In this document: positions 1 through 64,000 of the stretch, piece by piece | Position numbering within the stretch: the first letter of the stretch is position 1 | How the letters are laid out: every line of letters starts with the position of its first letter | Assembly: GCF_001438845.1 (NCBI RefSeq) | Contig: NZ_JQCL01000029.1 | Span: 1 to 64,000, forward strand | DNA from: Lactiplantibacillus xiangfangensis | GTDB lineage: Bacteria > Bacillota > Bacilli > Lactobacillales > Lactobacillaceae | DNA length: 64,000 bases | Direction: 5' to 3' | Position numbers and translations under genes: made by a program | Notes under the pieces: generated by a model | Told to the model about the DNA's origin: nothing | Database searches by the model: none | What the model saw: the letters and a program-made list of their open reading frames with translations, nothing else

Positions 1-27
1 TTGCTTGTCTACTTAAGTAGGAGTATA

Positions 28-97
28 GCCAAATTTCTGGTTGGCTTTTCCTATTGTTATGACCGAAACGTGCGCCAAAAGGCAGTTTGCTCCGCTT
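28..97 (+). repeat. Partial copy (A1) of dispersed repeat family A
   Basis: Positions 28-97 match 14490-14570 and the left part of the copy near 29870: a hairpin with GCCAA/TTGGC arms and a T-run, then the block GAAACGTG, CCAAAAGGCAGTTTG and TCCGCTTAAC. The match stops where the stop codon of the WxL gene (96-98, minus strand) begins. The inner hairpin and right arm found in the complete copies are missing. Confidence 0.7.
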
Positions 98-2231
98 AAC
101 TCGGCGCGTTATTTAATGTCCAGGTGATCTTGCCAGAATACGATCCCGGCGTTGCCGCCGCGTTCGTCTTATAAAACATTCCGGAATCAGCCGTCCAATT
201 CTTTGTGACATCGTATTCATCGGTGTCGCTGGTCGTCTCACGGTCATCAATCAAAGCACCCGTACCGTTTAAGACCGTCGTTTTACCATCCCGTTTGAAT
301 AGTAATTCGCCCGGAAGCTTCTTACCGTCCGTGGTTGTAAAATCGCCCACACTGGCTTGTAATTGCCAGCTTGAGCCCTTACCACGTTGGTCACTGACAA
401 CAACTTCCCAGTCACCTTCCCGACCCGTTGTTTGGGACTTACCATCTAAGGTAACTGGTTTAAACGTACTGGCACCCGCAACGGTTTTGAAACCTAGTTG
501 CCCCCCCTGAACAATAATCGTCGTTTTAATTTCTTCAGACTCGTTATCATCCATATCAGAGAACCATGCGGTCAACGTATTTTCACCAACGTTTAACTGT
601 TCGGGCTTAATCTTGACAACAAAGTACCCGGATTCGTCATCGTCATTCATTTGGAAATCATCCAGCGGCTTCCCGTTTAAAGATGGGTGCACCGTAACTT
701 TACTGTTGGCGAGCTGTTCTGAATCTTCAGCGATAACTAGCCCGGTCACTTTGGCTTCCTCACCCTTAGCCACCGTATAGCTTGGCTTCATGAAAGTCGC
801 TGAAAGCTTCTGATCCACAGTAATCGTGTAATCCGGCGCATCCGCCTTGGTTTCAAACTGCTTGTTTTTAAACGTGCTCGTGGTGGTAGTCGTCCCACTG
901 TTGATGGCCACGTCGTCAGCCTTCCCCGTTAAGGTGATCGTTGCCGTCGGATTCGTATTAGAAATGGCTTTCTCAAGGCGGTATTCGATATCTTCAGCAC
1001 CAGCTTCCGGCGCATCTAAAGCCTGTTCTGTCCCGTCTGCATACTTGATTGTCGCCCCACTGAACGTCACGTACTTAGGCAACTTCAGTTGGGCGTCAAT
1101 GTTATCCCAGTCCAAATGACCGCCGGTATAAGTGAGCTGGTAGTCATATTGCAACTTATGATTCGCCTTAACTTTACTGTCGGCCGTCACCGTCTTGTCC
1201 TTAGTCACATCCGTCACTTTAACATCGGCCTTAGCCGCCACTAAATTGGGCATGCTTTCAATCACGACCATGTTGCTCGTTGAATTACCACCCGTGGCTC
1301 CCATGATGCCCCAACGAACCAGGCCGTCGGCACTCTTGAACTGACTCGTGTCAATGACTTCGCTATTCGTATAGCTGGCAGCATTATCAGTCCCATCAGG
1401 ATTAACATCATCAAACGTATAAGTCATCGTTTTAGCCGTAGCACTCCACTTCAAAACTAAGTGATGCCAAGCACCGTTGGACAAGTTTTTCCAAGTCATC
1501 AGGTTATTGTGATTTTGTGAGAAGTAGTACCGGGTCGACCAGATAATCCCTGTCAGGTCCCAGCTACCAACCGATTCACTTTTATATTGGCTTGCTAAGC
1601 CAGGGTATCCCGTTGCTAAATGCTGATTTTTATTTCCTTTGTCAAAGGCACCCCCATTACCAGCATCACTATACGACGTGGCCGTATTCGCATAGGTATC
1701 AAACTCTAAGGCCCAACTATTTTGAATCGCAGTATCTGCAATGGCTTGCGGATCCTGCTGCTTATTATTGGTATCCAGACCCCAAGTGCCGAGGGTCTCC
1801 CCAATGATACTCCCCGGTTTAATTTGAGCCGCGGCACTCGTGCCGCTCGGATCATTTTGTAACACGAAGGCCATGCCATCGCCGGTACTTTTAGCGGTTC
1901 CCAAGTAGAGCCACATCTTGATGGTCGCATCTTGATTTAGATCCAACCGACTGGCGTCATTCGACCAGAAACCACCAACTTGCTTTTTACTACTAATCAC
2001 GTTGACGGCTTGCGTGTTCGGTGCACCACTATTAGTCGTATCCACGATCGTGGCATTATTGGCTACCCCGCTACTAAACGCACTCGGCAACGTAATGACC
2101 TTATCTAACTGGTTGATCCCAGACGGCGCCGTTGCCAAATTAGCACTAACCGTGACGTTCTGCGTGGTACCAGCCCATAAACCAGCTAACGCCAACAAAC
2201 TCATCATTAACAGTTTCGGTACCTTCCGCAT
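96..2231 (-). CDS. WxL-domain surface protein with L-type lectin-like domain
   Basis: A 711-residue secreted cell-wall protein and the last gene of the minus-strand WxL operon. A signal peptide (about residues 1-30, MRKVPKLLMMSLLALAGLW) is followed by a legume-type (L-type) lectin-like domain to about residue 260; the segments LDLNQDATIKMWLYLG and GDGMAFVLQND fit this fold. A middle region of beta-rich repeats follows, then a C-terminal WxL domain with the paired motifs SWQLQ and ITWTLNNAPS. WxL domains bind peptidoglycan non-covalently, and the lectin fold suggests glycan binding. I placed the start at the ATG at 2231 because the signal peptide begins there; the frame is open further upstream without one. 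The gene follows the DUF916 protein by 17 bases. The ligand is unknown. Confidence 0.88.
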   Translation of the reverse strand: MRKVPKLLMMSLLALAGLWAGTTQNVTVSANLATAPSGINQLDKVITLPSAFSSGVANNATIVDTTNSGAPNTQAVNVISSKKQVGGFWSNDASRLDLNQDATIKMWLYLGTAKSTGDGMAFVLQNDPSGTSAAAQIKPGSIIGETLGTWGLDTNNKQQDPQAIADTAIQNSWALEFDTYANTATSYSDAGNGGAFDKGNKNQHLATGYPGLASQYKSESVGSWDLTGIIWSTRYYFSQNHNNLMTWKNLSNGAWHHLVLKWSATAKTMTYTFDDVNPDGTDNAASYTNSEVIDTSQFKSADGLVRWGIMGATGGNSTSNMVVIESMPNLVAAKADVKVTDVTKDKTVTADSKVKANHKLQYDYQLTYTGGHLDWDNIDAQLKLPKYVTFSGATIKYADGTEQALDAPEAGAEDIEYRLEKAISNTNPTATITLTGKADDVAINSGTTTTTSTFKNKQFETKADAPDYTITVDQKLSATFMKPSYTVAKGEEAKVTGLVIAEDSEQLANSKVTVHPSLNGKPLDDFQMNDDDESGYFVVKIKPEQLNVGENTLTAWFSDMDDNESEEIKTTIIVQGGQLGFKTVAGASTFKPVTLDGKSQTTGREGDWEVVVSDQRGKGSSWQLQASVGDFTTTDGKKLPGELLFKRDGKTTVLNGTGALIDDRETTSDTDEYDVTKNWTADSGMFYKTNAAATPGSYSGKITWTLNNAPS

Positions 2232-2248
2232 ATTGAAAACTCCTCTCG

Positions 2249-3265
2249 TTAGTGATCCTGACGACGGCGATTTTTCAAGAGTAACCAGATAATGGCACTT
2301 AGTAGCGCTAAAATAACGACGCCTAACGCGACAAACCACCAGAAGTAGTTTGGCTGGGTCTGATCACCGACAGCCGTATCATTCAAGTGTTTGGCTTCTT
2401 TATCCGTAATCGTAAAGTTGCGCGTAAACTGCCACTTCCCCTTATCCGCGGTTGCGGTCAAATGGAGGGTGTACTTGCCAGCTTTGAGCTGTTTTGACCC
2501 ATCGCCCATCGCAAAATTAAAGTTACTGTTGGGCGCCATGGCTAAGTTATCTTTACTCATCACCATTAATTTTTTACTAGCACCCGCGGCCGTAACGTAG
2601 CTCTTGATCTTGAGACCGTGCATAATAACGGACCGGTCGTTTTGTAAATTAGCCGTGACATAGTTGCGATAATTTAACTGCGTCGCCTTAATTTGGTGTA
2701 GCTTCATGTTTGGCTTTATTTTAATTGAATTGGACTCGCGAAGCTGAACACCTAACACGTAGGCGTACTGGTTATCGATTGCCATCCCGCTACTTTTCTC
2801 TTTAGTCGCCTTCAACTCTTGAATCACATTGATGCCACCTAAGGCAATCCCCTCAAATTTTTTCTGCGGGACCGTTAACTTCACGGTAACCCGCTTACTC
2901 GATTTGGCAGGAACGGTAACCACCTGCTTTTCAGATAATGCCGTTTTGACATTGAACGCTAAAGAAGAATCCGCCTTGGCTTTGCTCTGACTGTAGTCAA
3001 TGATTCCGTTATCGTTAGTCACAGCCAGGTTTGGTGAAATCGTATAACGATGCGTCTGCTGATCACTGTTCTTGATCGTCAACACCAAGTTTTGCTTTTG
3101 CCCCGGCTTCACCTTTAAATCAAAATAAGACACCTTTTGATTAATTTGGTTAGTTGGTAATTCTGCCTTGACCGTGTAATTTAAGTTATCAGCTTGTGCG
3201 GTTACCGTTAAACCACCCAACACAACGCTTACGAGTAATACCAGTTGCCAAAACGTCTTTTTCAT
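2249..3265 (-). CDS. DUF916/DUF3324 WxL-interacting membrane protein (CscA-like)
   Basis: A 338-residue secreted protein with a signal peptide (about 1-25), an N-terminal DUF916 domain, now called the WxL protein peptidoglycan domain (FDLKVKPGQKQNLVLTIKNS near 50-70), a DUF3324 host-binding domain, and a C-terminal membrane helix (about 309-331, FWWFVALGVVILALLSAIIW) ending in a basic tail. Members of this family occur in nearly every csc/WxL cluster and hold WxL proteins at the surface. Ribosome site AAGGAAGGGG lies 8 bases before the ATG. It sits between the WxL genes in the same operon. The family assignment is firm; its exact partners are inferred from the neighbourhood. Confidence 0.9.
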   Translation of the reverse strand: MKKTFWQLVLLVSVVLGGLTVTAQADNLNYTVKAELPTNQINQKVSYFDLKVKPGQKQNLVLTIKNSDQQTHRYTISPNLAVTNDNGIIDYSQSKAKADSSLAFNVKTALSEKQVVTVPAKSSKRVTVKLTVPQKKFEGIALGGINVIQELKATKEKSSGMAIDNQYAYVLGVQLRESNSIKIKPNMKLHQIKATQLNYRNYVTANLQNDRSVIMHGLKIKSYVTAAGASKKLMVMSKDNLAMAPNSNFNFAMGDGSKQLKAGKYTLHLTATADKGKWQFTRNFTITDKEAKHLNDTAVGDQTQPNYFWWFVALGVVILALLSAIIWLLLKNRRRQDH

Positions 3266-3356
3266 TTAGAATCCCCTTCCTTTCAGCAATCTGAACGAAC
3301 TATGTACTGATAAACGGCCCGTGAGCATCACTCAAGTAGCCGTTTACCCTGTTGCT

Positions 3357-4043
3357 TTAACTCGGCGCGTTTGTCAACGACCATGCGAGGGTCCCAGTGT
3401 AATCGCCCGCCGTTAACCGTTGATTATTAATAGTCAACGTCGTTGGTTTTGACCCGCGATTTAGGACCAGTAGCCAAGTACCAAGCCCCGTCTGGCGATC
3501 CGCGACAACGACGTTATTGGCAATTCCCGGGGTTAACGTGCCCGTATTGACCATCGTTGGCGCCGCACTGGCATTACCGTCACCGGCGCGCAACTGGGCT
3601 GAACCGAGACTCAACGTTGTACTTAGCGTCTGCTGACGACTTCGTAACGGGCTGGGCGTTACTTGTAGTGTCCAGCCGCTGCCAGTACTTCGACGATCGG
3701 TGACTTGAATCATTGCGCGCTGGTTAATCGCGTTCGTTGTCACCGGACCTTGTCCAGTGGTAGTCGCATCAAACTTGAGGTTACTAATGTAATCAATCGT
3801 CAATTGTCCCCGCGAACCAGTCCCGGTAACGTTGCCCGCATCAGCGGAATCCCCGGGATAAGGTTTGCTCGGATCATCTGGATCAACTGGTGCGACCGCA
3901 CCATTGTCATCGGTCGGGGTGAGCCCGACCTGCACCTGCGATCGTGAAGCCGCCTGACCAGTCGTCCTATCCAGACTATTGAGTAACAGCGTTGCTAACA
4001 ATATCATTAGTAACCCACTCGCCAGTGACAGTCCCTTGACCAT
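3357..4043 (-). CDS. Short WxL-domain surface protein
   Basis: A 228-residue secreted protein with a hydrophobic signal segment (MVKGLSLASGLLMILLATLL), an acidic proline/aspartate linker (VDPDDPSKPYPGDS) and a WxL domain covering most of the chain, with the two hallmarks SGWTLQV and LAWSLTNAPS. It has the size of CscB-type proteins. I chose the ATG at 4043 over the GTG at 4049 because GAGG lies 7 bases before the ATG and only one base before the GTG. It is the third gene of the operon, 30 bases after the preceding WxL gene. Its likely role is non-covalent wall attachment in a complex with the DUF916 protein. Confidence 0.88.
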   Translation of the reverse strand: MVKGLSLASGLLMILLATLLLNSLDRTTGQAASRSQVQVGLTPTDDNGAVAPVDPDDPSKPYPGDSADAGNVTGTGSRGQLTIDYISNLKFDATTTGQGPVTTNAINQRAMIQVTDRRSTGSGWTLQVTPSPLRSRQQTLSTTLSLGSAQLRAGDGNASAAPTMVNTGTLTPGIANNVVVADRQTGLGTWLLVLNRGSKPTTLTINNQRLTAGDYTGTLAWSLTNAPS

Positions 4044-4073
4044 GGTCACACCTCAATTTCTACAGTGATGCGC

Positions 4074-4646
4074 TTAACTTGGGGCGTTGCTTAAAGTCCA
4101 AGTTAATTTTGCCGTGTATGCCCCAGCAGAGTTACCAGCTGGAACTAGCAGACTCACATCGTGCGCGTCATGCGTCGTTGTGAATTGTCCAATCCCTTCG
4201 CCAGCGGTTGCCGTCACGATTGACTGATTAGTGTCATTCACAACAACCTTGCCACTCGTTGGGGCTTCCGAAGCGTTCTGAGTATCATCGGCAACGGTTT
4301 TCCCGTTAGCCAAGGTCAGCTTAGCGCCCCGTAACACCTTGTCGCCGTCCATAAAATCAGTGCCAGAAACCTGAACTTTCCACCCATCATTATTCCCAGG
4401 GTTGGTCACCTTGATTGCATCGGTGACGGTAACCGCATTGTAAGTCTGGGTCGTATTACTATTTGTATGTTCACCCATATCGAAAGCGGGAACTTGGTCC
4501 AATGTAATCGCTTTATTTTCTTCGTCTTGATTTAACTGTACTTTTGCTTCGGTATCCTGCGTATTCGTATCCGCAGCTTTAGCAGCCATTGGTAAAGCTG
4601 ACATTAAAGTAACTCCAGCAAGTAACGTTCCTAAATATTTCTTCAT
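4074..4646 (-). CDS. Short WxL-domain surface protein
   Basis: A 190-residue secreted WxL protein. A signal peptide (MKKYLGTLLAGVTLMSALPM, cleavage near AAKA-AD) precedes a single WxL domain whose first motif is the variant DGWKVQV and whose second is LTWTLSNAPS, identical at the end to the other WxL proteins here. The ATG at 4646 overlaps the stop codon of the upstream gene by one base (TGATG) and is preceded by AGGAG, so the two are translationally coupled. A longer open frame upstream lies inside the previous gene and has no signal peptide. Confidence 0.88.
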   Translation of the reverse strand: MKKYLGTLLAGVTLMSALPMAAKAADTNTQDTEAKVQLNQDEENKAITLDQVPAFDMGEHTNSNTTQTYNAVTVTDAIKVTNPGNNDGWKVQVSGTDFMDGDKVLRGAKLTLANGKTVADDTQNASEAPTSGKVVVNDTNQSIVTATAGEGIGQFTTTHDAHDVSLLVPAGNSAGAYTAKLTWTLSNAPS

Positions 4647-4936
4647 CACGGTTGCTCCTTTATTAATTGACGGTTGCGCCACCAGATTATGGTTAGAGAA
4701 GTTAACAAAATTAGTCCAGCTAGGCCGATGACCAGTAACCACCACTGCTCAGTTGCATTCATTTGTGGTAGGATTCCGCTCAAAGGTCCTGCGTTGGTAC
4801 GATCACCCGCAAACGTGCCAGAAGCATTTCTGACCGTCAGTCGATACTGCCCGGGTTGGGCATCCGCCAGCCCAGTTAAGGCTAGCGGTCCTATCCAGAA
4901 TATCAGTAGGCTCATTAATCCAATTCGCCATCGCAA
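4646..4936 (-). CDS. Small wall-anchored-like protein of WxL cluster (CscD-like)
   Basis: A 96-residue protein with a signal peptide (about 1-26), a short mature part, then LPQMN, a hydrophobic helix (WWLLVIGLAGLILLTSLTII) and a WWRNR tail. This is the layout of the small LPxTG proteins that open csc clusters. The expected L. plantarum sorting motif LPQTxE is altered: LPQM replaces LPQT, so sortase cleavage is doubtful and it may stay in the membrane. The start is a TTG at 4936 behind GGGGGTGATC; no ATG is in frame nearby. It is the first gene of the operon; a candidate -10 box is at 4962-4967. Confidence 0.78.
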   Translation of the reverse strand: MRWRIGLMSLLIFWIGPLALTGLADAQPGQYRLTVRNASGTFAGDRTNAGPLSGILPQMNATEQWWLLVIGLAGLILLTSLTIIWWRNRQLIKEQP

Positions 4937-5586
4937 GTGATCACCCCCTATCAGGTCCCAGAGTATAATTTTTCAACTTAACTAAAACTAAATTACTAAT
5001 AGTGAATCGTTTGAGTAACCCTATCAGCAACGAGAATATAGCATGCTGATGTAAGGGCTGTCAATTGATGACAGGGCTTAACTATGTAGTGGGGGCTCCA
5101 TTTTCAGACTTCTCTGAGATGTTTCTAATTTTTGGAAAAATACAAAAATATTAATATAAACTGTTCGAATCAGTTTGCTGATAAGGCTTTCAACACCCCG
5201 TTTTAAGTTCAAACCTCCAGTAACAGTTGCCCTATTTAACTAAACAAATCGCAAACATTATATTATCGTGAGATTTTAATTAGTATACTTATTAGTTAAA
5301 CTTTCACATTACTATAAATAATATCAGTCTATATAAAAACGGAATAATGCCTGATAATCCCCATCATCAATCAACATTCGTTTCAATTGACTCAACACCA
5401 ATTCATTGTAAAGATCCCGCTTTTGTCAATTAACTTTTACTTGTCGTCAATCCTTATATTAAAAAAGGCTGACAGATAACTAAGTCCTTCACCACTGCAC
5501 CATTCGCTCATGCTTAGATATTCGGCTGTAATCAGCCTATGTTATACTGTTGATAATCACTTCAAACCTTGAAAGGGGGCCATTTC
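4937..5586. promoter_or_regulatory. Intergenic region with divergent promoters
   Basis: This 650-base gap holds no convincing gene. For the WxL operon, the minus strand reads TATACT at 4967-4962 as a possible -10 box, with a weak -35. An inverted repeat CTGTCA-N5-TGACAG lies at 5058-5074. The stretch 5100-5470 is very A+T rich and unassigned. The regulator promoter on the plus strand is described separately. Confidence 0.4.
5524..5548 (+). promoter_or_regulatory. Promoter and palindromic operator of the TetR gene
   Basis: A perfect inverted repeat GGCTG-TAAT-CAGCC (5524-5537) lies just upstream of a TATACT -10 box (5543-5548), in the -35/-10 spacer. TetR regulators commonly bind such palindromes in their own promoters, so autorepression is the simplest reading. 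Binding is inferred. Confidence 0.45.
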
Positions 5587-6171
5587 TTGCCCGCAAAAAA
5601 GACATTTGATGACGACCAAGTCATTGAACAAATCATGCATTTATTTTGGCAACAAGGGTACTACCATACCTCAATGGATGAAATTGTCGCCACGAGTGGC
5701 GTTAAAAAGCAAAGTCTGTATAACGCTTTGGGTGACAAACACACCCTCTATTTGAAGGCCCTCCAGCGCTACCATCAGCAAGCACTGACCGCTTGCGCCC
5801 AAGAAACGCAACGCTTGGAACAGGCTGGCGAACCCGCCCTCACCATTTTGGGCCACTTATTTAGCTGGGGGCTGACGTCAACTGACCACCCGGCTGGCGA
5901 TTTAATGGCTAACGCCGTGGCAGAGTTTGGAACGACCGACCCCGACGTTCAGCACGCCACGACTTGGTTTTACGACGACTACCTCACCCTGATCGCCGCC
6001 GCCATTTTAAAGGGCCAGGCCAACCAACAGATCACCAACCACCAATCCAGCATGACGTTGGCCCAAAGCCTACTGGAGGCCCGCATTGGCTTACAGACAC
6101 GGCTACGTCAAGGTAGTCTGCAGGACGTTGACCAACGACAACAAGTTTGGCTAGATTTTTTAAAAGCTTAA
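5587..6171 (+). CDS. TetR/AcrR family transcriptional regulator
   Basis: A 194-residue regulator. The N-terminal helix-turn-helix is clear (MDEIVATSGVKKQSLYNALG, about residues 29-48), following the usual FWQQGYYHTS helix. The C-terminal ligand domain is divergent and gives no clue to the inducer. I start it at the TTG at 5587, which has AGGGGG 7 bases upstream; the frame opens earlier at another TTG with no site. It is a single-gene unit closed by a strong terminator at 6185-6239. Its target is unknown: no efflux or metabolic gene is divergent next to it except the WxL operon 650 bases away. Confidence 0.88.
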   Translation: MPAKKTFDDDQVIEQIMHLFWQQGYYHTSMDEIVATSGVKKQSLYNALGDKHTLYLKALQRYHQQALTACAQETQRLEQAGEPALTILGHLFSWGLTSTDHPAGDLMANAVAEFGTTDPDVQHATTWFYDDYLTLIAAAILKGQANQQITNHQSSMTLAQSLLEARIGLQTRLRQGSLQDVDQRQQVWLDFLKA

Positions 6172-6184
6172 TGAACACGAAATC

Positions 6185-6239
6185 TAAAAAACCGTAGGAA
6201 CGATTCGGCGCGCTGCCGATCAAGTTCCTACGGTTTTTT
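6185..6239. terminator. Bidirectional rho-independent terminator
   Basis: AAAACCGTAGGAAC pairs with GTTCCTACGGTTTT around an 18-base loop, with A-run and T-run flanks. It closes the TetR gene. Confidence 0.9.
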
Positions 6240-6245
6240 GCTAAG

Positions 6246-6328
6246 GGTTGAAAAATCAAATTTAGAAGCGCGGTCACCGACCGCACCGAGGCTGTTCGCC
6301 GAAGCGGTAATTTTTGCTCTTTCAACCT
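6246..6328. repeat. Inverted-repeat element (D) at the end of the small AAA/VWA gene
   Basis: GGTTGAAA (6246-6253) and TTTCAACC (6321-6328) enclose a GC-rich core with a GCGGT/ACCGC hairpin. The shape, an outer stem with inner hairpins, recalls families B and C, but the sequence differs. It lies just past the stop of the minus-strand gene ending at 6335. Confidence 0.4.
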
Positions 6329-6334
6329 TTAAGG

Positions 6335-6640
6335 CTAAACGTAGTCGTGCACCAGCCACCGCTGCGCCGCACCACTCAACAGGTTCCCGTAGTGTTGGCG
6401 GAGCGTTTGCACACCCGCGTAGCTCCCAAAATTGAACCGACTCGTTAACGTCCCACTTCTGAGCAAGGCCCGCGCAAACTGCAAGTCTGCCGGGGCGATT
6501 TGCTGGCGGTACGCTAACGTCTCATCAGCCATAATGAGTTGCCACTGATCCTTTAAAATGGCCACTGCACGCTGATAGCGCCGGTTATGGGTCAACAAAG
6601 CCTGCATGTCATCGGGATTAAGTGGTTCACTCATCTTCAT
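6335..6640 (-). CDS. Conserved small protein of the AAA/VWA operon
   Basis: A 101-residue soluble protein rich in charged helices (LLTHNRRYQRAVAILKDQWQ, LQFARALLRSG), with no motif I recognise. It overlaps the end of the VWA gene by 14 bases and is preceded by AGGAAG, so it is translated with the AAA ATPase and VWA genes. ATG codons at 6640 and 6634 are both possible starts. Function unknown; by context an accessory of the MoxR/VWA pair. Confidence 0.7.
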   Translation of the reverse strand: MKMSEPLNPDDMQALLTHNRRYQRAVAILKDQWQLIMADETLAYRQQIAPADLQFARALLRSGTLTSRFNFGSYAGVQTLRQHYGNLLSGAAQRWLVHDYV

Positions 6641-7970
6641 CGCTTCCTAAGTTTAAATTGATGACTTGTCCAACGACCGGTTGGACGGATAAATGGTCAC
6701 CTGCTTTTGCCAATAACCAGATGATATTTTTAAAGTGATGGGTATCGACGCGGTGTTCGCCACGCCCATCGGTCAAAATCAATGCTAACGTTGTCTGATT
6801 CGTTCGGTGGTTTGCCGCCAAGTCATCAAAGATACTTTGATAAACGGTTCCGCCACCACCGGAACGCATAAACCGCACGCGGTGGGGCAAATTTGCCTGG
6901 TAAGACTTTCCGGGCTGAACCACAGCGTCAAACGGTTTAATGGTAATTGTCGCGTTGACCACCCGCGTTAACGCCGCAACTTGCGCCAACAAGCGTTGGA
7001 GCGTCGCGTCACTAATCGATCCCGAATGGTCCACGTAGACTTGTAAGTCCAACTGAGTATCACTGATTTGACCCGGCAATTCCATTCGTGCGGGCTGCCG
7101 GCGGTTGAACCGTGCGTATGAAGCCTTCTTTCCAGTTGGCAACTGCCCGATTCCCCGTGCCAACACGCGGCGCCAGTCAACGGCCGGTTTTGACCGTTGC
7201 CGTTGCAATTCAGCCGCCACATGACCCGCGACCAATCCCCGGCCCACTTCATTAGTTGCCGTCCAAGCATCGCGGGTCAATTGTTGGGTGCGACTCGCCG
7301 CCAGATTCGGGTTGGTCAGCTGACCACCACTTCCCGACCAGTTCGCCGGATCATCAATTAGCGATTGAGACCGTTGCCCCGTACTACGTTGTGGCTGCTG
7401 GTTCGGGGCGTGATCCTTTGTCGAATGACCAGACGAATCCGCTGGTTGCGGTTGCGACTGTTGCTGTAACAGCCGTAGATAAGTCCCGGAATCGGCTTTA
7501 AGTGGCAAGCGGGTCTTGACGAGTGGCTGCACGTCAGCCAAACTTGTCGCACTTGCCGGTAATCCGGTCACATACTGGTTGACCGCCAAATCGGTCGCTA
7601 ACGTTACCCGTTGCGGCTGGGACACTACCTGCTGGCGGTAGCGCAAGGGGTGTTGCCAAACAACGTGTAACGCCACGTGTTTCAGCCCAGCTTGCAGGCT
7701 GTCAAAGCGGTTAAATGTCTGGGCAATTTTGACCGGTTCGTACTGCAGGACCAAGCGATTTTGACGCCAGGTTAAGGCAAATGGCGCCGTCAATTCAGGG
7801 GCAACTTCGCGTGGTAGTCGCGTCAGTAGTTCCCCGTAAAATTGGTCCGCGGCCAACAGCTCAATCACGGCACGGGTCACCATCGTCGCACCGGCCCCTA
7901 AATCAGCCTGACTTGGTTGGGTCAAAATGGCCCGGCGCCAACGATCATATTCGGCTGCATTATTTAGCAC
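6627..7970 (-). CDS. VWA-like / DUF2201 metallopeptidase-like protein
   Basis: A 447-residue partner of the AAA ATPase. The N-terminal part resembles the DUF2201 putative metallopeptidase domain: LKHVALHVVWQHPLR (about 97-111) aligns with the usual HExxH...H stretch, but valine replaces the glutamate, so peptidase activity is doubtful. A Q/S-rich linker (about 170-215) leads to a C-terminal VWA-like domain with an intact metal-ion site DHSGS (near 315) and GGGGT. MoxR ATPases with VWA proteins often act as metal-insertion or protein-remodelling chaperones. GTG at 7970 has GGAGG at 6 bases; a TTG at 7973 is too close. It follows the ATPase by 11 bases. Confidence 0.82.
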   Translation of the reverse strand: MLNNAAEYDRWRRAILTQPSQADLGAGATMVTRAVIELLAADQFYGELLTRLPREVAPELTAPFALTWRQNRLVLQYEPVKIAQTFNRFDSLQAGLKHVALHVVWQHPLRYRQQVVSQPQRVTLATDLAVNQYVTGLPASATSLADVQPLVKTRLPLKADSGTYLRLLQQQSQPQPADSSGHSTKDHAPNQQPQRSTGQRSQSLIDDPANWSGSGGQLTNPNLAASRTQQLTRDAWTATNEVGRGLVAGHVAAELQRQRSKPAVDWRRVLARGIGQLPTGKKASYARFNRRQPARMELPGQISDTQLDLQVYVDHSGSISDATLQRLLAQVAALTRVVNATITIKPFDAVVQPGKSYQANLPHRVRFMRSGGGGTVYQSIFDDLAANHRTNQTTLALILTDGRGEHRVDTHHFKNIIWLLAKAGDHLSVQPVVGQVINLNLGSDEDE

Positions 7971-7981
7971 CAAACCCCTCC

Positions 7982-9175
7982 TTACTGATTAGACCAGCTC
8001 GCCACCTGCTGCAAATACTGATACAACGCGGTCACGTACGGACTACTTTTAGCCACGTTAACCGTATATAACTGTTTGAGTAGTTCCCGATCCTGACCAA
8101 TCGTTTGCACTAATGCAAACTGACCATCCTGGCTGAGCGTCTGCAGTAGCTGTAAAAAACGCCCCGCATGCTGATCAAGCGTCAGTGGGTAGGTGCTCGT
8201 TAACTGCAAGTAACTGCGTAACACGGTCGCTTTTTGCGGCTCGCTCATCGCCTGAAACTGCTTTAACATCGGCGTGGGAACGACGGCGCCTTTAGGCTGA
8301 CTACCGAATAAATCGGCCGGTGTCAGGTGAATCGCCTGTTGTTCTAAAAAGGCTTCAAAGCTACGACCCAGGTCGATTCCGACGTCCCCCTGAAAAATAT
8401 CTAAGGCCACCGTCGCCTGGGTTGCTGGTGGTAGTTTTTCCAACTCATACAGGTTAGCTGAGACCCGCTCCCAAGCACGTGGCGTCGCGGTAATGTCTTC
8501 CTGTTGATCCGTCTGATTCAGGCGCGTCACGTCTTCGCTGATAAACCGTTCGACTAACGGATGAATGTTGGGGCGGTCAGCCGTCGTGGCAGTCTGGTGG
8601 GCCCACTTTAGCCAATCAGCCGCGTCCGTCCGCATGATCAAGCGAACGGTTCGGTCCTTAATTGCCGCATCACCAGCAACGACACCGTACGCGCTGTCTT
8701 CAAATCCCGTCATACTGGCATCTGGGTTCTCAGCTAAGATCAGTTGGACCTGCTCCGGGAGTTTTAACGTGTTGATGGTCCGTTGTAAGACCAAATTCAT
8801 TAATTCGCTCTGTACCGCTTGCGTGCCCCGGTTAAATTCATCTAAGAACCACAAAATGGGCTGGTGCGGATGCGCCTCCGCGTACTGAATGATCTCGATC
8901 AACGTATGGGCGTAGCCAAATTGGACATCGGCTAACTGGCCGTATGCTTCCGTTTGGATGAACGATTCACTGGTTAAAGGCGGCACCGGGATCGCCAAAT
9001 CACCCTTTTCCGACAAACTCACTACGGTTGTAAATAACCGTGCGTGCATTTGCGCGGCCACATCACCCACCAGTGCAGACTTACCGATACCAGCCTCCCC
9101 CACAATGTTAGGGACGTTGCCCGCCCTTAAAATCACCGGAACGGCTGTCAGCAGTGCTTGATACGATAACGCCAT
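7982..9175 (-). CDS. MoxR-type AAA ATPase
   Basis: A 397-residue AAA+ ATPase (AAA_5/MoxR type) with Walker A GEAGIGKSALVGD near residue 30 and Walker B ILWFLDEFNRG near 110, followed by a sensor region NPDASMTGFED. MoxR ATPases work with VWA-domain proteins, and one is encoded directly downstream. I chose the ATG at 9175; the frame is open to a TTG at 9211, but that would place the parS palindrome (9195-9210) inside the gene and add FHVKQERSGEV, which is not typical. It lies 36 bases after sbcC and could share its transcript. Substrate unknown. Confidence 0.85.
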   Translation of the reverse strand: MALSYQALLTAVPVILRAGNVPNIVGEAGIGKSALVGDVAAQMHARLFTTVVSLSEKGDLAIPVPPLTSESFIQTEAYGQLADVQFGYAHTLIEIIQYAEAHPHQPILWFLDEFNRGTQAVQSELMNLVLQRTINTLKLPEQVQLILAENPDASMTGFEDSAYGVVAGDAAIKDRTVRLIMRTDAADWLKWAHQTATTADRPNIHPLVERFISEDVTRLNQTDQQEDITATPRAWERVSANLYELEKLPPATQATVALDIFQGDVGIDLGRSFEAFLEQQAIHLTPADLFGSQPKGAVVPTPMLKQFQAMSEPQKATVLRSYLQLTSTYPLTLDQHAGRFLQLLQTLSQDGQFALVQTIGQDRELLKQLYTVNVAKSSPYVTALYQYLQQVASWSNQ

Positions 9176-9194
9176 TACTTCACCCGACCTTTCT

Positions 9195-9210
9195 TGTTTC
9201 ACGTGAAACA
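9195..9210. other. parS-type ParB (Spo0J) binding site
   Basis: TGTTTCACGTGAAACA is a perfect 16-base palindrome identical to the Firmicute parS consensus. It lies between the sbcC stop and the ATPase ATG. In Firmicutes parS sites cluster around oriC and load ParB and SMC. The match is direct; function here is inferred. Confidence 0.85.
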
Positions 9211-9211
9211 A

Positions 9212-12200
9212 TTAGGCAAGTCCTAATTGATATTTCACAATACTTTCCCCATTACCTTCTGGAATCACCCGTAATTGGGCTGGCAATTGATGTTCTAGCT
9301 CACTCACATGACTAATAATACCAATCATGCGTGACTTACCTTCAACTTGCTGTAACGTTTCCATGGCCATATCCAACGCGTCTTCATCCAATGATCCGAA
9401 GCCTTCGTCAATAAACAGTGCGTCGATTTTAATGCCCCCGGCCTGCTCCTGAATCACAGTCGCTAGGGCCAATGCTAATGACAACGCCGCAACAAAGCTT
9501 TCACCACCCGACAACGTATGCACACTACGAACTTTACCAGCATTGTCATCGTAAATGTTGATTTCCAACCCCGTCCCATTACGAAAAGTGCCTTGGGAAC
9601 GGTCTAACTGGAACTGATACCGACCATTCGTCAACTGTTTCAATCGCTGATTGCCAGTTTGTAAAACTTTCTGCAAGTACGTTTGCAAGACGAAGCGTTC
9701 CAAGCTTAGTTTTTGAGAACTATTACCACTCGCCACGTTGGCTAATTGGGCCAATTCAGCTAATTGCTCCTGCTGTTTATGGGACGTTGCTAACATCGCC
9801 TGCATCTTTTCAACCACGTCCTGGTTACCTTTTAACTTGCGGTCACAATCATAGTAACGCTGTTCAACCGCCTGTTCAGTCTCAGTCGCGGCCTTCACTT
9901 GTGCCGTTAATTGTTGCAGATTGGGTTGCGGATGCTCCCCGATAGTCGTCTTTACTGTCAGCAGTTGCCCGTTCAATGTGGCAACCTGCTGATCATACGT
10001 TTCAACCGCCGCACGCAAATCTGTTAGATGACCAAGTTGAACCATCAAACCATCCAAGCGGTCGAAATCGACCGTTTTCCAAGCTGATTGCATGACGTCC
10101 GTTAATTGGGTCATTTGCTCCTGAATGGCCGCCTTCGTTGCTGCCAAATGGTCACGGGTCGTCGTTAGCCGCGCTTCCGTTGCTGACAGCCCTTCCTTGG
10201 TTTTCGCCAATTCTTGTTCGGCAGCTTGTTTAGCTTTACGATACTCATCCTGTTCTTCAGTCAAGGCCTGGAGGTGCGCGTCTAGCGTTGGTAGGTCCGG
10301 ATAATCCGCTGAACGTTGCTGCTTCTTATCAGCCAACTTCGTTTCAAGTTGCAAGGCCTGATTTTTTACCGTGGTTAACGCCGTCACGGCCGCGTCATGA
10401 TCAGTAGTTAAGTTTTGCGACTCGGTTTGAACCGCCTTTAGCCGTTCCTGCGCATCCTGATCCGTTTGAACGCGCTGCTGGTTGGCCTGAATATCTTGTT
10501 CCAGCTTAGTTTGTGCCTGGGCTAACTGTTCGGCCACGTCCAGCGCTTCATCGGCCGTTGCCAATTTGGTGGCTACCGCTTGACGGAAGGCCTGTTCCTC
10601 ATCATCTAGTTCAGCTTGAGCCGTCTGAACTTGCTTTTCGTCAGCCTTCAGCTGATTTTCGGCCGCCGCCAAGGTTTGGGCAGCCTGCGTACTAGCTTTC
10701 TGTGCCTGCTTGACCTCTGCTTCAGTGACCGTCAATGTGTCGGTCGCCGCTGGGTGGGGGTGCGTTGTTGACCCGCAGACTGGGCATGGTTGGTCTGGCA
10801 ACAATCGCTGACTTAGGATGGCGATTTGTGCACTGGCCCACTCACTATCTAATTTTTGGTACACCGCCGTCTGTTCCGCAGCTTCAGTACGCCGGGTTGC
10901 GACGACCGCTTGCTGAGCCGTAACAGCCTTACCATATTTGGCAACGGTCCGTTGCTGCTGATTGACCCGCGTTGCTTGTTGGGTCAACGCTTGTAAGGCA
11001 TGGTCCCGCTGATCCAATTCGCGCTGGGCTGCTAACGCCGCGGTCAAATCAGTACCCTGTGGGCCAAGCTGTTGCTGTTCTTCAGCCAACTTGTTCAGTT
11101 GTTGTTCAAGCTTCGTAACGGCTTGCTGTTGAACTTGAACACGTTGCTGGGCCTGCTGGTAAGCCTGCTGCGTCTGCGCCAGTTGTTCGTAGATTGGTCG
11201 TTTTGCCGTCAACATGGTCAGTTGTTCTTGTCGTTGTTCAGCTAAGGGAGCCTGCGCCGTCAACTTCTGAACACGAGCCATCGCCGTATCACGGGTGGCT
11301 TTCAACCCAATCAGCTCAGTCGTTAACGTCGTAACCTGTTCAGTCTCGGTTTTACTTCGTTGCTGATTAGTCTGAAGTTGTTGGTAAATAGGCGCCGATT
11401 CTTGAGCCCAATCAAGCGTCTTAATTTGCTGACGCTGCTCATCAATCGTCTTTTTTTGTTCGTCGAGGGTCGCAAGGTGTGCGGTCAACGCGGCCCGTTC
11501 TTCATAATTTCGTTGCAAAGTCTGACCCGCAGTCTGTGCACGTTGCACTGCCGTTAGGGCTTCTTTCGCCTGATAAAATTCCTGCTTTAACGTGGCAAGT
11601 GTATCAGCCTGAGCCGCCTGTTCCGTTGCTTGGGCCTCAAGGGTCGCTTGCGGTGAGAGTGTTAATGCTTCGGTCGCATTCCGGGTTGTCCACGTCAATT
11701 GGCCCTGTAACGTTTTCAAACTTTGCGCAACCTGATTATTTTCAGCCTGTTGCCGTTTCAACTGTGATTTTAATTGCTGCGACCACCGGCTGTATAAACT
11801 CGTCCCAAAAATGTCGCGGAGCACTTTTTCCTTATCATCACTATTTGCCATCAAAAATTGACGGAACTGGCCCTGCGGCAATAACACGATTTGCGAGAAC
11901 TGCTCCCGCGTCAATTGTAATAGCTCATGAATATAGTTTTGAACCGCATTGACCTTCGTGTATTCGTCAATTTCTTGCCCCGCAGCGTCAAACACCGTCA
12001 ACGTTACTGCAGCGACTTGCACGTGATTTCCAGTCCCCCGTTTTTTTGCGACGGTCTGTTCTGGTGACCGCACGATCTTGTAGGTGCGGTCTTGGTGCTC
12101 AAAGGTAAACGTCACCGTTGTGAGTTCATCATCGGTCGCAAAATCAGACCGCATCTGTTTCACCTGACGATCACCACCCGAAGTACTGCCAAAGAGGGCA

Positions 12201-12346
12201 AAACACATGGCGTCAAAAATCGTCGTTTTTCCGGCACCCGTTTTGCCACTGATTAAGAATACGGGGAAATCGTTAAACTTTGTAAAATCAACACTTTGGT
12301 CCCGAAACGGGCCAAAATAGTCCAGTTTTAATGTTAGTGGTCGCAT
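9212..12346 (-). CDS. sbcC: Exonuclease SbcCD subunit C
   Basis: A 1044-residue SMC-like ATPase, the Rad50-type partner of SbcD, which opens DNA hairpins and blocked ends. It has Walker A (SGKTGAGKTTIFDAM, about 34-48), two very long glutamine-rich coiled coils, the zinc hook CPVCGSTTHP in the middle, the ABC signature LSGGESFVAALSLA and Walker B ALFIDEGFGSLDE near the C-terminus. Length is normal for the family. ATG 12346 follows AAGGAGGATTAGGA. The start lies 2 bases after the sbcD stop, so the pair is co-translated. Confidence 0.97.
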   Translation of the reverse strand: MRPLTLKLDYFGPFRDQSVDFTKFNDFPVFLISGKTGAGKTTIFDAMCFALFGSTSGGDRQVKQMRSDFATDDELTTVTFTFEHQDRTYKIVRSPEQTVAKKRGTGNHVQVAAVTLTVFDAAGQEIDEYTKVNAVQNYIHELLQLTREQFSQIVLLPQGQFRQFLMANSDDKEKVLRDIFGTSLYSRWSQQLKSQLKRQQAENNQVAQSLKTLQGQLTWTTRNATEALTLSPQATLEAQATEQAAQADTLATLKQEFYQAKEALTAVQRAQTAGQTLQRNYEERAALTAHLATLDEQKKTIDEQRQQIKTLDWAQESAPIYQQLQTNQQRSKTETEQVTTLTTELIGLKATRDTAMARVQKLTAQAPLAEQRQEQLTMLTAKRPIYEQLAQTQQAYQQAQQRVQVQQQAVTKLEQQLNKLAEEQQQLGPQGTDLTAALAAQRELDQRDHALQALTQQATRVNQQQRTVAKYGKAVTAQQAVVATRRTEAAEQTAVYQKLDSEWASAQIAILSQRLLPDQPCPVCGSTTHPHPAATDTLTVTEAEVKQAQKASTQAAQTLAAAENQLKADEKQVQTAQAELDDEEQAFRQAVATKLATADEALDVAEQLAQAQTKLEQDIQANQQRVQTDQDAQERLKAVQTESQNLTTDHDAAVTALTTVKNQALQLETKLADKKQQRSADYPDLPTLDAHLQALTEEQDEYRKAKQAAEQELAKTKEGLSATEARLTTTRDHLAATKAAIQEQMTQLTDVMQSAWKTVDFDRLDGLMVQLGHLTDLRAAVETYDQQVATLNGQLLTVKTTIGEHPQPNLQQLTAQVKAATETEQAVEQRYYDCDRKLKGNQDVVEKMQAMLATSHKQQEQLAELAQLANVASGNSSQKLSLERFVLQTYLQKVLQTGNQRLKQLTNGRYQFQLDRSQGTFRNGTGLEINIYDDNAGKVRSVHTLSGGESFVAALSLALALATVIQEQAGGIKIDALFIDEGFGSLDEDALDMAMETLQQVEGKSRMIGIISHVSELEHQLPAQLRVIPEGNGESIVKYQLGLA

Positions 12347-12348
12347 TC

Positions 12349-13467
12349 CTAATCCTCCTTATTAGCCAGTTGCAGTGCCGTTTGCGCCCACTTTTGTTGC
12401 TGGTCCGTCAACGGTGCATCGGTGGTTTGCTCAAAAAATTGGTCCATCAATTCCATGGGATCAAGGTGTGGATCAATTGTCGCCAGCTCATCGCCAGTTG
12501 CGACTGGTCCGCCCACCCGCTCTAGCTCGATCACGTTAGGGTAAACGTCCCGTAACGCCTGCATGACGTTAGGAATCACCCGTTGGTCAGTTAACTGAAT
12601 TGATAGGTAATCATTCACGGCTTGCTTCTTATAAAACTCTGGTGACGTTAAGTCTTCAAACGCCCCCGTTAAGACGCGCACATCGCGTAATGGTTTGAGT
12701 GGTTTGAACGTCAATTTGAACGGATCCGTGTCAACGATCCAAACGCCCTTTTGCTGGTTAGCTTCTGAAACTGAGAACTTCAGCGGTGACCCACTATAGC
12801 GGACCCGGTCTGCGTGAAGGGCGTCCTTACCGTGCAAGTGTCCTAAGGCAACGTAGTCAAAATCAGCCAGGTCGTCGACAGGAATCGCGTTGAGGCCCCC
12901 GACCATCACTTGGGTTTCAGAATCGACGTGGCTACTGCCCGCAGCAAAAAAGTGCGCGACGAGTACGTGCTTCTTGGCCGGATCAAATTGCGCGCGCATC
13001 GCTGCCACGATTTTGACCATTGCGGCCTGAACCGTCCTAATTTTGTCATCTTTAAAGTATTGCCGTGCTTCAAACGGTTCAAAATAAGGGAGTAAGAAAA
13101 ATTGGGTGTCTGGAAATTCAACCGGCGTTAACGCCTGACTGAGTTTAGTATTAAGGTAAAAATCCGTCGCTTTAAACCACGAGCTCCCGGTCCGTAACCG
13201 GGGTGCGCTATCGTGATTGCCACTAATCGCCAATAATGGGAAGTGGTGCTTGAGGTTAAGGTCAACCAGCATGTTGCCCAACTGATTGACGGACGTTTCG
13301 TTTGGCACTGAACGGTCGTACAAGTCGCCCGCGATAACAACCGCGTCCACCTGTTCGTCGACAGCGATTTTTTTAATTTGCTCGTAAGCATCCTGCTGTT
13401 CTTCCACCAGGTCAAAACCATGGAGTTTCTTGCCAATGTGCCAGTCAGCGGTATGTAAAAAACGCAT
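12349..13467 (-). CDS. sbcD: Exonuclease SbcCD subunit D
   Basis: A 372-residue Mre11-type nuclease. The metallophosphoesterase motifs are all present: HTADWHIGKKL (5-15), GDLYDRS, SGNHDSAPRL, VAHFF and LGHLHGKD, followed by the C-terminal capping domain. It supplies the nuclease active site of SbcCD and is the first gene of the minus-strand run sbcD-sbcC. ATG at 13467 follows an AGGAGG-like site. Confidence 0.97.
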   Translation of the reverse strand: MRFLHTADWHIGKKLHGFDLVEEQQDAYEQIKKIAVDEQVDAVVIAGDLYDRSVPNETSVNQLGNMLVDLNLKHHFPLLAISGNHDSAPRLRTGSSWFKATDFYLNTKLSQALTPVEFPDTQFFLLPYFEPFEARQYFKDDKIRTVQAAMVKIVAAMRAQFDPAKKHVLVAHFFAAGSSHVDSETQVMVGGLNAIPVDDLADFDYVALGHLHGKDALHADRVRYSGSPLKFSVSEANQQKGVWIVDTDPFKLTFKPLKPLRDVRVLTGAFEDLTSPEFYKKQAVNDYLSIQLTDQRVIPNVMQALRDVYPNVIELERVGGPVATGDELATIDPHLDPMELMDQFFEQTTDAPLTDQQQKWAQTALQLANKED

Positions 13468-13803
13468 GTGTGGTTCCTCCTAAAAGTTGTTTGTTTCCAT
13501 TATAAAACAGTTTCCCGTTTGTTTTGCCATCCGTTCTCCCAAAGTCCCCCGTGTTTGATTGATTATTAAACTTACCGCAAATTAATGACCATGTTCGTTG
13601 ACGGTAACAAAATAATTATCGTTTTAAGACTTTTGAAACTTAAAACAACTGAACAAGTCCTACAAACGTAGTTCCGTAAAACCGTAATAATTGTTTTTAT
13701 CTTATTAGAATCATTATTTTTTTGAGCAAATTAAGTTTCACTAGTTAGAAAGTATTGTAAGATAACTTATGTAAGCAATTATTTTAAAAGGAGCGTGAGT
13801 ACT
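13468..13803. other. Intergenic spacer between sbcD and the aquaporin gene
   Basis: An A+T-rich spacer that must hold the divergent promoters of sbcD and the aquaporin gene. I see no clear consensus promoter, operator or coding sequence in it. Confidence 0.4.
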
Positions 13804-14454
13804 ATGCGCAAGTATTTTGCTGAGTTTCTCGGCACATTCATGTTAGTTTTCTTAGGGACCGCAACCGTTGTTATCGCAAAGGGTGACGTCCTCGCAATTG
13901 GGTTAGCCTTTGGGTTAGCCATCACCGTTTCGGCCTACGCCTTCGGGGGTATTTCCGGGGGTCACTTTAACCCCGCCGTTACAACGGCAATGTTAATCAA
14001 CCGGCGGATCAACGTCGCTGACGCTGTCGGTTACGTGATTGCTCAGATTTTAGGGGCCATCGTTGCTTCCGCAGCTGTTCGTAGCTTTGTCAGTGCCCTT
14101 GGCTTGGCAACCAACGCCTTAGGCCAAACTGATTTTCCAAAAATCGGTGCCGGAATGGCCTTCTTCGTTGAAGCCTTAGCAACTTTCCTATTCTTGATGG
14201 TCATTTTAAACGTGACTAGCAATGACCACGGAAATGGCGACTTTGCTGGCTTGGTTATCGGGATTACGTTATCCTTCTTAATCATCGCCACGTTGAACTT
14301 GACTGGTGGTTCTTTGAACCCAGCCCGTTCAATCGGTCCAGCTATCTTTGCTGGTGGTAGCGCCCTGTCACACTTATGGGTCTACATTCTTGCACCAGAA
14401 GTTGGCGCCATTCTTGCCGCTTTCTGTGCACGAGTACTTGGGTCAGAAGACTAA
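13804..14454 (+). CDS. MIP family aquaporin / glycerol facilitator
   Basis: A 216-residue, six-helix channel of the major intrinsic protein family for water or small neutral solutes. Both half-helix signatures are present: SGGHFNPAV (NPA at 56-58) and GGSLNPARS (NPA at 173-175), with the arginine of the selectivity filter after the second. The chain is short, closer to AqpZ than to long GlpF proteins, so glycerol, water or lactic acid are all possible. ATG at 13804 has AAGGAG 10 bases upstream; a GTG at 13795 is too close. It is monocistronic, with a terminator and repeat A2 behind it. Confidence 0.9.
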   Translation: MRKYFAEFLGTFMLVFLGTATVVIAKGDVLAIGLAFGLAITVSAYAFGGISGGHFNPAVTTAMLINRRINVADAVGYVIAQILGAIVASAAVRSFVSALGLATNALGQTDFPKIGAGMAFFVEALATFLFLMVILNVTSNDHGNGDFAGLVIGITLSFLIIATLNLTGGSLNPARSIGPAIFAGGSALSHLWVYILAPEVGAILAAFCARVLGSED

Positions 14455-14485
14455 TTAGACTAAAAAGGGGTTGCGACAAGACTCA

Positions 14486-14519
14486 AAAAGCCAATCAGAA
14501 AATTTCTGGTTGGCTTTTT
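14486..14519. terminator. Rho-independent terminator
   Basis: AAAAAGCCAA-T-CAGAAA pairs with TTTCTG-G-TTGGCTTTTT across a one-base loop gap. It ends the aquaporin transcript and leads directly into repeat A2; the same hairpin in shortened form precedes copy A1. Confidence 0.88.
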
Positions 14520-14524
14520 CTATT

Positions 14525-14653
14525 GCGATGGTCGAAACGTGGGCCAAAAGGCAGTTTGTTCCGCTTAACCCGAAAGTCGCGACTATTCCAAACCCAGGAA
14601 TAATCGCGACTTTCACGTTAATGCTCGCAAACTAACCGTCTTTTGGCCCACTC
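14525..14653. repeat. Dispersed repeat family A, copy A2
   Basis: The copy is bounded by a perfect 12-base inverted repeat, GTGGGCCAAAAG (14539-14550) and CTTTTGGCCCAC (14640-14651). Inside, a 17-base stem (14573-14589 with 14597-14613) encloses the loop AAACCCA. It lies between convergent genes. Related copies are at 28-97, 29868-29998 and 56285-56405. Confidence 0.85.
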
Positions 14654-14675
14654 TCTTCCATTTTGACCGTTTCGC

Positions 14676-16421
14676 CTACTTACGGCGCCAATGTTGATAC
14701 CAGGAATGTAAAGTCCCGATGACGAGTCCAATAATGACAACGACTGCGGTAACGTACCCAAAAATCCCAATGTTGGTAATCCAGCTATTATCGGGGTGAC
14801 TCTGAACGAGTAGCGATGATCCCACGATCAGCGCCGCCAAAATAACGGACAAAACCACCTTATTGACCATTGAATCAATACGGTCAATGAACATCTTCCG
14901 GTGCGAAAAGACAATGTTGACCCGCGTCTGGCCATTTTCAAACGTCTCCAACGCGGCTAACAACCGTGATGGCAACTTGGGGGCATCACGCACGCCTTGC
15001 AACGTTGCTAACACCCCATCTTCCAGCTCATTGCGGAGGTTAAGATGCTCCTGCATGTATTTGCGGGCAAAGGGGCGGGCCACGTCTAACATGGACAGGT
15101 TCGGATCCAAGGTCTCAACAATACCTTCGATCGTGCCGAATGCCTTCCCCAGCATGGTGACCGCCGGATTCATTTGGATATTATTGCTACGACAGACCTT
15201 GACCATTTCAAATAGTAGTCCTTGAAAGTCAATGTCGCCAAGTCCCGAGTTGTAATACTGGCCTAAAAACGGCGCCAACTCACTGAAGAAGCCCTCTTCA
15301 TCGACCGCCCCGGTCCGATTTGAAATCGCCAGGATGGCTTTGCCGACCTGCCGAGTATCCTCCGTTGTCACGGCAACAATGACGTTTGCAATCCCGTTCA
15401 TTAAGGACGGACTAATCTCACCCATCATCCCAAAATCCAAGTAGACTAACCGGTACGGTGGTAACCGCCGTTTACCGATCTTGCCACGCCGCTGCGGTAC
15501 GGTATCGCTATAACCAATGTCACCCGGTTTTAATTCACGCAATAAAATGTTGCCCGGATGGGGATCCGCGTGAAAGAAGCCGTCTTCAAAAACTTGTTTC
15601 AAGAAGTTTTGTACCAACGTGTGGGCTAAGTACCGCCGTTCATCATCAAATTGCTGGTTGCCTTCACGGTCCGCTTTGATCATTTTCGCCATGAAGTGTT
15701 GGATACTATCCCCCGGCATATACTGATTAACGAGGACCTTTTGGGTACTGTACTTAGCGTAGACCCGCGGAACCCGAATAATATCATCTTGATTATTCAA
15801 CCGATAAAACCGGGACCCGTTGCGAACTTCGATATTGGTATCCAGTTCGTTAAAGAGTGACCGCTTAATCTCGCCGACCATTTCACGAAGGTCCACAACC
15901 GATGACTCTGGAATGTAGCGCAAAAGTGGCAACGCCCGCTCAAACAGCGAAATATCCAAGGCTACTTCAGCGTCAATTCCCGGGTGCTGCACCTTCACCA
16001 CGACTTTTTGACCGTTCAGTAAAGTTGCGTGATGGGTCTGGCCCATTGAAGCCGACGCAAAGGGCTGGTGCTCAAAAGTGGCAAAGATCTCATCCATCGG
16101 TTTGCCCGTCTGCCGTTCGATCGTCCGCTGCACCACGTCGTAGTCGTCAGCTTTGACGTCGTCTTGTAATTTTTTAAATTCATTCGCAAATTCTGGCTTA
16201 ACAATGTCCGTTCGCGCCGACAAAATTTGCCCAATCTTAATAAAGGTCGGTCCTAATTCTTCAAAGGCCGCCCGCACCTGTTCTGGATTCTTCTGCCGAG
16301 CCAGGTTGCTTAAAACGTTGTAACGTCGCAACACGCCCACAATGGTACGAAAACGGGTGTGGCGATTCTGATTTTTCTTCCACTGGGGTTGTTCACTGGT
16401 TCCTTCATCCATTTCAGTCAC
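14676..16421 (-). CDS. UbiB/AarF (ABC1) family kinase-like membrane protein
   Basis: A 581-residue atypical kinase of the ABC1/ADCK/UbiB family. Family motifs are present: FIKIGQILSARTDI (KxGQ), the lysine in VVVKVQHPG, the catalytic loop FFHADPHPGN and the metal motif VYLDFGMMGE; two membrane helices end the chain (VILAALIVGSSLLV and YVTAVVVIIGLVIG). In bacteria that make quinones these proteins support ubiquinone synthesis; in lactobacilli the role is not settled. The start is the GTG at 16421, about 9 bases after GGAGG; an ATG at 16412 is the alternative. It is a single-gene unit. Confidence 0.9.
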   Translation of the reverse strand: MTEMDEGTSEQPQWKKNQNRHTRFRTIVGVLRRYNVLSNLARQKNPEQVRAAFEELGPTFIKIGQILSARTDIVKPEFANEFKKLQDDVKADDYDVVQRTIERQTGKPMDEIFATFEHQPFASASMGQTHHATLLNGQKVVVKVQHPGIDAEVALDISLFERALPLLRYIPESSVVDLREMVGEIKRSLFNELDTNIEVRNGSRFYRLNNQDDIIRVPRVYAKYSTQKVLVNQYMPGDSIQHFMAKMIKADREGNQQFDDERRYLAHTLVQNFLKQVFEDGFFHADPHPGNILLRELKPGDIGYSDTVPQRRGKIGKRRLPPYRLVYLDFGMMGEISPSLMNGIANVIVAVTTEDTRQVGKAILAISNRTGAVDEEGFFSELAPFLGQYYNSGLGDIDFQGLLFEMVKVCRSNNIQMNPAVTMLGKAFGTIEGIVETLDPNLSMLDVARPFARKYMQEHLNLRNELEDGVLATLQGVRDAPKLPSRLLAALETFENGQTRVNIVFSHRKMFIDRIDSMVNKVVLSVILAALIVGSSLLVQSHPDNSWITNIGIFGYVTAVVVIIGLVIGTLHSWYQHWRRK

Positions 16422-16589
16422 AGAGCGTCCCCTCCTATCATCTATGCTAAAGCCTATTATCTAACATTCCCACCCAATTCGCACTAACTAACCGCAAGTT
16501 TTTCAAAAAGCATTGACAAACTATAACAACCGTTGTAGATTAAAGGCACATTAAAAAACGGTTAACAAACACGTTGATGAACAAAGTAA

Positions 16590-16855
16590 GTTAGCAAAGC
16601 ACGCCTAGAGAGTGTCGGTCTGGTGAAACGACATCCTGCTTTCTTAACTGAAAATCAGTTCTGAGTGGCAGTGGCGAACGATTTAATTAGTTGCTGTTGG
16701 GTGCTCCCATTATCGAGCCCGGGTATCACGAGTGGCCGGCCACTCGCCGTACCTGTTAAGGCGGTTCGTAGCAATACGTCCGTAAAGCTAAGGTGGTAAC
16801 GCGTGTTAAACGTCCTGGTTTCTGAGTCTAACTCAGAAAGCGGGACGTTTTTTTG
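16590..16855 (+). promoter_or_regulatory. T-box leader of the BrnQ gene
   Basis: The leader carries the invariant T-box sequence AAGGTGGTAACGCG (near 16788) followed by a terminator hairpin, AACGTCC...GGGACGTT plus a T-run (16808-16853). Upstream lie stem I features including AGAGAGTGTCGG, GGTGAAACGACA and CTGAGTGGCAG. Such leaders read uncharged tRNA and prevent termination. The ATC triplet at 16654-16656 is my best candidate specifier (isoleucine), which fits the gene, but I could not fold the RNA. Confidence 0.9.
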
Positions 16856-16886
16856 TTTAACCCAAACCCATAAGGAGTTCTTGTAT

Positions 16887-18281
16887 ATGCTAGATAAAGT
16901 CCAAAAACGATCTTTAACCAAACGTGATTACGTCACCTTAAGTTCCATGATTTTCGCCCTCTTCTTTGGTGCGGGTAACCTGATTTTTCCCCTTCACCTC
17001 GGCCAATTAGCTGGGAGTCATTGGGGCATCGCGACCGTCGGCTTCTTAGTTACCGCCGTTTTATTGCCATTATTATCCGTATTAGCCGTCTGTGTCACAA
17101 AGTCAAAAGGGGTCTACGACATTGGTAAACCGCTTGGCGCTACCTTTGCCGTCGTCTTCATGGTGCTCATTCACTTCACCATTGGCCCATTTTTCGGAAC
17201 ACCCCGGACCGCGACGGTATCGTTCACCGTCGGCCTGGCACCGTTCTTCCCTGCCAAATACCAATCATTGGCGTTACTCGCTTTCTCAGCAGCCTTCTTT
17301 GGCCTCGCCTACTACCTCTCCATTGAACAGAGTAAGATCATGGCGCGGGTCGGTAAGCTACTCAATCCACTATTCTTATTACTATTAGTCGCCGTTTTTG
17401 CCGTTGCATTTAGCAGCCCCTTAGCTCACGCCGGCAACACTAGCGCCACCGCCGCTTATCAAAGCGCGGGCTTCGTTAACGGTTTTCTAGAAGGTTACAA
17501 CACGATGGACGCTTTAGCCGGCCTCGCCCTAGGGGTCACCATCGTTACCGCCGTCAAATTCATGGGCCAAACTGACCCGAACAAAGCGGCTTGGGTCACT
17601 GCCCGGGCTGGATTCTTCTCCATGGCGTTTGAAGGTCTCATCTACACCTTCCTGATCTTACTTGGGGCGCAATCGTTAGGCCTATTTAAAGTTTCAGCTA
17701 ACGGTGGGGTCGCCTTCGACCAAATCGTTAACCATTACATGGGTTCCGTTGGTCAAGCCATCTTAGCCGTATTAATGATCACGACTTGTTTAACCACTGC
17801 GATTGGACTCGTTGCGGCCTTCGCTCAAGACTTCCACAAACACTTTGGCTTTTTGAGCTACAAAGCATGGCTACGGATCACCTGCATGGCTTCGTTTTTA
17901 ACGGCTAACGTGGGCTTGAACCAAATCATCGCGTGGTCCACACCAGTCTTGATGTTCCTCTACCCATTGGCAATGGCTCTGATCTTCTTGTCGATCTTGT
18001 CACCGCTATTCCACAAAGCAACCGTCGTTTACGTCTGGGTCGTCGTCTTTACCGTTGTCCCCGCCGTCTTCGACATGGTAGCCGCATTCCCAGCAGTTGT
18101 TAGCCAAAGCGCCTTAGGACAAGCGATGGCCCACGTACAGAGCTACTTACCACTGGCCAGCAGCGGTATGGATTGGCTTGTACCAGCCTTAGTTGGTGCC
18201 GTATTTGGCACGGCGCACTACCTCCTGTTATCACGTAAAAATAGCGTGGCTACAAACCTAGACGCACCGCTCAAGCATTAA
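16887..18281 (+). CDS. brnQ: Branched-chain amino acid transport protein BrnQ
   Basis: A 464-residue, about 12-helix sodium- or proton-coupled carrier for leucine, isoleucine and valine (LIVCS family). The family N-terminus is clear: MIFALFFGAGNLIFPLHLGQ (about 20-39), then FGTPRTATVSFTVG and EGYNTMDALAGLALG. ATG 16887 has AAGGAG upstream; the longer open frame runs back into the T-box. The T-box upstream means expression rises when the cognate amino-acid tRNA is uncharged. A terminator follows at 18294-18332. Confidence 0.95.
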   Translation: MLDKVQKRSLTKRDYVTLSSMIFALFFGAGNLIFPLHLGQLAGSHWGIATVGFLVTAVLLPLLSVLAVCVTKSKGVYDIGKPLGATFAVVFMVLIHFTIGPFFGTPRTATVSFTVGLAPFFPAKYQSLALLAFSAAFFGLAYYLSIEQSKIMARVGKLLNPLFLLLLVAVFAVAFSSPLAHAGNTSATAAYQSAGFVNGFLEGYNTMDALAGLALGVTIVTAVKFMGQTDPNKAAWVTARAGFFSMAFEGLIYTFLILLGAQSLGLFKVSANGGVAFDQIVNHYMGSVGQAILAVLMITTCLTTAIGLVAAFAQDFHKHFGFLSYKAWLRITCMASFLTANVGLNQIIAWSTPVLMFLYPLAMALIFLSILSPLFHKATVVYVWVVVFTVVPAVFDMVAAFPAVVSQSALGQAMAHVQSYLPLASSGMDWLVPALVGAVFGTAHYLLLSRKNSVATNLDAPLKH

Positions 18282-18293
18282 AACTACTATTTC

Positions 18294-18332
18294 AAAAAGG
18301 CCTTCCAGTCTCAAAAAGCTGGGAGGCCTTTT
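18294..18332. terminator. Bidirectional terminator between brnQ and the GH42 gene
   Basis: AAAAGGCCTTCCAG pairs with CTGGGAGGCCTTTT around a short loop. It serves the convergent brnQ and beta-galactosidase genes. Confidence 0.88.
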
Positions 18333-18348
18333 ATGCTTATGCTTCAAA

Positions 18349-20388
18349 CTAGTTACGGTAAACTTTCACGCCGTACCCGGCAATCGCTTGGGTACCCTGT
18401 TCCGTTTGCCCCGTTAGCGCGTTCGTTAACGGCGTCGCAACGGTCACAAGCGTTGGTTCATGACTGTAGTTAATCACAAAGTAAACGTGGGTGGTGTCAT
18501 TTTCCCGCACTTGAATGGCTACCTTAGTCGTCTTCTTTTGAATTGGCAATTCTGCTTGTAACTGAAGGCGCTGGACCAATTGGTGGTAGAACTTTTGCAA
18601 AAAATCCGCATCCGTTCGACAGGCCACGTAATCGGCTTGCCCGCGGCCCAATTGGTTGCAAGTAACCGCCGGCGTATCCGCATAGAAGTCTTCGCCGTAA
18701 GTCCCCAATGCCTTGGCCGTCGTCAGTTGCACCAGGTCACAGTAGTCCCGCACCGCGTACTTCTGATTAAAGATCCGCAGCGAGTTGCGCTGGCTAGGAT
18801 ACAAAGTATCGGTCTCCGTCACTTTTAACCCGTACGTCGTGATCAAATCTGGCATCCCGGCCCCTTGATAGGCCAAAAAGTCGCCATCCACGACCCCACT
18901 AATATAAGTCCCAACGAGGTGTCCCCCGTTTTGAACATACGCTTTGAGCTTAGCCGCGAATTCTGGTCGCATCAAAAAGTGCATGGGGTCAATGACGAGC
19001 TGATACGGTGTTAAGTCGTCGTTAACGCCGACAAGTTCTACCGGAATATCATGTTCCCAGAAGTACCGATAATGGTCCTGAATCGTCTTCCAGTAATCCT
19101 TGCTTGCGTTGGCGTAGGTACGCGCATCCGCTAACGCCCACATGTTATCGTAATCAAAGACGATTGCCACCTTAGCCACTTTCCGGTGCGTATTTACGAC
19201 ACCCTTCAGTTGGTTTAGCTGTGTACCGAGTTGGGCGACATCCCGAAAAGTCCGGGTCTGCGTCCCACCGCGGTTACTGATGACGGCGCCGTGAAACATT
19301 TCCGAAGCGCCGCGCGATTGATGTAACTGGAAGTACATGACCGAGTCAGCGCCGTGCGCAATTTCTTGAAGGCTTGCCATGCTGTGCATCCCGGGGCGTT
19401 TTGCATGGTTAAACTGGTGCCAGTTAACTTTGGACGGCGTGTTTTCCATGATCAAATAATTTTGATGCTTGAAACTCCGCATCGTGTCGTTCATCAGGCT
19501 TGTCTTCATCGCCAGCTGTTCCGTGGATTCATAATCATTGCCCCAGTTCGGGTAAGAATCCCACGAGACGACGTCCACATGCTGGGCAAACTTTTGATAG
19601 TCTAAGGCGTCAAAAACGTCGGATTCTGGCGGATTACCACCCATAAAATTGGTTGTCACTGGAATATCAGGGTTGACCGCCCGTAATGGGGCCACTTCCG
19701 CATCGAAGAAGTCGATCGTCTGGTCCGTCACAAACCGGCGCCAATCTAAATTCAGTCCGGTCACGTTTTGGTCACCCCGTGGTGAAGGGGCTTCAATCTG
19801 AGCCCAGTCCGTGTACTCGTGACTCCAAAAAGCGCCCCAATAAGCGTGGTTGAGTGCCTCGAGCGTCTGGTATTTAGCTTGCAACCACTTCCGAAAGGCC
19901 GCTTGGCACAAGTCACAATAGCACGCACCACTGTATTCATTAGAAATATGCCACAGGATGAGATTTTTCCGGTGACCGTACCGTTCCGCTAACTTCTGGT
20001 TCATTTGTCGGACTTTTTCCCGGTAAATTGGCGACGTGTAACAGTGATTATGGCGTTCGCCAAACTGATTACGTTGCCCATCTTCACCGACCCGGAGGAC
20101 TTCCGGATAATTGGCCGCTAGCCAGCGGGGCCGGGCCCCACTAGGCGTTGCCAAAATAACGTTCATCTTCTGAGCAGCTGCCCGGTCAAACATTTCATCC
20201 AGCCACTCAAAATGATACTCACCTTCCGCGGGCTCCAGTCGGTCCCAAGCAAATACGCCTAGTGTAACCGCATTCAATTTTGCGTTTGCAAAGGCTTTAA
20301 AGTCTTGATCAATCACGTCCGGATGATCCAGCCACTGGTCAGGATTATAGTCGCCACCGTGCAAAAATGCCTTATTTTTAAAGCTCAT
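18349..20388 (-). CDS. GH42 beta-galactosidase
   Basis: A 679-residue intracellular glycoside hydrolase family 42 enzyme. It has the barrel start GGDYNPDQW, the acid/base glutamate in HISNEYSGACYCDLC, the nucleophile glutamate in LIMENTPSKVNW, and the cysteines (HNHC, CYCDLC) that bind zinc in many GH42 enzymes. GH42 enzymes release beta-galactose from short oligosaccharides, in some cases plant galactans. ATG 20388 has AGGGG 8 bases upstream; a GTG at 20397 is an alternative. No signal peptide. It is separated from galR by a long repeat-filled gap and is about 50% similar by eye to the enzyme at 27438-29471. Confidence 0.92.
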   Translation of the reverse strand: MSFKNKAFLHGGDYNPDQWLDHPDVIDQDFKAFANAKLNAVTLGVFAWDRLEPAEGEYHFEWLDEMFDRAAAQKMNVILATPSGARPRWLAANYPEVLRVGEDGQRNQFGERHNHCYTSPIYREKVRQMNQKLAERYGHRKNLILWHISNEYSGACYCDLCQAAFRKWLQAKYQTLEALNHAYWGAFWSHEYTDWAQIEAPSPRGDQNVTGLNLDWRRFVTDQTIDFFDAEVAPLRAVNPDIPVTTNFMGGNPPESDVFDALDYQKFAQHVDVVSWDSYPNWGNDYESTEQLAMKTSLMNDTMRSFKHQNYLIMENTPSKVNWHQFNHAKRPGMHSMASLQEIAHGADSVMYFQLHQSRGASEMFHGAVISNRGGTQTRTFRDVAQLGTQLNQLKGVVNTHRKVAKVAIVFDYDNMWALADARTYANASKDYWKTIQDHYRYFWEHDIPVELVGVNDDLTPYQLVIDPMHFLMRPEFAAKLKAYVQNGGHLVGTYISGVVDGDFLAYQGAGMPDLITTYGLKVTETDTLYPSQRNSLRIFNQKYAVRDYCDLVQLTTAKALGTYGEDFYADTPAVTCNQLGRGQADYVACRTDADFLQKFYHQLVQRLQLQAELPIQKKTTKVAIQVRENDTTHVYFVINYSHEPTLVTVATPLTNALTGQTEQGTQAIAGYGVKVYRN

Positions 20389-20506
20389 TTCATCCACCCC
20401 TAACTTTTTCTAATAGTCTAAAAGTTGAAAAATCTAAAATTGCTATTAACACCATAACAGTAACAATCATTGCTCCTAAGTTGTCCGCTCCGTCAGACAG
20501 AATTGG

Positions 20507-20660
20507 GTGCTATGGGGAGACGGCTCCAGCCAAAGGACGGTCTGGAACCTCACTTCAAAGCTGATAACTCACATCTTTGAAGCGCACCGCAAGATTGGCA
20601 TAAAGCTTGCCCGTCAATCTTGCCAACACAGCGCACCACCTCTGCCTGACCCCGCTCAAA
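20507..20660 (+). repeat. Dispersed repeat family C, copy C1
   Basis: From GTGCTATGGGG to CACAGCGCACC this stretch matches, in inverted orientation, 33326-33484. Shared blocks are CCAGCCAAAGGACGGTCTGG, CCTCACTTCAAAGC and GCAAGATT...AATCTTGC. It can form an outer stem with hairpins inside. It adjoins copy B1. Confidence 0.8.
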
Positions 20661-20693
20661 ATAGTCTTACTATTGTTATTTCCATCGATAATC

Positions 20694-20870
20694 GGAGGCT
20701 GCCACTGATGATATCGGTCGTGAAGGTGGACTTTGACCGGTGATTTTTCCGGTCTTAGGCCACGGACGGACCGGGACAATTGCGCATTTTGCAACTGTTC
20801 CGGAATCGGGGCGAGACCGCTCTTTGGCTCGGCCCGGTCCCACGACCGCATGTCATCAGTGGCAACCGGA
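20694..20870 (+). repeat. Dispersed repeat family B, copy B1
   Basis: The outer arms CCACTGATGA...CGGTCGTG (20702-20722) and CACGACCG...TCATCAGTGG (20840-20862) pair. They enclose three hairpins: GACCGG/CCGGTC, a GGGACAATTGC-type arm and GGGGCGAG/CTCGGCCC. It is about 80% identical to 29645-29820. Confidence 0.85.
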
Positions 20871-20956
20871 CTAGCTTTACCGGTATCTAATTTGTATTAG
20901 TCTAAACGCTGATACAACCGCGCTCAAATCTACCTTTCAACCTTTATGATTGTTCC

Positions 20957-21001
20957 AAAAAAATGCTCCCCTACTCGCTAAAAGTAGTTGGAGCATATTT
21001 T

Positions 21002-21003
<2 letters not shown>
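20957..21003 (-). terminator. Terminator after galR
   Basis: AAATGCTCC-CCTACT and AGTAGTTGGAGCAT pair and are flanked by A- and T-runs. It ends the galKETR transcript. Confidence 0.88.
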
Positions 21004-21997
<994 letters not shown>

Positions 21998-22021
21998 TCA
22001 ATTGGCCCCCCTGATTCATAA

Positions 22022-23497
22022 CTAGTTAGATGACGTATTTTTGACAGCGGTCACGAAGCGGTCAAACGCCGCTAGACCAGTGTCATTCCACTTGAAAACG
22101 CCCGCGTCCGCTAATACGCGTGCAAAGACGTGGCCGACTTCACGGTCCAAAATCGTCGTCACATTATCATCATTAAATTCATATTTTGCCTGCAGTGCAT
22201 CCGCCCATGGCTGGTGCATCGCTACCATATGATTATGCCGACCTAGCAAGTATTTTGCAACTTCACTTAATTCGACCTTGAGCCGTGCGGGTAAAATGGC
22301 GCGCCCCATGACTTCGATCAAACCGATATTTTCTTTCTTAATGTGTTGAACATCCTGATGCGGATGAAAGATACCGTCTGGGAATTCAGAAGATGTCTGA
22401 TTATCGCGTAAAACTAAGTCTAAGACGTACTGGTCGCCCACTTTACGGGCAATTGGCGTCGTCGTGTGGTGGCGCGTTGAATCCGTGTAGGCCCGCACAT
22501 CCACGCTTTCATCCGAATAGTCCTTCCAAACATTATGCACCTTCGTCGCCGCGTTCACTAATGCAGTGGCGTCAGGACTGCTTAACCGTAATGTCGACAT
22601 CGGCCATTTAACGATTCCGGCGGTAACGCCAGCAACGCCTAAGTCAACCGATTTGACGATTGGAGCCTTCATCATTGGAAAGACGTGGTGACCCCCTTGG
22701 TAGTGTTCATGGGACAACATTGATCCCCCAACGATGGGGAGGTCCGCATTACTGCCGACAAAGTAGTGTGGGAACTGTTTGATAATTTCTAATAAGTTAA
22801 TGAACGTCTGCCGGTCAATCACCATTGGCCGGTGAACGGCATCTAAGAAAATTGAGTGTTCGTTAAAGTAAGCATACGGTGAGTACTGAAAGCCCCATGG
22901 TTCCCCGTTGACCGTCAACCGAATGATTCGGTGATTGCTCCGGGCAGGATAACCTAAACGACCCACGTAACCCTCATTTTCCATACAGAGTTGGCAGAGC
23001 GGGTAACCATTTTCCGGCTGGTTACGGGCTGCCGCAATCGCCTTAGGGTCCTTTTCCGGCTTGGACAAGTTGATAGTAATCTCAAGGTCACCAAAATCCG
23101 TCGCCGTATTGAAGACCACATTTTTCGCAATTGCCTTAGTCTTAACGTAGTCGTTTGCTTGGCTAAGCTGGTAAAAATAATTCGTGGCCGTTTCCGGACT
23201 CACTTGGTACTTATCCCAGAAAGTTTGATTGACGACCGATGGCAACGGCGTCACTAAGTCCATGAGTTGATCACTCAAGATTTCCTTAGCGGACGGTGTC
23301 TCTTCAATTTGGTTATTTTGAATTGCCGTTTGAACCAACGCCGTGACTAAGCTATCCAGGTCATTGCTAGTTGTGGTCGCACATGGACCTTCACCAACCA
23401 GTGCTAAAACGTGGTTCGTCACGTAAATCCGATCCATGGCGGTGTATGTTGACGGTGCCGCAATGACGGCATCCACAAATTGTTGTAATACTGACAT
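22022..23497 (-). CDS. galT: UTP-hexose-1-phosphate uridylyltransferase, GalT type 2
   Basis: A 491-residue Leloir pathway enzyme that exchanges UMP between UDP-glucose and galactose-1-phosphate. It belongs to the long Gram-positive type 2 GalT family, with GYPLCQLCMENEGYVGRLGY near 170-190 and GGSMLSHEHYQGGHHVFPM as the nucleotidyl-transfer histidine region. The ATG overlaps the galE stop by one base, giving translational coupling. Length is normal. Confidence 0.96.
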   Translation of the reverse strand: MSVLQQFVDAVIAAPSTYTAMDRIYVTNHVLALVGEGPCATTTSNDLDSLVTALVQTAIQNNQIEETPSAKEILSDQLMDLVTPLPSVVNQTFWDKYQVSPETATNYFYQLSQANDYVKTKAIAKNVVFNTATDFGDLEITINLSKPEKDPKAIAAARNQPENGYPLCQLCMENEGYVGRLGYPARSNHRIIRLTVNGEPWGFQYSPYAYFNEHSIFLDAVHRPMVIDRQTFINLLEIIKQFPHYFVGSNADLPIVGGSMLSHEHYQGGHHVFPMMKAPIVKSVDLGVAGVTAGIVKWPMSTLRLSSPDATALVNAATKVHNVWKDYSDESVDVRAYTDSTRHHTTTPIARKVGDQYVLDLVLRDNQTSSEFPDGIFHPHQDVQHIKKENIGLIEVMGRAILPARLKVELSEVAKYLLGRHNHMVAMHQPWADALQAKYEFNDDNVTTILDREVGHVFARVLADAGVFKWNDTGLAAFDRFVTAVKNTSSN

Positions 23498-24501
23498 TAG
23501 GCATTGCCTCCCCGATCATCGTAGCCGCGTGGATGACTAGTCTTCCAATTCCAAGCGGTCTTAATAATCTCATGCACATCATCGTATTGTGGTTGCCAGC
23601 CGAGCACCTTGCGCGCCTTATCACTGGCCGCAATCAAAGTGCTCGGGTCGCCCGCGCGCCGTGGCGCCATGACAGCCGGAATTGGCTTGCCAGTCACGGT
23701 CCGCGCGGCTTCTAACATTTGCCGATTGGAGAAACCAGTCGACGATCCCAAGTTAAAGGCATCGCTATCGTGACCCTGTTTTAAGTATTCTAAGGCTAAG
23801 ATATGGGCATCCGCTAAGTCGACCACGTGGACATAGTCGCGAACATTGGTCCCATCTGGCGTTGGGTAATCGTCACCAAAGATTTGTAATTGGTCCCGTT
23901 CGCCCGCTGCCACTTGTAAAATAATTGGGACAAGGTGGGTCTCAGGATGGTGATCTTCCCCAATACTGCCGTCAGGTTTAGCACCCGCGACGTTAAAGTA
24001 ACGCAGCGCGACAAACTTGATGCCGTAAGCGACGTCGGACCAGTGCATGATCTTTTCCATCGCTAATTTACTTTCACCGTAAGGGTTAGTTGGCACTTGC
24101 GGGTCAGTTTCTTTAATTGGCACCCGTTCAGGTTCACCATAAGTTGCTGCCGTGGACGAGAAGACGATCCGTTTGACGTCGTGTTTGGCCATCACTTCCA
24201 GGAGTTTGACCATCCCCGTAGTGTTGTTATCAAAATACTTCAACGGATTTTTCATTGATTCCGGAACGACGGAAAACGCCGCAAAGTGCACGACGCCTTC
24301 AACATCTTCTTGATCAAATACACCATTCATAAAATCAACGTCACGGACGTCACCCTCGTAAAACCGGGCTTGCGGATTGATAGCGGCTTGGTGTCCCGTG
24401 ACTAAGTTATCGACCACGGCAACGTCGTAACCCTTGGCAATCAATCGATCAACTGCATGGGAGCCGATATACCCGGCGCCCCCTAAAACTAACACTGCCA
24501 T
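23497..24501 (-). CDS. galE: UDP-glucose 4-epimerase
   Basis: A 334-residue SDR-family epimerase interconverting UDP-galactose and UDP-glucose. It has the NAD motif GGAGYIGSH (7-15), the catalytic YxxxK in [12 protein letters not shown], and FSSTAATYG with the catalytic serine/threonine. It sits between galK and galT with a ribosome site (GGAGG) 36 bases after galK, completing the Leloir pathway. Confidence 0.97.
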
Positions 24502-24537
24502 TTCAAAATTACCTCCACGTTCAATTAATCTCTCAAA

Positions 24538-25716
24538 TTATGCTTCTAAATTCGTTAATTCCCGGGGCCCGTCCGCAATTTCTGCAATGTAGAAATCGGC
24601 GGCGTACCCAATGGTCTCCTCGTAAACCCGGCCAACGTTTTGCTTGAAGGCGTCAACCGCATCCTTAGCCACGATGGCAATCGCGCAGCCCCCAAAACCA
24701 GCGCCAGTCATCCGTGCGCCTAAAACGCCCGGTTGTTTCCAAGCCGCTTCGGCTAAGGTATCCAATTCTTTCCCAGTAACCGCGTAATCATAATGCAGTG
24801 AGACGTGGGAAGCCGTGACTAACTGGCCAAACGTCGTCAAATCATTGACGGCAAGTGCCTTAGTAGCCCGAATGGCGCGTTGATTTTCAAACACCGCGTG
24901 GCGGGCCCGACGAATCAAAGTATCATCATTAATTAAATAGGCTGCTTGGTCAAAACCATGTTCATCTAAATCACCCAGTGAATTGATGTCCAACTTCTTC
25001 TGTAACCGGGCCAACGCTGCTTCACATTCTGAGCGCCGTTCGTTATATTTTGAATCTTGCAATTCACGCCGTTTATTCGTATTCATGATGACAATCACGT
25101 AGTTGCCCAGCTTAACTGGCGCGTACGAATAAGCCATCGTGTTCGTATCGAGTAAAATCGCTTGGTCTTTCTTTCCCATGCCGACCGCAAATTGATCCAT
25201 GATGCCAGAATTAACGCCAATGTAGTCATTTTCCACTTTTTGACCTAATTTAACGAGTTCCAATTGACTCACCGTTAAATTAAACGTACTGCGTAAAATC
25301 GTTCCCATTAAGAGTTCGATCGACGCTGATGAGGATAATCCCGCACCGTCCGGCAAATTACCGTGAACAAAGAGGTCAAAACCATGTTCGAACCGCACGC
25401 CACTCTTGGCTAACTCGTACATCATGCCCTTGGGATAGTTCGTCCAACCGGCAGACTTTTGATAGTCCAAGTCGTTAACGTCAAACGTGACGATACCTTG
25501 ATCAGGAATATTAGCGGAGTACATCCGAACGACGTTATCCGTCCGGGGGGCGTAAACGCCGTAAGTCCCAATGCTAATTGCACATGGGAAAACGTGCCCG
25601 CCATTATAGTCAGTGTGTTCACCAATTAAATTAATCCGACCGGGTGAAAAGAAAACCCGGCCTGATTCACGATCAAAGATAGTTTTGAATTCTTGTTGTA
25701 AGTTAGCGACTTCCAT
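24538..25716 (-). CDS. galK: Galactokinase
   Basis: A 392-residue GHMP kinase phosphorylating galactose to galactose-1-phosphate. Signatures are GRINLIGEHTDYNGG (about 30-44), LPDGAGLSSSASIE for ATP binding and MTGAGFGGCAIAIV. The start at 25716 is fixed by GGAGG 8 bases upstream; ATGs at 25737 and 25731 lie before that site. It is the first gene of galK-galE-galT-galR and has its own promoter with a cre-like box and two TTTACTAAA sequences. Confidence 0.96.
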   Translation of the reverse strand: MEVANLQQEFKTIFDRESGRVFFSPGRINLIGEHTDYNGGHVFPCAISIGTYGVYAPRTDNVVRMYSANIPDQGIVTFDVNDLDYQKSAGWTNYPKGMMYELAKSGVRFEHGFDLFVHGNLPDGAGLSSSASIELLMGTILRSTFNLTVSQLELVKLGQKVENDYIGVNSGIMDQFAVGMGKKDQAILLDTNTMAYSYAPVKLGNYVIVIMNTNKRRELQDSKYNERRSECEAALARLQKKLDINSLGDLDEHGFDQAAYLINDDTLIRRARHAVFENQRAIRATKALAVNDLTTFGQLVTASHVSLHYDYAVTGKELDTLAEAAWKQPGVLGARMTGAGFGGCAIAIVAKDAVDAFKQNVGRVYEETIGYAADFYIAEIADGPRELTNLEA

Positions 25717-25737
25717 AGTTGGAACCTCCATGTTCAC

Positions 25738-25789
25738 TTTACTAAAATTTTACTAAATTAAATGTAAGCCTTTTCAGATAGTTTGTCAA
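25738..25789 (-). promoter_or_regulatory. galK promoter with cre-like box and candidate GalR sites
   Basis: On the minus strand TTGACA (25789-25784) and TACATT (25766-25761) are 17 bases apart. TGAAAAGGCTTACA (25776-25763) differs from the cre consensus only in the central CG. Two copies of TTTACTAAA (25738-25746, 25749-25757) are one helical turn apart just downstream, where GalR could block transcription. Confidence 0.6.
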
Positions 25790-25962
25790 TCACTTTTGAG
25801 GAAAGCATTGGTTAATCCTCAAATCCGCGGTGGGCCCAGAACCTAAGCTTCTATTTTCTGACCCGCTAATATCTGGTCACGTGATAAGTGAACTGGAAGT
25901 CAGTCAAATAATTTTTACCAGTCCTTCGAAATTGTGGTATGCTTATCACAACTATTAGGTAC

Positions 25963-26000
25963 AGTAAGGGCCACATCTTCGGATGTGGCCCTTACTTTTT
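25963..26000. terminator. Terminator between galM and galK
   Basis: AGTAAGGGCCACATC-TTCG-GATGTGGCCCTTACT is a perfect 15-base stem with a T-run. It separates galM from the galK operon. Confidence 0.92.
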
Positions 26001-27031
26001 TATTCGCCTAAATGATGATAATCAAACATAATGTGTCGGGTGACTGGATGATCCGGACGAAGCGTGATATCCCCGAAGCCCGGGTGGTTGATGGCATCTG
26101 GTAACGTCTGTGCTTCAGTTGCCAACGAATTATACCGCTGGGCATCCTGGTTTGCACCGTCGACCGGGTCAGCCGTGAAAATCACGAGCCCGTTTCGATC
26201 CGAATAAATGTCGATTCGCCGTTGACCACCGGTATCTCCCACTGAAGCGACCGGCACCGTCAAACTAGGCGTGACCTCATAAGCATCGTCGAATTCAACC
26301 TTACCGTTCTCCGTTTTCAAATCTGCCAGAGCAGTTGTCAACGTGCGAGGCTGGTTAAAGTCATACGCCGTTTTCGCCACTGGTAACAGTTTCCCCGTGG
26401 GGAGCTTTTCTGCCGCGGTCTCAACCCGTTTTTCACTGTTAATTTGTAGCCATTGATGGTCAAGACTCTGTTGGCCATCCGTCACATTCCAATAGACGTG
26501 GTTAGTGGGATTAAACAGCGTGGGAGCGTCCGTTTGCGCCCCGTATTCAAGGCTAACCTGGTCTTTCTCATTCAGCGTAAATTTGATCTTTAGCGCTAAA
26601 TTTCCCGGGTAATGATCGTCGCTAGCCTTCACGTGATGCGTCAACGTCACGCTGGCCGCGTCGTCACTTTGCGCTACTTGCCCCGCGTAGTTAATCTTGG
26701 TAAAGCCATGGTAACCGCCGTGTAAGGAATGATTGCCCTCATTCATGTCAACGTGGTAAGTCTGCCCGTCCAATACGAACTGCGCACCGCCGATTCGACC
26801 GGCGACCCGGCCAACGGACTGACTGATGTTAAAGACGTTATGTAAGTAATCGTCTAAAGTCTTCAAACCAATCGTCAATGGATGTTCCTGCCCATTTTCA
26901 ACAACTACGAACTCTTGTAAAGTCCCGCCAAGGCTCAGAACCGCAATTCGGGTTTGATGTGAATTTGTCAGCACATAACGCATGACCTTCTCGCCATTTA
27001 ACTCACCAAAAACCTCTTTTTTAATTTTCAA
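26000..27031 (-). CDS. galM: Aldose 1-epimerase (mutarotase)
   Basis: A 343-residue mutarotase converting beta- to alpha-D-galactose for galactokinase. Motifs include the substrate-binding NEGNHSLHGGYHGF and TNHVYWNV histidine regions and the catalytic glutamate region near the C-terminus (SLATEAQTLPDAINHPGF). The start is a TTG at 27031, 9 bases after GGAGG; the longer frame lacks a site. It is a separate unit between two promoters, divergent from the second beta-galactosidase, and closed by a terminator. Confidence 0.93.
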   Translation of the reverse strand: MKIKKEVFGELNGEKVMRYVLTNSHQTRIAVLSLGGTLQEFVVVENGQEHPLTIGLKTLDDYLHNVFNISQSVGRVAGRIGGAQFVLDGQTYHVDMNEGNHSLHGGYHGFTKINYAGQVAQSDDAASVTLTHHVKASDDHYPGNLALKIKFTLNEKDQVSLEYGAQTDAPTLFNPTNHVYWNVTDGQQSLDHQWLQINSEKRVETAAEKLPTGKLLPVAKTAYDFNQPRTLTTALADLKTENGKVEFDDAYEVTPSLTVPVASVGDTGGQRRIDIYSDRNGLVIFTADPVDGANQDAQRYNSLATEAQTLPDAINHPGFGDITLRPDHPVTRHIMFDYHHLGE

Positions 27032-27052
27032 AATGCCGCACCTCCAAATTAT

Positions 27053-27104
27053 ATAAAGCGTTTTCATTAGTTATTATAACGTAAAATAACAAATTTTTAC
27101 TAAA
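27053..27104 (-). promoter_or_regulatory. galM promoter region with cre box and GalR-like site
   Basis: On the minus strand TATAAT (27078-27073) is the -10 box. TGAAAACGCTTTAT (27066-27053), 12 of 14 matches to cre, lies just downstream. TTTACTAAA at 27096-27104 overlaps the expected -35 region. CcpA and GalR control is inferred. Confidence 0.55.
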
Positions 27105-27111
27105 ATATCAA

Positions 27112-27166
27112 AAAGCTCGTCACGAAATCGGCCATGGTAACCTTTCACGACGAGTTTTGACTGGCT
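27112..27166. terminator. Orphan terminator-like hairpin upstream of galM
   Basis: CTCGTC...GAAA and TTTC...GACGAG pair, with a T-run on the minus strand. No gene ends here, so it may close a short unannotated transcript or be an upstream control element. Confidence 0.4.
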
Positions 27167-27358
27167 TTAAATATTCATCTACCAAAAATCATCGTTTATA
27201 GACACCCGTAATATGGATTCTAACGGCCTATTTAGAATTTTGACAAAAATGTTTAGTTATCAATACTTTTAATACATTCACTAAAAAACATCACCGCTAT
27301 CAGTCTAGTTAAGCAAAAGTAAGTTAGTTTAGCTTTGTGATATAAATAGAGAATTCTG

Positions 27359-27414
27359 TTGAATTACTTTAACCGCATTCTGTGATAATTTAAGTATTGT
27401 AAACGATTACTAAA
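27359..27414 (+). promoter_or_regulatory. Promoter and cre box of the second GH42 gene
   Basis: TTGAAT (27359-27364) and an extended -10 TGTGATAAT (27381-27389) precede TGTAAACGATTACT (27398-27411), 13 of 14 matches to cre. The cre overlaps GATTACTAAAC, which resembles the galactose half-sites. Carbon repression plus GalR control is likely. Confidence 0.6.
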
Positions 27415-27437
27415 CATCGGACGGAGGCACCGAAATT

Positions 27438-29471
27438 ATGAATCAAACATTTTTTAAAGACTACCCAATCCTATTCGGCGGCGACTACAACCCCGAACAG
27501 TGGCCAGAAGACACTTGGGAAAAGGACTTAACCATGCTAGAAAAGGCACACGTTAACTCCGCAACCATCAACGTCTTCTCGTGGGCCTTACTAGAACCTA
27601 AAGAAGGCACCTATAACTTTAGCATGTTGGACAAAATTATTGCTTTGCTTGGCCAACACCATTTTCAGATCGTCATGGCGACGTCGACCGCTGCTTTGCC
27701 CGCTTGGATGACTAAAAAGTATCTCGACGTTAACCGGGTCGACACCCACGGAATCCGCCAAGGCTTTGGTAAACGGCATAATGCCTGCCCGAACAGCCCG
27801 AATTTTCAACGGCTCGCCAAAGGATTGGTCACTCAGATCGTCAAACGCTACGCGGGTAACCCGAATATCGTTTGTTGGCACATTTCTAACGAATACGGTG
27901 GCCAGTGTTACTGTGATAACTGTGCGCAAGCTTTCCGCATTTGGCTGAAAAAGCGCTACGCTTCCCTAACTGAATTAAACAACGCGTGGGACGCCAATAT
28001 GTGGAGCCACACGTTCAACGACTGGGACGAAATCGTGCCACCGGATCAACATACTGATGAGTTCGAAAATGGCGGCGCCACGCTTGGCGGCGAGTCACTC
28101 GACTACCGCCGTTTCCAATCCGACAGCCTGCTTTCCAACTTCAAGATGGAAAAAGACATCATTCGTGAGCTTGATACAGCGACTCCTATCACAACTAACT
28201 TCATGGGAACCCAGAAAGATTTGGACTACTTTAAGTGGGCTAAGGAACTCGACGTCGTTTCATGGGATAACTACCCAAGCTTTGATACTCCGGCATCCTT
28301 TACCGCAATGAACCATGACCTGATGTACGGCTTAAAGCACGCGCCGTTCATGCTCATGGAACAAACACCGAGCCAACAAAACTGGCAACCCTATAACGCG
28401 CTCAAGGACCCCGGCGAATTCCGGATGCTCAGCTTTCAAGCGATGGCGCACGGCGCTAATACCGTTCAGGTCTTCCAGTTGCGACAAGCCCGTAACGGTT
28501 GCGAATCCTTACACGGGGCAATTATTTCTCACGTTGATTCTACGGAGACCCGGGTCTTCAAGGAAGCCGGCCAAATTGGTGCCGAACTCCAAAAATTGCC
28601 AGCTGATTTATTAACGAGTCAACGGCACGCCCAAGTCGCAATTATTTTTGACTGGAACAGTTTCTGGGCACTCGACTTTGCGCTGGGTCCTAACGTTCGC
28701 TTACAATACGTTGACCAAGTGCACGCCTACTACCAGTATTTCTACAGCCACAACATCCCCGTTGAAATGATTTCACCGGAAGATGATTTTTCCGACTATC
28801 AAGTCGTGATTGCCCCGGCGCTCTTCATGTTTAAACATGGCTTAGCTGATAAAGTCAACGACTACGTTCACGCCGGTGGTAACTTTATCACCAACACTAT
28901 GAGCGCAACCGTCGACGAACACGATAACGTTTATCAAGGGGGCTACTTTAAGCAGCTGGAACCAGCCCTTGGCCTTTGGTCTGAAGAGTGGGACGTCTTG
29001 CCACCCGTCAGCACCTGCCAGATCACGTTTAACGACCAGACAACGGCTAAGGCAAACATCGTCTGCAGCCTGTTACACCTCGGCACTGCAAAACCATTAG
29101 CTAGCTATGAAGCGGATAAGTTCTACAACGCAACGCACGCCGTCACTCAAAACGCGTACGGTAAGGGCCACGGTTTCTTCGTTGGGACCTACCTCGATCA
29201 AGCTGGCATGGAAGCGCTTGGTGAACAATTAATGCCGTTATTGAATCTTAAAACAAACGACCAGCCAACCGCTGACAGTCAGGGTATCGAATTAACAACC
29301 CGGAAATCAGCAAGTACCCGCTACGACTTCTTAATCAACACGACCGCTGACACCCGTACTTATCACTACGCGGCACCAGCGAACGCTAAGGATTTATTAA
29401 CTGGTAAAGCTATCAATAGCGGGGTCTTAACACTAGCCCCTTACGCCGTTCAAATCATTCAGGCCAACTGA
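27438..29471 (+). CDS. GH42 beta-galactosidase
   Basis: A 677-residue cytoplasmic GH42 enzyme with FGGDYNPEQWPED at the start, the acid/base glutamate in HISNEYGGQCYCDNC, the nucleophile glutamate in LMEQTPSQQNW and zinc-type cysteines (HNAC, CYCDNC). It is divergent from galM and preceded by a cre box and GalR-like site, so it probably supplies galactose to the Leloir genes. ATG 27438 follows GGAGG by 10 bases. No permease gene is adjacent. The corresponding L. plantarum gene is often called lacA; I give no symbol because two GH42 genes are present. Confidence 0.93.
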   Translation: MNQTFFKDYPILFGGDYNPEQWPEDTWEKDLTMLEKAHVNSATINVFSWALLEPKEGTYNFSMLDKIIALLGQHHFQIVMATSTAALPAWMTKKYLDVNRVDTHGIRQGFGKRHNACPNSPNFQRLAKGLVTQIVKRYAGNPNIVCWHISNEYGGQCYCDNCAQAFRIWLKKRYASLTELNNAWDANMWSHTFNDWDEIVPPDQHTDEFENGGATLGGESLDYRRFQSDSLLSNFKMEKDIIRELDTATPITTNFMGTQKDLDYFKWAKELDVVSWDNYPSFDTPASFTAMNHDLMYGLKHAPFMLMEQTPSQQNWQPYNALKDPGEFRMLSFQAMAHGANTVQVFQLRQARNGCESLHGAIISHVDSTETRVFKEAGQIGAELQKLPADLLTSQRHAQVAIIFDWNSFWALDFALGPNVRLQYVDQVHAYYQYFYSHNIPVEMISPEDDFSDYQVVIAPALFMFKHGLADKVNDYVHAGGNFITNTMSATVDEHDNVYQGGYFKQLEPALGLWSEEWDVLPPVSTCQITFNDQTTAKANIVCSLLHLGTAKPLASYEADKFYNATHAVTQNAYGKGHGFFVGTYLDQAGMEALGEQLMPLLNLKTNDQPTADSQGIELTTRKSASTRYDFLINTTADTRTYHYAAPANAKDLLTGKAINSGVLTLAPYAVQIIQAN

Positions 29472-29522
29472 GTTTTTTCCGGCTAACACTTTAATTTGAA
29501 TTACAATTGAATCTCGTTCAAA

Positions 29523-29570
29523 AAAAGAATACCCATTCAGAAATCAGCGTTTCTGAACGGGTATTCTTTT
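29523..29570. terminator. Terminator after the second GH42 gene
   Basis: AAAAGAATACCC-ATTCAGAAA pairs with TTTCTGAACGGGTATTCTTTT. Confidence 0.9.
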
Positions 29571-29639
29571 ATGCTTATTTTCTCAGTATATGGCAAAAGT
29601 CATTTATCTATCATTACGAACACACTAGCTCGTCGCATA

Positions 29640-29826
29640 GCCAGAGGTTGGCGCTGATAGCATCGGTCGTGAAGGTGGTCTTAGGCCGGTGAATTCTTCC
29701 GGCCTTAAACCACGGACGGTCTGGAACAATTGCGCCGTTTGCAATTGTTCCAGGCGAGGGGCGAGACCGCTTCTCAGGCTCGACCCGGTCCCACGACCGC
29801 ATGTTACCAGCGGCAACCGGACTAGG
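29640..29826 (+). repeat. Dispersed repeat family B, copy B2
   Basis: Outer arms GGCGCTGATAGCATCGGTCGTG and CACGACCGCATGTTACCAGCGGC enclose three hairpins: GTGGTCTTAGGCCGG/CCGGCCTTAAACCAC, GGAACAATTGC/GCAATTGTTCC, and GGGGCGAG/CTCGACCC. Relative to B1 several paired bases change together. It is followed by copy A3. Confidence 0.85.
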
Positions 29827-29867
29827 TGACTAAGAGATTCATATTTCTAAACAAGTATTTTCCTATA

Positions 29868-29998
29868 ACTATGGTCGAAACGTGGTCCAAAAGGCAGTTT
29901 ATTCCGCTTAACCCGGCATCAGCGACTGTCCCAAACCCAGGAACAATCACTGACGCCACGTTAATGCTCATAAACTAACCGCCCCTTGGTCCACTCTT
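29868..29998 (+). repeat. Dispersed repeat family A, copy A3
   Basis: It has the conserved left block (GTCGAAACGTGG, CCAAAAGGCAGTTTATTCC), an inner stem GGCATCAG/CTGACGCC around CCCAAACCCAGG, and the right block (CACGTTAATGCTCA, AACTAACCG, TTGGTCCAC). It lies between the convergent GH42 and xylB genes. Confidence 0.83.
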
Positions 29999-30000
29999 AA

Positions 30001-31506
30001 TTATTCAGCCCGCCGATAAGCCATCAACGCCGCGGTCATGCCCTTAGTTTGTGAATAGGCTTGGTGATAGACTTGGTCAATCTGTTGATAAGCCGTCACG
30101 TTTTCAGCAATCGGTTCGTAGACCTTGCCGTAATGAACGAAGGTTTGAGCGCAGTCTTCCATCGAATCAAACCAACCCAGACCAGTGGCCGCAATCATTG
30201 CCGCCCCCATGCCGGGCCCCTGTTCATTTTGTAAACTGACTACGGGGTGATTGAAGATATCGGCTTGAATTTGCAGCCAGAGCGGGCTCTTTGCGCCACC
30301 ACCGATGGCGACCACCGTCTTAAACTGACTGCCGTGCTCTTCGTAGATCTGCATTAAATCTTTAAACGAGAAGATAATGCCTTCCAAAACGGCCCGCACA
30401 AAATCGTAGCGCTGGTGCGTGCCATCGATACCGATGAAGCTCCCGCGGATGTCGGCGTCGGCGTACGGTGCCCGTTCACCCACGATGTACGGGGTAAAAA
30501 TTAGGCCGTTGGCGCCCACCGTTGACTTGGCAGCGCTGGCAACCATTTCCGTGAAATCAACGTCGGGCGCAAACGTCTTTTTAAACCAGCTCAACGAATA
30601 GCCGGCCGCCAAGGTGACGCCCATCGAGTAATACTTGTCAGGAAAGGCGTGGTCTTCAAACTGTAAAACACCGTGATAGTTAGTATTAGGATTATCTTCA
30701 TACTTCAAGACCACGCCGGATGTCCCGATGCTAGCCATGACTTTGTCTTCGGATAAAATCCCAGCACCGACCGCACCGGCAGCGTTATCCGCAGCCCCAC
30801 CATAAACCTTGGTGGTAATCGTTAACCCGGTCTGTTGGGCATACTTCGGCGTGACATTGCCCGCAAAATCCACCGACTTCATCAAAGGTGGGCAGATTCG
30901 TTCAGGAACCCCAAGTTGCTCACAAATCGTCTTGCTCCACTTGCCCGTTTTAACGTCTAACAGGACCGTCCCGGTCGCGTCAGAGTAATCCATGGCGAGT
31001 TGTCCCGTCATGCGGTAACGAACGTAATCCTTAGGCAAAACAAAACAATCCGTTTGGGCCCAAATTTCAGGTTCATTTTCTTTGACCCATAATAACTTAG
31101 GCAACGTGAAGCCTTCAAGTGGCCGGTTACCCGTGATTTCGACAAATTGATCACCCATCACCCGTTCAATTTCATGACACTGTGGCGTGGTTCGGGTATC
31201 GTTCCATAAGATTGCAGGCCGCAATACTTGGTGGTTCGCATCCAATAACACTAACCCGTGCATCTGACCCGAATAACTGATCCCTTGAATGTCTTCAGGC
31301 TTTAAATGGTCCTCACTGATTAACCGTTGAATGGCAGCCGTCGTACTGGTAACCCAGTCTTCAGGTCGTTGTTCACTATAACCCGGTTGTGGCTGTTGTA
31401 ATTCATAACCAACACTTTGCTGGGCAACGACGGTCCCCGCCTTATCTACGGCCAACACTTTAACCGCGCTGGTCCCTAAATCAACACCTAATACTACTGC
31501 ACTCAT
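30001..31506 (-). CDS. xylB: Xylulokinase
   Basis: A 501-residue FGGY-family kinase phosphorylating D-xylulose to xylulose-5-phosphate, which feeds the phosphoketolase or pentose phosphate route. It has the phosphate motif [11 protein letters not shown] (about 6-16), [19 protein letters not shown], and [19 protein letters not shown] near the C-terminus. The ATG at 31506 fits family N-termini; GTG or TTG codons just upstream are possible. It is 102 bases downstream of xylA on the same strand, in the L. pentosus order xylA-xylB. Confidence 0.94.
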
Positions 31507-31608
31507 ATTTTTCACCAACTTTTTATTTTTAAAAAAGGACCCGCGACGTTGGTCTCAGGCCCTTCTCCCATTCTCTATCTCAAAATGTCATCAATTCTCT
31601 TAACCTAA

Positions 31609-32964
31609 TTATTTACTTAATGTATCGATAATGTAGTGGTTGATCGTATCCTTGATTTCTTCAAGGTGATCAGAACTAGTTGCTGCTAATAATTCAGATT
31701 GTGGTTTGTCGATTGCGTACTTTTCAAGGGACTTGAAGTCAGCCTTGCCGCTTTCGATATCCGCACCGATACCACTGCCGTATGAGGCGTAGCGGTTCTT
31801 CACGATATCTTCCAAGAAGCCGTCTTCCTTCATCTTCATGGCAACCCGGAGACCAGCAGCGAAGCTGTCCATCCCAACGATGTGGCCGTAGAATAAGTCG
31901 TTTGGTGCGAAGGAAGTCCGCCGTGGTTTAGCATCAAAGTTCAAGCCACCACGAGGGCCAATGCCACCGTTTTCAACGACTTCGTACATTGCAGCAGTCG
32001 TTTCGTAAAGGTTAGAAGGATATTCATCAATATCCCAGCCAATCAACTTGTCACCCTGGTTAGCATCCAATGAACCTAATAAACCGGCTTCACGGGCAAC
32101 CCGAATTTCGTGTTGATAAGTATGACCAGCCAAGTTAGCGTGGTTACCTTCCAAGTTCAACTTAAAGTCTTTATCCAAACCATAAGTCTTCATGAAGGCA
32201 ATCGTCGTTGCGGCATCAAAGTCATATTGATGGGTTGATGGTTCCTTTGGCTTTGGTTCAAGTAGCATCTGTGCATCGAACCCAATTTCGTTAGCGTAAT
32301 CCTTCGCCATGTGGAAAAACTTAGCTGCATGTTCTTGTTCAGCCTTCATGTTCGTGTTCCAAAGTGATTCGTAACCTTCACGGCCACCCCAGAAGACATA
32401 GTTTTCAGCACCGACACGCTTCCCAATTTCCAAGCTGTGTTTCAATTGTGCAGCGGCGTAGGCGAAAATGTCTGCGGATGGTGACGTTGCGGCCCCTTCA
32501 ACAAAGCGGGGGTTGGTAAACATGTTAGAGGTATTCCAAAGAACCTTCATCCCGGTCGTCTTTTGGTATTCAACGATGCGGTCAACGACTTTGTCCAGAT
32601 TCTTGTTGGTTTCACGTAACGTGTCACCTTCTGGGGCTAAGTCGCGGTCGTGGAAGCACAAGTAGTCAACGCCTAATTTGTCATAAAATTCAAAAGCGGC
32701 GTCCACTTTCGCTAAAGCTAAGTCCATCGGATCGGTAATGTGATCGTATGGACGTTGCGCAGTCCCATCACCAAATGGGTCGACTAGTCGTTGATCAAAA
32801 GTGTGCCAGTAGGCAACCGCAAAACGGAGCCAGTCGCGCATCTTTTTGCCGCCGATCACTTCGTCAGGATTGTAATATTGAAAGCCTAAGCCAGATTTTT
32901 TATCTTGATGGCCGACGTATTGAATCTTGTCGACACCTTTCCAATAACTTATTTTTGTTTGCAT
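31609..32964 (-). CDS. xylA: Xylose isomerase
   Basis: A 451-residue isomerase turning D-xylose into D-xylulose. Signatures are [25 protein letters not shown] and the metal-binding [14 protein letters not shown]; the length matches the class II enzymes of lactobacilli. ATG 32964 follows GGAGGG. The promoter region carries a strong cre box and a perfect AAAACT-T-AGTTTT palindrome that suits XylR. Confidence 0.97.
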
Positions 32965-33018
32965 TTCGATATCCCTCCACGTTAGTTTGTTCCAACAACC
33001 AACTTACAAGTATCATTA

Positions 33019-33052
33019 TAAAACTTAGTTTTGCAAATGCAAGCGCTTTCTT
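33019..33052 (-). promoter_or_regulatory. Candidate XylR operator and cre box of xylAB
   Basis: AAAACTTAGTTTT (33020-33032) is a perfect palindrome carrying the TTAGTTT half-site known from Gram-positive xylose operators. TGCAAGCGCTTTCT (33038-33051) matches 13 of 14 cre positions. Repression by XylR and CcpA is inferred from the pattern and from L. pentosus. Confidence 0.65.
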
Positions 33053-33128
33053 GGTTTTGATAAAACTGCTTCATTTTCACCACTTTTAGCCACATTATTC
33101 AAAACTTTTACCCATTTAAATCAACAGC

Positions 33129-33171
33129 AAAACGTCCCCACTCCGGTCGAATACCGGCATGGGGACGTTTA
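33129..33171 (-). terminator. Terminator between xylR and xylA
   Basis: AAACGTCCCCA pairs with TGGGGACGTTT around an inner CCGG/CCGG stem. It would end the xylR transcript. Confidence 0.85.
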
Positions 33172-33325
33172 AAGGTTATTTACTAAAGATTGAAAGTGCT
33201 AAAACTAGTTCAAGCGTTACCATAGCTGGAAATTGCCTATGATAAATGTGCCGCTAATCGGATGCCCGAAGGTTGCCACTGATTAGCTGACAGTAAAAGC
33301 AATAAGAAGATAGTTTTTAGCGCAG

Positions 33326-33484
33326 TCGGGTAGCCTCGAGTGCTGTGTCGGCAAGATTAGCCGGTGGTTTATCCGACTAATCTTGCGGGGCACTTCAAAG
33401 ACGTGGGCTGGCGGCTTTGAAGTGAGGTTCCAGACCGTCCTTTGGCTGGGACCGTCCCCCATAGCACTACTCGAGGCTACCCGA
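33326..33484 (-). repeat. Dispersed repeat family C, copy C2
   Basis: A perfect 15-base outer stem joins TCGGGTAGCCTCGAG (33326-33340) and CTCGAGGCTACCCGA (33470-33484). Inside are GCAAGATTAG/CTAATCTTGC, CACTTCAAAG/CTTTGAAGTG and GGTTCC/GGGACC-type hairpins. The reverse complement matches C1 at 20507-20660. Confidence 0.87.
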
Positions 33485-33672
33485 TGGAACGGCTAATTTT
33501 AGGAATAATAATTATTGCCGTTGCAACGTTGACAGCCATTTTGGGACTTTCAATCTTTAGTTATTTATTTCATTACGACGTCTTAATTTTCACTAATAGA
33601 GGCTGCGACTTCACCTTGTTGGAAACGGAGCTCGTAGTCATCCAAATTCAAAACGTGGTGCGTTATCAGTGA
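33484..33672 (+). CDS. Possible small membrane protein (doubtful)
   Basis: A 62-codon frame beginning MERLILGIIIIAVATLTAIL, with one strong membrane helix (about 4-27). GAGG lies 7 bases before the ATG, inside the right arm of repeat C2. The last 30 codons run antisense through the 3' end of xylR, so only the first half looks like real protein. It may be a remnant, a small membrane peptide or chance. Confidence 0.2.
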   Translation: MERLILGIIIIAVATLTAILGLSIFSYLFHYDVLIFTNRGCDFTLLETELVVIQIQNVVRYQ

Positions 33673-34779
33673 GCAGCCACCTAATAGCGTCACGTACTGG
33701 GTCCGTGGAATCAAGTTGATTGGAAAGTCTGTTTGGGCAATGTCTTGATAGTCGCCGCGAATCTCATCCATCAGTTCTGGTAACCCTTCGATGAGTGGCG
33801 AGTTGATGAAGACCGCCTGCGGATCGAGCATGGTGACCACGTTAAAGATGAGGCCCGCTACGACGCTGCACGCTTGCCGTAAGATTCGCTCCGTATCGCG
33901 GTCACCGGCCTCAAAGAGCTTGATAATCGCGGTGCGGTCTAAGTGTTCAAGTTGCTTGGCATTTTCAATGCGCGTGATCAGGGCATCTTCCGAACACAGG
34001 GACTCTACGGACTGACCCGCGGTGTTGGGACCGAGTAACGTCAGCGTCTTCCCAATTTCACCCCCGCGGCCGTTTTCACCCCGCGACAGTTGCTGGTCTA
34101 AAATAATGCCGGCCCCGATTCCACGGTGAATACTTAGCGTTACAAAGCTGCGGTACGGTTGGTCGGTACTAAAGTCACGGGCATAAATGGCAGATAAGTT
34201 CGCCTCGTTTTCCAATAAAACCGGAACGTGGTACTGCGTTTCAAAGACCCGAACTAAGTCGACGTCTTGCATATCGATCCACGGTGATTGCAGAATCTGA
34301 TTGTCCTTAATAATCCCGTGAATTGAAAAGCAAATTCCGAGCAACCCGTTGACCGTCGTCACTTCAGACGCAATCTTAGCAAGAAAAGCCTGGCACTTTG
34401 CGACCATGACCGTAATCGGTTGGTCAACAATGTCGATCCGTTGGTACTCAATGATTGTCGTATCAATGTTGTTCGCCGTTGCGTGTAAGTGCCGATAGCC
34501 CAGGTCAAACGTGACCGTATACCCGTAATCGCGGTTAACGGTCACCATCGTTGGTTTCCGACCCCCAACGTTTGACGCCGCCCCCTGGCCAATTTCGGTC
34601 AATAGCTGTTTCGCCATCAAGGTATTATATAGCGATGAGATCGTCGACTTGTGCAACTCTAGCTCGTGTGAGATCTCAATCCGCGACGTTGCCGGATGAT
34701 TAATAATTTGTTGTAAAACTAATTTTAAATTCAGATCGTGGAGTTGATCCCGATTCAAACTGCGCTGTTCCATGCCCAT
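33583..34779 (-). CDS. xylR: Xylose repressor, ROK family
   Basis: A 398-residue regulator with an N-terminal winged helix (TSRIEISHELELHKSTISSL, about 32-51) and a ROK sugar-binding domain (VTFDLGYRHLHATANN; RGIGAGIILDQQLSRGENGR). It lies between xylQ and xylA on the same strand, as in L. pentosus, and should repress the xyl genes without xylose. ATG codons at 34779 and 34773 both have usable ribosome sites. A terminator and repeat C2 separate it from xylA. Confidence 0.93.
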   Translation of the reverse strand: MGMEQRSLNRDQLHDLNLKLVLQQIINHPATSRIEISHELELHKSTISSLYNTLMAKQLLTEIGQGAASNVGGRKPTMVTVNRDYGYTVTFDLGYRHLHATANNIDTTIIEYQRIDIVDQPITVMVAKCQAFLAKIASEVTTVNGLLGICFSIHGIIKDNQILQSPWIDMQDVDLVRVFETQYHVPVLLENEANLSAIYARDFSTDQPYRSFVTLSIHRGIGAGIILDQQLSRGENGRGGEIGKTLTLLGPNTAGQSVESLCSEDALITRIENAKQLEHLDRTAIIKLFEAGDRDTERILRQACSVVAGLIFNVVTMLDPQAVFINSPLIEGLPELMDEIRGDYQDIAQTDFPINLIPRTQYVTLLGGCSLITHHVLNLDDYELRFQQGEVAASISEN

Positions 34780-34868
34780 GACCTCACCTTTTATCTATAC
34801 CATCATCATATGTATACAAAGACGACTTGTCTACATTTTTGTTAACAAGTCGTCTTTAAACTGCTTAT

Positions 34869-37157
34869 TTACAGGGTAATGGTTGCTTGCCCGTTTGTTA
34901 ACTTAGTTGAAGCAATCCCATCATTTTCATGAACGTAAACCGTTACGTCACCACTGACACCTTGTGTGTCAACGGTCACTTGATTGCCATTCCGGTGTGC
35001 CGTGACGGTGGCCACGTCATTGCCATGACCATCAACGATCTTGGCTGCGACTTCACCATCTTGCAATTGATACAAGTGAATGTCGACGTTCTGGGTGTAA
35101 TCGTAGGCCGCGTGAACGGCTTTTGGATTTTGAATTAAAATTGAGTTTGGCCGTGCCAAAACTGGTAGGCTCAATTCGTCAAAGTGTTCATCGATCCATT
35201 GACCCGTTGCGGGCGCATCGTAAACTTTACCGTCTAAGATGCTGGTCCACTTGCCACCTGGCAGGTAGAAATGGGCTTGTCCACGGTCATTGAAAATCGG
35301 TGCGACTAATAACTGTGACCCAAACATGTATTGGTTACCGTTGTCGTAGACGTTCGGGTCTTCCCCAAATTCTAAGAACATTGGCCGCATCAATGGGTTC
35401 CCATAATGGGCACCGTGCGCCGCTTGGGTATACAAGTATGGCATCAATGATAACTTCAAGTCTACAAAACGCTTGGTGTTCGCAACCGCTTCGTCATCGA
35501 AGTTCCACGGTACCCGGTAAACGTTGCTGCCGTGGTAACGACTGTGTGATGACAACAGTCCAAATTGTGTCCAGCGTTTGTAAAGATCTGGTGTTGGGCG
35601 GTCATCGCCGTCTTCGAAACCACCGATATCATGGCTCCAGAACCCAAAACCAGAGAGCAAGAATGATAGCCCACCGCGCAAGGTATCACGCATTGAATTG
35701 TAGTTGGAGAGGCAATCGCCACCCCAGTGTACTGGGTAAGATTGGGAACCGGCAGTTGCAGAACGCGCAAAAACGACCGCTTCTTCCTTCCCTTTGACTT
35801 CTTCAATAGCTTCGTAAACGGCCTGGTTATATTGCAACGTGTAGTAGTTATGTTCTTGTTGCGGGTCGGACCCGTCAAAGAACTTCACGTCATCAACCGG
35901 AATCCGTTCACCAAAGTCGGTCTTGAAACAGTCGACACCCATGTCGAGGAGTTCCTTTAATTTATCTTGGTACCATTTAGTGGCGTCGGGGTTAGTAAAA
36001 TCAACGAAGCCGTTCCCTGCTTGCCAGAGATCCCATTGCCAAACGTCGCCATTTTCACGTTTCAATAAGTAGCCCTTATCCTTGGCTTCCTTAAAGAGCG
36101 GTGACTTTTGCGCAACGTACGGGTTCAACCAAACGCAGACTTTAATACCGCGATCATGAATCTTCTTCAATAAGCCAGCAGGATCTGGGAACATTTCCTT
36201 ATCCCAAGCAAGGGTGCACCATTCGAACCCCTTTTGCCAGAAACAGTCAAAGTGAAAGACGTCGAGTGGAATGTGATGTTCCTTCATGCCGTCGATAAAT
36301 TTCAATACGGTGGCTTCACTGTAGTCCGTCGTAAACGACGTGCTGAGCCACAAGCCAAATGACCAAGCTGGTGGCAAGTTGATGGCACCCGTTAATTCGG
36401 TGTAACGGTGCAAGACTTCCTTTGGTGTTGGGCCATAGATCACGTAATATTGAAGGGATTGGCCTTCAGTACTGAACTGAACCCGGTCCACGTTTTCGGA
36501 ACCCACTTCAAAGGAAACTCGTTGTGGTTCGTCCACGAAGACCCCGTAACCGCGACTACTGATGTAGAACGGCACGTTCTTATAAGCTTGTTCACTACCC
36601 GTCCCACAGTCTTGGTTCCAAGTATCGACTGACTGACCGTTCTTGACGAAGTTCCCAAACCGTTCGCCTAAACCGTAGATTTTTTCGTCGATATCCATTG
36701 CGAGTTGTTCGCGCATGTAGCTGACCTTAGTGTCATGATTAAAAATCACACCCTGTGCCTTTTGTGCGGATTCCGTAATCAATTCACCATTCGCCGTAAA
36801 CTTCATGTCAAAGTCCGTCTTAAGCGGTAGAGAAACTTTTAACTGGCCACTGGTCAAAGACGCCATCTGATCATCAACTTGAATGTCCACGTCAGGATCT
36901 TGGTCATTGATCTTAAACTTAGGCCCGTGATCCTCGCTATCAAAATGTTCTAGTTTTACCCCAATCACATTTTCGATTGGTGAAGTGAACGTCATCGTTG
37001 TGGCACCCAAGTTTAACTGGTCGCCACGCGATAAGACGCGCTTAAAGGGCGCAAAAGTCGTCAGCGTTTTGCCAACTTTTTTTGCATCGTACGTTTCCAT
37101 TGGTGATTCAACGTCGTATTCGTCGCGATTCATCCAATAACCATTTGTAAATTTCAC
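34869..37157 (-). CDS. xylQ: GH31 alpha-xylosidase (XylQ/YicI type)
   Basis: A 762-residue glycoside hydrolase family 31 enzyme of the YicI/XylQ group that cleaves alpha-xylosides such as isoprimeverose, the xyloglucan disaccharide. The nucleophile aspartate is in CFKTDFGE, the acid region is FARSATAGSQSYPVHWGGD, and LGERFGNFVKNG is in the N-terminal domain. I use the GTG at 37157, 8 bases after AAGG, because family members start MKFTNGYW; a GTG at 37166 is the alternative. In described L. pentosus clusters the transporter xylP lies next to it; here it is absent. Confidence 0.93.
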   Translation of the reverse strand: MKFTNGYWMNRDEYDVESPMETYDAKKVGKTLTTFAPFKRVLSRGDQLNLGATTMTFTSPIENVIGVKLEHFDSEDHGPKFKINDQDPDVDIQVDDQMASLTSGQLKVSLPLKTDFDMKFTANGELITESAQKAQGVIFNHDTKVSYMREQLAMDIDEKIYGLGERFGNFVKNGQSVDTWNQDCGTGSEQAYKNVPFYISSRGYGVFVDEPQRVSFEVGSENVDRVQFSTEGQSLQYYVIYGPTPKEVLHRYTELTGAINLPPAWSFGLWLSTSFTTDYSEATVLKFIDGMKEHHIPLDVFHFDCFWQKGFEWCTLAWDKEMFPDPAGLLKKIHDRGIKVCVWLNPYVAQKSPLFKEAKDKGYLLKRENGDVWQWDLWQAGNGFVDFTNPDATKWYQDKLKELLDMGVDCFKTDFGERIPVDDVKFFDGSDPQQEHNYYTLQYNQAVYEAIEEVKGKEEAVVFARSATAGSQSYPVHWGGDCLSNYNSMRDTLRGGLSFLLSGFGFWSHDIGGFEDGDDRPTPDLYKRWTQFGLLSSHSRYHGSNVYRVPWNFDDEAVANTKRFVDLKLSLMPYLYTQAAHGAHYGNPLMRPMFLEFGEDPNVYDNGNQYMFGSQLLVAPIFNDRGQAHFYLPGGKWTSILDGKVYDAPATGQWIDEHFDELSLPVLARPNSILIQNPKAVHAAYDYTQNVDIHLYQLQDGEVAAKIVDGHGNDVATVTAHRNGNQVTVDTQGVSGDVTVYVHENDGIASTKLTNGQATITL

Positions 37158-37276
37158 TAATCGCACCTTCTTTTAACTTTATTCATCTATATTATTTATT
37201 CGCAAAAAAGATTGCTTTTCTGTTTACCGCTAACTATGATTAGTAGGTAAGTTGGTTGTTTTATTCAACTAAATCA

Positions 37277-37319
37277 AGTTAACGCTTACATTGTACACTC
37301 AACATCACTCATAATTCAA
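37277..37319 (-). promoter_or_regulatory. xylQ promoter with cre box
   Basis: On the minus strand TTGAAT (37319-37314) and TACAAT (37295-37290) are 18 bases apart. TGTAAGCGTTAACT (37290-37277) matches 13 of 14 cre positions and lies over the expected start of transcription. It may also affect the divergent EIIC gene. Confidence 0.65.
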
Positions 37320-37506
37320 ACCATTTTTACAAAAAACATAATAAAATTTGTAGTTAAGTATTTTGGCATTATTTTCAGCCATTATTGCTACAACGGTCAG
37401 AAATACATTATATTTTAGTTTCATTATCGTGTATTTTTGAATAACTTTACTTAATTACAAGCACGATTACTCATGCTAAAGTAGGGGCAAAGTGAGGCAT
37501 CAACGT

Positions 37507-38751
37507 ATGGCAAAGACAATGGAAAAAATGCAATTAGCACTCGATCCGGTCCTAACTAAATTCAGCAATTTGAAAATTCTCTTAATTTTAAACATGGGTC
37601 TGAACTTTATCGGTCCCCTAGTCTTGATTGGTAGCCTATTCGTTATCGTGACACAGTTTCCCTGGGTTGGTTGGCAACATTTCATCCAACCAGTTCTGCC
37701 GCAACTGAAGGTTCCAATTCAATTGATTTTCAATTACTTTTCACTCTTAGTGGCCATTAACATGAGCTTTGCAGCCACTAAATTAAATCAGTTGAGTCCG
37801 CAGACGGGCACAAGCATCGGGATCATTGCCTATTTAATGGTTAATTTGACGGCAACGGGGCATTTAAGCCGGACGGCTTTTGGACCGGCTAACTTTTTTA
37901 CCGCAATCATTGTGCCCATTCTAGCCATTGAAGGACTGAACTGGTTATCTAACCACAACTTTCATCCCCAAAACACGGGGAATTTACCTCCAGCTGTACC
38001 GGCATCGTTTTTAAGTGGCCTGCCCGCACTGGGCGTTCTCCTCGTGACCGGCCTACTGCAATGGTTGTCACCCTGGTCAATCAGCACGTTAATTCAATGG
38101 ATTTTTACGCCGCTGATCGTTGGGTTTAATAGTTTTCTGGGTATTATGGTCATCTTATTTTTAACGTTACTCTTATGGGGATTAGGGATTCACGGCAACA
38201 ACGTCATCGGCGCGTTGCTCAGTCCATTCTTTCTACAATCGTTAGTGCTCAACGGTCTGAACGTGACTGACGGTCAGGCGGCCACTCGAATCACTGCTGA
38301 TGGCTTTCTAAACTTCGGAATGAACATCGGTGGTACCGGGGCCATTCTTGCGTTAACGCTGTGCGCGTTAACCGCAAAAAGTAAGCGCTTTAAAGAATTG
38401 GGACACATGAGCTTAGCGCCGTCATGCTTCGGCATCAGTGAAGCCGTCATGTTCGGGCTCCCCGTTGTGATGAACCCAATTCTCGTAATTCCGTTCATTG
38501 GGATTCCCATGCTCTTACAGGGATTAACCTACATCTTGATGCAGGCACACGTTATCGGCATGGTCGTGGCCCAAGTTCCATGGACCACCCCAACGATTTT
38601 AAATGGATTTCTCGTGACCGGGGGCGATTGGCGCGCCGCCGTTTGGCAATTGATTGAACTACTCATTGCCATTGTGATCTACTGGCCCTTCTTCCACGCT
38701 TATGACCGTCAAACTTGGCAGGAAGAACAATTACAGGCCGTATCAAATTAA
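37507..38751 (+). CDS. PTS sugar transporter EIIC component, cellobiose/lactose type
   Basis: A 414-residue membrane protein of the PTS lactose/cellobiose EIIC family, with about 10 helices, the loop GLGIHGNNVIGALLSPFFLQ and the sugar-site stretch CFGISEAVMFGLPVVMNPIL (histidine is often conserved nearby). ATG 37507 has GTGAGG 9 bases upstream; a GTG at 37492 is possible. No EIIA or EIIB gene is adjacent, so it must borrow them. The following genes encode an esterase and a ROK kinase, suggesting uptake of an oligosaccharide. It takes the place where xylP is found in L. pentosus. Confidence 0.9.
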   Translation: MAKTMEKMQLALDPVLTKFSNLKILLILNMGLNFIGPLVLIGSLFVIVTQFPWVGWQHFIQPVLPQLKVPIQLIFNYFSLLVAINMSFAATKLNQLSPQTGTSIGIIAYLMVNLTATGHLSRTAFGPANFFTAIIVPILAIEGLNWLSNHNFHPQNTGNLPPAVPASFLSGLPALGVLLVTGLLQWLSPWSISTLIQWIFTPLIVGFNSFLGIMVILFLTLLLWGLGIHGNNVIGALLSPFFLQSLVLNGLNVTDGQAATRITADGFLNFGMNIGGTGAILALTLCALTAKSKRFKELGHMSLAPSCFGISEAVMFGLPVVMNPILVIPFIGIPMLLQGLTYILMQAHVIGMVVAQVPWTTPTILNGFLVTGGDWRAAVWQLIELLIAIVIYWPFFHAYDRQTWQEEQLQAVSN

Positions 38752-38776
38752 ATCTGATTCAGGAGGACTTTAAAAA

Positions 38777-39565
38777 ATGTCTCTACACCAAACCACGTTT
38801 TACTCTAACGAATTACAAATGAACACGACGGCGTACGTCATCTTACCAGAATCAAAAGTCGGTAATGACGTTCCTATTCAACCGGCGAACCACCGCCTAC
38901 CCGTTATGTGGCTCTTGCACGGCCTGTTCGATGATGAATCAATGTTCTTACGCTACACATCGATTGAACGCTACGCAAGCGATACGGGTATTGCCGTCGT
39001 TATGCCCCGCGCCGAACGGAGCTTTTACACCGACATGGCCGCGGGTGGCCGCTACTGGCACTTCATTACTGAGGAGCTTCCACAACGGATGCGCTTCTTT
39101 TATCCCTTGTCACTAGCGCCTAGCGAAAACTTCGTCGCCGGAGCTTCCATGGGAGGCTACGGTGCTTATAAGTGGGCCTTTACCCATCCCGACCGTTTTG
39201 CCGCGGTCGCAGCCCTCTCCGGGGTAATGGACGTCACCGAATTTGGTCAAGAAAATCCTAATTTGGTACCCGACTGGTCCCTGATTTTTAATCAATCAGA
39301 CCTTCATCAGACCCCCGCAGACCTGACTTACTTAGCCACGCACTTACCAGTAAACCAGCTCCAAGTACTCCAAACGGTTGGGACTGAAGATTTTCTTTAC
39401 CAGATGAACCAGGCCATCCGTCCCGTGCTTAACACGGCGTTTGCTAATCGTTACACTTACTTTGAAGGACCCGGCAACCACGATTTCAAATTTTGGGATC
39501 ACCAGTTACCAACGATTATGAATCGGTTTAAAACAATTTTGACAAATAAGGAAGGTACTAAATAA
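38777..39565 (+). CDS. Esterase of the EstA/esterase-D family
   Basis: A 262-residue alpha/beta hydrolase, cytoplasmic by lack of signal peptide. The oxyanion region MWLLHGLFDDE, the nucleophile elbow GASMGGYGAYKWA (serine near 123), and the C-terminal GPGNHDFKFWD histidine make a full triad. Such tributyrin/acetyl-type esterases of lactic acid bacteria act on short acyl esters; in this setting, deacetylation of imported oligosaccharides is plausible. It follows the EIIC gene by 25 bases and its stop overlaps the ATG of the kinase. Confidence 0.87.
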   Translation: MSLHQTTFYSNELQMNTTAYVILPESKVGNDVPIQPANHRLPVMWLLHGLFDDESMFLRYTSIERYASDTGIAVVMPRAERSFYTDMAAGGRYWHFITEELPQRMRFFYPLSLAPSENFVAGASMGGYGAYKWAFTHPDRFAAVAALSGVMDVTEFGQENPNLVPDWSLIFNQSDLHQTPADLTYLATHLPVNQLQVLQTVGTEDFLYQMNQAIRPVLNTAFANRYTYFEGPGNHDFKFWDHQLPTIMNRFKTILTNKEGTK

Positions 39566-40449
39566 TGACACAAACAATTGGTTTAATTGACGTTGGCGGT
39601 ACTAGCATCAAGTTGGGCGCTTGGGCGGACCAACAAGTCCACACCTACCCAGCGATCCCAACACCCGCAACTTTAGAAGAATTCTATACCGCCCTCACCA
39701 CGGCCGTTGAACAGATGAAACGCGACTACCATATTAGCGGGGTCGGTATTAGTTCTCCTGGTGCCGTTAACAAGCAGAGTGGTCAGATTGAAGGTGCGAG
39801 CGCCATTCCTTACATCCACTACTTTAATATTCATTCGGCGCTCGTAGAAAAATTTGGGCTCCCCGTCACCATCGAAAACGACGCCAACTGTGCCGCCTTA
39901 GCCGAGGTCGCAGCTGGGGCTGGTAAAGACGTTGATAATCTGATTTTCATGATTATCGGAACCGGGATTGGCGGTGCCATCATTGAACATAAACAGGTTG
40001 AACACGGTGCCCACCTCTTTGGCGGCGAACTTGGTTACATGTTAATGGACGACCAGTCGACCCTAAGTGAGCTCGGCTCACCAGTCCGGGTCGGCAAACG
40101 GTACACGAAGCGCGTTAACGACGGTAAGACTTACAGCGGTAAGGACGTTTTCGCCTTGGCTGACCAAGGAAACACCGACGCTCAAGCCGAAGTTCAAACT
40201 ATGTACGCCGCCTTAGCTAAGGCCATTTACAACTTGCAATACAGCTTTGACCCTGAAAAGATCGTTTTAGGCGGGGCAGTTTCGAATAACCCCGAATTAA
40301 TTCCCGGCATTCTTGCTGAAATCAAAAAGATTCGCAAAATCGTGACCATCGCCCCCTTCGATCCCGAGGTGGTGCCATGTGCCTTCACTGACGGTGCCAA
40401 TTTACGTGGGGCTGCGGTTGATTTTATGAATACTTATCCAGAAAAATAA
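39565..40449 (+). CDS. ROK family sugar kinase
   Basis: A 294-residue ROK kinase with phosphate motif IGLIDVGGTSIKLG (5-18), GVGISSPGAV, ENDANCAALAE and the ATP-site MIIGTGIGGAI. The usual ROK zinc motif CxCGxxGC is not present, which fits the BglK/short ROK group rather than glucokinase. It is coupled to the esterase by a TAATG overlap and probably phosphorylates a monosaccharide or beta-glucoside released in the cell. Confidence 0.88.
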   Translation: MTQTIGLIDVGGTSIKLGAWADQQVHTYPAIPTPATLEEFYTALTTAVEQMKRDYHISGVGISSPGAVNKQSGQIEGASAIPYIHYFNIHSALVEKFGLPVTIENDANCAALAEVAAGAGKDVDNLIFMIIGTGIGGAIIEHKQVEHGAHLFGGELGYMLMDDQSTLSELGSPVRVGKRYTKRVNDGKTYSGKDVFALADQGNTDAQAEVQTMYAALAKAIYNLQYSFDPEKIVLGGAVSNNPELIPGILAEIKKIRKIVTIAPFDPEVVPCAFTDGANLRGAAVDFMNTYPEK

Positions 40450-40543
40450 TTTTTTTTGCATTTTGTAGCACGTGCCACCCGCGTTTATGAGTGCCGCATG
40501 CTATTATAAAATACGTTAGATTAAGTTTGGGGGCCTTTTTAAT

Positions 40544-41350
40544 ATGCGCTATAGCTTTCGTGTTACCGACCGATCGCTACCGTTCTTCGTAGACAGTATC
40601 GGCTATGATTGGCACCAAGAAGATATTAACCGTCCTCACGGCTACCCATACGTTCACTGGTTGCAAGGCTTGTCCGGCACCGGTGAAGTAACCGTGGGTG
40701 ATCACACTTTCTCACTGGGGCCGGGACAAGGCCTCTTGATCAACCAAGGCATCCCACACGCTTACCATTCAAATGGTGGCGACTGGCAAACCGAGTTCTT
40801 TACCTTCGGCGGTGCCTTAATTGCAGAAGCCACGGCCATGCTAAGTTTTCATGATTATTTATTGATTAAAGAAGAAGACAACCAGGTGTTTGATTTTATA
40901 AAAACTCATCACTTGGAGATTGAGGACCCCGATCCACTGAAGATTTACCATTCATCCGAGTTAGTGTACAGTTTTCTACTATTGTTAAAGCGCCACATGA
41001 TCACCAATCCACGTAATCAACCAATTTACCAAAACGTGATTGAACCAATTATCCAGTTGATTCACGATCGTTACAGTGAAGACCTTGAGAACAATGATTT
41101 TGCGGAGTTTTCTAATTATAGTGAACAATACATCTTGGAAGTCTTTCGTAAATTTGCGGGCACGTCGCCGCACCAGTATTTATTGCAGTACCGGATTCAG
41201 AAGGCCAAAGAACTCCTGCTGAACAACTCAAAATACTCCGTTGAACAAGTTGGTAAGATGGTTGGCTTTAACACTAACAGCCACTTCATCTCCGTCTTCA
41301 AACGTTTTGAGCACATCACACCCGGGAAGTTCCGGCATTTCTACTTTTAA
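40544..41350 (+). CDS. AraC family transcriptional regulator
   Basis: A 268-residue regulator with an N-terminal cupin-like effector domain (HWLQGLSGTGEVTVGDHTFS, then QGIPHAYHSNGGDW) and two C-terminal helix-turn-helix motifs (AEFSNYSEQYILEVFRKFAG; YSVEQVGKMVGFNTNSHFIS, ending FKRFEHITPGKFR). ATG 40544 follows a GGGGG site. It lies 94 bases after the kinase, and likely activates the EIIC-esterase-kinase set in response to its sugar. Confidence 0.92.
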   Translation: MRYSFRVTDRSLPFFVDSIGYDWHQEDINRPHGYPYVHWLQGLSGTGEVTVGDHTFSLGPGQGLLINQGIPHAYHSNGGDWQTEFFTFGGALIAEATAMLSFHDYLLIKEEDNQVFDFIKTHHLEIEDPDPLKIYHSSELVYSFLLLLKRHMITNPRNQPIYQNVIEPIIQLIHDRYSEDLENNDFAEFSNYSEQYILEVFRKFAGTSPHQYLLQYRIQKAKELLLNNSKYSVEQVGKMVGFNTNSHFISVFKRFEHITPGKFRHFYF

Positions 41351-41778
41351 AACCGTACCGATCAGCAAAGGTTAAGTAAACAACCTTTCGTTGATCGGCC
41401 TTTTTGTTTCAAATTGAAGATTGAAAATTTGAAATCAGCAGCATCAACAACTGTTGTTTCTAAATTAGCCTCCCAAATTTAATGACTACCCAGAACTTGG
41501 CGCTGACACCACCAGTAACTGAACCTATTAATAAATAACCAGTTTCTATCAATTGGACCGCTAATTCAGCAATGCTTCGTTCAAAACAAAAAAAGCGCCC
41601 GACGAAAACTCGTTAGACGCTTTAAAGACTTTATGAGATTGATCATTCTACTAGCTTATTATGCCTTCACGGGGTAGCCGTTCAAGGAGTGGGCTTGATT
41701 GGTTTTTAATGAATAACATAATAATTAATGCTTCAGATTTAAATTAGCAGTCATCTCCTAAAGCAATTCTGCTTATCA
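41351..41778. terminator. Gap with two terminator hairpins
   Basis: The first hairpin, CCGATCA...AAGGTT with AACCTTT...TGATCGG and a T-run (41358-41405), ends the AraC gene. The second, AAAGCG...ACGA with TCGT...CGCTTT (41588-41624), lies about 155 bases before the minus-strand permease stop. The rest holds no gene; CTTGGCGCTGACACCACCAG near 41500 may be a decayed scrap of repeat B. Confidence 0.6.
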
Positions 41779-42603
41779 TTAACCCTTGTTTGCACCAGTC
41801 ATCCCTTGGACGAAGTACTTTTGCAAGAACAAGAAGATTAAGAAGATTGGAATCGTTGAGATAATAATTAAAATCATGATTACACCATAGTCAATCGAGA
41901 AATTGGTGTTCGCGGACAAGCCAGAAATCAATAGTGGCAAGGTCTTTTGATCATCACTTTGCAATACGATTAATGGCCACATGTAGTTGTTCCAGGCACC
42001 CATGAAGGAGTAAATTGCAGCAGCCGCGAAGGTTGAACGCAATTGTGGTAATACCACGCTCCAGAAGATTCTTATTTCACTGGCGCCATCGATCCGTGCT
42101 GACTCAATCGTATCGATTGGGAACGTTTCCAAGCTTTGATGGAAGAAGAAGACCAGGAACACTGACATAATCCCAGGTAAGACAACGGCCCATGCCGTGT
42201 TAACCAATCCCAATTTTGAAACCATCCGGTATAAAGGAATCATCAATACGGAGAATGGAATCATCATGGAAGCGATAAAGATTGAATAAATCCAGTTTTT
42301 ACCACGTGAACGGTAAATTTGGAACCCGTAAGCCGCTAAGGAAGCCACGATAATTGAGAGTACCGTTACCTCTGTCGCAATTTTTAAACTGTTCCAAAAG
42401 TCACCAATCAGGTTCGTTTGGGTAAAGGCGTTATGCCAATTGACCATGAACTGGTCACCAATCGACATTTTCCCAGCTAAGATATCAGCTGAAGAGTTCG
42501 TACTTTCGATCACCATCCAAACAAATGGGAAGACACTGATGAAAGACATAATCAAAATAAAAACGTATTTGAGAACCGAGCTTACTTTTCTTGAGCTAGT
42601 CAT
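41779..42603 (-). CDS. Sugar ABC transporter permease, MalG/MsmG type
   Basis: A 274-residue permease with six membrane helices and the EAA loop (ESARIDGASEIRIFWSVVLP, about 156-175) that docks the ATPase. It belongs to the carbohydrate CUT1 importers. Its start overlaps the end of the upstream permease by 8 bases, so both are made together. It is the last gene of the importer operon. Confidence 0.92.
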   Translation of the reverse strand: MTSSRKVSSVLKYVFILIMSFISVFPFVWMVIESTNSSADILAGKMSIGDQFMVNWHNAFTQTNLIGDFWNSLKIATEVTVLSIIVASLAAYGFQIYRSRGKNWIYSIFIASMMIPFSVLMIPLYRMVSKLGLVNTAWAVVLPGIMSVFLVFFFHQSLETFPIDTIESARIDGASEIRIFWSVVLPQLRSTFAAAAIYSFMGAWNNYMWPLIVLQSDDQKTLPLLISGLSANTNFSIDYGVIMILIIISTIPIFLIFLFLQKYFVQGMTGANKG

Positions 42604-43474
42604 CGTTCTTCGCCACCTTCATTTGAATTAATGAGAGAATCAAGATAATGAACATTACAACGTATGACATTGCAGCGGCGTAACCAAAGTTTGGCACGTA
42701 CTTGAATGAAACGTTGTAAATGTACATTGCAATCGTGGTCGAGGAGTTCGCTGGCCCACCATTAGTGATGTTCATTGGTTCATCAAACAATTGCAACGTA
42801 CTAATCGTTGATTGAACAGCCGTAAATAAGATAATCGGCCGTAACGCTGGTAACGTAATGTGCAGGAATTGTTGAATCTTTGAAGCACCGTCAATTTCAG
42901 CGGCTTCATAAATTTCTTCAGAAACGTTTTGTAATCCGGCTAAGAAGAAGATCATGTTATAGCCGGTCCACCGCCATAGTAATGCTAAAATAATAACAAT
43001 TTTAGCCATCGTTGGATCAGTTAACCACGGAATCGGTGATGAAATAATATGCAAGCCGTTCATCAAGAACTTGTTAATTAAACCATCGCTTGAAAATAAC
43101 ATTTTGAACAAGATAGAATACGAAACTAAAGACGTTACGCAAGGTAGGAAGATTAATAACCGCCAAAAGCCACGTAATTTCAACATCTTAGAATTCAAAA
43201 CAACCGCTAGGATAATTGCAAATAGTAACATGATTGGCACTTCAACAACTAGGAATAAGAAGGAATTTCCTAACGAACTCCAAAACGTTGTATCGTGGAA
43301 CAGCCGAACAAAGTTACCAAAACCAACAAACGTACTACTATCACCAGACAGTGATGAAAAGACCAGTTTTACGGAACTGAGAATCGGGTAAATCATAAAG
43401 ACTGCGAAACTCACGATCGACAGACCGATAAACCACCAACCCATCCGATTAGTTCTCTCATTTACACCATTCAT
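42596..43474 (-). CDS. Sugar ABC transporter permease, MalF/MsmF type
   Basis: A 292-residue CUT1 permease with six helices and EAA loop YEAAEIDGASKIQQFLHITL (about 190-209). It pairs with the MalG-type permease to form the channel. It lies 47 bases downstream of the binding-protein gene on the same strand. Confidence 0.92.
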   Translation of the reverse strand: MNGVNERTNRMGWWFIGLSIVSFAVFMIYPILSSVKLVFSSLSGDSSTFVGFGNFVRLFHDTTFWSSLGNSFLFLVVEVPIMLLFAIILAVVLNSKMLKLRGFWRLLIFLPCVTSLVSYSILFKMLFSSDGLINKFLMNGLHIISSPIPWLTDPTMAKIVIILALLWRWTGYNMIFFLAGLQNVSEEIYEAAEIDGASKIQQFLHITLPALRPIILFTAVQSTISTLQLFDEPMNITNGGPANSSTTIAMYIYNVSFKYVPNFGYAAAMSYVVMFIILILSLIQMKVAKNDD

Positions 43475-43521
43475 ACTTGATACCCTCCCAAAACGACAAT
43501 CTCATTTAAGTCAATTATTGA

Positions 43522-44829
43522 TTAGTTACTACCAACTTGTGACTTGTAAGAACTTTGAATCTTCTTGATGGTTGCGTCTAAGCTAGTCTTACCAGAGTAG
43601 TAATTGTTTAAGTTACCAGATAAGATGTTTTCAACTTCGCTAGAGTGGATACCGTATGATACAGATGGAATCTTGTTCAAGTTTTGCTTGAAGTATTGGT
43701 TGACCTTCTGATTGTAGAACGTATCGTTAGTATTCCATTCTTTGTTAGTCATAGCTGGTTTGTAAGTCGTAACGGCAGCTTGTTCCTTGAGAACTTTACC
43801 GTAGAACTTAGAATTGCCATCAAACATGGTCTTTAAGAACTTCTTAGCGGCGTTATCAGCTTTGGCATTGCCAGTGTTTAAGGCGTACCAGCTTGAGCCA
43901 CCTTCGTTAGTTGAGTTAGTTGCACCCTTAACGTTTGTCAAACGAGGAACCGTTGCAATACCCCATTTGCCAGAAGACTTCTTGTCAGCTTTAAGTGATG
44001 CTGAGAACCATGCACCTTCAACAACGGCTAAGTTATTACCATTGTAAAGAGCTTTGTTACGAGCGTTAAAGTCGCTGTATCCAGTAACTAAACCGTTGTC
44101 TTTTAATGACTTAACCGTCTTCAATGATTGTTTGAAGGCCGTTGAGTTAACATCTAATTTACCAGAATCATCAAAGTACCAGCTACCAGCAGATTGTAGC
44201 ATTTGGCGAACTAAGTCTGGATCTTCACCAACTAAGGCACCAGTACCTAAGATGCTCTTGCCACTACCTTTATGAACCTTTTCTGCTAACTTCATGAATT
44301 GATCCCAAGTAATGTTGTTCAAGTCTTTAGCTTTTACACCATACTTGGCGAAAACATCTTTACGATAGAATAATGCGGAAACACCGGAATCAAATGGCAT
44401 ACCGTAAGTCTTGCCCTTGTAATTAACGACACTCTTCTTGTATTTAGAGAAGTTACTCAAATCAACGTTTTGAGTTAAGAATGAGTTTTGATAAGAAGAA
44501 ATGAGTTTTTGAGAACCGTAATCTTCAATCTTGATAATGTTTGGATAGTTTTTCTTATTACCAGCTGATAATACGGTTTGAACCTTGGTATTGTAGTCAC
44601 CTTGAGTTTGAACCTTGAAAGTAACGCCTGAATTCTTATGTTCGGCGTTATACATCTTAACCGCCGTCTTCATAATTGGGACGTTAAAGTTCGGGTCATC
44701 CGCCCAAATCGTTACCGTCGTTTTACCATTTGATGATGAACCCGAGTTAGAGTTGCCACAAGCGGTCAACAACGTTGTACTTGCAAGCACCACCCCTAAA
44801 CCGAGCAAAGCTTTAGTAAACTTTTTCAT
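43522..44829 (-). CDS. Sugar ABC transporter substrate-binding lipoprotein
   Basis: A 435-residue extracellular solute-binding protein (family 1). The signal peptide ends in a lipobox LTAC (MKKFTKALLGLGVVLASTTL then LTACGNS), so the mature protein is lipid-anchored. The start at 44829 follows GGAGG; the longer open frame contains promoter sequence. A perfect cre box lies in the promoter. The substrate is a carbohydrate, not identifiable by eye; family members bind oligosaccharides. Confidence 0.93.
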   Translation of the reverse strand: MKKFTKALLGLGVVLASTTLLTACGNSNSGSSSNGKTTVTIWADDPNFNVPIMKTAVKMYNAEHKNSGVTFKVQTQGDYNTKVQTVLSAGNKKNYPNIIKIEDYGSQKLISSYQNSFLTQNVDLSNFSKYKKSVVNYKGKTYGMPFDSGVSALFYRKDVFAKYGVKAKDLNNITWDQFMKLAEKVHKGSGKSILGTGALVGEDPDLVRQMLQSAGSWYFDDSGKLDVNSTAFKQSLKTVKSLKDNGLVTGYSDFNARNKALYNGNNLAVVEGAWFSASLKADKKSSGKWGIATVPRLTNVKGATNSTNEGGSSWYALNTGNAKADNAAKKFLKTMFDGNSKFYGKVLKEQAAVTTYKPAMTNKEWNTNDTFYNQKVNQYFKQNLNKIPSVSYGIHSSEVENILSGNLNNYYSGKTSLDATIKKIQSSYKSQVGSN

Positions 44830-44875
44830 CACTGTTTCCTCCTTTTGTGTACCACAACTTAAATTAACAATACCC

Positions 44876-44904
44876 ATTATGTAACCGTTTACAACTAGCG
44901 TCAA
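44876..44904 (-). promoter_or_regulatory. Promoter of the ABC importer operon with perfect cre box
   Basis: On the minus strand TTGACG (44904-44899) and CATAAT (44881-44876) are 17 bases apart. TGTAACCGTTTACA (44880-44893) fits the cre consensus at every fixed position and fills the spacer, so CcpA should block RNA polymerase. Confidence 0.75.
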
Positions 44905-44973
44905 CCGGATTTCTATCACATAATTTAGTAAAAATATAACGAATCTCGGTTTTTACCTGTTTTACCTTCTTTT

Positions 44974-45852
44974 TTACTCGAATGTCAGCAAATAACAGAA
45001 CAATAAGTCGTTCATATCCTTCAAATCAAACCCCGTTGTCGTCTGGAATTTTCGCAATCGGTATTGCAGCGTATTGCGATGAACATACAATTGTTTAGCC
45101 GTATTGCTGATGTTGCCACCATTTTGGTATAGCGTCGTAATTGTCGCCCGCGCGTCCGGCATCGAGAGCAATTCGTGCTTACTACGCACAATGAGTTCGT
45201 TTTGGCTTAACTGCTTTTCAAAACAGTACTTTAATATGCTGTTAGCAATGGTAAAGATCCGCCGACTCGTGTTCTGCTGAATTTGAAACTGGAACAACTC
45301 ACGTTCACGTGCAAACACCGCACTCAAGTGGTTGTCAGCCGGCCAATACTGGCCGATATATAGCTTCGACGCACAGTAAAAATCGTTATCCAACGTCTGA
45401 CTGATTCCTAAGAAATCATCACTGGCAAAGATTTTGCCATCTAACTTTTCGACCGCAATCGCCGTGTCCGCACTAATTAGAAAAGCATCTAGTAATGGGT
45501 GTTCAAACATTGATTGAAAGGCCGCCAACCATTTTGCAGGTGGAATCGTTGCGTCTTGATTAATGATTTGAATTTGAATGATACGTACCATCTGCTTGGA
45601 CGTTGTCGCCGGCCCCTTCTCACCTAAAAACAACTGCCGAAACCAGCGGTGCCCGTTTGCCAGTAATGTCTGGGTCGAACTTTGATCGTGGACTAACAGC
45701 TTAAGCATCGCAATTTCGCGCGGCGTTAGGCCGGTTGCGGGGAGGACCAGCCACTCGCTCCCCAGTGGAAAGTTCAAGTATTGGTCATCATCAACGGCCG
45801 TTGCTTGGAGGACCGCCTGAGGAAAAATGGTTTTGATCTGATTAATATCCAT
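44974..45852 (-). CDS. PucR/CdaR-type transcriptional regulator
   Basis: A 292-residue regulator with a C-terminal helix-turn-helix of the PucR/CdaR kind (NISNTAKQLYVHRNTLQYRL near 250-269). The N-terminal part has no clear sensor motif. ATG 45852 has AAGGAG 9 bases upstream; the earlier in-frame ATG lacks one. It is convergent with nothing and lies directly upstream of the importer operon, and divergent from the ATPase gene, so it likely controls both. Confidence 0.85.
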   Translation of the reverse strand: MDINQIKTIFPQAVLQATAVDDDQYLNFPLGSEWLVLPATGLTPREIAMLKLLVHDQSSTQTLLANGHRWFRQLFLGEKGPATTSKQMVRIIQIQIINQDATIPPAKWLAAFQSMFEHPLLDAFLISADTAIAVEKLDGKIFASDDFLGISQTLDNDFYCASKLYIGQYWPADNHLSAVFARERELFQFQIQQNTSRRIFTIANSILKYCFEKQLSQNELIVRSKHELLSMPDARATITTLYQNGGNISNTAKQLYVHRNTLQYRLRKFQTTTGFDLKDMNDLLFCYLLTFE

Positions 45853-45946
45853 CGTGTCGAACTCCTTAACTAGTAAAACTTTTAGTAATAGTTTGTGCAA
45901 ACTGACAAAATTATTTTACTTCTTTTGTTCAAGATTAGCATATCTT

Positions 45947-45969
45947 TGTATCCGCTTTCAAACTATAAT
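45947..45969 (+). promoter_or_regulatory. cre-like box and -10 box of the MsmK-type gene
   Basis: TGTATCCGCTTTCA (45947-45960) matches cre in 13 of 14 positions and precedes a TATAAT -10 box (45964-45969). It links ATPase expression to the same carbon control as the importer. Confidence 0.55.
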
Positions 45970-46006
45970 CAGTTATGAAATTAAAACTAATGAGGACGTG
46001 AGCTAA

Positions 46007-47128
46007 ATGGCTGAAGTAAATTTAAAGCACATTTATAAAAAATACGACGGTGCGGACGACTATTCCGTGACTGATTTTAACTTGGATATCAAGGATCGAG
46101 AATTTATCGTCTTTGTCGGACCTTCAGGTTGTGGGAAATCAACGACTTTACGGATGATTGCCGGCCTTGAAGACATCTCCAAGGGTGACTTAGTCATCAA
46201 CGGGAAGAAGAGTAACAAACTTCCTCCAAAGGACCGTCAAATTGCCATGGTCTTCCAAAACTACGCCCTCTACCCACATATGACCGTTTACGGCAACATG
46301 GCCTTCGGGTTAAAAATCCAAAAGAAGGACAAAGCCGACATTGATAAGCGCGTTAAACACGCCGCTGAAATCTTAGGCTTAACCGAATACTTACAACGGA
46401 AACCAGCCGCCCTTTCAGGTGGTCAACGGCAACGGGTTGCTTTAGGTCGTGCCATTGTGCGTGACGCCCCAATCTTCTTAATGGATGAACCCCTTTCTAA
46501 CTTGGATGCCAAGTTACGGGTTTCCATGCGGGCTTCCATCGCCAAGTTGCACCAAGACTTGAACACTACCACTATTTACGTGACCCATGATCAAACTGAA
46601 GCCATGACTATGGCTGATCGAATCGTCGTTATGCGTGATGGTAAGATTCAACAAGTCGGGACACCCGCTGAAGTTTACGATAAACCCGCTAACGTCTTCG
46701 TCGGTGGCTTTATTGGCGCCCCTGCCATGAACTTCTTCAACGTTACTTTAAACGACGGTAAGATTACCGATGACAAAGATGGCTTTTCACTCAAAGTTCC
46801 AGACGGTCGCCTCAAAGCTTTGGTCGCAGCCGGCTATGATGGCAAGTCCTTCATTCTCGGTATTCGTCCAGAAGACATCCATACTGAAAATGCCTTCTTA
46901 GAGACCTTCCCAGAAAACACCATTCACGCCGAAATCGTTGTTTCAGAACTCCTCGGTGCCGAATCACAACTTTACAGCAAGGTCGGTCAAACCGAATTTG
47001 TTTCTAAAGTTAACGCCCGGGACTTCGAACAACCCGGCACGAAGATGGATATGGGCTTTGACTTAAACAAAGCGCACTTCTTCGATGCTAAGTCAAAACT
47101 TGCAATCGACAACGCCATAACTAAATAA
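46007..47128 (+). CDS. msmK: Sugar ABC transporter ATP-binding protein, MsmK/UgpC type
   Basis: A 373-residue ATPase of the MalK/MsmK/UgpC group. It has Walker [11 protein letters not shown] (about 38-47), signature [17 protein letters not shown], Walker [15 protein letters not shown], the switch histidine in [11 protein letters not shown], and a C-terminal TOBE regulatory domain. Such ATPases often serve several CUT1 importers; here it is divergent from the importer genes and should energise them. ATG 46007 has GAGGA upstream. A terminator follows. Confidence 0.94.
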
Positions 47129-47136
47129 TCACTCAT

Positions 47137-47193
47137 AAGCCTAACCAAGTTTGCGGAACCCTAGATCCGCAAATTGGCTGGGCTTATTTTTTT
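47137..47193 (+). terminator. Terminator after the ATPase gene
   Basis: AAGCC-T-AACCAA-G-TTTGCGG pairs with CCGCAAA-T-TGG-CTGGGCTT, followed by a T-run. Confidence 0.85.
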
Positions 47194-47284
47194 AGGATTG
47201 AATAATTGTAAAACTCTCAAATAATTACTATACTATATAATCAGTAATATATTATAGTAATTAAAAACAAAGGAAGCGTTTCGA

Positions 47285-47653
47285 ATGGATCCTAAATTTC
47301 TCGCCGTTATCAAAGACAGCACGCCCGCAACCATCGTCACCGTTAACGCCAATCCAGCGCACGTTGTTAACACTTGGAGTCATTACATCAAGGTCGTTGA
47401 CGACCACACCCTCCTGATTCCTTCAGCTGGTATGCATTCAATCGAAAATGATTTTCCAACCGATAATCACCTCACGATTACCGTCGGGAGCTACAAAGTT
47501 CCTGGTACAACCGGGACTGGTTGTGGCTTCCACATTCACGGTACCGGCCAGTTTAAAACTGACGGCGCCTACTACGATGAAATGAAAGCCAAGTTCGATT
47601 GGATTCGCGCCGTACTGCTCGTAACCATCGACGACATCGAACAAAAAATCTAG
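47285..47653 (+). CDS. Pyridoxamine 5'-phosphate oxidase family flavin protein
   Basis: A 122-residue split-barrel protein of the PNPOx-like FMN-binding family; ATIVTVNANPAHVVNTWSHY and FHIHGTGQFKTDG fit strands of the barrel. The reaction is unknown: members bind FMN, F420 or haem. ATG 47285 has AAGGAAGCG upstream. It stands alone between a terminator before and one after, and next to the flavin-reductase module, which may or may not be related. Confidence 0.75.
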   Translation: MDPKFLAVIKDSTPATIVTVNANPAHVVNTWSHYIKVVDDHTLLIPSAGMHSIENDFPTDNHLTITVGSYKVPGTTGTGCGFHIHGTGQFKTDGAYYDEMKAKFDWIRAVLLVTIDDIEQKI

Positions 47654-47660
47654 CCAAATA

Positions 47661-47703
47661 AAAATTCTTGCTCCCGCAAATCAGCGGTAGCAAGAATTTT
47701 TTT
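47661..47703. terminator. Terminator between the PNPOx-like gene and the flavin reductase
   Basis: AAAATTCTTGCT and AGCAAGAATTTT pair around an inner CCGC/GCGG stem; it serves both convergent genes. Confidence 0.9.
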
Positions 47704-47715
47704 AGCCTTTAAAGA

Positions 47716-50013
47716 TTAATGCGTCGCAACGGCTGCCGATTTCTTTTCTGGTAGGCCATCTAAGAAGTTGTTAAAGCATTGCTTCAAGAAATGTACACTA
47801 CCATCATCGTTCAGATGATCATGTTCATCGAACTTCGTCCCAGCTTGTGGCAACATAAATTCGTTTCCTGGCATCACTTGTGCATCAACACCTGGTGAAT
47901 CCAAAATTTGACGTAAGTTCATTTGGGCACGAACCGTTCCTTGAATCCCAAGGGAAGTCCCCACGATCATGACCGGCTTCTCCTTGAATGAATGTTCAGC
48001 ACTTGAAAGCCATTCAATGGCACTCTTCAACGCAGCGGGTACGGAGTGATCGTATTCAGGAACCCCGATGACAACCCCATCTGCAGCTTCAATCTTAGCA
48101 GCTAACGTCTTAACACTAGCTGGTTCTTGATCGATGTCGTCTTCATTGAAAAGTGGTAAATCTTTAATTTCACAAATTTCAAAGTTAACTTCAGTTTCAA
48201 ATAAATCTTTCATCGCAAAGAGTAATTTCCGGTTGTATGACTTGGAAGCGTTCGTCCCAACAACGGCAACGATGTTAGCTTCGTCATCACCAGCAGCCGT
48301 TTGCTTCTTCGCATTTTCGCTAGCTGCGGCACCGGCAACATACCCGGAAGAAATGCCCCAGGTATTCATCATACTTGGCATTGAATCGTGACCATTGGCA
48401 CCACCGATGACTTCACCAGCACCAAAGTAGTTGGCAACGGGTGCGTCCTTAGTGGTCAATAATTGTAAGTTATCAGCGTTGACACTGTAACCACCTAACG
48501 TCGTTGCAAAACGGTCCCGTTGTTCAATTACGTAGAAGGTATCGCCTTCAAATTCGTGTAAGTACTTCGGATCACGGCCAAATTCTTGGTCATGGCCGTC
48601 CTTAACGAAGCCTTGGTAACGTTTGATCGTTGCTGCTAAAGCAGCGCCGTCAATGCCAGCTTCCTTGGCAACCGTGCTCAAATCACCCTTAACAAAGATT
48701 GGGCGCTTCGTTGGGTCAGCAAAGAACTTCTTAATTTCTTCTGCTGTAAAGTCATGTAAGACCAGTAAGTCGTAAACTTTCTTCCAAGTCCGTTCGTCCA
48801 TAACTAAGTAGGCGACTTTGTCGTCTTGTTTTAGAATGGCGTTCCGGAAAGCGGTGTAAACGTTCGATTCGTTAACGATCCGTTCACCCTTACTGTTGAC
48901 GTAAAGGGCACCCATATCAGTGGCTTCCTTGGAAGCGTAAGTCGTTAACTTAGCCACGCCGGGTTCAACTTCAACACCGTGTGGATAGATCTTGTACCAG
49001 CCGAGGTCGTGGGTCTCTAAGTTCAATGCATCGTTGAACTGGTAAGCATCACCAGTTGACGTCATTGGACCGTAGTAATCGATCCCATTGCTTTCGTCGC
49101 CGCGCATCTTTTGGTTAGCACCGTGACCACCGGTAGCTAAAACAACGGACTTTGCTTTGATCTTAAGAGTCGAATCGTGTTGCTTAGCAACCACACCATT
49201 TAAGCTATGTTGACGATTAAAGGTGAGTTCTTCAACCCGTGCGTCTAACAGAATTTGCCCACCGGCAGCAGTGAAGGCTTTAGAAACCTTTTGAATAAAT
49301 TCAAAGCTGCTGGCACTTGGTAATTCGATTTGACGATTGATTGAGTGTTCTGGGGTCTGAGTTTGCGCCTTTTGATAGTGCAAATCAGCGAACTTGCTAA
49401 CAAAGTCGATGGCAGAACCAATGTTATGGACCATTAAGTCAGTTAAAGCGGGATAATTGGTATCGCCACTTTCACGACTAACATCCTGGGCTAACATTTC
49501 AGGTGTGTCATGGTTGTTATCAAAGATTTGTGCGGCGACGTTTGAGCCCGTCCCAACAACATTGGAACCGTTCAAAATGGTGGCGCCACCCATATAACCG
49601 TTCTTTTCAACTAAGATGACTTTTTGTCCCATCGCTAAAGCGCGACAGCCGGCAACTAATCCAGCTTCACCACCACCGATGACTAAAACATCGGTTTTAT
49701 AGTTCTTGGTTTCCGCCGTTTCCTTCTTCTTTGGTGTTGGGACAACGTTAATGCCGGCACCTTCAACCGCTTTGTCAGCGGAAGTTAATAAAGCTTTGGT
49801 CATGACGGTCGCACCACTAATGGTGTCAACGTTAAATGACTGTTCAGTAATAATATTATGTTTTAATTTATCAATGACTTGGTTAAAAATCCCAGACGTT
49901 TCGGAATGCTTCAAAATCTTTAGATCTTTAATCTTATTATCTTTTAAATCAACTTCATAGTTGATAATTCCGTTATGGCCCATTGCTTGGCCTTTTACTT
50001 GTTTACTACTCAA
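47716..50013 (-). CDS. Three-domain flavin reductase (FMN_bind, FAD flavocytochrome-c type, FMN reductase)
   Basis: A 765-residue cytoplasmic fusion. Residues 1-85 form an FMN_bind domain with the ApbE target motif DTISGAT (threonine 69); 105-560 form a FAD_binding_2 domain of the fumarate/urocanate reductase family (VIGGGEAGLVAG at 111-122); 580-750 form an NADPH-dependent FMN reductase domain (VGTNASKSYN; GVPEYDHSVPAALK). Enzymes with this plan, such as HcrB of L. plantarum, pass NAD(P)H electrons to a double bond. The fumarate-site histidine and arginine motifs are not conserved (TTLGGYS; GHDSMPS), so the substrate is another unsaturated acid, by context probably from quinate/shikimate. 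It starts at a TTG 9 bases after GGAG and overlaps apbE by 8 bases. Confidence 0.85.
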   Translation of the reverse strand: MSSKQVKGQAMGHNGIINYEVDLKDNKIKDLKILKHSETSGIFNQVIDKLKHNIITEQSFNVDTISGATVMTKALLTSADKAVEGAGINVVPTPKKKETAETKNYKTDVLVIGGGEAGLVAGCRALAMGQKVILVEKNGYMGGATILNGSNVVGTGSNVAAQIFDNNHDTPEMLAQDVSRESGDTNYPALTDLMVHNIGSAIDFVSKFADLHYQKAQTQTPEHSINRQIELPSASSFEFIQKVSKAFTAAGGQILLDARVEELTFNRQHSLNGVVAKQHDSTLKIKAKSVVLATGGHGANQKMRGDESNGIDYYGPMTSTGDAYQFNDALNLETHDLGWYKIYPHGVEVEPGVAKLTTYASKEATDMGALYVNSKGERIVNESNVYTAFRNAILKQDDKVAYLVMDERTWKKVYDLLVLHDFTAEEIKKFFADPTKRPIFVKGDLSTVAKEAGIDGAALAATIKRYQGFVKDGHDQEFGRDPKYLHEFEGDTFYVIEQRDRFATTLGGYSVNADNLQLLTTKDAPVANYFGAGEVIGGANGHDSMPSMMNTWGISSGYVAGAAASENAKKQTAAGDDEANIVAVVGTNASKSYNRKLLFAMKDLFETEVNFEICEIKDLPLFNEDDIDQEPASVKTLAAKIEAADGVVIGVPEYDHSVPAALKSAIEWLSSAEHSFKEKPVMIVGTSLGIQGTVRAQMNLRQILDSPGVDAQVMPGNEFMLPQAGTKFDEHDHLNDDGSVHFLKQCFNNFLDGLPEKKSAAVATH

Positions 50014-50962
50014 TATAAAACACTCCTTTGCGTCGCGGCTTTAAGCCACTCGTAACCGTTACTTGTTGTTTTCGATCAATAAAAATAGCTTCAGTTCCGG
50101 GCAACTCTTCAATTAAAGCTGCACCGGCCTTCGGACCTTTGAAATAGGTGACCGTGGAAAGTACCTCGGCCAACTCAGACTGGTCAGTAACCACCGTAAC
50201 TTGATCCAATTGATTCTCAACCGGATAACCGGTTTGTGGATCCAGAATATGGTGATAGCGGTGACCGTTAACTTCAAAGTACCGTTCAAATATTCCGGAA
50301 GTAACCACGGTTTTGGCGGGCATTTCGACTTGTAACCCGGGATAGCCACGCGGTGCGGCCGGGGCCTGGACGCCGACCTGCCACCGTTCATCCGCCGTTA
50401 GCGGATTGGCACCTAACAACTTGACGTTGCCACCCAGGTTAACAATCGCGCTTGTTATCCCAGCCTGTTGCAGCTGAGTCACAATTTGATCAGCGAAGTA
50501 ACCCTTCGCAATGGCACCAAGGTCCAGCTGCATGCCAGCTTGTTTCAGAAAAACGCTATGCTGTGTAGCGTTTAGTTCCACCTGATCGAGATTCATCAGT
50601 TGCAACCGTTCCTGAATCGCTGGTGCACTTGGGACTTGATGACCACCAAAACCAATCTTCCAAAGTTTAACTAAGGGTCCAATCAACACGTTAAAGCTAT
50701 CAGCGTGCTGACGGGAATAATTCAATGCATCATGAATCAACTCAAAGCATTGCGGACTCACCGTTACGGCCTTTTTTCCAGCGGCCTGATTAACGGCACT
50801 TAGCTCCGAATCCTGCCGATTAACCGAGAAGATTCGATCCATCTGTTCTAAGTAGTCGTAGACGGCTTCAATCGCCGTCTGACGTGGTTCAAATAAGGTC
50901 AGGGAAATCACGGTCCCCATCATTGTAAATTGTGAAACGAACTTTTTCTGGGGTACCGCCAT
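50006..50962 (-). CDS. apbE: FAD:protein FMN transferase
   Basis: A 318-residue ApbE-family enzyme that attaches FMN from FAD to a threonine in Dxx(S/T)GAT motifs. Features are the MGTVISL start, DSELSAVNQAAG, LDLGAIAKGYFAD and IVNLGGNVKLLG; no signal peptide or lipobox is present, so it acts in the cytoplasm. It overlaps the reductase gene, whose FMN_bind domain holds the target motif, so the pair is almost certainly enzyme and substrate. ATG 50962 has GGAGG 8 bases upstream. Confidence 0.93.
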   Translation of the reverse strand: MAVPQKKFVSQFTMMGTVISLTLFEPRQTAIEAVYDYLEQMDRIFSVNRQDSELSAVNQAAGKKAVTVSPQCFELIHDALNYSRQHADSFNVLIGPLVKLWKIGFGGHQVPSAPAIQERLQLMNLDQVELNATQHSVFLKQAGMQLDLGAIAKGYFADQIVTQLQQAGITSAIVNLGGNVKLLGANPLTADERWQVGVQAPAAPRGYPGLQVEMPAKTVVTSGIFERYFEVNGHRYHHILDPQTGYPVENQLDQVTVVTDQSELAEVLSTVTYFKGPKAGAALIEELPGTEAIFIDRKQQVTVTSGLKPRRKGVFYIE

Positions 50963-50990
50963 CTGCCTGACCTCCATGTGACATGTTTAA

Positions 50991-51752
50991 TTAACTAAGT
51001 TTCAAATCTTCGAGTTCTGGACGTAAGTGGTCCAAGGCGATTTGGCCTGGTGCGGAAGCCGCACCGACCGTCGCGAATGATAAGCATGAGCCAAAGACTT
51101 CGCCGGCTAACCGTGAAACCTTCCCAAGGTCACCCATGGACATCGTAATCACAGGTTGACTCAAGGTCTTACGAGCTTCGTTGGTTGCGGTTAATAACGT
51201 TAAGACGTCATCAGCTGACTGCGGCATAACGGCCATTTTAGCAACATCCGCACCGAAGTCAACCATGCTTGTCAAACGACCAACGATATCTTTCTTCGAA
51301 GGTGTTTTGTCAAAATCATGGTTACTCATGATCACAACAACATTGTTGTCATGAGCCTTAGCGACTAAGCCTTTAACGTCTGCTTCATCATGGTAACGTT
51401 CTACATCCAAAGCATCCGTAAATTTGCCTGCTAAGACATTTTCACAAACTTTAAAGTAGTCGGCATCGCTTAATTCAAGCGCGCCACCCTCACCGTGTGT
51501 CCGGAAAGTAGTCAATAACGCGATTGAGCCAAGGGCACTCCGTAACCACTGACCAGTTTGTTGTAGTTGTTTAGCATCGGTGACGCCTTCAAAGAAGTCA
51601 ATCCGCCATTCAACAACGTCTGGTGCGGCCATCTTAATGGGATCAACTGCGGCTAAAATGTCTGCGGTCGTCTTCCCAGTAATCGGAACGGCTAACTTTG
51701 GCCGGCCACTACCTAAACTGATATTACGTAATTTAACAACTGGTTGTGTCAT
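50991..51752 (-). CDS. aroD: Type I 3-dehydroquinate dehydratase
   Basis: A 253-residue class I dehydratase interconverting 3-dehydroquinate and 3-dehydroshikimate through a Schiff base. The family motifs VEWRIDFFEG, MSNHDFDKTP (catalytic histidine) and VAKMAVMP (Schiff-base lysine) are present. It lies between an MFS carrier and apbE in the same minus-strand operon, and overlaps the carrier stop by one base. Its setting points to quinate/shikimate use rather than aromatic amino-acid synthesis. Confidence 0.95.
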   Translation of the reverse strand: MTQPVVKLRNISLGSGRPKLAVPITGKTTADILAAVDPIKMAAPDVVEWRIDFFEGVTDAKQLQQTGQWLRSALGSIALLTTFRTHGEGGALELSDADYFKVCENVLAGKFTDALDVERYHDEADVKGLVAKAHDNNVVVIMSNHDFDKTPSKKDIVGRLTSMVDFGADVAKMAVMPQSADDVLTLLTATNEARKTLSQPVITMSMGDLGKVSRLAGEVFGSCLSFATVGAASAPGQIALDHLRPELEDLKLS

Positions 51753-52966
51753 TACTTGACAGCTCCCTTCTGACTAGGCTTGCCAAACAAGTGGTAGTAA
51801 CGAACGGTAATCAATACGGCTAAGACAAATCCAATTAACGCAATAATAACGTCGAATAAGAAGATGTTAGCGATATTGGTAGACATCATCCCGGTAAACA
51901 GTGGAATCGTGAAGGAAGCAATCGAACCGGCCGTGTAAAATACCCCGGTAATCGTCCCTTTGCCTGCTGGGAAGAAGGTTGACATGATGGTCAAACCAAG
52001 TTGTAGAACCCCACCAGCGGCTGAGAAACCAACGACAAACGACATGATGGAACACATAATTGCTGTTGGGAACATGTACATTAATAATAGTGAAATAAAT
52101 GAAATCAACGTGTAAACGCCTAAGAATTGAATTTCTTTAACGGCGCGTTTAGCCAACGCAGCGGTAACTAACACACAGACAATTGAACCGATACTGTAGT
52201 AACTAATTAACGCGTGTGACCCGGCATCACCCATTCCGGCGACCTTAGTCCCGTATTGGCTGAGCCATTGACTAACTAGGTAGAAAGTTGCTTGTGCAAC
52301 GTAACCATAGAGTACGAATAACGTCCCATCAAACCAGACGTTACCTTTGGAAACTGGAACATCTTCTTTTTCTGCTTCTTTTTCTTCAACCTTAGCGTCT
52401 TGGTTAGCAACTGGGAACTTGCCAGCGAAGAGCATGAAAAGTAAGTTGACGATTAAGACAACGATACATAAGATGAATGACCAGCCGTACCAGAAATCGC
52501 CGGCAACTAAGAAACTGACGAACAGTGGTAAACCAAATTGGCCTAAAGAAACGAACGCTTTAATAATAACGTTTGCGGATCCTTTAGATTCGGGGAACAT
52601 TTCCATCAAGGCTGGATACGTCCCGGAATCCAAGAAGGAGTTTGCAATCCCCGCTAGAATCCCAAAAATATAAGCTACCGTGATCGAAGTGCTGACCAAT
52701 ATCCCACCGAAGAACAGCAGGTACGTGATCACCCCTAAAACAACGAACGGCTTCCGACCAAATTTATCAGATAACCACCCGGAAACGAGCAATACGATCA
52801 AACGCCCGATCCCAAGGGAAGAAATGACGATGGCCACACCACCAACAGTGGTATTCCAGTGTTTAGCTAGCGCCTCCATGTTTTGCGCTAAGATGATAAC
52901 GCCCATCCCGTGAATAAAGTAGTTTAGATATAAGCTTATCGCGGTAGGCATATACTTATTTTTCAT
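51752..52966 (-). CDS. MFS transporter, candidate quinate/shikimate carrier
   Basis: A 404-residue, 12-helix major facilitator with the loop motif SDKFGRKPFVVLG after helix 2 and an acidic central loop (VEEKEAEKEDVPVSK). It is between aroE and aroD in one operon, which makes uptake of quinate or shikimate likely. It is clearly paralogous to the carrier at 56528-57730: both share LAQNM, VISSLGIGRL and ANSFLDSGTYPALME. Substrate is inferred from context only. Confidence 0.87.
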   Translation of the reverse strand: MKNKYMPTAISLYLNYFIHGMGVIILAQNMEALAKHWNTTVGGVAIVISSLGIGRLIVLLVSGWLSDKFGRKPFVVLGVITYLLFFGGILVSTSITVAYIFGILAGIANSFLDSGTYPALMEMFPESKGSANVIIKAFVSLGQFGLPLFVSFLVAGDFWYGWSFILCIVVLIVNLLFMLFAGKFPVANQDAKVEEKEAEKEDVPVSKGNVWFDGTLFVLYGYVAQATFYLVSQWLSQYGTKVAGMGDAGSHALISYYSIGSIVCVLVTAALAKRAVKEIQFLGVYTLISFISLLLMYMFPTAIMCSIMSFVVGFSAAGGVLQLGLTIMSTFFPAGKGTITGVFYTAGSIASFTIPLFTGMMSTNIANIFLFDVIIALIGFVLAVLITVRYYHLFGKPSQKGAVK

Positions 52967-52978
52967 ATTAAACCCTCA

Positions 52979-53860
52979 TTATTTTTTGTCATCGAACAAG
53001 ATTTGGCGAATGTAATCAACTGGCATATCTTCGCCAGTCCAAAGCTTGAAAGCAGCCGCACCTTGAGCGAGCATCATGCCTAAGCCGTTAAAGACGTGCT
53101 TAACACCGGCTTTTTTAGCAACCCGCATCAACTTAGTTTCACGTGGGGCGTAAACCGTATCGAAGACAACTAAATCAGGGTTGTTGAACCAAGTTGGGTC
53201 ATCAACTAAGGTCTTGTCTTCCAAAGGCTTCATCCCAACACCGGTTGAATCAGTGTAAATAAATGAGCTTTGAATTTCTTTCTTAAAGTCGTCACGATCT
53301 TCTAGTTCATGTAAGGTTGCGTGGCAATCAGTCTTTTCGTTGATTAAGGCAACGTTGCGTTTAGCGTTTTCCCATTCAGCATCATGTACGTTAAAGATTG
53401 ACATTTCCTTAACGCCATCCAAAGCAGCTTGAACAGCAATGGCAGTCCCAGCACCACCGGCACCAGCTAAGGTCATCTTTTGGCCACGAATGTTAATTCC
53501 TTCGTCATCCAAAGACTTCATAAAGCCAATCCCATCAGTCGTGTAACCGGTTAAAATTCCGTCGTCGTTAACAACCGTGTTAACAGCGCCGACCATTTCA
53601 GCAGCTGGGTCTAATTTATCTAGTAAAGGAATAACCTTTTGCTTGTTTGGCATTGAAATGTTTGAGCCGCGCATATCCAAGGTCCGGATCGATTCAATAG
53701 CAGAAGGTAATTTGTCGTTGCCCACTTCAAATGCTAAGTATGCGTAATTCAAACCTAATTTTGCAAAAGCGTTGTTGTGCATGGTTGGTGACATCGAGTG
53801 CCGAATAGGATAAGCCATCAAACCAATTAATAAAGTATGTCCGTCAATACGTTCTGTCAT
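52979..53860 (-). CDS. aroE: Shikimate/quinate 5-dehydrogenase, YdiB-like
   Basis: A 293-residue AroE-family dehydrogenase. The substrate site has SMSPTMHNNAF and the catalytic lysine in SMPNKQKV; the cofactor motif is AGAGGAGTAI. After the second strand the sequence is FNVHDAE, with an acidic residue where NADP-type AroE proteins have NRT followed by a basic residue; E. coli YdiB has NRRD there and uses NAD with quinate or shikimate. I infer NAD preference. First gene of the module; AGGAG precedes the ATG. The LysR gene is divergent. Confidence 0.92.
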   Translation of the reverse strand: MTERIDGHTLLIGLMAYPIRHSMSPTMHNNAFAKLGLNYAYLAFEVGNDKLPSAIESIRTLDMRGSNISMPNKQKVIPLLDKLDPAAEMVGAVNTVVNDDGILTGYTTDGIGFMKSLDDEGINIRGQKMTLAGAGGAGTAIAVQAALDGVKEMSIFNVHDAEWENAKRNVALINEKTDCHATLHELEDRDDFKKEIQSSFIYTDSTGVGMKPLEDKTLVDDPTWFNNPDLVVFDTVYAPRETKLMRVAKKAGVKHVFNGLGMMLAQGAAAFKLWTGEDMPVDYIRQILFDDKK

Positions 53861-54004
53861 GTTAATCCACTCCTAAAATATTTTTTATTTGGTGATTTGT
53901 TACTCAATTCACTTGTTATCTTAGCAAAATGCTTTAATATAATAAATATGAATGAGTCGTTAAATCGATTGAATTTCTTTATGAATGGAAGGGGTATCAT
54001 TGAT

Positions 54005-54934
54005 ATGAATCTTAGGCATTTAGAATTTTTCAAAGAATTAGCCCGTACTCAACACATGGCAAAAGCGGCCGAGAATCTTGGTATATCCCAACCTTCGCTC
54101 AGTTATGCAATTAAAAAGCTGGAAAAAGAGATTGGCGTTCCATTATTCGAACCAGACGGCCGCAATATCAAATTAACACCGATTGGATCGGTCTATTTGA
54201 AGTATATTGTCGCCAGTTTAAACGATTTATCACAAGGTAACGAGCTCGTCCAACAATTAATGAACCCTGACAGAGGTCACATTAACTTGGGCTTCACATA
54301 CACCATGGGACAACAGCTCGTCCCCGAATTAATTACCGAATTTCAAATTGATTCGCAAAATCAAGCCATTACCTTTGACCTTGGTCAGGGAAATTCTCTC
54401 AACTTACTAAAGGACCTCGCCGATGAAAAATACGACTTAGTTTTTGCCTCTAACGTCGACAAACTAGGCGAACAGCCCACGTCGAACCTATTTGACTTCA
54501 TTCCTATCGTTCAACAAGCGATTGTTGCCGTTTTACCGCCCAATCACCCGTTAGCGCAAAAAGAAGCTGTCACAATTCAGGACCTGGCACCCTACCCAAT
54601 GTTGTTGTTTTCCAAAAACAGTGGGCTACGGCCGTTGATTGATCAAATTTTAGACGCCGCCAACGTCAAGCCGAAAGTGGCTTACGAAATTGAAGAAGAC
54701 CACACCATGGTGGGCTTCGTTCACTTTAATTTGGGCGTTGCCATCATGCCACACTTGCCCCTGCTAGACCAAAATAGCGTCGTTGTGAAGCCGCTAGCCA
54801 ACCAGCCGTTACAACATCAAATTTACTTGATTGTTAAACGGAACCACTTCCTGACGCCATCGGTCCACCGGTTTCAAGAATTTAGTCGCAGCTATTGCTG
54901 GAAACATTACACGAGTCAGGAAAAGTTACTTTAA
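54005..54934 (+). CDS. LysR family transcriptional regulator
   Basis: A 309-residue LysR regulator with N-terminal winged helix (MAKAAENLGISQPSLSYAIK, about 18-37) and a periplasmic-type effector domain. It is divergent from aroE across 144 bases, the usual layout for a LysR protein activating its neighbour, so quinate, shikimate or a pathway intermediate is the probable inducer. ATG 54005 has AAGGGG 10 bases upstream; an open frame reaches further back into the aroE promoter without a site. Confidence 0.93.
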   Translation: MNLRHLEFFKELARTQHMAKAAENLGISQPSLSYAIKKLEKEIGVPLFEPDGRNIKLTPIGSVYLKYIVASLNDLSQGNELVQQLMNPDRGHINLGFTYTMGQQLVPELITEFQIDSQNQAITFDLGQGNSLNLLKDLADEKYDLVFASNVDKLGEQPTSNLFDFIPIVQQAIVAVLPPNHPLAQKEAVTIQDLAPYPMLLFSKNSGLRPLIDQILDAANVKPKVAYEIEEDHTMVGFVHFNLGVAIMPHLPLLDQNSVVVKPLANQPLQHQIYLIVKRNHFLTPSVHRFQEFSRSYCWKHYTSQEKLL

Positions 54935-54951
54935 TGTTTCAACGTTAGAAG

Positions 54952-54981
54952 TTGACAAATTTCAAACGTACATGCTAATCT
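54952..54981 (+). promoter_or_regulatory. Promoter of the rsgA-like gene
   Basis: TTGACA (54952-54957) and an extended -10 TGCTAATCT (54973-54981) are 18 bases apart. Transcription should start near 54988, at the base of the folded leader. Confidence 0.7.
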
Positions 54982-54989
54982 GTTGATAA

Positions 54990-55200
54990 ATAAATTAAGG
55001 GTGGTGTGCCGATGTCGGCCGTTTGTTAAGGTAAGAGATACTGCGAAAAGTTGGTTTAAAACCAGCTTAGTTTCGTGTACCCTTATGCTTGGCAAGAAAC
55101 GACGGCTGACAACGGTCACCGGATCGCTTTTTGTGGTGCAGTGGGTAACTGCGCCTTTTTTGTCCAACCAACAAGGGTACTGACTTGTGAAAGGATTATA
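54990..55200 (+). promoter_or_regulatory. Structured attenuator-like leader of the rsgA-like gene
   Basis: The leader can close a domain by AAGGGT (54997-55002) with ACCCTT (55079-55084), enclosing a GTTGGTTT/AAACCAGC hairpin. The same ACCCTT (as GTACCCTT, 55077-55084) is also a perfect partner of AAGGGTAC (55173-55180) just before the ribosome site. Between them is a terminator (55135-55161): GGTGCAGT/ACTGCGCC plus six Ts. ACTGC at 55040-55044 could pair with GCAGT of that terminator. A five-codon frame, ATG at 55012 to TAA at 55027-55029, has AAGGG 10 bases upstream. I recognise no known riboswitch. Confidence 0.6.
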
Positions 55201-55203
55201 AAA

Positions 55204-56280
55204 TTGACAATTAATTTAACAACGTATGGCCTAACTAACTATTTTGAAGACCTCGCTCAGGCAACCCCCGAGCTGACCCTAGCTCGCATCATCTCCCAAC
55301 ATCGGGATTTGTACCAAGTCGTTAGCGAACAAGGTCAGCAACTGGCGCAAGTCAGTGGCAAACTCAACTATCAACTAACGGACCCGACCAGCTATCCGGC
55401 GGTTGGGGACTGGGTCTTAATGACGGCCACGTCAACAACGGATCAGGCCGTCATTGACCAAGTTTTGCCACGGCAGAGCTTACTGGCCCGCTCAGCGGCT
55501 GGGACCGGCCGTCAGGGACAGGCCATTGCCGCTAATTTGACCACGATCTTTATTTGCATGGCGTTAAATGGCGACTTCAACGTCCGCCGACTAGAACGCT
55601 ACCTGACCATGGCTTGGGATAGTGGCGCCACCCCAGTCGTGGTACTGACCAAGGTGGATTTGTGCCCCGTTTTAGACGCTAAGATGGCCCTGTTAGCCGA
55701 CAGCACAATGGGCGTCGACGTTATTAGTTGTTCCGCTAAGACGGGGGCCGGTTTCGATGCGGTCAACGCCTACCTGCTACCTGGCAAAACGGTGGCGTTC
55801 ATCGGTTCCTCAGGTGTCGGCAAATCAACTTTAATCAACCATTTGCTAGGCACCGAAGCCCTGCTGACAAAAACGATTCGTGAAGACGATGCCAAGGGCC
55901 GCCATGCGACCACGGCACGCCAATTAATCGTCTTGCCGCAAGGTGGGTTAGTGATCGATACACCGGGAATGCGCGAATTACAACTTCTGAGTGGTAACTT
56001 TGACCAAAGCTTTGCCGACGTCACGGCGTTAGCAAAGAATTGTAAGTTTCGCGATTGCCAGCACCAAGGGGAACCCGGATGTGCCGTCCAAGCGGCGATT
56101 GCAACTGGTGAACTCTCAGCAGACCGCTTAGCCAGCTACCAGAAATTGCAACAAGAACTCGCCTATCAAGGTTTAACGGCCCGTGAGCGTGAAAATGCCA
56201 AAATCGAGCGACTGTTTGGTGGTAAAAGTGCCATGAAACAAGTCGTTAAGCAGGTTCGGCAGAAGAATAAGCGCCGGTAA
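55204..56280 (+). CDS. rsgA: RsgA-like circularly permuted GTPase
   Basis: A 358-residue YjeQ/RsgA-family GTPase that helps mature the small ribosomal subunit. It has an N-terminal OB-fold, the permuted order of GTPase motifs (TKVD, then GSSGVGKSTLINHLLG, then DTPGMREL), and a C-terminal zinc-type region CKFRDCQHQGEPGCAV. The start is a TTG at 55204, 8 bases after AAGGA; upstream frame is leader sequence. It is not in the usual position next to a Stk-type kinase and rpe, so it could be a second, conditional copy. It is controlled by the leader described at 54990-55200. Confidence 0.9.
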   Translation: MTINLTTYGLTNYFEDLAQATPELTLARIISQHRDLYQVVSEQGQQLAQVSGKLNYQLTDPTSYPAVGDWVLMTATSTTDQAVIDQVLPRQSLLARSAAGTGRQGQAIAANLTTIFICMALNGDFNVRRLERYLTMAWDSGATPVVVLTKVDLCPVLDAKMALLADSTMGVDVISCSAKTGAGFDAVNAYLLPGKTVAFIGSSGVGKSTLINHLLGTEALLTKTIREDDAKGRHATTARQLIVLPQGGLVIDTPGMRELQLLSGNFDQSFADVTALAKNCKFRDCQHQGEPGCAVQAAIATGELSADRLASYQKLQQELAYQGLTARERENAKIERLFGGKSAMKQVVKQVRQKNKRR

Positions 56281-56284
56281 ACAG

Positions 56285-56405
56285 AGTGGACCAGAAGGCG
56301 AAGAGCTTGTGAGCATTAACGTGGAATCAGGGATTATTCCGGGGTTTGGAATGGGCCCTGATTCCGGGTTAAGCGGAACAAGCTGCCTTTTGGGGCACGT
56401 TTCGA
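56285..56405 (-). repeat. Dispersed repeat family A, copy A4
   Basis: On the minus strand it shows the left block (GTCGAAACGTG, CCAAAAGGCAG, TTCCGCTTAACCCGG), the inner perfect stem GGAATCAGGG/CCCTGATTCC (56356-56365 with 56323-56332) around ATTCCAAACCCCGGAAT, and the right block with CACGTTAATGCTCAC. It is downstream of the rsgA-like gene and convergent with the MFS gene. Confidence 0.83.
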
Positions 56406-56422
56406 CTAGCAAGATGCCATAA

Positions 56423-56501
56423 AAATAGAGGATCAGAAATCGGTTACCAATGATTTCTGATCCTCTATTTGAGTTATATTTGAGTTATATTTGAGTTATA
56501 T
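56423..56501. terminator. Terminator followed by three 11-base direct repeats
   Basis: AAATAGAGGATCAGAAATC pairs with GATTTCTGATCCTCTATTT (56423-56470). Then TTGAGTTATAT is repeated three times (56469-56501). The terminator serves both convergent genes. Confidence 0.85.
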
Positions 56502-56527
56502 TTGACTATTACTTTTCTTCTAACAAG

Positions 56528-57730
56528 CTAATCCGTCACTGGATCTTCCTGATTTCCTAAGGAGATAACGATCAAGCTACAGATAACCCCAACGACCGCG
56601 ATGGCAACGTCGAACCACATAATTTCACGAATGCCAATCGCTGAGATCCAGGCGGTAAACACCGGAATCGTGAAGGACGATAGCCCACTCGCCGTGTAGT
56701 AAATCCCGGTAATGCGACCCTTGGCCCGTGGGAAAACGTCACTCATAATCGTTAAGCCTAATTGCATGACCCCACCAGCAGCGGAACAGCCGATAACAAA
56801 CGAACTGACTAGGGCAACGCCCCAAGTTGGAACCATCGTCAAGACAAGCAGTGCCACTAAGGAAACACAAGTATCCGCAAGCATAAACCAGACTGGCTTA
56901 ATAAACCGCTCAACTAGCAGTGCCGTCACAACGACCCCTAAAATCGACCCAACACTGTAGATGCTGACCAGCATCCGCGCGTGAACCAAGTCGAGGTGAA
57001 TAACGCTGGTACCGTACTTCGTTAACCATTGACTGACTAAGTAAAAAGTTGACATTGAAATGTAACCAAAAATCGTTAAAACGACACCCAAGATCATCTT
57101 CTTGACCGTCATCTTAGTTTTCCCACCAGTCGCCGTCTTTTTTTCGGCCGGCTTCGTCGATAACTTAGGGAAGGTCCGGTTACGTAGAAAGATAAAGTTG
57201 AAGACCATCAAAACGACGCATAAAACAAAGGCCCAGCCATACCAGAGGCTGAAATGATCTAATCCGGCAACTAAAATTGGCAGTAATAATTCACCAATTG
57301 AAGCAAACGCCTTGATCATAATGTTAGCCGTTGCTTGCCGGTTAGGGTAAAGCTCCATCAACGCCGGGTAAGTCCCGGAATCTAGGAATGAGTTCGCCAT
57401 TCCCGCTAAAATTCCAAAGAAATACGCCGTGATGATGTTTGGCGATATGATAATTCCTACAAAAAATAATGTATAAGTTAAAATTCCTAATTGAACAAAA
57501 AATTTGCGACCCCACCGGTCAGAAAAAGTACCGGCTAAGTATAGCACTAACAAGCGCCCAATCCCCAACGATGAAATGACCAGTGAAACACCAGCGTCAT
57601 TGACGTGCCATTGGCGTCCAAGCACCGTCATGTTTTGCGCCAGGATCACAATAGCCATCCCGTGAACGAGATAGTCAAGGTACAAACAAATTGTCGTTTT
57701 AATTCGTTCTGTCGAAGTCAAATGAGTCAC
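56528..57730 (-). CDS. MFS transporter, paralogue of the quinate-module carrier
   Basis: A 400-residue, 12-helix major facilitator with SDRWGRKFFVQLG after helix 2. It shares long blocks with the carrier at 51752-52966 (VISSLGIGRLLVLYLAG; ANSFLDSGTYPALMELYPN; GCSAAGGVMQLGLTIMSDVF), so it likely takes a related acid. It has its own promoter with a cre box. The start is a GTG at 57730 with a weak site; a TTG at 57721 is the alternative. Confidence 0.87.
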   Translation of the reverse strand: MTHLTSTERIKTTICLYLDYLVHGMAIVILAQNMTVLGRQWHVNDAGVSLVISSLGIGRLLVLYLAGTFSDRWGRKFFVQLGILTYTLFFVGIIISPNIITAYFFGILAGMANSFLDSGTYPALMELYPNRQATANIMIKAFASIGELLLPILVAGLDHFSLWYGWAFVLCVVLMVFNFIFLRNRTFPKLSTKPAEKKTATGGKTKMTVKKMILGVVLTIFGYISMSTFYLVSQWLTKYGTSVIHLDLVHARMLVSIYSVGSILGVVVTALLVERFIKPVWFMLADTCVSLVALLVLTMVPTWGVALVSSFVIGCSAAGGVMQLGLTIMSDVFPRAKGRITGIYYTASGLSSFTIPVFTAWISAIGIREIMWFDVAIAVVGVICSLIVISLGNQEDPVTD

Positions 57731-57791
57731 CCGTGCTTTGCTTTAATTTGAATTGAGTAACAAAACACTATTTGCTCATGTATTAACAACC

Positions 57792-57821
57792 ATCATAAAA
57801 GTAAACGGTTACATTTGTCAA
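57792..57821 (-). promoter_or_regulatory. Promoter of the second MFS gene with cre box
   Basis: On the minus strand TTGACA (57821-57816) and TATGAT (57797-57792) are 18 bases apart. TGTAACCGTTTACT (57813-57800), 13 of 14 cre positions, fills the spacer, predicting CcpA repression. Confidence 0.72.
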
Positions 57822-57885
57822 GGGTAGGAACGAATTTCCATCGTTTTCTGAAAAATCAGTGTCTTGTTTCACAAGTGGTTCTACT

Positions 57886-57922
57886 AAAAAAAGATTCGGA
57901 CTATTTTTGCCCGAACCTTTTA
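57886..57922 (-). terminator. Terminator after the antitoxin gene
   Basis: AAAAG-A-TTCGG pairs with CCGAA-C-CTTTT; no toxin frame lies between it and the antitoxin stop. Confidence 0.7.
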
Positions 57923-57981
57923 CGTTTCATCCAATTACCACTATTTAGGGTTCTCTGTTATCTAAACAACTATGCGAATGA

Positions 57982-58224
57982 CTATTGATTACTATCCATC
58001 TTCTTAAAACGCCGATTAAGCTCGGCCTGATTAGCCTCACTGTAAAACGGATCTTTGACTTCAAATGGTAATCCACCTTCAGCAATACTCTTCTTAATAA
58101 AGATATTAATGGCCGTTGATAGGCTGAGCCCTAACTCATCAAAAATTGCCTCAACCCTCTTTTTATCCGCTGAAGCAACTTTGACAGAAATTGAGTCTTT
58201 CATTTTTTCAGTATCTGACATCAT
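57982..58224 (-). CDS. RelB/DinJ family antitoxin, orphan
   Basis: An 80-residue protein of the RelB/DinJ antitoxin family: a ribbon-helix-helix N-terminus (KDSISVKVASADKKRVEAIF; LGLSLSTAINIFIKKSI) and a short toxin-binding tail ending EANQAELNRRFKKMDSNQ. Start codons at 58224 and 58221 are both preceded by GGGG; a GTG at 58230 is less likely. The toxin (RelE/YafQ type) that normally follows within a few bases is absent: a terminator comes about 60 bases later. It may be a relic or act as a stand-alone regulator. Confidence 0.85.
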   Translation of the reverse strand: MMSDTEKMKDSISVKVASADKKRVEAIFDELGLSLSTAINIFIKKSIAEGGLPFEVKDPFYSEANQAELNRRFKKMDSNQ

Positions 58225-58292
58225 TCTCACCCCACTAGGATAGCAACATAAAACGCATATATGAATTAGATTAAACCACTTTCAATTAACGC

Positions 58293-61200
58293 TTATTTTT
58301 GTCTTTTAAAGAACCACGGAAATCCTACGCTCGCCAGCGCCAAGAGCAGCACACCTGCGATTGACCGGTGATTATTCTGTTCATCAGTCTGTGGTAAGGA
58401 CGCCCCTGCCTTAACAGCGGCCTGCGCAGGTTGCACCGGCTTAATCGCTTGATGCTGTAACTGGGTTGGGCTAGTTTGGTAACTAGCCTTAACTTTAACC
58501 GTATCTCCCGTTGGTCGTTGCGTTGGATTCTGCTTCGCGTGTTCTGCAGATGGCCGGTTTTCAGGCTTTACCGAGGTCGGCTGTTGGCCAGGATTGGCTG
58601 GCGTTGTCGGCTTCGGTTGTTGACCTGGATTTTCCGGTGTTGGTTCTGGATTTGGAACCGGATCTGGCTTCGGTTCAGGTGCTGGCTCTGGATCCGGTTC
58701 TGGTTCAGGTACTGGTTCCGGATTTGGCTCTGGCGTCGGCTCCGGATTTGGTTTCTGACCGTTGTTATCGTCACCGCCATCACCGGGTTGTTGTTTGGCT
58801 TTAAGCACCACTCGGGTTTGAGCAGTGTGCACCGTTCCCAACTGATCCGTGAATTGATACGTCACAAGATAAGTTCCCGGTTGATTTAACAAGACTGGGT
58901 TATCAATCTGAAGTTTGCCAGCATCAACAGCAGTCCCATCAATGTCCGTCGCTTGTAAGACATTGTCCGTAGCGTTCCACGCATCGCCAACCGTGAGTTG
59001 AACATCCTCATTTTTGAGGGTTAGAGCGGCTTGATTTTCTAAAACGGTCACCGCCGTAGTTGCCGTGTGTAACTTACTTTGACGGTCTGTGAACCGGTAC
59101 GTGACCAAATAGTGCCCTGGCTTCGTCGAATCAACATTACTATTGATAATCACTTGGCTAGGATCAACCGCACTACCGTCAATGTCGGTCACATTGGCAA
59201 GGTTATCGGTGGCCTCCCAAGTAGTGCCCGCATAAACTTTAACAGTATCTTTTTTTACCGTTAAACCAGCCTGACTAGCTTTTACCGTCACTAGTGTGGT
59301 TGCTGTGTGCGTCTGACCAAACAAATCGACAAACCGGTATGTCACGGGATAATCGCCCGCCTTGGCAGTATTGACCTGACCATCTATTTGTAGCAATTGC
59401 GCCCAGTTTTCAGCTAAAACGGGCTCACCGTCTGAATCGGTCAGCGCGCTGACATTGTCGAGTGGCGACCATTCATCATGCTCGTAAATGGTAATATGGT
59501 CCGATTTAAGTTGCAAACCAGCATGGTTAACACCCGCAACAACGGTAACAATCGCCCGTTGACTGTGCGTTCCGTGACCATCACTGAAACTATAACTAAC
59601 TTGGTATTGACCTGGTCGTTTTAGATTTGAGACAACGTGGCCCGCATCGTCCGTCATAGTAACTGTCATCTCTTCTGGAGCGACCGTTTTACCAGTATCA
59701 TCGACAGTCGCAGCCACGTTAGTTTGTGGATCCCAATGGTCATCGGTTGAAACATTGAGGTTGTCCTGCTTCAGAGTTAACCCATTGACGACAACGGTGA
59801 CCGTCTTTTGAACCGTGTCCCCAAATAGATCTGTAAACAGGTACGTCACCGTATAATTTCCGGGAATACTACTATCGACAGTATTACTGGTGGTAACGTT
59901 GCTAAAATCAACGGCACTTCCATCCGCATTAGTCACCCCTTGTAGATGAGCCATTGCCTGAAAAGTATCATTTAGTTCCAGCACGATGTTATCCACTTGG
60001 ATATTGTCCTGGTTGGCTAAAATCGTTAACGCTACGGGACCAGAAGTGCGTATAACGTTATCACTACCAGGATAACTGTAAGTAACCGTGTAGCGACCGG
60101 CTTTTGTTGGATCGATATTATTCACAATAGCGTTACTTGTTGCATCACGTAGCGTTACGGTCATCTTATCAAGCCCAAGTGCTTGGTTATCATCATCAAC
60201 GGCTTGATCAAAATTGTCGGCTGGCTTCCACTCCGCATTGGGGTGCGCAATCATCGTAACATCCTTGCCGACAATTGTTTGCCAAGTCCACGTCCCCGCT
60301 ACCGCTTGATCATTACCATACCTGGCCATTAAAGCTGGTGCCGTTAACCTCTCGCCAGTATCAGCATTCACCCATAATCCCGTAATAGTATTGGCAGACT
60401 GAAGACCAGCGGCAAACAAGTCAGCTTTCATATCATCAACACTTTTATACCCGAATCCCTTGGCTATATCTGCCAACGTAATATCCGCAATTCCTGGAGT
60501 GCTTGGATCTAGTACCATAACATCGCTAACTTCATTCATCGGCCAATCCATTTTCAATCGAGTATTCGCACCTAGAACTAAAACCTGCGGATTAACCATG
60601 TTGTCCTGTGGATCAGACAGAATTGAAGATATGTTAAACCACCTAAATGTTCTTAATCCAAAGCCATTAGAACCATGCACTTTATTGACAATGTTTCGCG
60701 TATCAAAATTCGCAAGATTCAAGTATTTAAGGGCCCCATCACCCAAAAACATTTCATACACACTCTTAAGGTTAGGGGTCTCAAAGTTGCGTAAATCTAA
60801 GCGTCCGAGTTTTATATCATTGTTGAACATGTATGACATATCAACAACATTTTTGGTATCAAAATGGCTTAAATCTAAACGCTCAAGTTGCGTATCATTG
60901 CTGAACATGTATGACATATCAACAACATTTTTGGTATCAAAATGGCTTAAATCTAAACGCTCAAGTTGCGTATCATTGCTGAACATGTATGACATATCAA
61001 CAACATTTTTTGTGTTGAAACTAGAAACATCTAATTCAGTTAAGGCACCATCTTCTGAAAACATCCCCAACATGTTCGTTACTTGTGAAGTATCAAATTT
61101 AGAATTATCATTTGCAAAATTAACAGTCGTTAAGTGCTTATTATTAGCAAACATCTTTGACATATCTTTAACATGACTTGTATCAAAATGACTTAGGTCG

Positions 61201-62924
61201 ATGGTCGTAAAATAATCTTTTGCCTTCAAAGCATTCGGATTAACATTCTCAAACATCGATGCCATGTTGGTTACATTACTAGTATCAAAGTTAGCAATAT
61301 CGCTAGTAGAAAAATTATCGGCCCGGGAAAACATCCCTGACATATCCTTGACATTCTTAGTGTTAAACCCGCTCAAATCCATTGCAGATAAATCTGAAAA
61401 ATAAAACATATTGGACATGTTCGTCACATTATCAGTTGTGATCTTCTCAAAATGCTTAATCGGTTCAGTAAAATATGTCCCTCGAAACATGCCGGACATG
61501 TTAGTCACTTTTTTAGTGTTAAAGCTTGCAAGATCTATCGGTGTGTGATCATTATGAAACATGTCTGACATGTCGGTCACTGAACGTGTATCCAATTTGG
61601 AAATGTTTAATGAGGTTAAATCCGACATAGTGTGAAACATTGACGCCATCGAAGTTACATTAGAAGTATCAAAGTTTGACAAATCTAATGTTTTTAACAA
61701 CGAACATTGGTTAAACATGTATGACATGTCGGTTACATTAGAAGTATTAAAACTCGATACATCAATCGCTGTTGCGCCAGAACAATTATCAAACATGTGT
61801 GCCATGCTAACAACATTGGAGGTATCGAGGCCCGACAAATCAATCGTCTCACCACCAGCGTTTTCAAACATCCCAGTTAGGTCCGTTACGTTATCCATAT
61901 CAAGTTTCGAAAAAGTGAATACTTCATTGTGTAATCGAACACCATCAAACATGTGTGCCATTGTTTTGACTTCACTAGTAGCTAAGTTAAATGTTACTTT
62001 GTCATTATCTTCGTTAGAAGCCCAGATAGATGCTTTAGAAAACATCCCAGTCATATTGGTCGTATTACTCGTGTCTAAATTAGTCCCGTCAGCCAAAATA
62101 TTACCGTTAAATCTTAATCCCGAGAATAGATAACTCGCATCTTCTCCCACGACAACAGGACCGTTAAGCTGTAATGTCAGTTGCGGCTTTGAACCATCAA
62201 CCTGATAGTTATTCCAGTCCAGTCCCTTCCAATCCGTCACTTTGCCATCAGCATCCGCTGTAACTCCAGTATCAGCCAACGTTCCGGGACCAATCGTCAG
62301 GATTTTATTAACCGTATCAACCGACCATTTACTAGTCCCAAGTGTCCCCGAAGTATGGTCGTTAACTGCCGCGACTGGAGCTACCGGTGCCACCATCCTA
62401 AGACGATAGCTCGCTAGTTGCGCTTGGCTAACTGTTTTAACCCTTGCCATGGATTTAACAATTACTGGTCGTGCCGCACTACTATCTTTAACAGCTGAGC
62501 TGGCTTCTGATACTGCTTGAGAACTGCCAACCTGACTTAGAGCGCCTGTCTGAGACTGTTCAGATTTAGCTTCACTACCGGCCTGACTTTCATTGACCAC
62601 ACTACTGGCAGGAGTCCCCGTTTCAGAGGCTGGCTGACTAACCGCTCTCGCCGCACTAGCTTGCGATTTATGGGACGCCGCTGCCGAAGAACTTGCTACA
62701 CTTATCGTTGACTGTGCCGCACTACTCCCCTCACTAGTAGGGCCAGTCGTGACCTTCGTATTTACACTAGCAGTCACATGGGCAGTTGGTGCTACCGTAT
62801 CCGCTTGAACGACTTGATTATTGATCTGCCAAGTCAGTAACGCCGCCCCGGCCATTAACCAAAAACGACCGGTTACTTTTCCCACATGGACTTCGGTCAA
62901 TTGACCGTTTTTTACCATCTTCAA
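58293..62924 (-). CDS. LPQTxE-anchored BspA-repeat (DUF285) surface adhesin
   Basis: A 1543-residue wall protein. In order: signal peptide (about 1-42, [13 protein letters not shown]); Ser/Ala-rich stretch (43-175); about 17 DUF285/BspA leucine-rich repeats of the form NVTDMSYMF (about 285-750); six Ig-like repeats each ending in a VTVV-type strand (about 880-1390); a Pro/Glu/Asp wall-spanning region (NPEPTPEP...); and the sorting signal LPQTDE (1510-1515) with a hydrophobic helix and FKRQK tail. LPQTxE is the L. plantarum-type sortase motif. Two identical 78-base units at 60825-60980 show a recent repeat duplication. The start is a TTG after GGAGG; an ATG two codons later is possible. Probably adhesion to host, food matrix or cells. 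Confidence 0.93.
60825..60980 (-). repeat. Perfect 78-base tandem duplication in the adhesin gene
   Basis: 60825-60902 and 60903-60980 are identical and encode the same 26-residue unit (contains DMSYMFSND and LDLSHFDTK). A further 30 bases of identity run into the next unit. The length keeps the frame. Confidence 0.95.
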
Positions 62925-63020
62925 CCCAACCCACTCCTCCAGTAATATAATTTGTTAATTAACTTTACATAACTACATCAATAGTGTACGCCATTCTCCA
63001 TTTATATGAAAGCGGTAACT

Positions 63021-63066
63021 AAAAAACTAGCTACCGAAAATCCGCAGACTCCCAGTAGCTAGTTTC
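63021..63066 (-). terminator. Terminator after the EIIA gene
   Basis: AAACTAGCTAC pairs with GTAGCTAGTTT, with an A-run giving Ts on the minus strand. Confidence 0.85.
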
Positions 63067-63078
63067 AACTAATTAACG

Positions 63079-63561
63079 CTATTTCAATGTAACTGATGCA
63101 ACAGGACTTGACGCCGTCACAGGTCCCGCCGCCGCAACGTCCAACTGGTCCACAAGATCCATGTTGGTCACGACGACAATGACGGTCGTGCTCTTACCGG
63201 CCGCTTTAACCGCAGCTAAGTCCATTTGAACCAATGGTTGACCCGCCGTCACCTGATCACCGACTTGGACTTGCACGTCGAAGGGTGCACCCTTTAGCTC
63301 CACCGTGTCTAATCCCAGGTGTAACATCAGTTCCAAGCCGTCCTTAGTCGTCAACATCACAGCGTGTTTAGTATCCGCAACGGTCTTAATTTCACCATCA
63401 GCGGGCGCCGTAATCGTGCCGTCCGTGGGATCGATGGCAAAGCCGTCACCCATCATCTTTTGTGAAAAAACCGGGTCGGCAACTGCCGTAATGGGCATCA
63501 ACTGGCCACTCGCAACGGCGTTTAACGCCACCGCCGTCTTCTTTTTCTTAAATCCAAACAA
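63079..63561 (-). CDS. PTS glucose-type EIIA component
   Basis: A 160-residue Crr-like EIIA protein of the PTS. The phospho-accepting histidine 81 is in LMLHLGLDTVELKG, and the second conserved histidine (66, DTKHAV) is 15 residues before it, as in E. coli EIIA-Glc. It is free-standing, not fused to EIIBC, so it could serve an EIIC lacking its own EIIA. It lies 11 bases downstream of the SIS-domain regulator gene. Confidence 0.92.
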   Translation of the reverse strand: MFGFKKKKTAVALNAVASGQLMPITAVADPVFSQKMMGDGFAIDPTDGTITAPADGEIKTVADTKHAVMLTTKDGLELMLHLGLDTVELKGAPFDVQVQVGDQVTAGQPLVQMDLAAVKAAGKSTTVIVVVTNMDLVDQLDVAAAGPVTASSPVASVTLK

Positions 63562-63572
63562 ACTATCAACTC

Positions 63573-64000
63573 CTAATTAAAATGTTTTCGAATCGCGTCA
63601 CGCGACAAGACCAATTGCTCGATATGATGGTCATAATCATTCGCTATAAACGTGTAGTATAACAGGTCAATAACGTATAATTGCGCCATCAATGAAGTCG
63701 TCGCCGCGGCGCGCGCAGTCTGACCTTCCTCACTGTCATCGTTAACGAGAATGATGGTCGCTAGCTTGCCCAACGTACTGCCGGGGTTTCGGGTCAAAAC
63801 GATGATTGGAACGCCCATCGAATGGGCCAGTCGCGCTAATTCTAAACTTTCGGCCTTTTCTCCCGAATTGGAAACCAAGAACAGGACGGCCGTTTCACGT
63901 TGCGTGGTTAAACCCACCGCTAATAAGTGTGTATCTTGTGAGTGAATGACCGCCTTACCAACGCGAATAAATTTCTGTTCAAAGTCCGTCGCCGCCACGT
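63573..64000 (-). CDS. SIS-domain protein, probably RpiR-type regulator (partial)
   Basis: The last 141 codons of a gene whose start lies beyond the window. It shows a SIS sugar-phosphate-binding domain (AVLFLVSNSGEKAESLELAR; MGVPIIVLTRNPGS; VIDLLYYTFI), the C-terminal part of RpiR regulators. The missing N-terminus should hold the helix-turn-helix. With EIIA downstream, it probably belongs to a PTS operon extending out of the window. Confidence 0.75.
   Translation of the reverse strand, partial: VAATDFEQKFIRVGKAVIHSQDTHLLAVGLTTQRETAVLFLVSNSGEKAESLELARLAHSMGVPIIVLTRNPGSTLGKLATIILVNDDSEEGQTARAAATTSLMAQLYVIDLLYYTFIANDYDHHIEQLVLSRDAIRKHFN

Follow-up and report, generated by a model that had tools for sequence, protein, structure and literature searches.

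Copies of REP/BIME often lie just after stop codons, and RUP is thought to be IS-derived. Among dispersed repeats that have been described, ERIC looks closest to the element analysed here. ERIC of enterobacteria and Vibrio is about 127 nt long, forms one long imperfect stem-loop and occurs in about 20 to more than 200 copies depending on the genome; the ERIC hairpins of Yersinia are reported to regulate neighbouring genes via RNA folding (PMC2267715). The passages of the same source on other repeats give REP units a length of 30-40 nt and describe BOX and RUP of Streptococcus pneumoniae as repeats that are scattered between genes, form stem-loops and measure about 100-200 nt (PMC2267715). They also describe Efa-1 of Enterococcus faecalis, which is intergenic and 163 nt long, has 65 matching sequences (18 complete) and forms two adjacent stem-loops (PMC2267715, 2008). 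The L17 downstream element (RF01708) is a structured 3'-UTR RNA of Lactobacillales and Listeria, and its strand was judged by G-U pairs (PMC2864571).

We analysed a window, i.e. the whole stretch of 64,000 nt of Lactiplantibacillus xiangfangensis DNA, and found what looks like an undescribed structured RNA element of the REP/ERIC-like kind. Its fold, strand and position, its spread across the order and the gain, inversion and decay of its copies were established by computation. Like ERIC, an imperfect palindrome of about 127 bp, the element is dispersed and folds as RNA, and it is likened to ERIC in how it works, membership not being implied. Unlike ERIC, it belongs to Lactobacillales and not to gammaproteobacteria, a terminator often travels along with it, and its stems vary freely while its loops are fixed. 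One 22-nt ERIC primer, allowed up to 3 mismatches, had 0 matches in the window. REP/BIME are also palindromic and fold as RNA, but the element is about three times longer than REP, and the Y1 transposase that goes with REP (RAYT) is absent from three of the copy-richest genomes of the genus (G000, G012 and G007). BOX and RUP share the order with the element, as compared by description alone. The published size and double hairpin of Efa-1 fit the hairpin plus terminator of our element, and by this description Efa-1 may be an enterococcal form or cousin of it, or else unrelated. The L17 downstream element has one gene context (ribosomal protein L17), and RF01708 had no match at the elements scanned. 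Rfam release 15 gave nothing near the cut-off at the elements scanned, among them those of 18 loci where the sole match above the cut-off was the tRNA beside the element of locus L068. Open-access literature (mostly listings), searched by description and with sequence pieces, gave no account of the element. Efa-1 apart, no identity to a described repeat emerged from Rfam or this literature.

The original prediction had proposed four related copies at gene 3' ends. Three full copies of 124 nt are located where it placed them, as seen with the covariance model R1, which matches them on the +, + and - strands in order of position, and the fourth (placed at 28-97) is a half copy; all four are at gene 3' ends (Table 1). 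R1 was built with window copies or their like, so that its E-values place the window copies and are no independent test. The pattern AGAGTG-N100..116-CACGTTT matched exactly the three full copies in the window, with a maximum of 1 match in 100 shuffles. A sequence like the terminator hairpin next to the focal copy lies beside many element copies in the window's own genome (G000) and in a sister-species genome (G012); hairpin and terminator are co-dispersed there. Two other features of the window were observed. Another repeat, likewise dispersed and about 180 nt long (29644-29825), adjoins the second copy and has 82-90% matches in loci L179, L188, L194, L202, L203, L222 and L230. There is also an ordinary T-box leader at 16565-16820, above the gathering score (97.7 bits).

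Table 1. Element copies, terminator-like hairpins and the genes read into them in the window
Feature	Coordinates	Strand	Evidence and remarks
Decayed half copy, sense-RNA 3' arm only	62..104	-	sequence; R1 E 0.88
Gene with its stop codon (96-98) inside the half copy	96..2339	-	747 aa; lectin-like, below Pfam's cut-off
Terminator-like hairpin, A-run before and T-run after	14485..14519		sequence
Focal full hairpin element	14531..14654	- (sense)	R1 E 7.8e-35; read out of gene 14676-16421
Gene read into focal copy, ABC1 atypical kinase domain	14676..16421	-	21 nt from element
Second full hairpin element	29874..29997	- (sense)	R1 E 3.8e-30
Gene read into second copy, FGGY carbohydrate kinase	30001..31518	-	3 nt from element
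Gene read into third copy, RsgA GTPase	55075..56280	+	2 nt from element
Third full hairpin element	56283..56406	+ (sense)	R1 E 4.9e-30; read out of gene 55075-56280
Terminator-like hairpin 3' of third copy	56425..56473	+	sequence; weak inner-stem match in R1 search

The sense RNA forms one rod of about 46 bp between AGAGUG and CACGUUUCGAC. The rod is interrupted at constant places by a 5' bulge of 4 nt, by an internal loop (GA/GGA) beside a bulged A, and by an apical loop. Two copies were compared with shuffles, and their fold energies are far lower (z -10.7 and -8.7). It was claimed that the inner stem changes yet stays paired, and this held in two different hand-chosen sets of 40 copies each, A1 (aligned on the strand of the prediction) and A4 (sense strand, from several lineages). 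Double changes were found in 31 of 45 pairs in A1, whose covariation score was 0.32 compared with 0.03-0.07 for structures slid by 1-3 columns. In A4, 94.7% of cells were paired, 35 of 46 pairs had double changes, and the score was 0.574, whereas shuffles scored 0.186 and slid structures 0.047-0.115. None of 500 shuffles reached any covariation measure in either set; because the copies are related, these counts are not probabilities, and the slid-structure controls retain the relatedness but favour the structure derived from the same sequences. What stays constant is both ends (AGAGUG and CACGUUU), the GG(U/G)UAG bulge region, parts of the loop, and the GA/GGA internal loop with the bulged A beside GC-UUAAC. 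A second subfamily in genome G145 has GAGGACUAAC/GUUAGCCGGA at the corresponding place. GTTAAGC/GC(A)TTAAC is reminiscent of integron attC boxes; this likeness was dropped, as the motif sits in the middle of the stem and is broken by one G145 subfamily. It was also observed that the outer stem varies most at A4 pairs 7-116 to 10-113, directly inward of GUG/CAC, and that these pairs 7-10, unlike their neighbours, are unpaired in about one fifth of the cells.

Which strand is the RNA was judged by non-canonical appositions and by folding. Alignment A2 comprised 120 matches (119 distinct) from 100 of at least 115 loci found by a pattern scan, namely L069-L170 minus L105 and L107, with L171-L183 left out. 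Alignment A3 comprised 97 matches (96 distinct) from G000, G012 and G007, with 73 of the 80 loci L184-L263 taken and loci without a detected normal-length copy left out. On the strand of the prediction, the ratio of A-C to G-U appositions was 295:89 in A2 and 211:90 in A3, and the A-C excess persisted after clustering at 85% identity (179:56 and 52:23). Most informative columns leaned the same way (29/39 in A2, 29/37 in A3). The fold of the opposite strand, i.e. the sense strand, was more stable in 118 of 119 copies in A2 and 94 of 96 in A3; over cluster representatives the proportions were 69/70 and 20/20, with a mean difference of -12.0 and -13.5 kcal/mol, respectively, in its favour. Sense and antisense energies were -69.1 versus -62.5 kcal/mol for the focal copy, -68.9 versus -42.0 kcal/mol for the second copy and -65.8 versus -49.9 kcal/mol for the third copy. 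In the second copy, the one mismatch noted in the original prediction (there placed at 29868) turns out to be a G-U pair on the opposite strand. The plus strand (GTCGAAACGTG...CACTCT) was therefore rejected as the functional RNA on the G-U/A-C counts and the fold energies: the prediction had read the weaker-folding strand, and it is the gene on the CACTCT side to which the element belongs. Strand-biased C-to-T mutation could contribute to the G-U excess, but it is unlikely to be the source of a difference this large plus the double changes.

The strand result also bears on the idea of a protein-binding DNA cruciform or a chromosome-organising site. Long near-palindromes and an uneven density along one chromosome (G145 C1) are what such a site might look like, but a DNA cruciform predicts no strand difference, and a duplex site gives no reason for one strand to fold better in nearly all representatives or for a fixed orientation to genes. 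We regard this reading as very improbable.

In the sense direction, the gene end is followed, usually within about 10 nt, by the hairpin (AGAGUG...CACGUUUCGAC) and often by an intrinsic terminator some 15-27 nt beyond the hairpin. The hairpin itself is not built as an intrinsic terminator, in which a GC-rich stem runs directly into a U-run, as it has no U-run at its end. Copies were classified if both sides had a neighbour gene no more than 800 nt away. Among them, the 3' end of the gene that is read into the element faced it in 29/33 cases in G000, 35/40 in G012, 10/16 in G007 and 68/103 in the pattern-scan set (at least 115 loci); a further 2, 3, 3 and 28 copies, respectively, were left out because they lie within an ORF, at an edge or far from genes. 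The median distance from the gene end was 5.5-7 nt in G000 and G012, at most 7 nt in G007 and 4-8 nt in the pattern-scan set. A second count found a suitable gene end within 60 nt of 166 of 271 copies, and of only 71 of 139 in the pattern-scan set. Of these 166 distances, 115 were between -2 and +10 nt, and 10 genes end further inside the element. A tRNA 3' end was located just upstream in two of the 271 copies (9 and 72 nt). With a few copies located after tRNA genes, translation termination cannot account for everything.

Terminator-like hairpins within 90 nt were found on the 3' side of 27/34 copies in G000, 40/44 in G012, 10/20 in G007, 57/137 in the pattern-scan set, 14/26 in G145 and 4/8 in other families. 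The corresponding numbers on the 5' side were 5/34, 6/44, 4/20, 20/137, 2/26 and 0/8, and those in random windows were 19/96, 18/105, 3/42, 42/345, 7/60 and 8/60. Both the terminator test and the gene-end test are weaker outside G000 and G012. The 5' edge of the element is sharp at AGAGTG, with no conservation of the 5' flank except weak A-richness, and on the 3' side conservation continues into the terminator in G000 and G012. The strand-specific fold and the position after gene ends support the claim of selection on structure and, among the three options offered in the original prediction (a MITE-like element, a 3'-end RNA or a protein-binding cruciform), favour the 3'-end RNA. A dispersed family of 3'-UTR RNA elements is thus our best explanation, with a probability of roughly 60%; transcription through the element and an effect on the mRNA are inferred from fold and position.

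A small RNA or a regulatory 3'-UTR of a defined regulon would have the same anatomy, since a conserved fold followed by a terminator is what a 3'-UTR-derived sRNA shows, and one protein family, by sequence a putative ABC-type ATPase, recurs four times among the host genes. The host genes as a whole do not fit: 166 adjacent genes fell into 140 clusters, several clusters common to more than one host gene being orthologs of sister genomes, compared with 221 clusters for 236 control genes, and the window hosts are unrelated (kinase-like protein, sugar kinase, GTPase and lectin-like protein). A regulon was rejected on this clustering, and we consider the reading as a whole quite unlikely.

The element is spread widely within one order. 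In G000, a whole-genome BLAST search with the focal copy gave 44 matches at 40 places, three matches being the same places on the other strand and one place being split in two; the covariance model adds a few copies, e.g. C49:17928-18051. As a DNA query, the focal copy matched 20 of the 21 genomes of the genus. R1 matched all 21, with one element in G016 up to tens elsewhere, and because the element is nearly palindromic and R1 can match both strands, R1 counts overstate copies up to twofold. Across the family, R1 matched 98 of 201 genomes and 20 of 40 genera. The covariance search that had been proposed with the original prediction was run with a model of the sense strand (R2) and matched 71 of 395 Lactobacillales genomes, covering 25 of 80 genera and six families, while Rfam had no match. 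Of these 71 genomes, 41 belong to five families other than that of the window. In a sample of 398 genomes of the phylum, R2 matched only G000. Whenever a search covered more than 40 genomes, the filters were stricter and only a few candidates were scored in each genome. Twelve of the 41 outside genomes, picked for having matches, were examined in more depth and yielded more, with 2 to 64 matches per genome at E 1e-5, most of them 117-124 nt long; tandem arrays with a period of about 123 were found in outside genomes.

The pattern scan gave at least 115 stretches; among the 80 matches listed, 79 were from Lactobacillaceae. The genera among the matches listed were Lactiplantibacillus, Levilactobacillus, Lapidilactobacillus, Pediococcus, Companilactobacillus, Lentilactobacillus, Paucilactobacillus, Lacticaseibacillus and one uncultured genus. 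A pattern match in Pseudomonas fluorescens (L105) was attributed to chance, as it was absent among model matches. Of the 113 model matches in the pattern-scan loci, 101 were carried forward; those left out were reverse-strand duplicates and cut or short pieces. BLAST against plasmids matched three Pediococcus damnosus plasmids with the G000 query and one Aerococcus record, listed as a 592 kb plasmid, with two queries from outside the family; a third outside-family query had no plasmid match. The G000 query had no phage match by BLAST, where a single query is insensitive to diverged stems, and viral contigs had 0 matches to the AGAGTG...CACGTTT pattern. Three further observations concern the arrangement of copies. 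On G145 C1 (1.94 Mb), 86 copies are unevenly spread (6, 2, 8, 9, 22, 14, 13 and 12 in eight bins; chi-square p 0.0013). Short hairpins consisting of element ends without the inner stem lie beside full copies in L344 (about 3950-4000 and 1985-2020) and in the flanks of L295/L296. In some arrays, the last unit before a terminator is a 5' half copy.

Comparison of G000 with G012, whose flanks are mostly 86-96% identical, revealed turnover of the copies. From 35 G000 candidates, 15 had both flanks in G012 stretches and 20 were unplaced at first; two window copies were placed later and one weak candidate (L239 1866) was dropped. The 16 informative copies comprise 11 that are full-length in the same orientation in G012, two inverted in place, two decayed and one absent; conversely, G000 lacks or has a decayed form of two G012 copies. 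The G012 stretches were taken around existing copies, so that empty sites are under-sampled. Where G000 has 189 nt at the focal site, a plain terminator is found in G012, with 37 nt unaligned. Since G012 has the plain terminator and the stretches of G006, G016 and G002 that match the site have no element, the simplest reading is that the focal copy was gained on the G000 lineage. The G012 ortholog of the third copy has lost the inner stem. In 13 orthologous copies, 78 of 598 pairs changed and 50 of the 78 remain paired (20 by double change, 30 by one-sided change), while 28 are broken. Some double changes may be due to gene conversion between copies, as in L248/L188, whose inner stem is replaced by an entirely different one. 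Paired positions differ at 8.9% and unpaired positions at 10.3%; paired positions thus vary nearly as often as unpaired ones at orthologous copies, and this counts against our best explanation, as does the incomplete pairing of A4 pairs 7-10. Sister species also differ by the loss or breakage of individual copies, so no single copy looks indispensable.

This turnover bears on the suggestion of a MITE-like, i.e. non-autonomous, DNA element, whose ends would be recognised and moved as a unit by a transposase acting in trans. Dispersed copies with presence or absence between close genomes, a feature of MITEs, are found here: there are about 40 dispersed copies, tandem copies, the gain of the focal copy, the two in-place inversions, decay, and the sharp 5' edge. 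On the other hand, there is no conserved target motif 5' of the element, no target-site duplication was seen at the one clean empty site (focal), and the focal unit replaces a native terminator rather than splitting a site. The Y1 transposase (PF01797), the only transposase family searched, is absent from G000, G012 and G007, which together with G006 are the copy-richest of the genus; G006 has one intact. Y1 transposases occur in 13 of the 21 genomes of the genus, in copy-rich (G008) and copy-poor (G013, G017) ones alike. The lack of a phage match, the few plasmid records and the mostly fixed orientation to genes also speak against a MITE-like element. We consider it an unlikely reading; under it, the hairpin would be a by-product of, or needed for, recognition of one strand as ssDNA.

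Alternatively, the hairpin-plus-terminator transcript could be reverse transcribed and reinserted, as in SINEs. The strand-specific fold, the precise 5' end and the co-dispersal with the terminator in G000 and G012 agree with this, and in some truncated copies (the window half copy, the G145 flanks) just the 3' part of the sense RNA remains, which is the remnant expected from target-primed reverse transcription. Other truncated copies, at array ends, retain the 5' half, however, and no RVT_1 domain was found in the copy-rich genomes G000, G005, G006, G007, G008, G012 and G015, several of which are drafts. We judge RNA mobilisation improbable, somewhat more so than a MITE-like origin. RAYT or RVT_1 as a present-day mover in G000, G012 and G007 is unsupported by the search of two enzyme families in 21 genomes (several drafts), where no candidate mover was found among Y1 transposases and RVT_1. 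Recombination between terminators or an enzyme of another kind may move the element.

We return to the 3'-UTR RNA reading, for which fold, strand and position suggest a mechanism. Transcription of an ordinary gene would pass the gene end into the 124-nt RNA, which would fold as a rod and could protect or process the mRNA 3' end. The rod might be a barrier to 3'-5' exonucleases together with a site of double-stranded-RNA cleavage or protein binding, much as ERIC hairpins, by analogy, act on RNA; its anatomy fits a 3'-end cap or a processing site because a long double-stranded RNA rod stands before the terminator. The hairpin-plus-terminator cassette may spread and replace the native terminator of a gene. 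Selection would then maintain the RNA fold at the level of the family and not of single copies, since the cassette could stand in for a native terminator. More tentatively, and with the odds somewhat against it, the family may be an undescribed class of structured RNA found across the order. As a 'cap plus terminator' cassette, it would spread onto the 3' ends of whatever transcription units it meets, and it would be a dispersing element that is held in shape by a dedicated RNA-binding or processing factor of Lactobacillales and is selected at the mRNA level. That length and loops are fixed while stems are free points to a factor that recognises the element specifically. If our reading is right, genomes in part of one order each carry up to tens of copies of an RNA missed by Rfam, which would alter the 3' ends of many mRNAs of bacteria from food and the gut. 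That a gained copy replaces a terminator makes the spread of REP/ERIC-like repeats directly testable.
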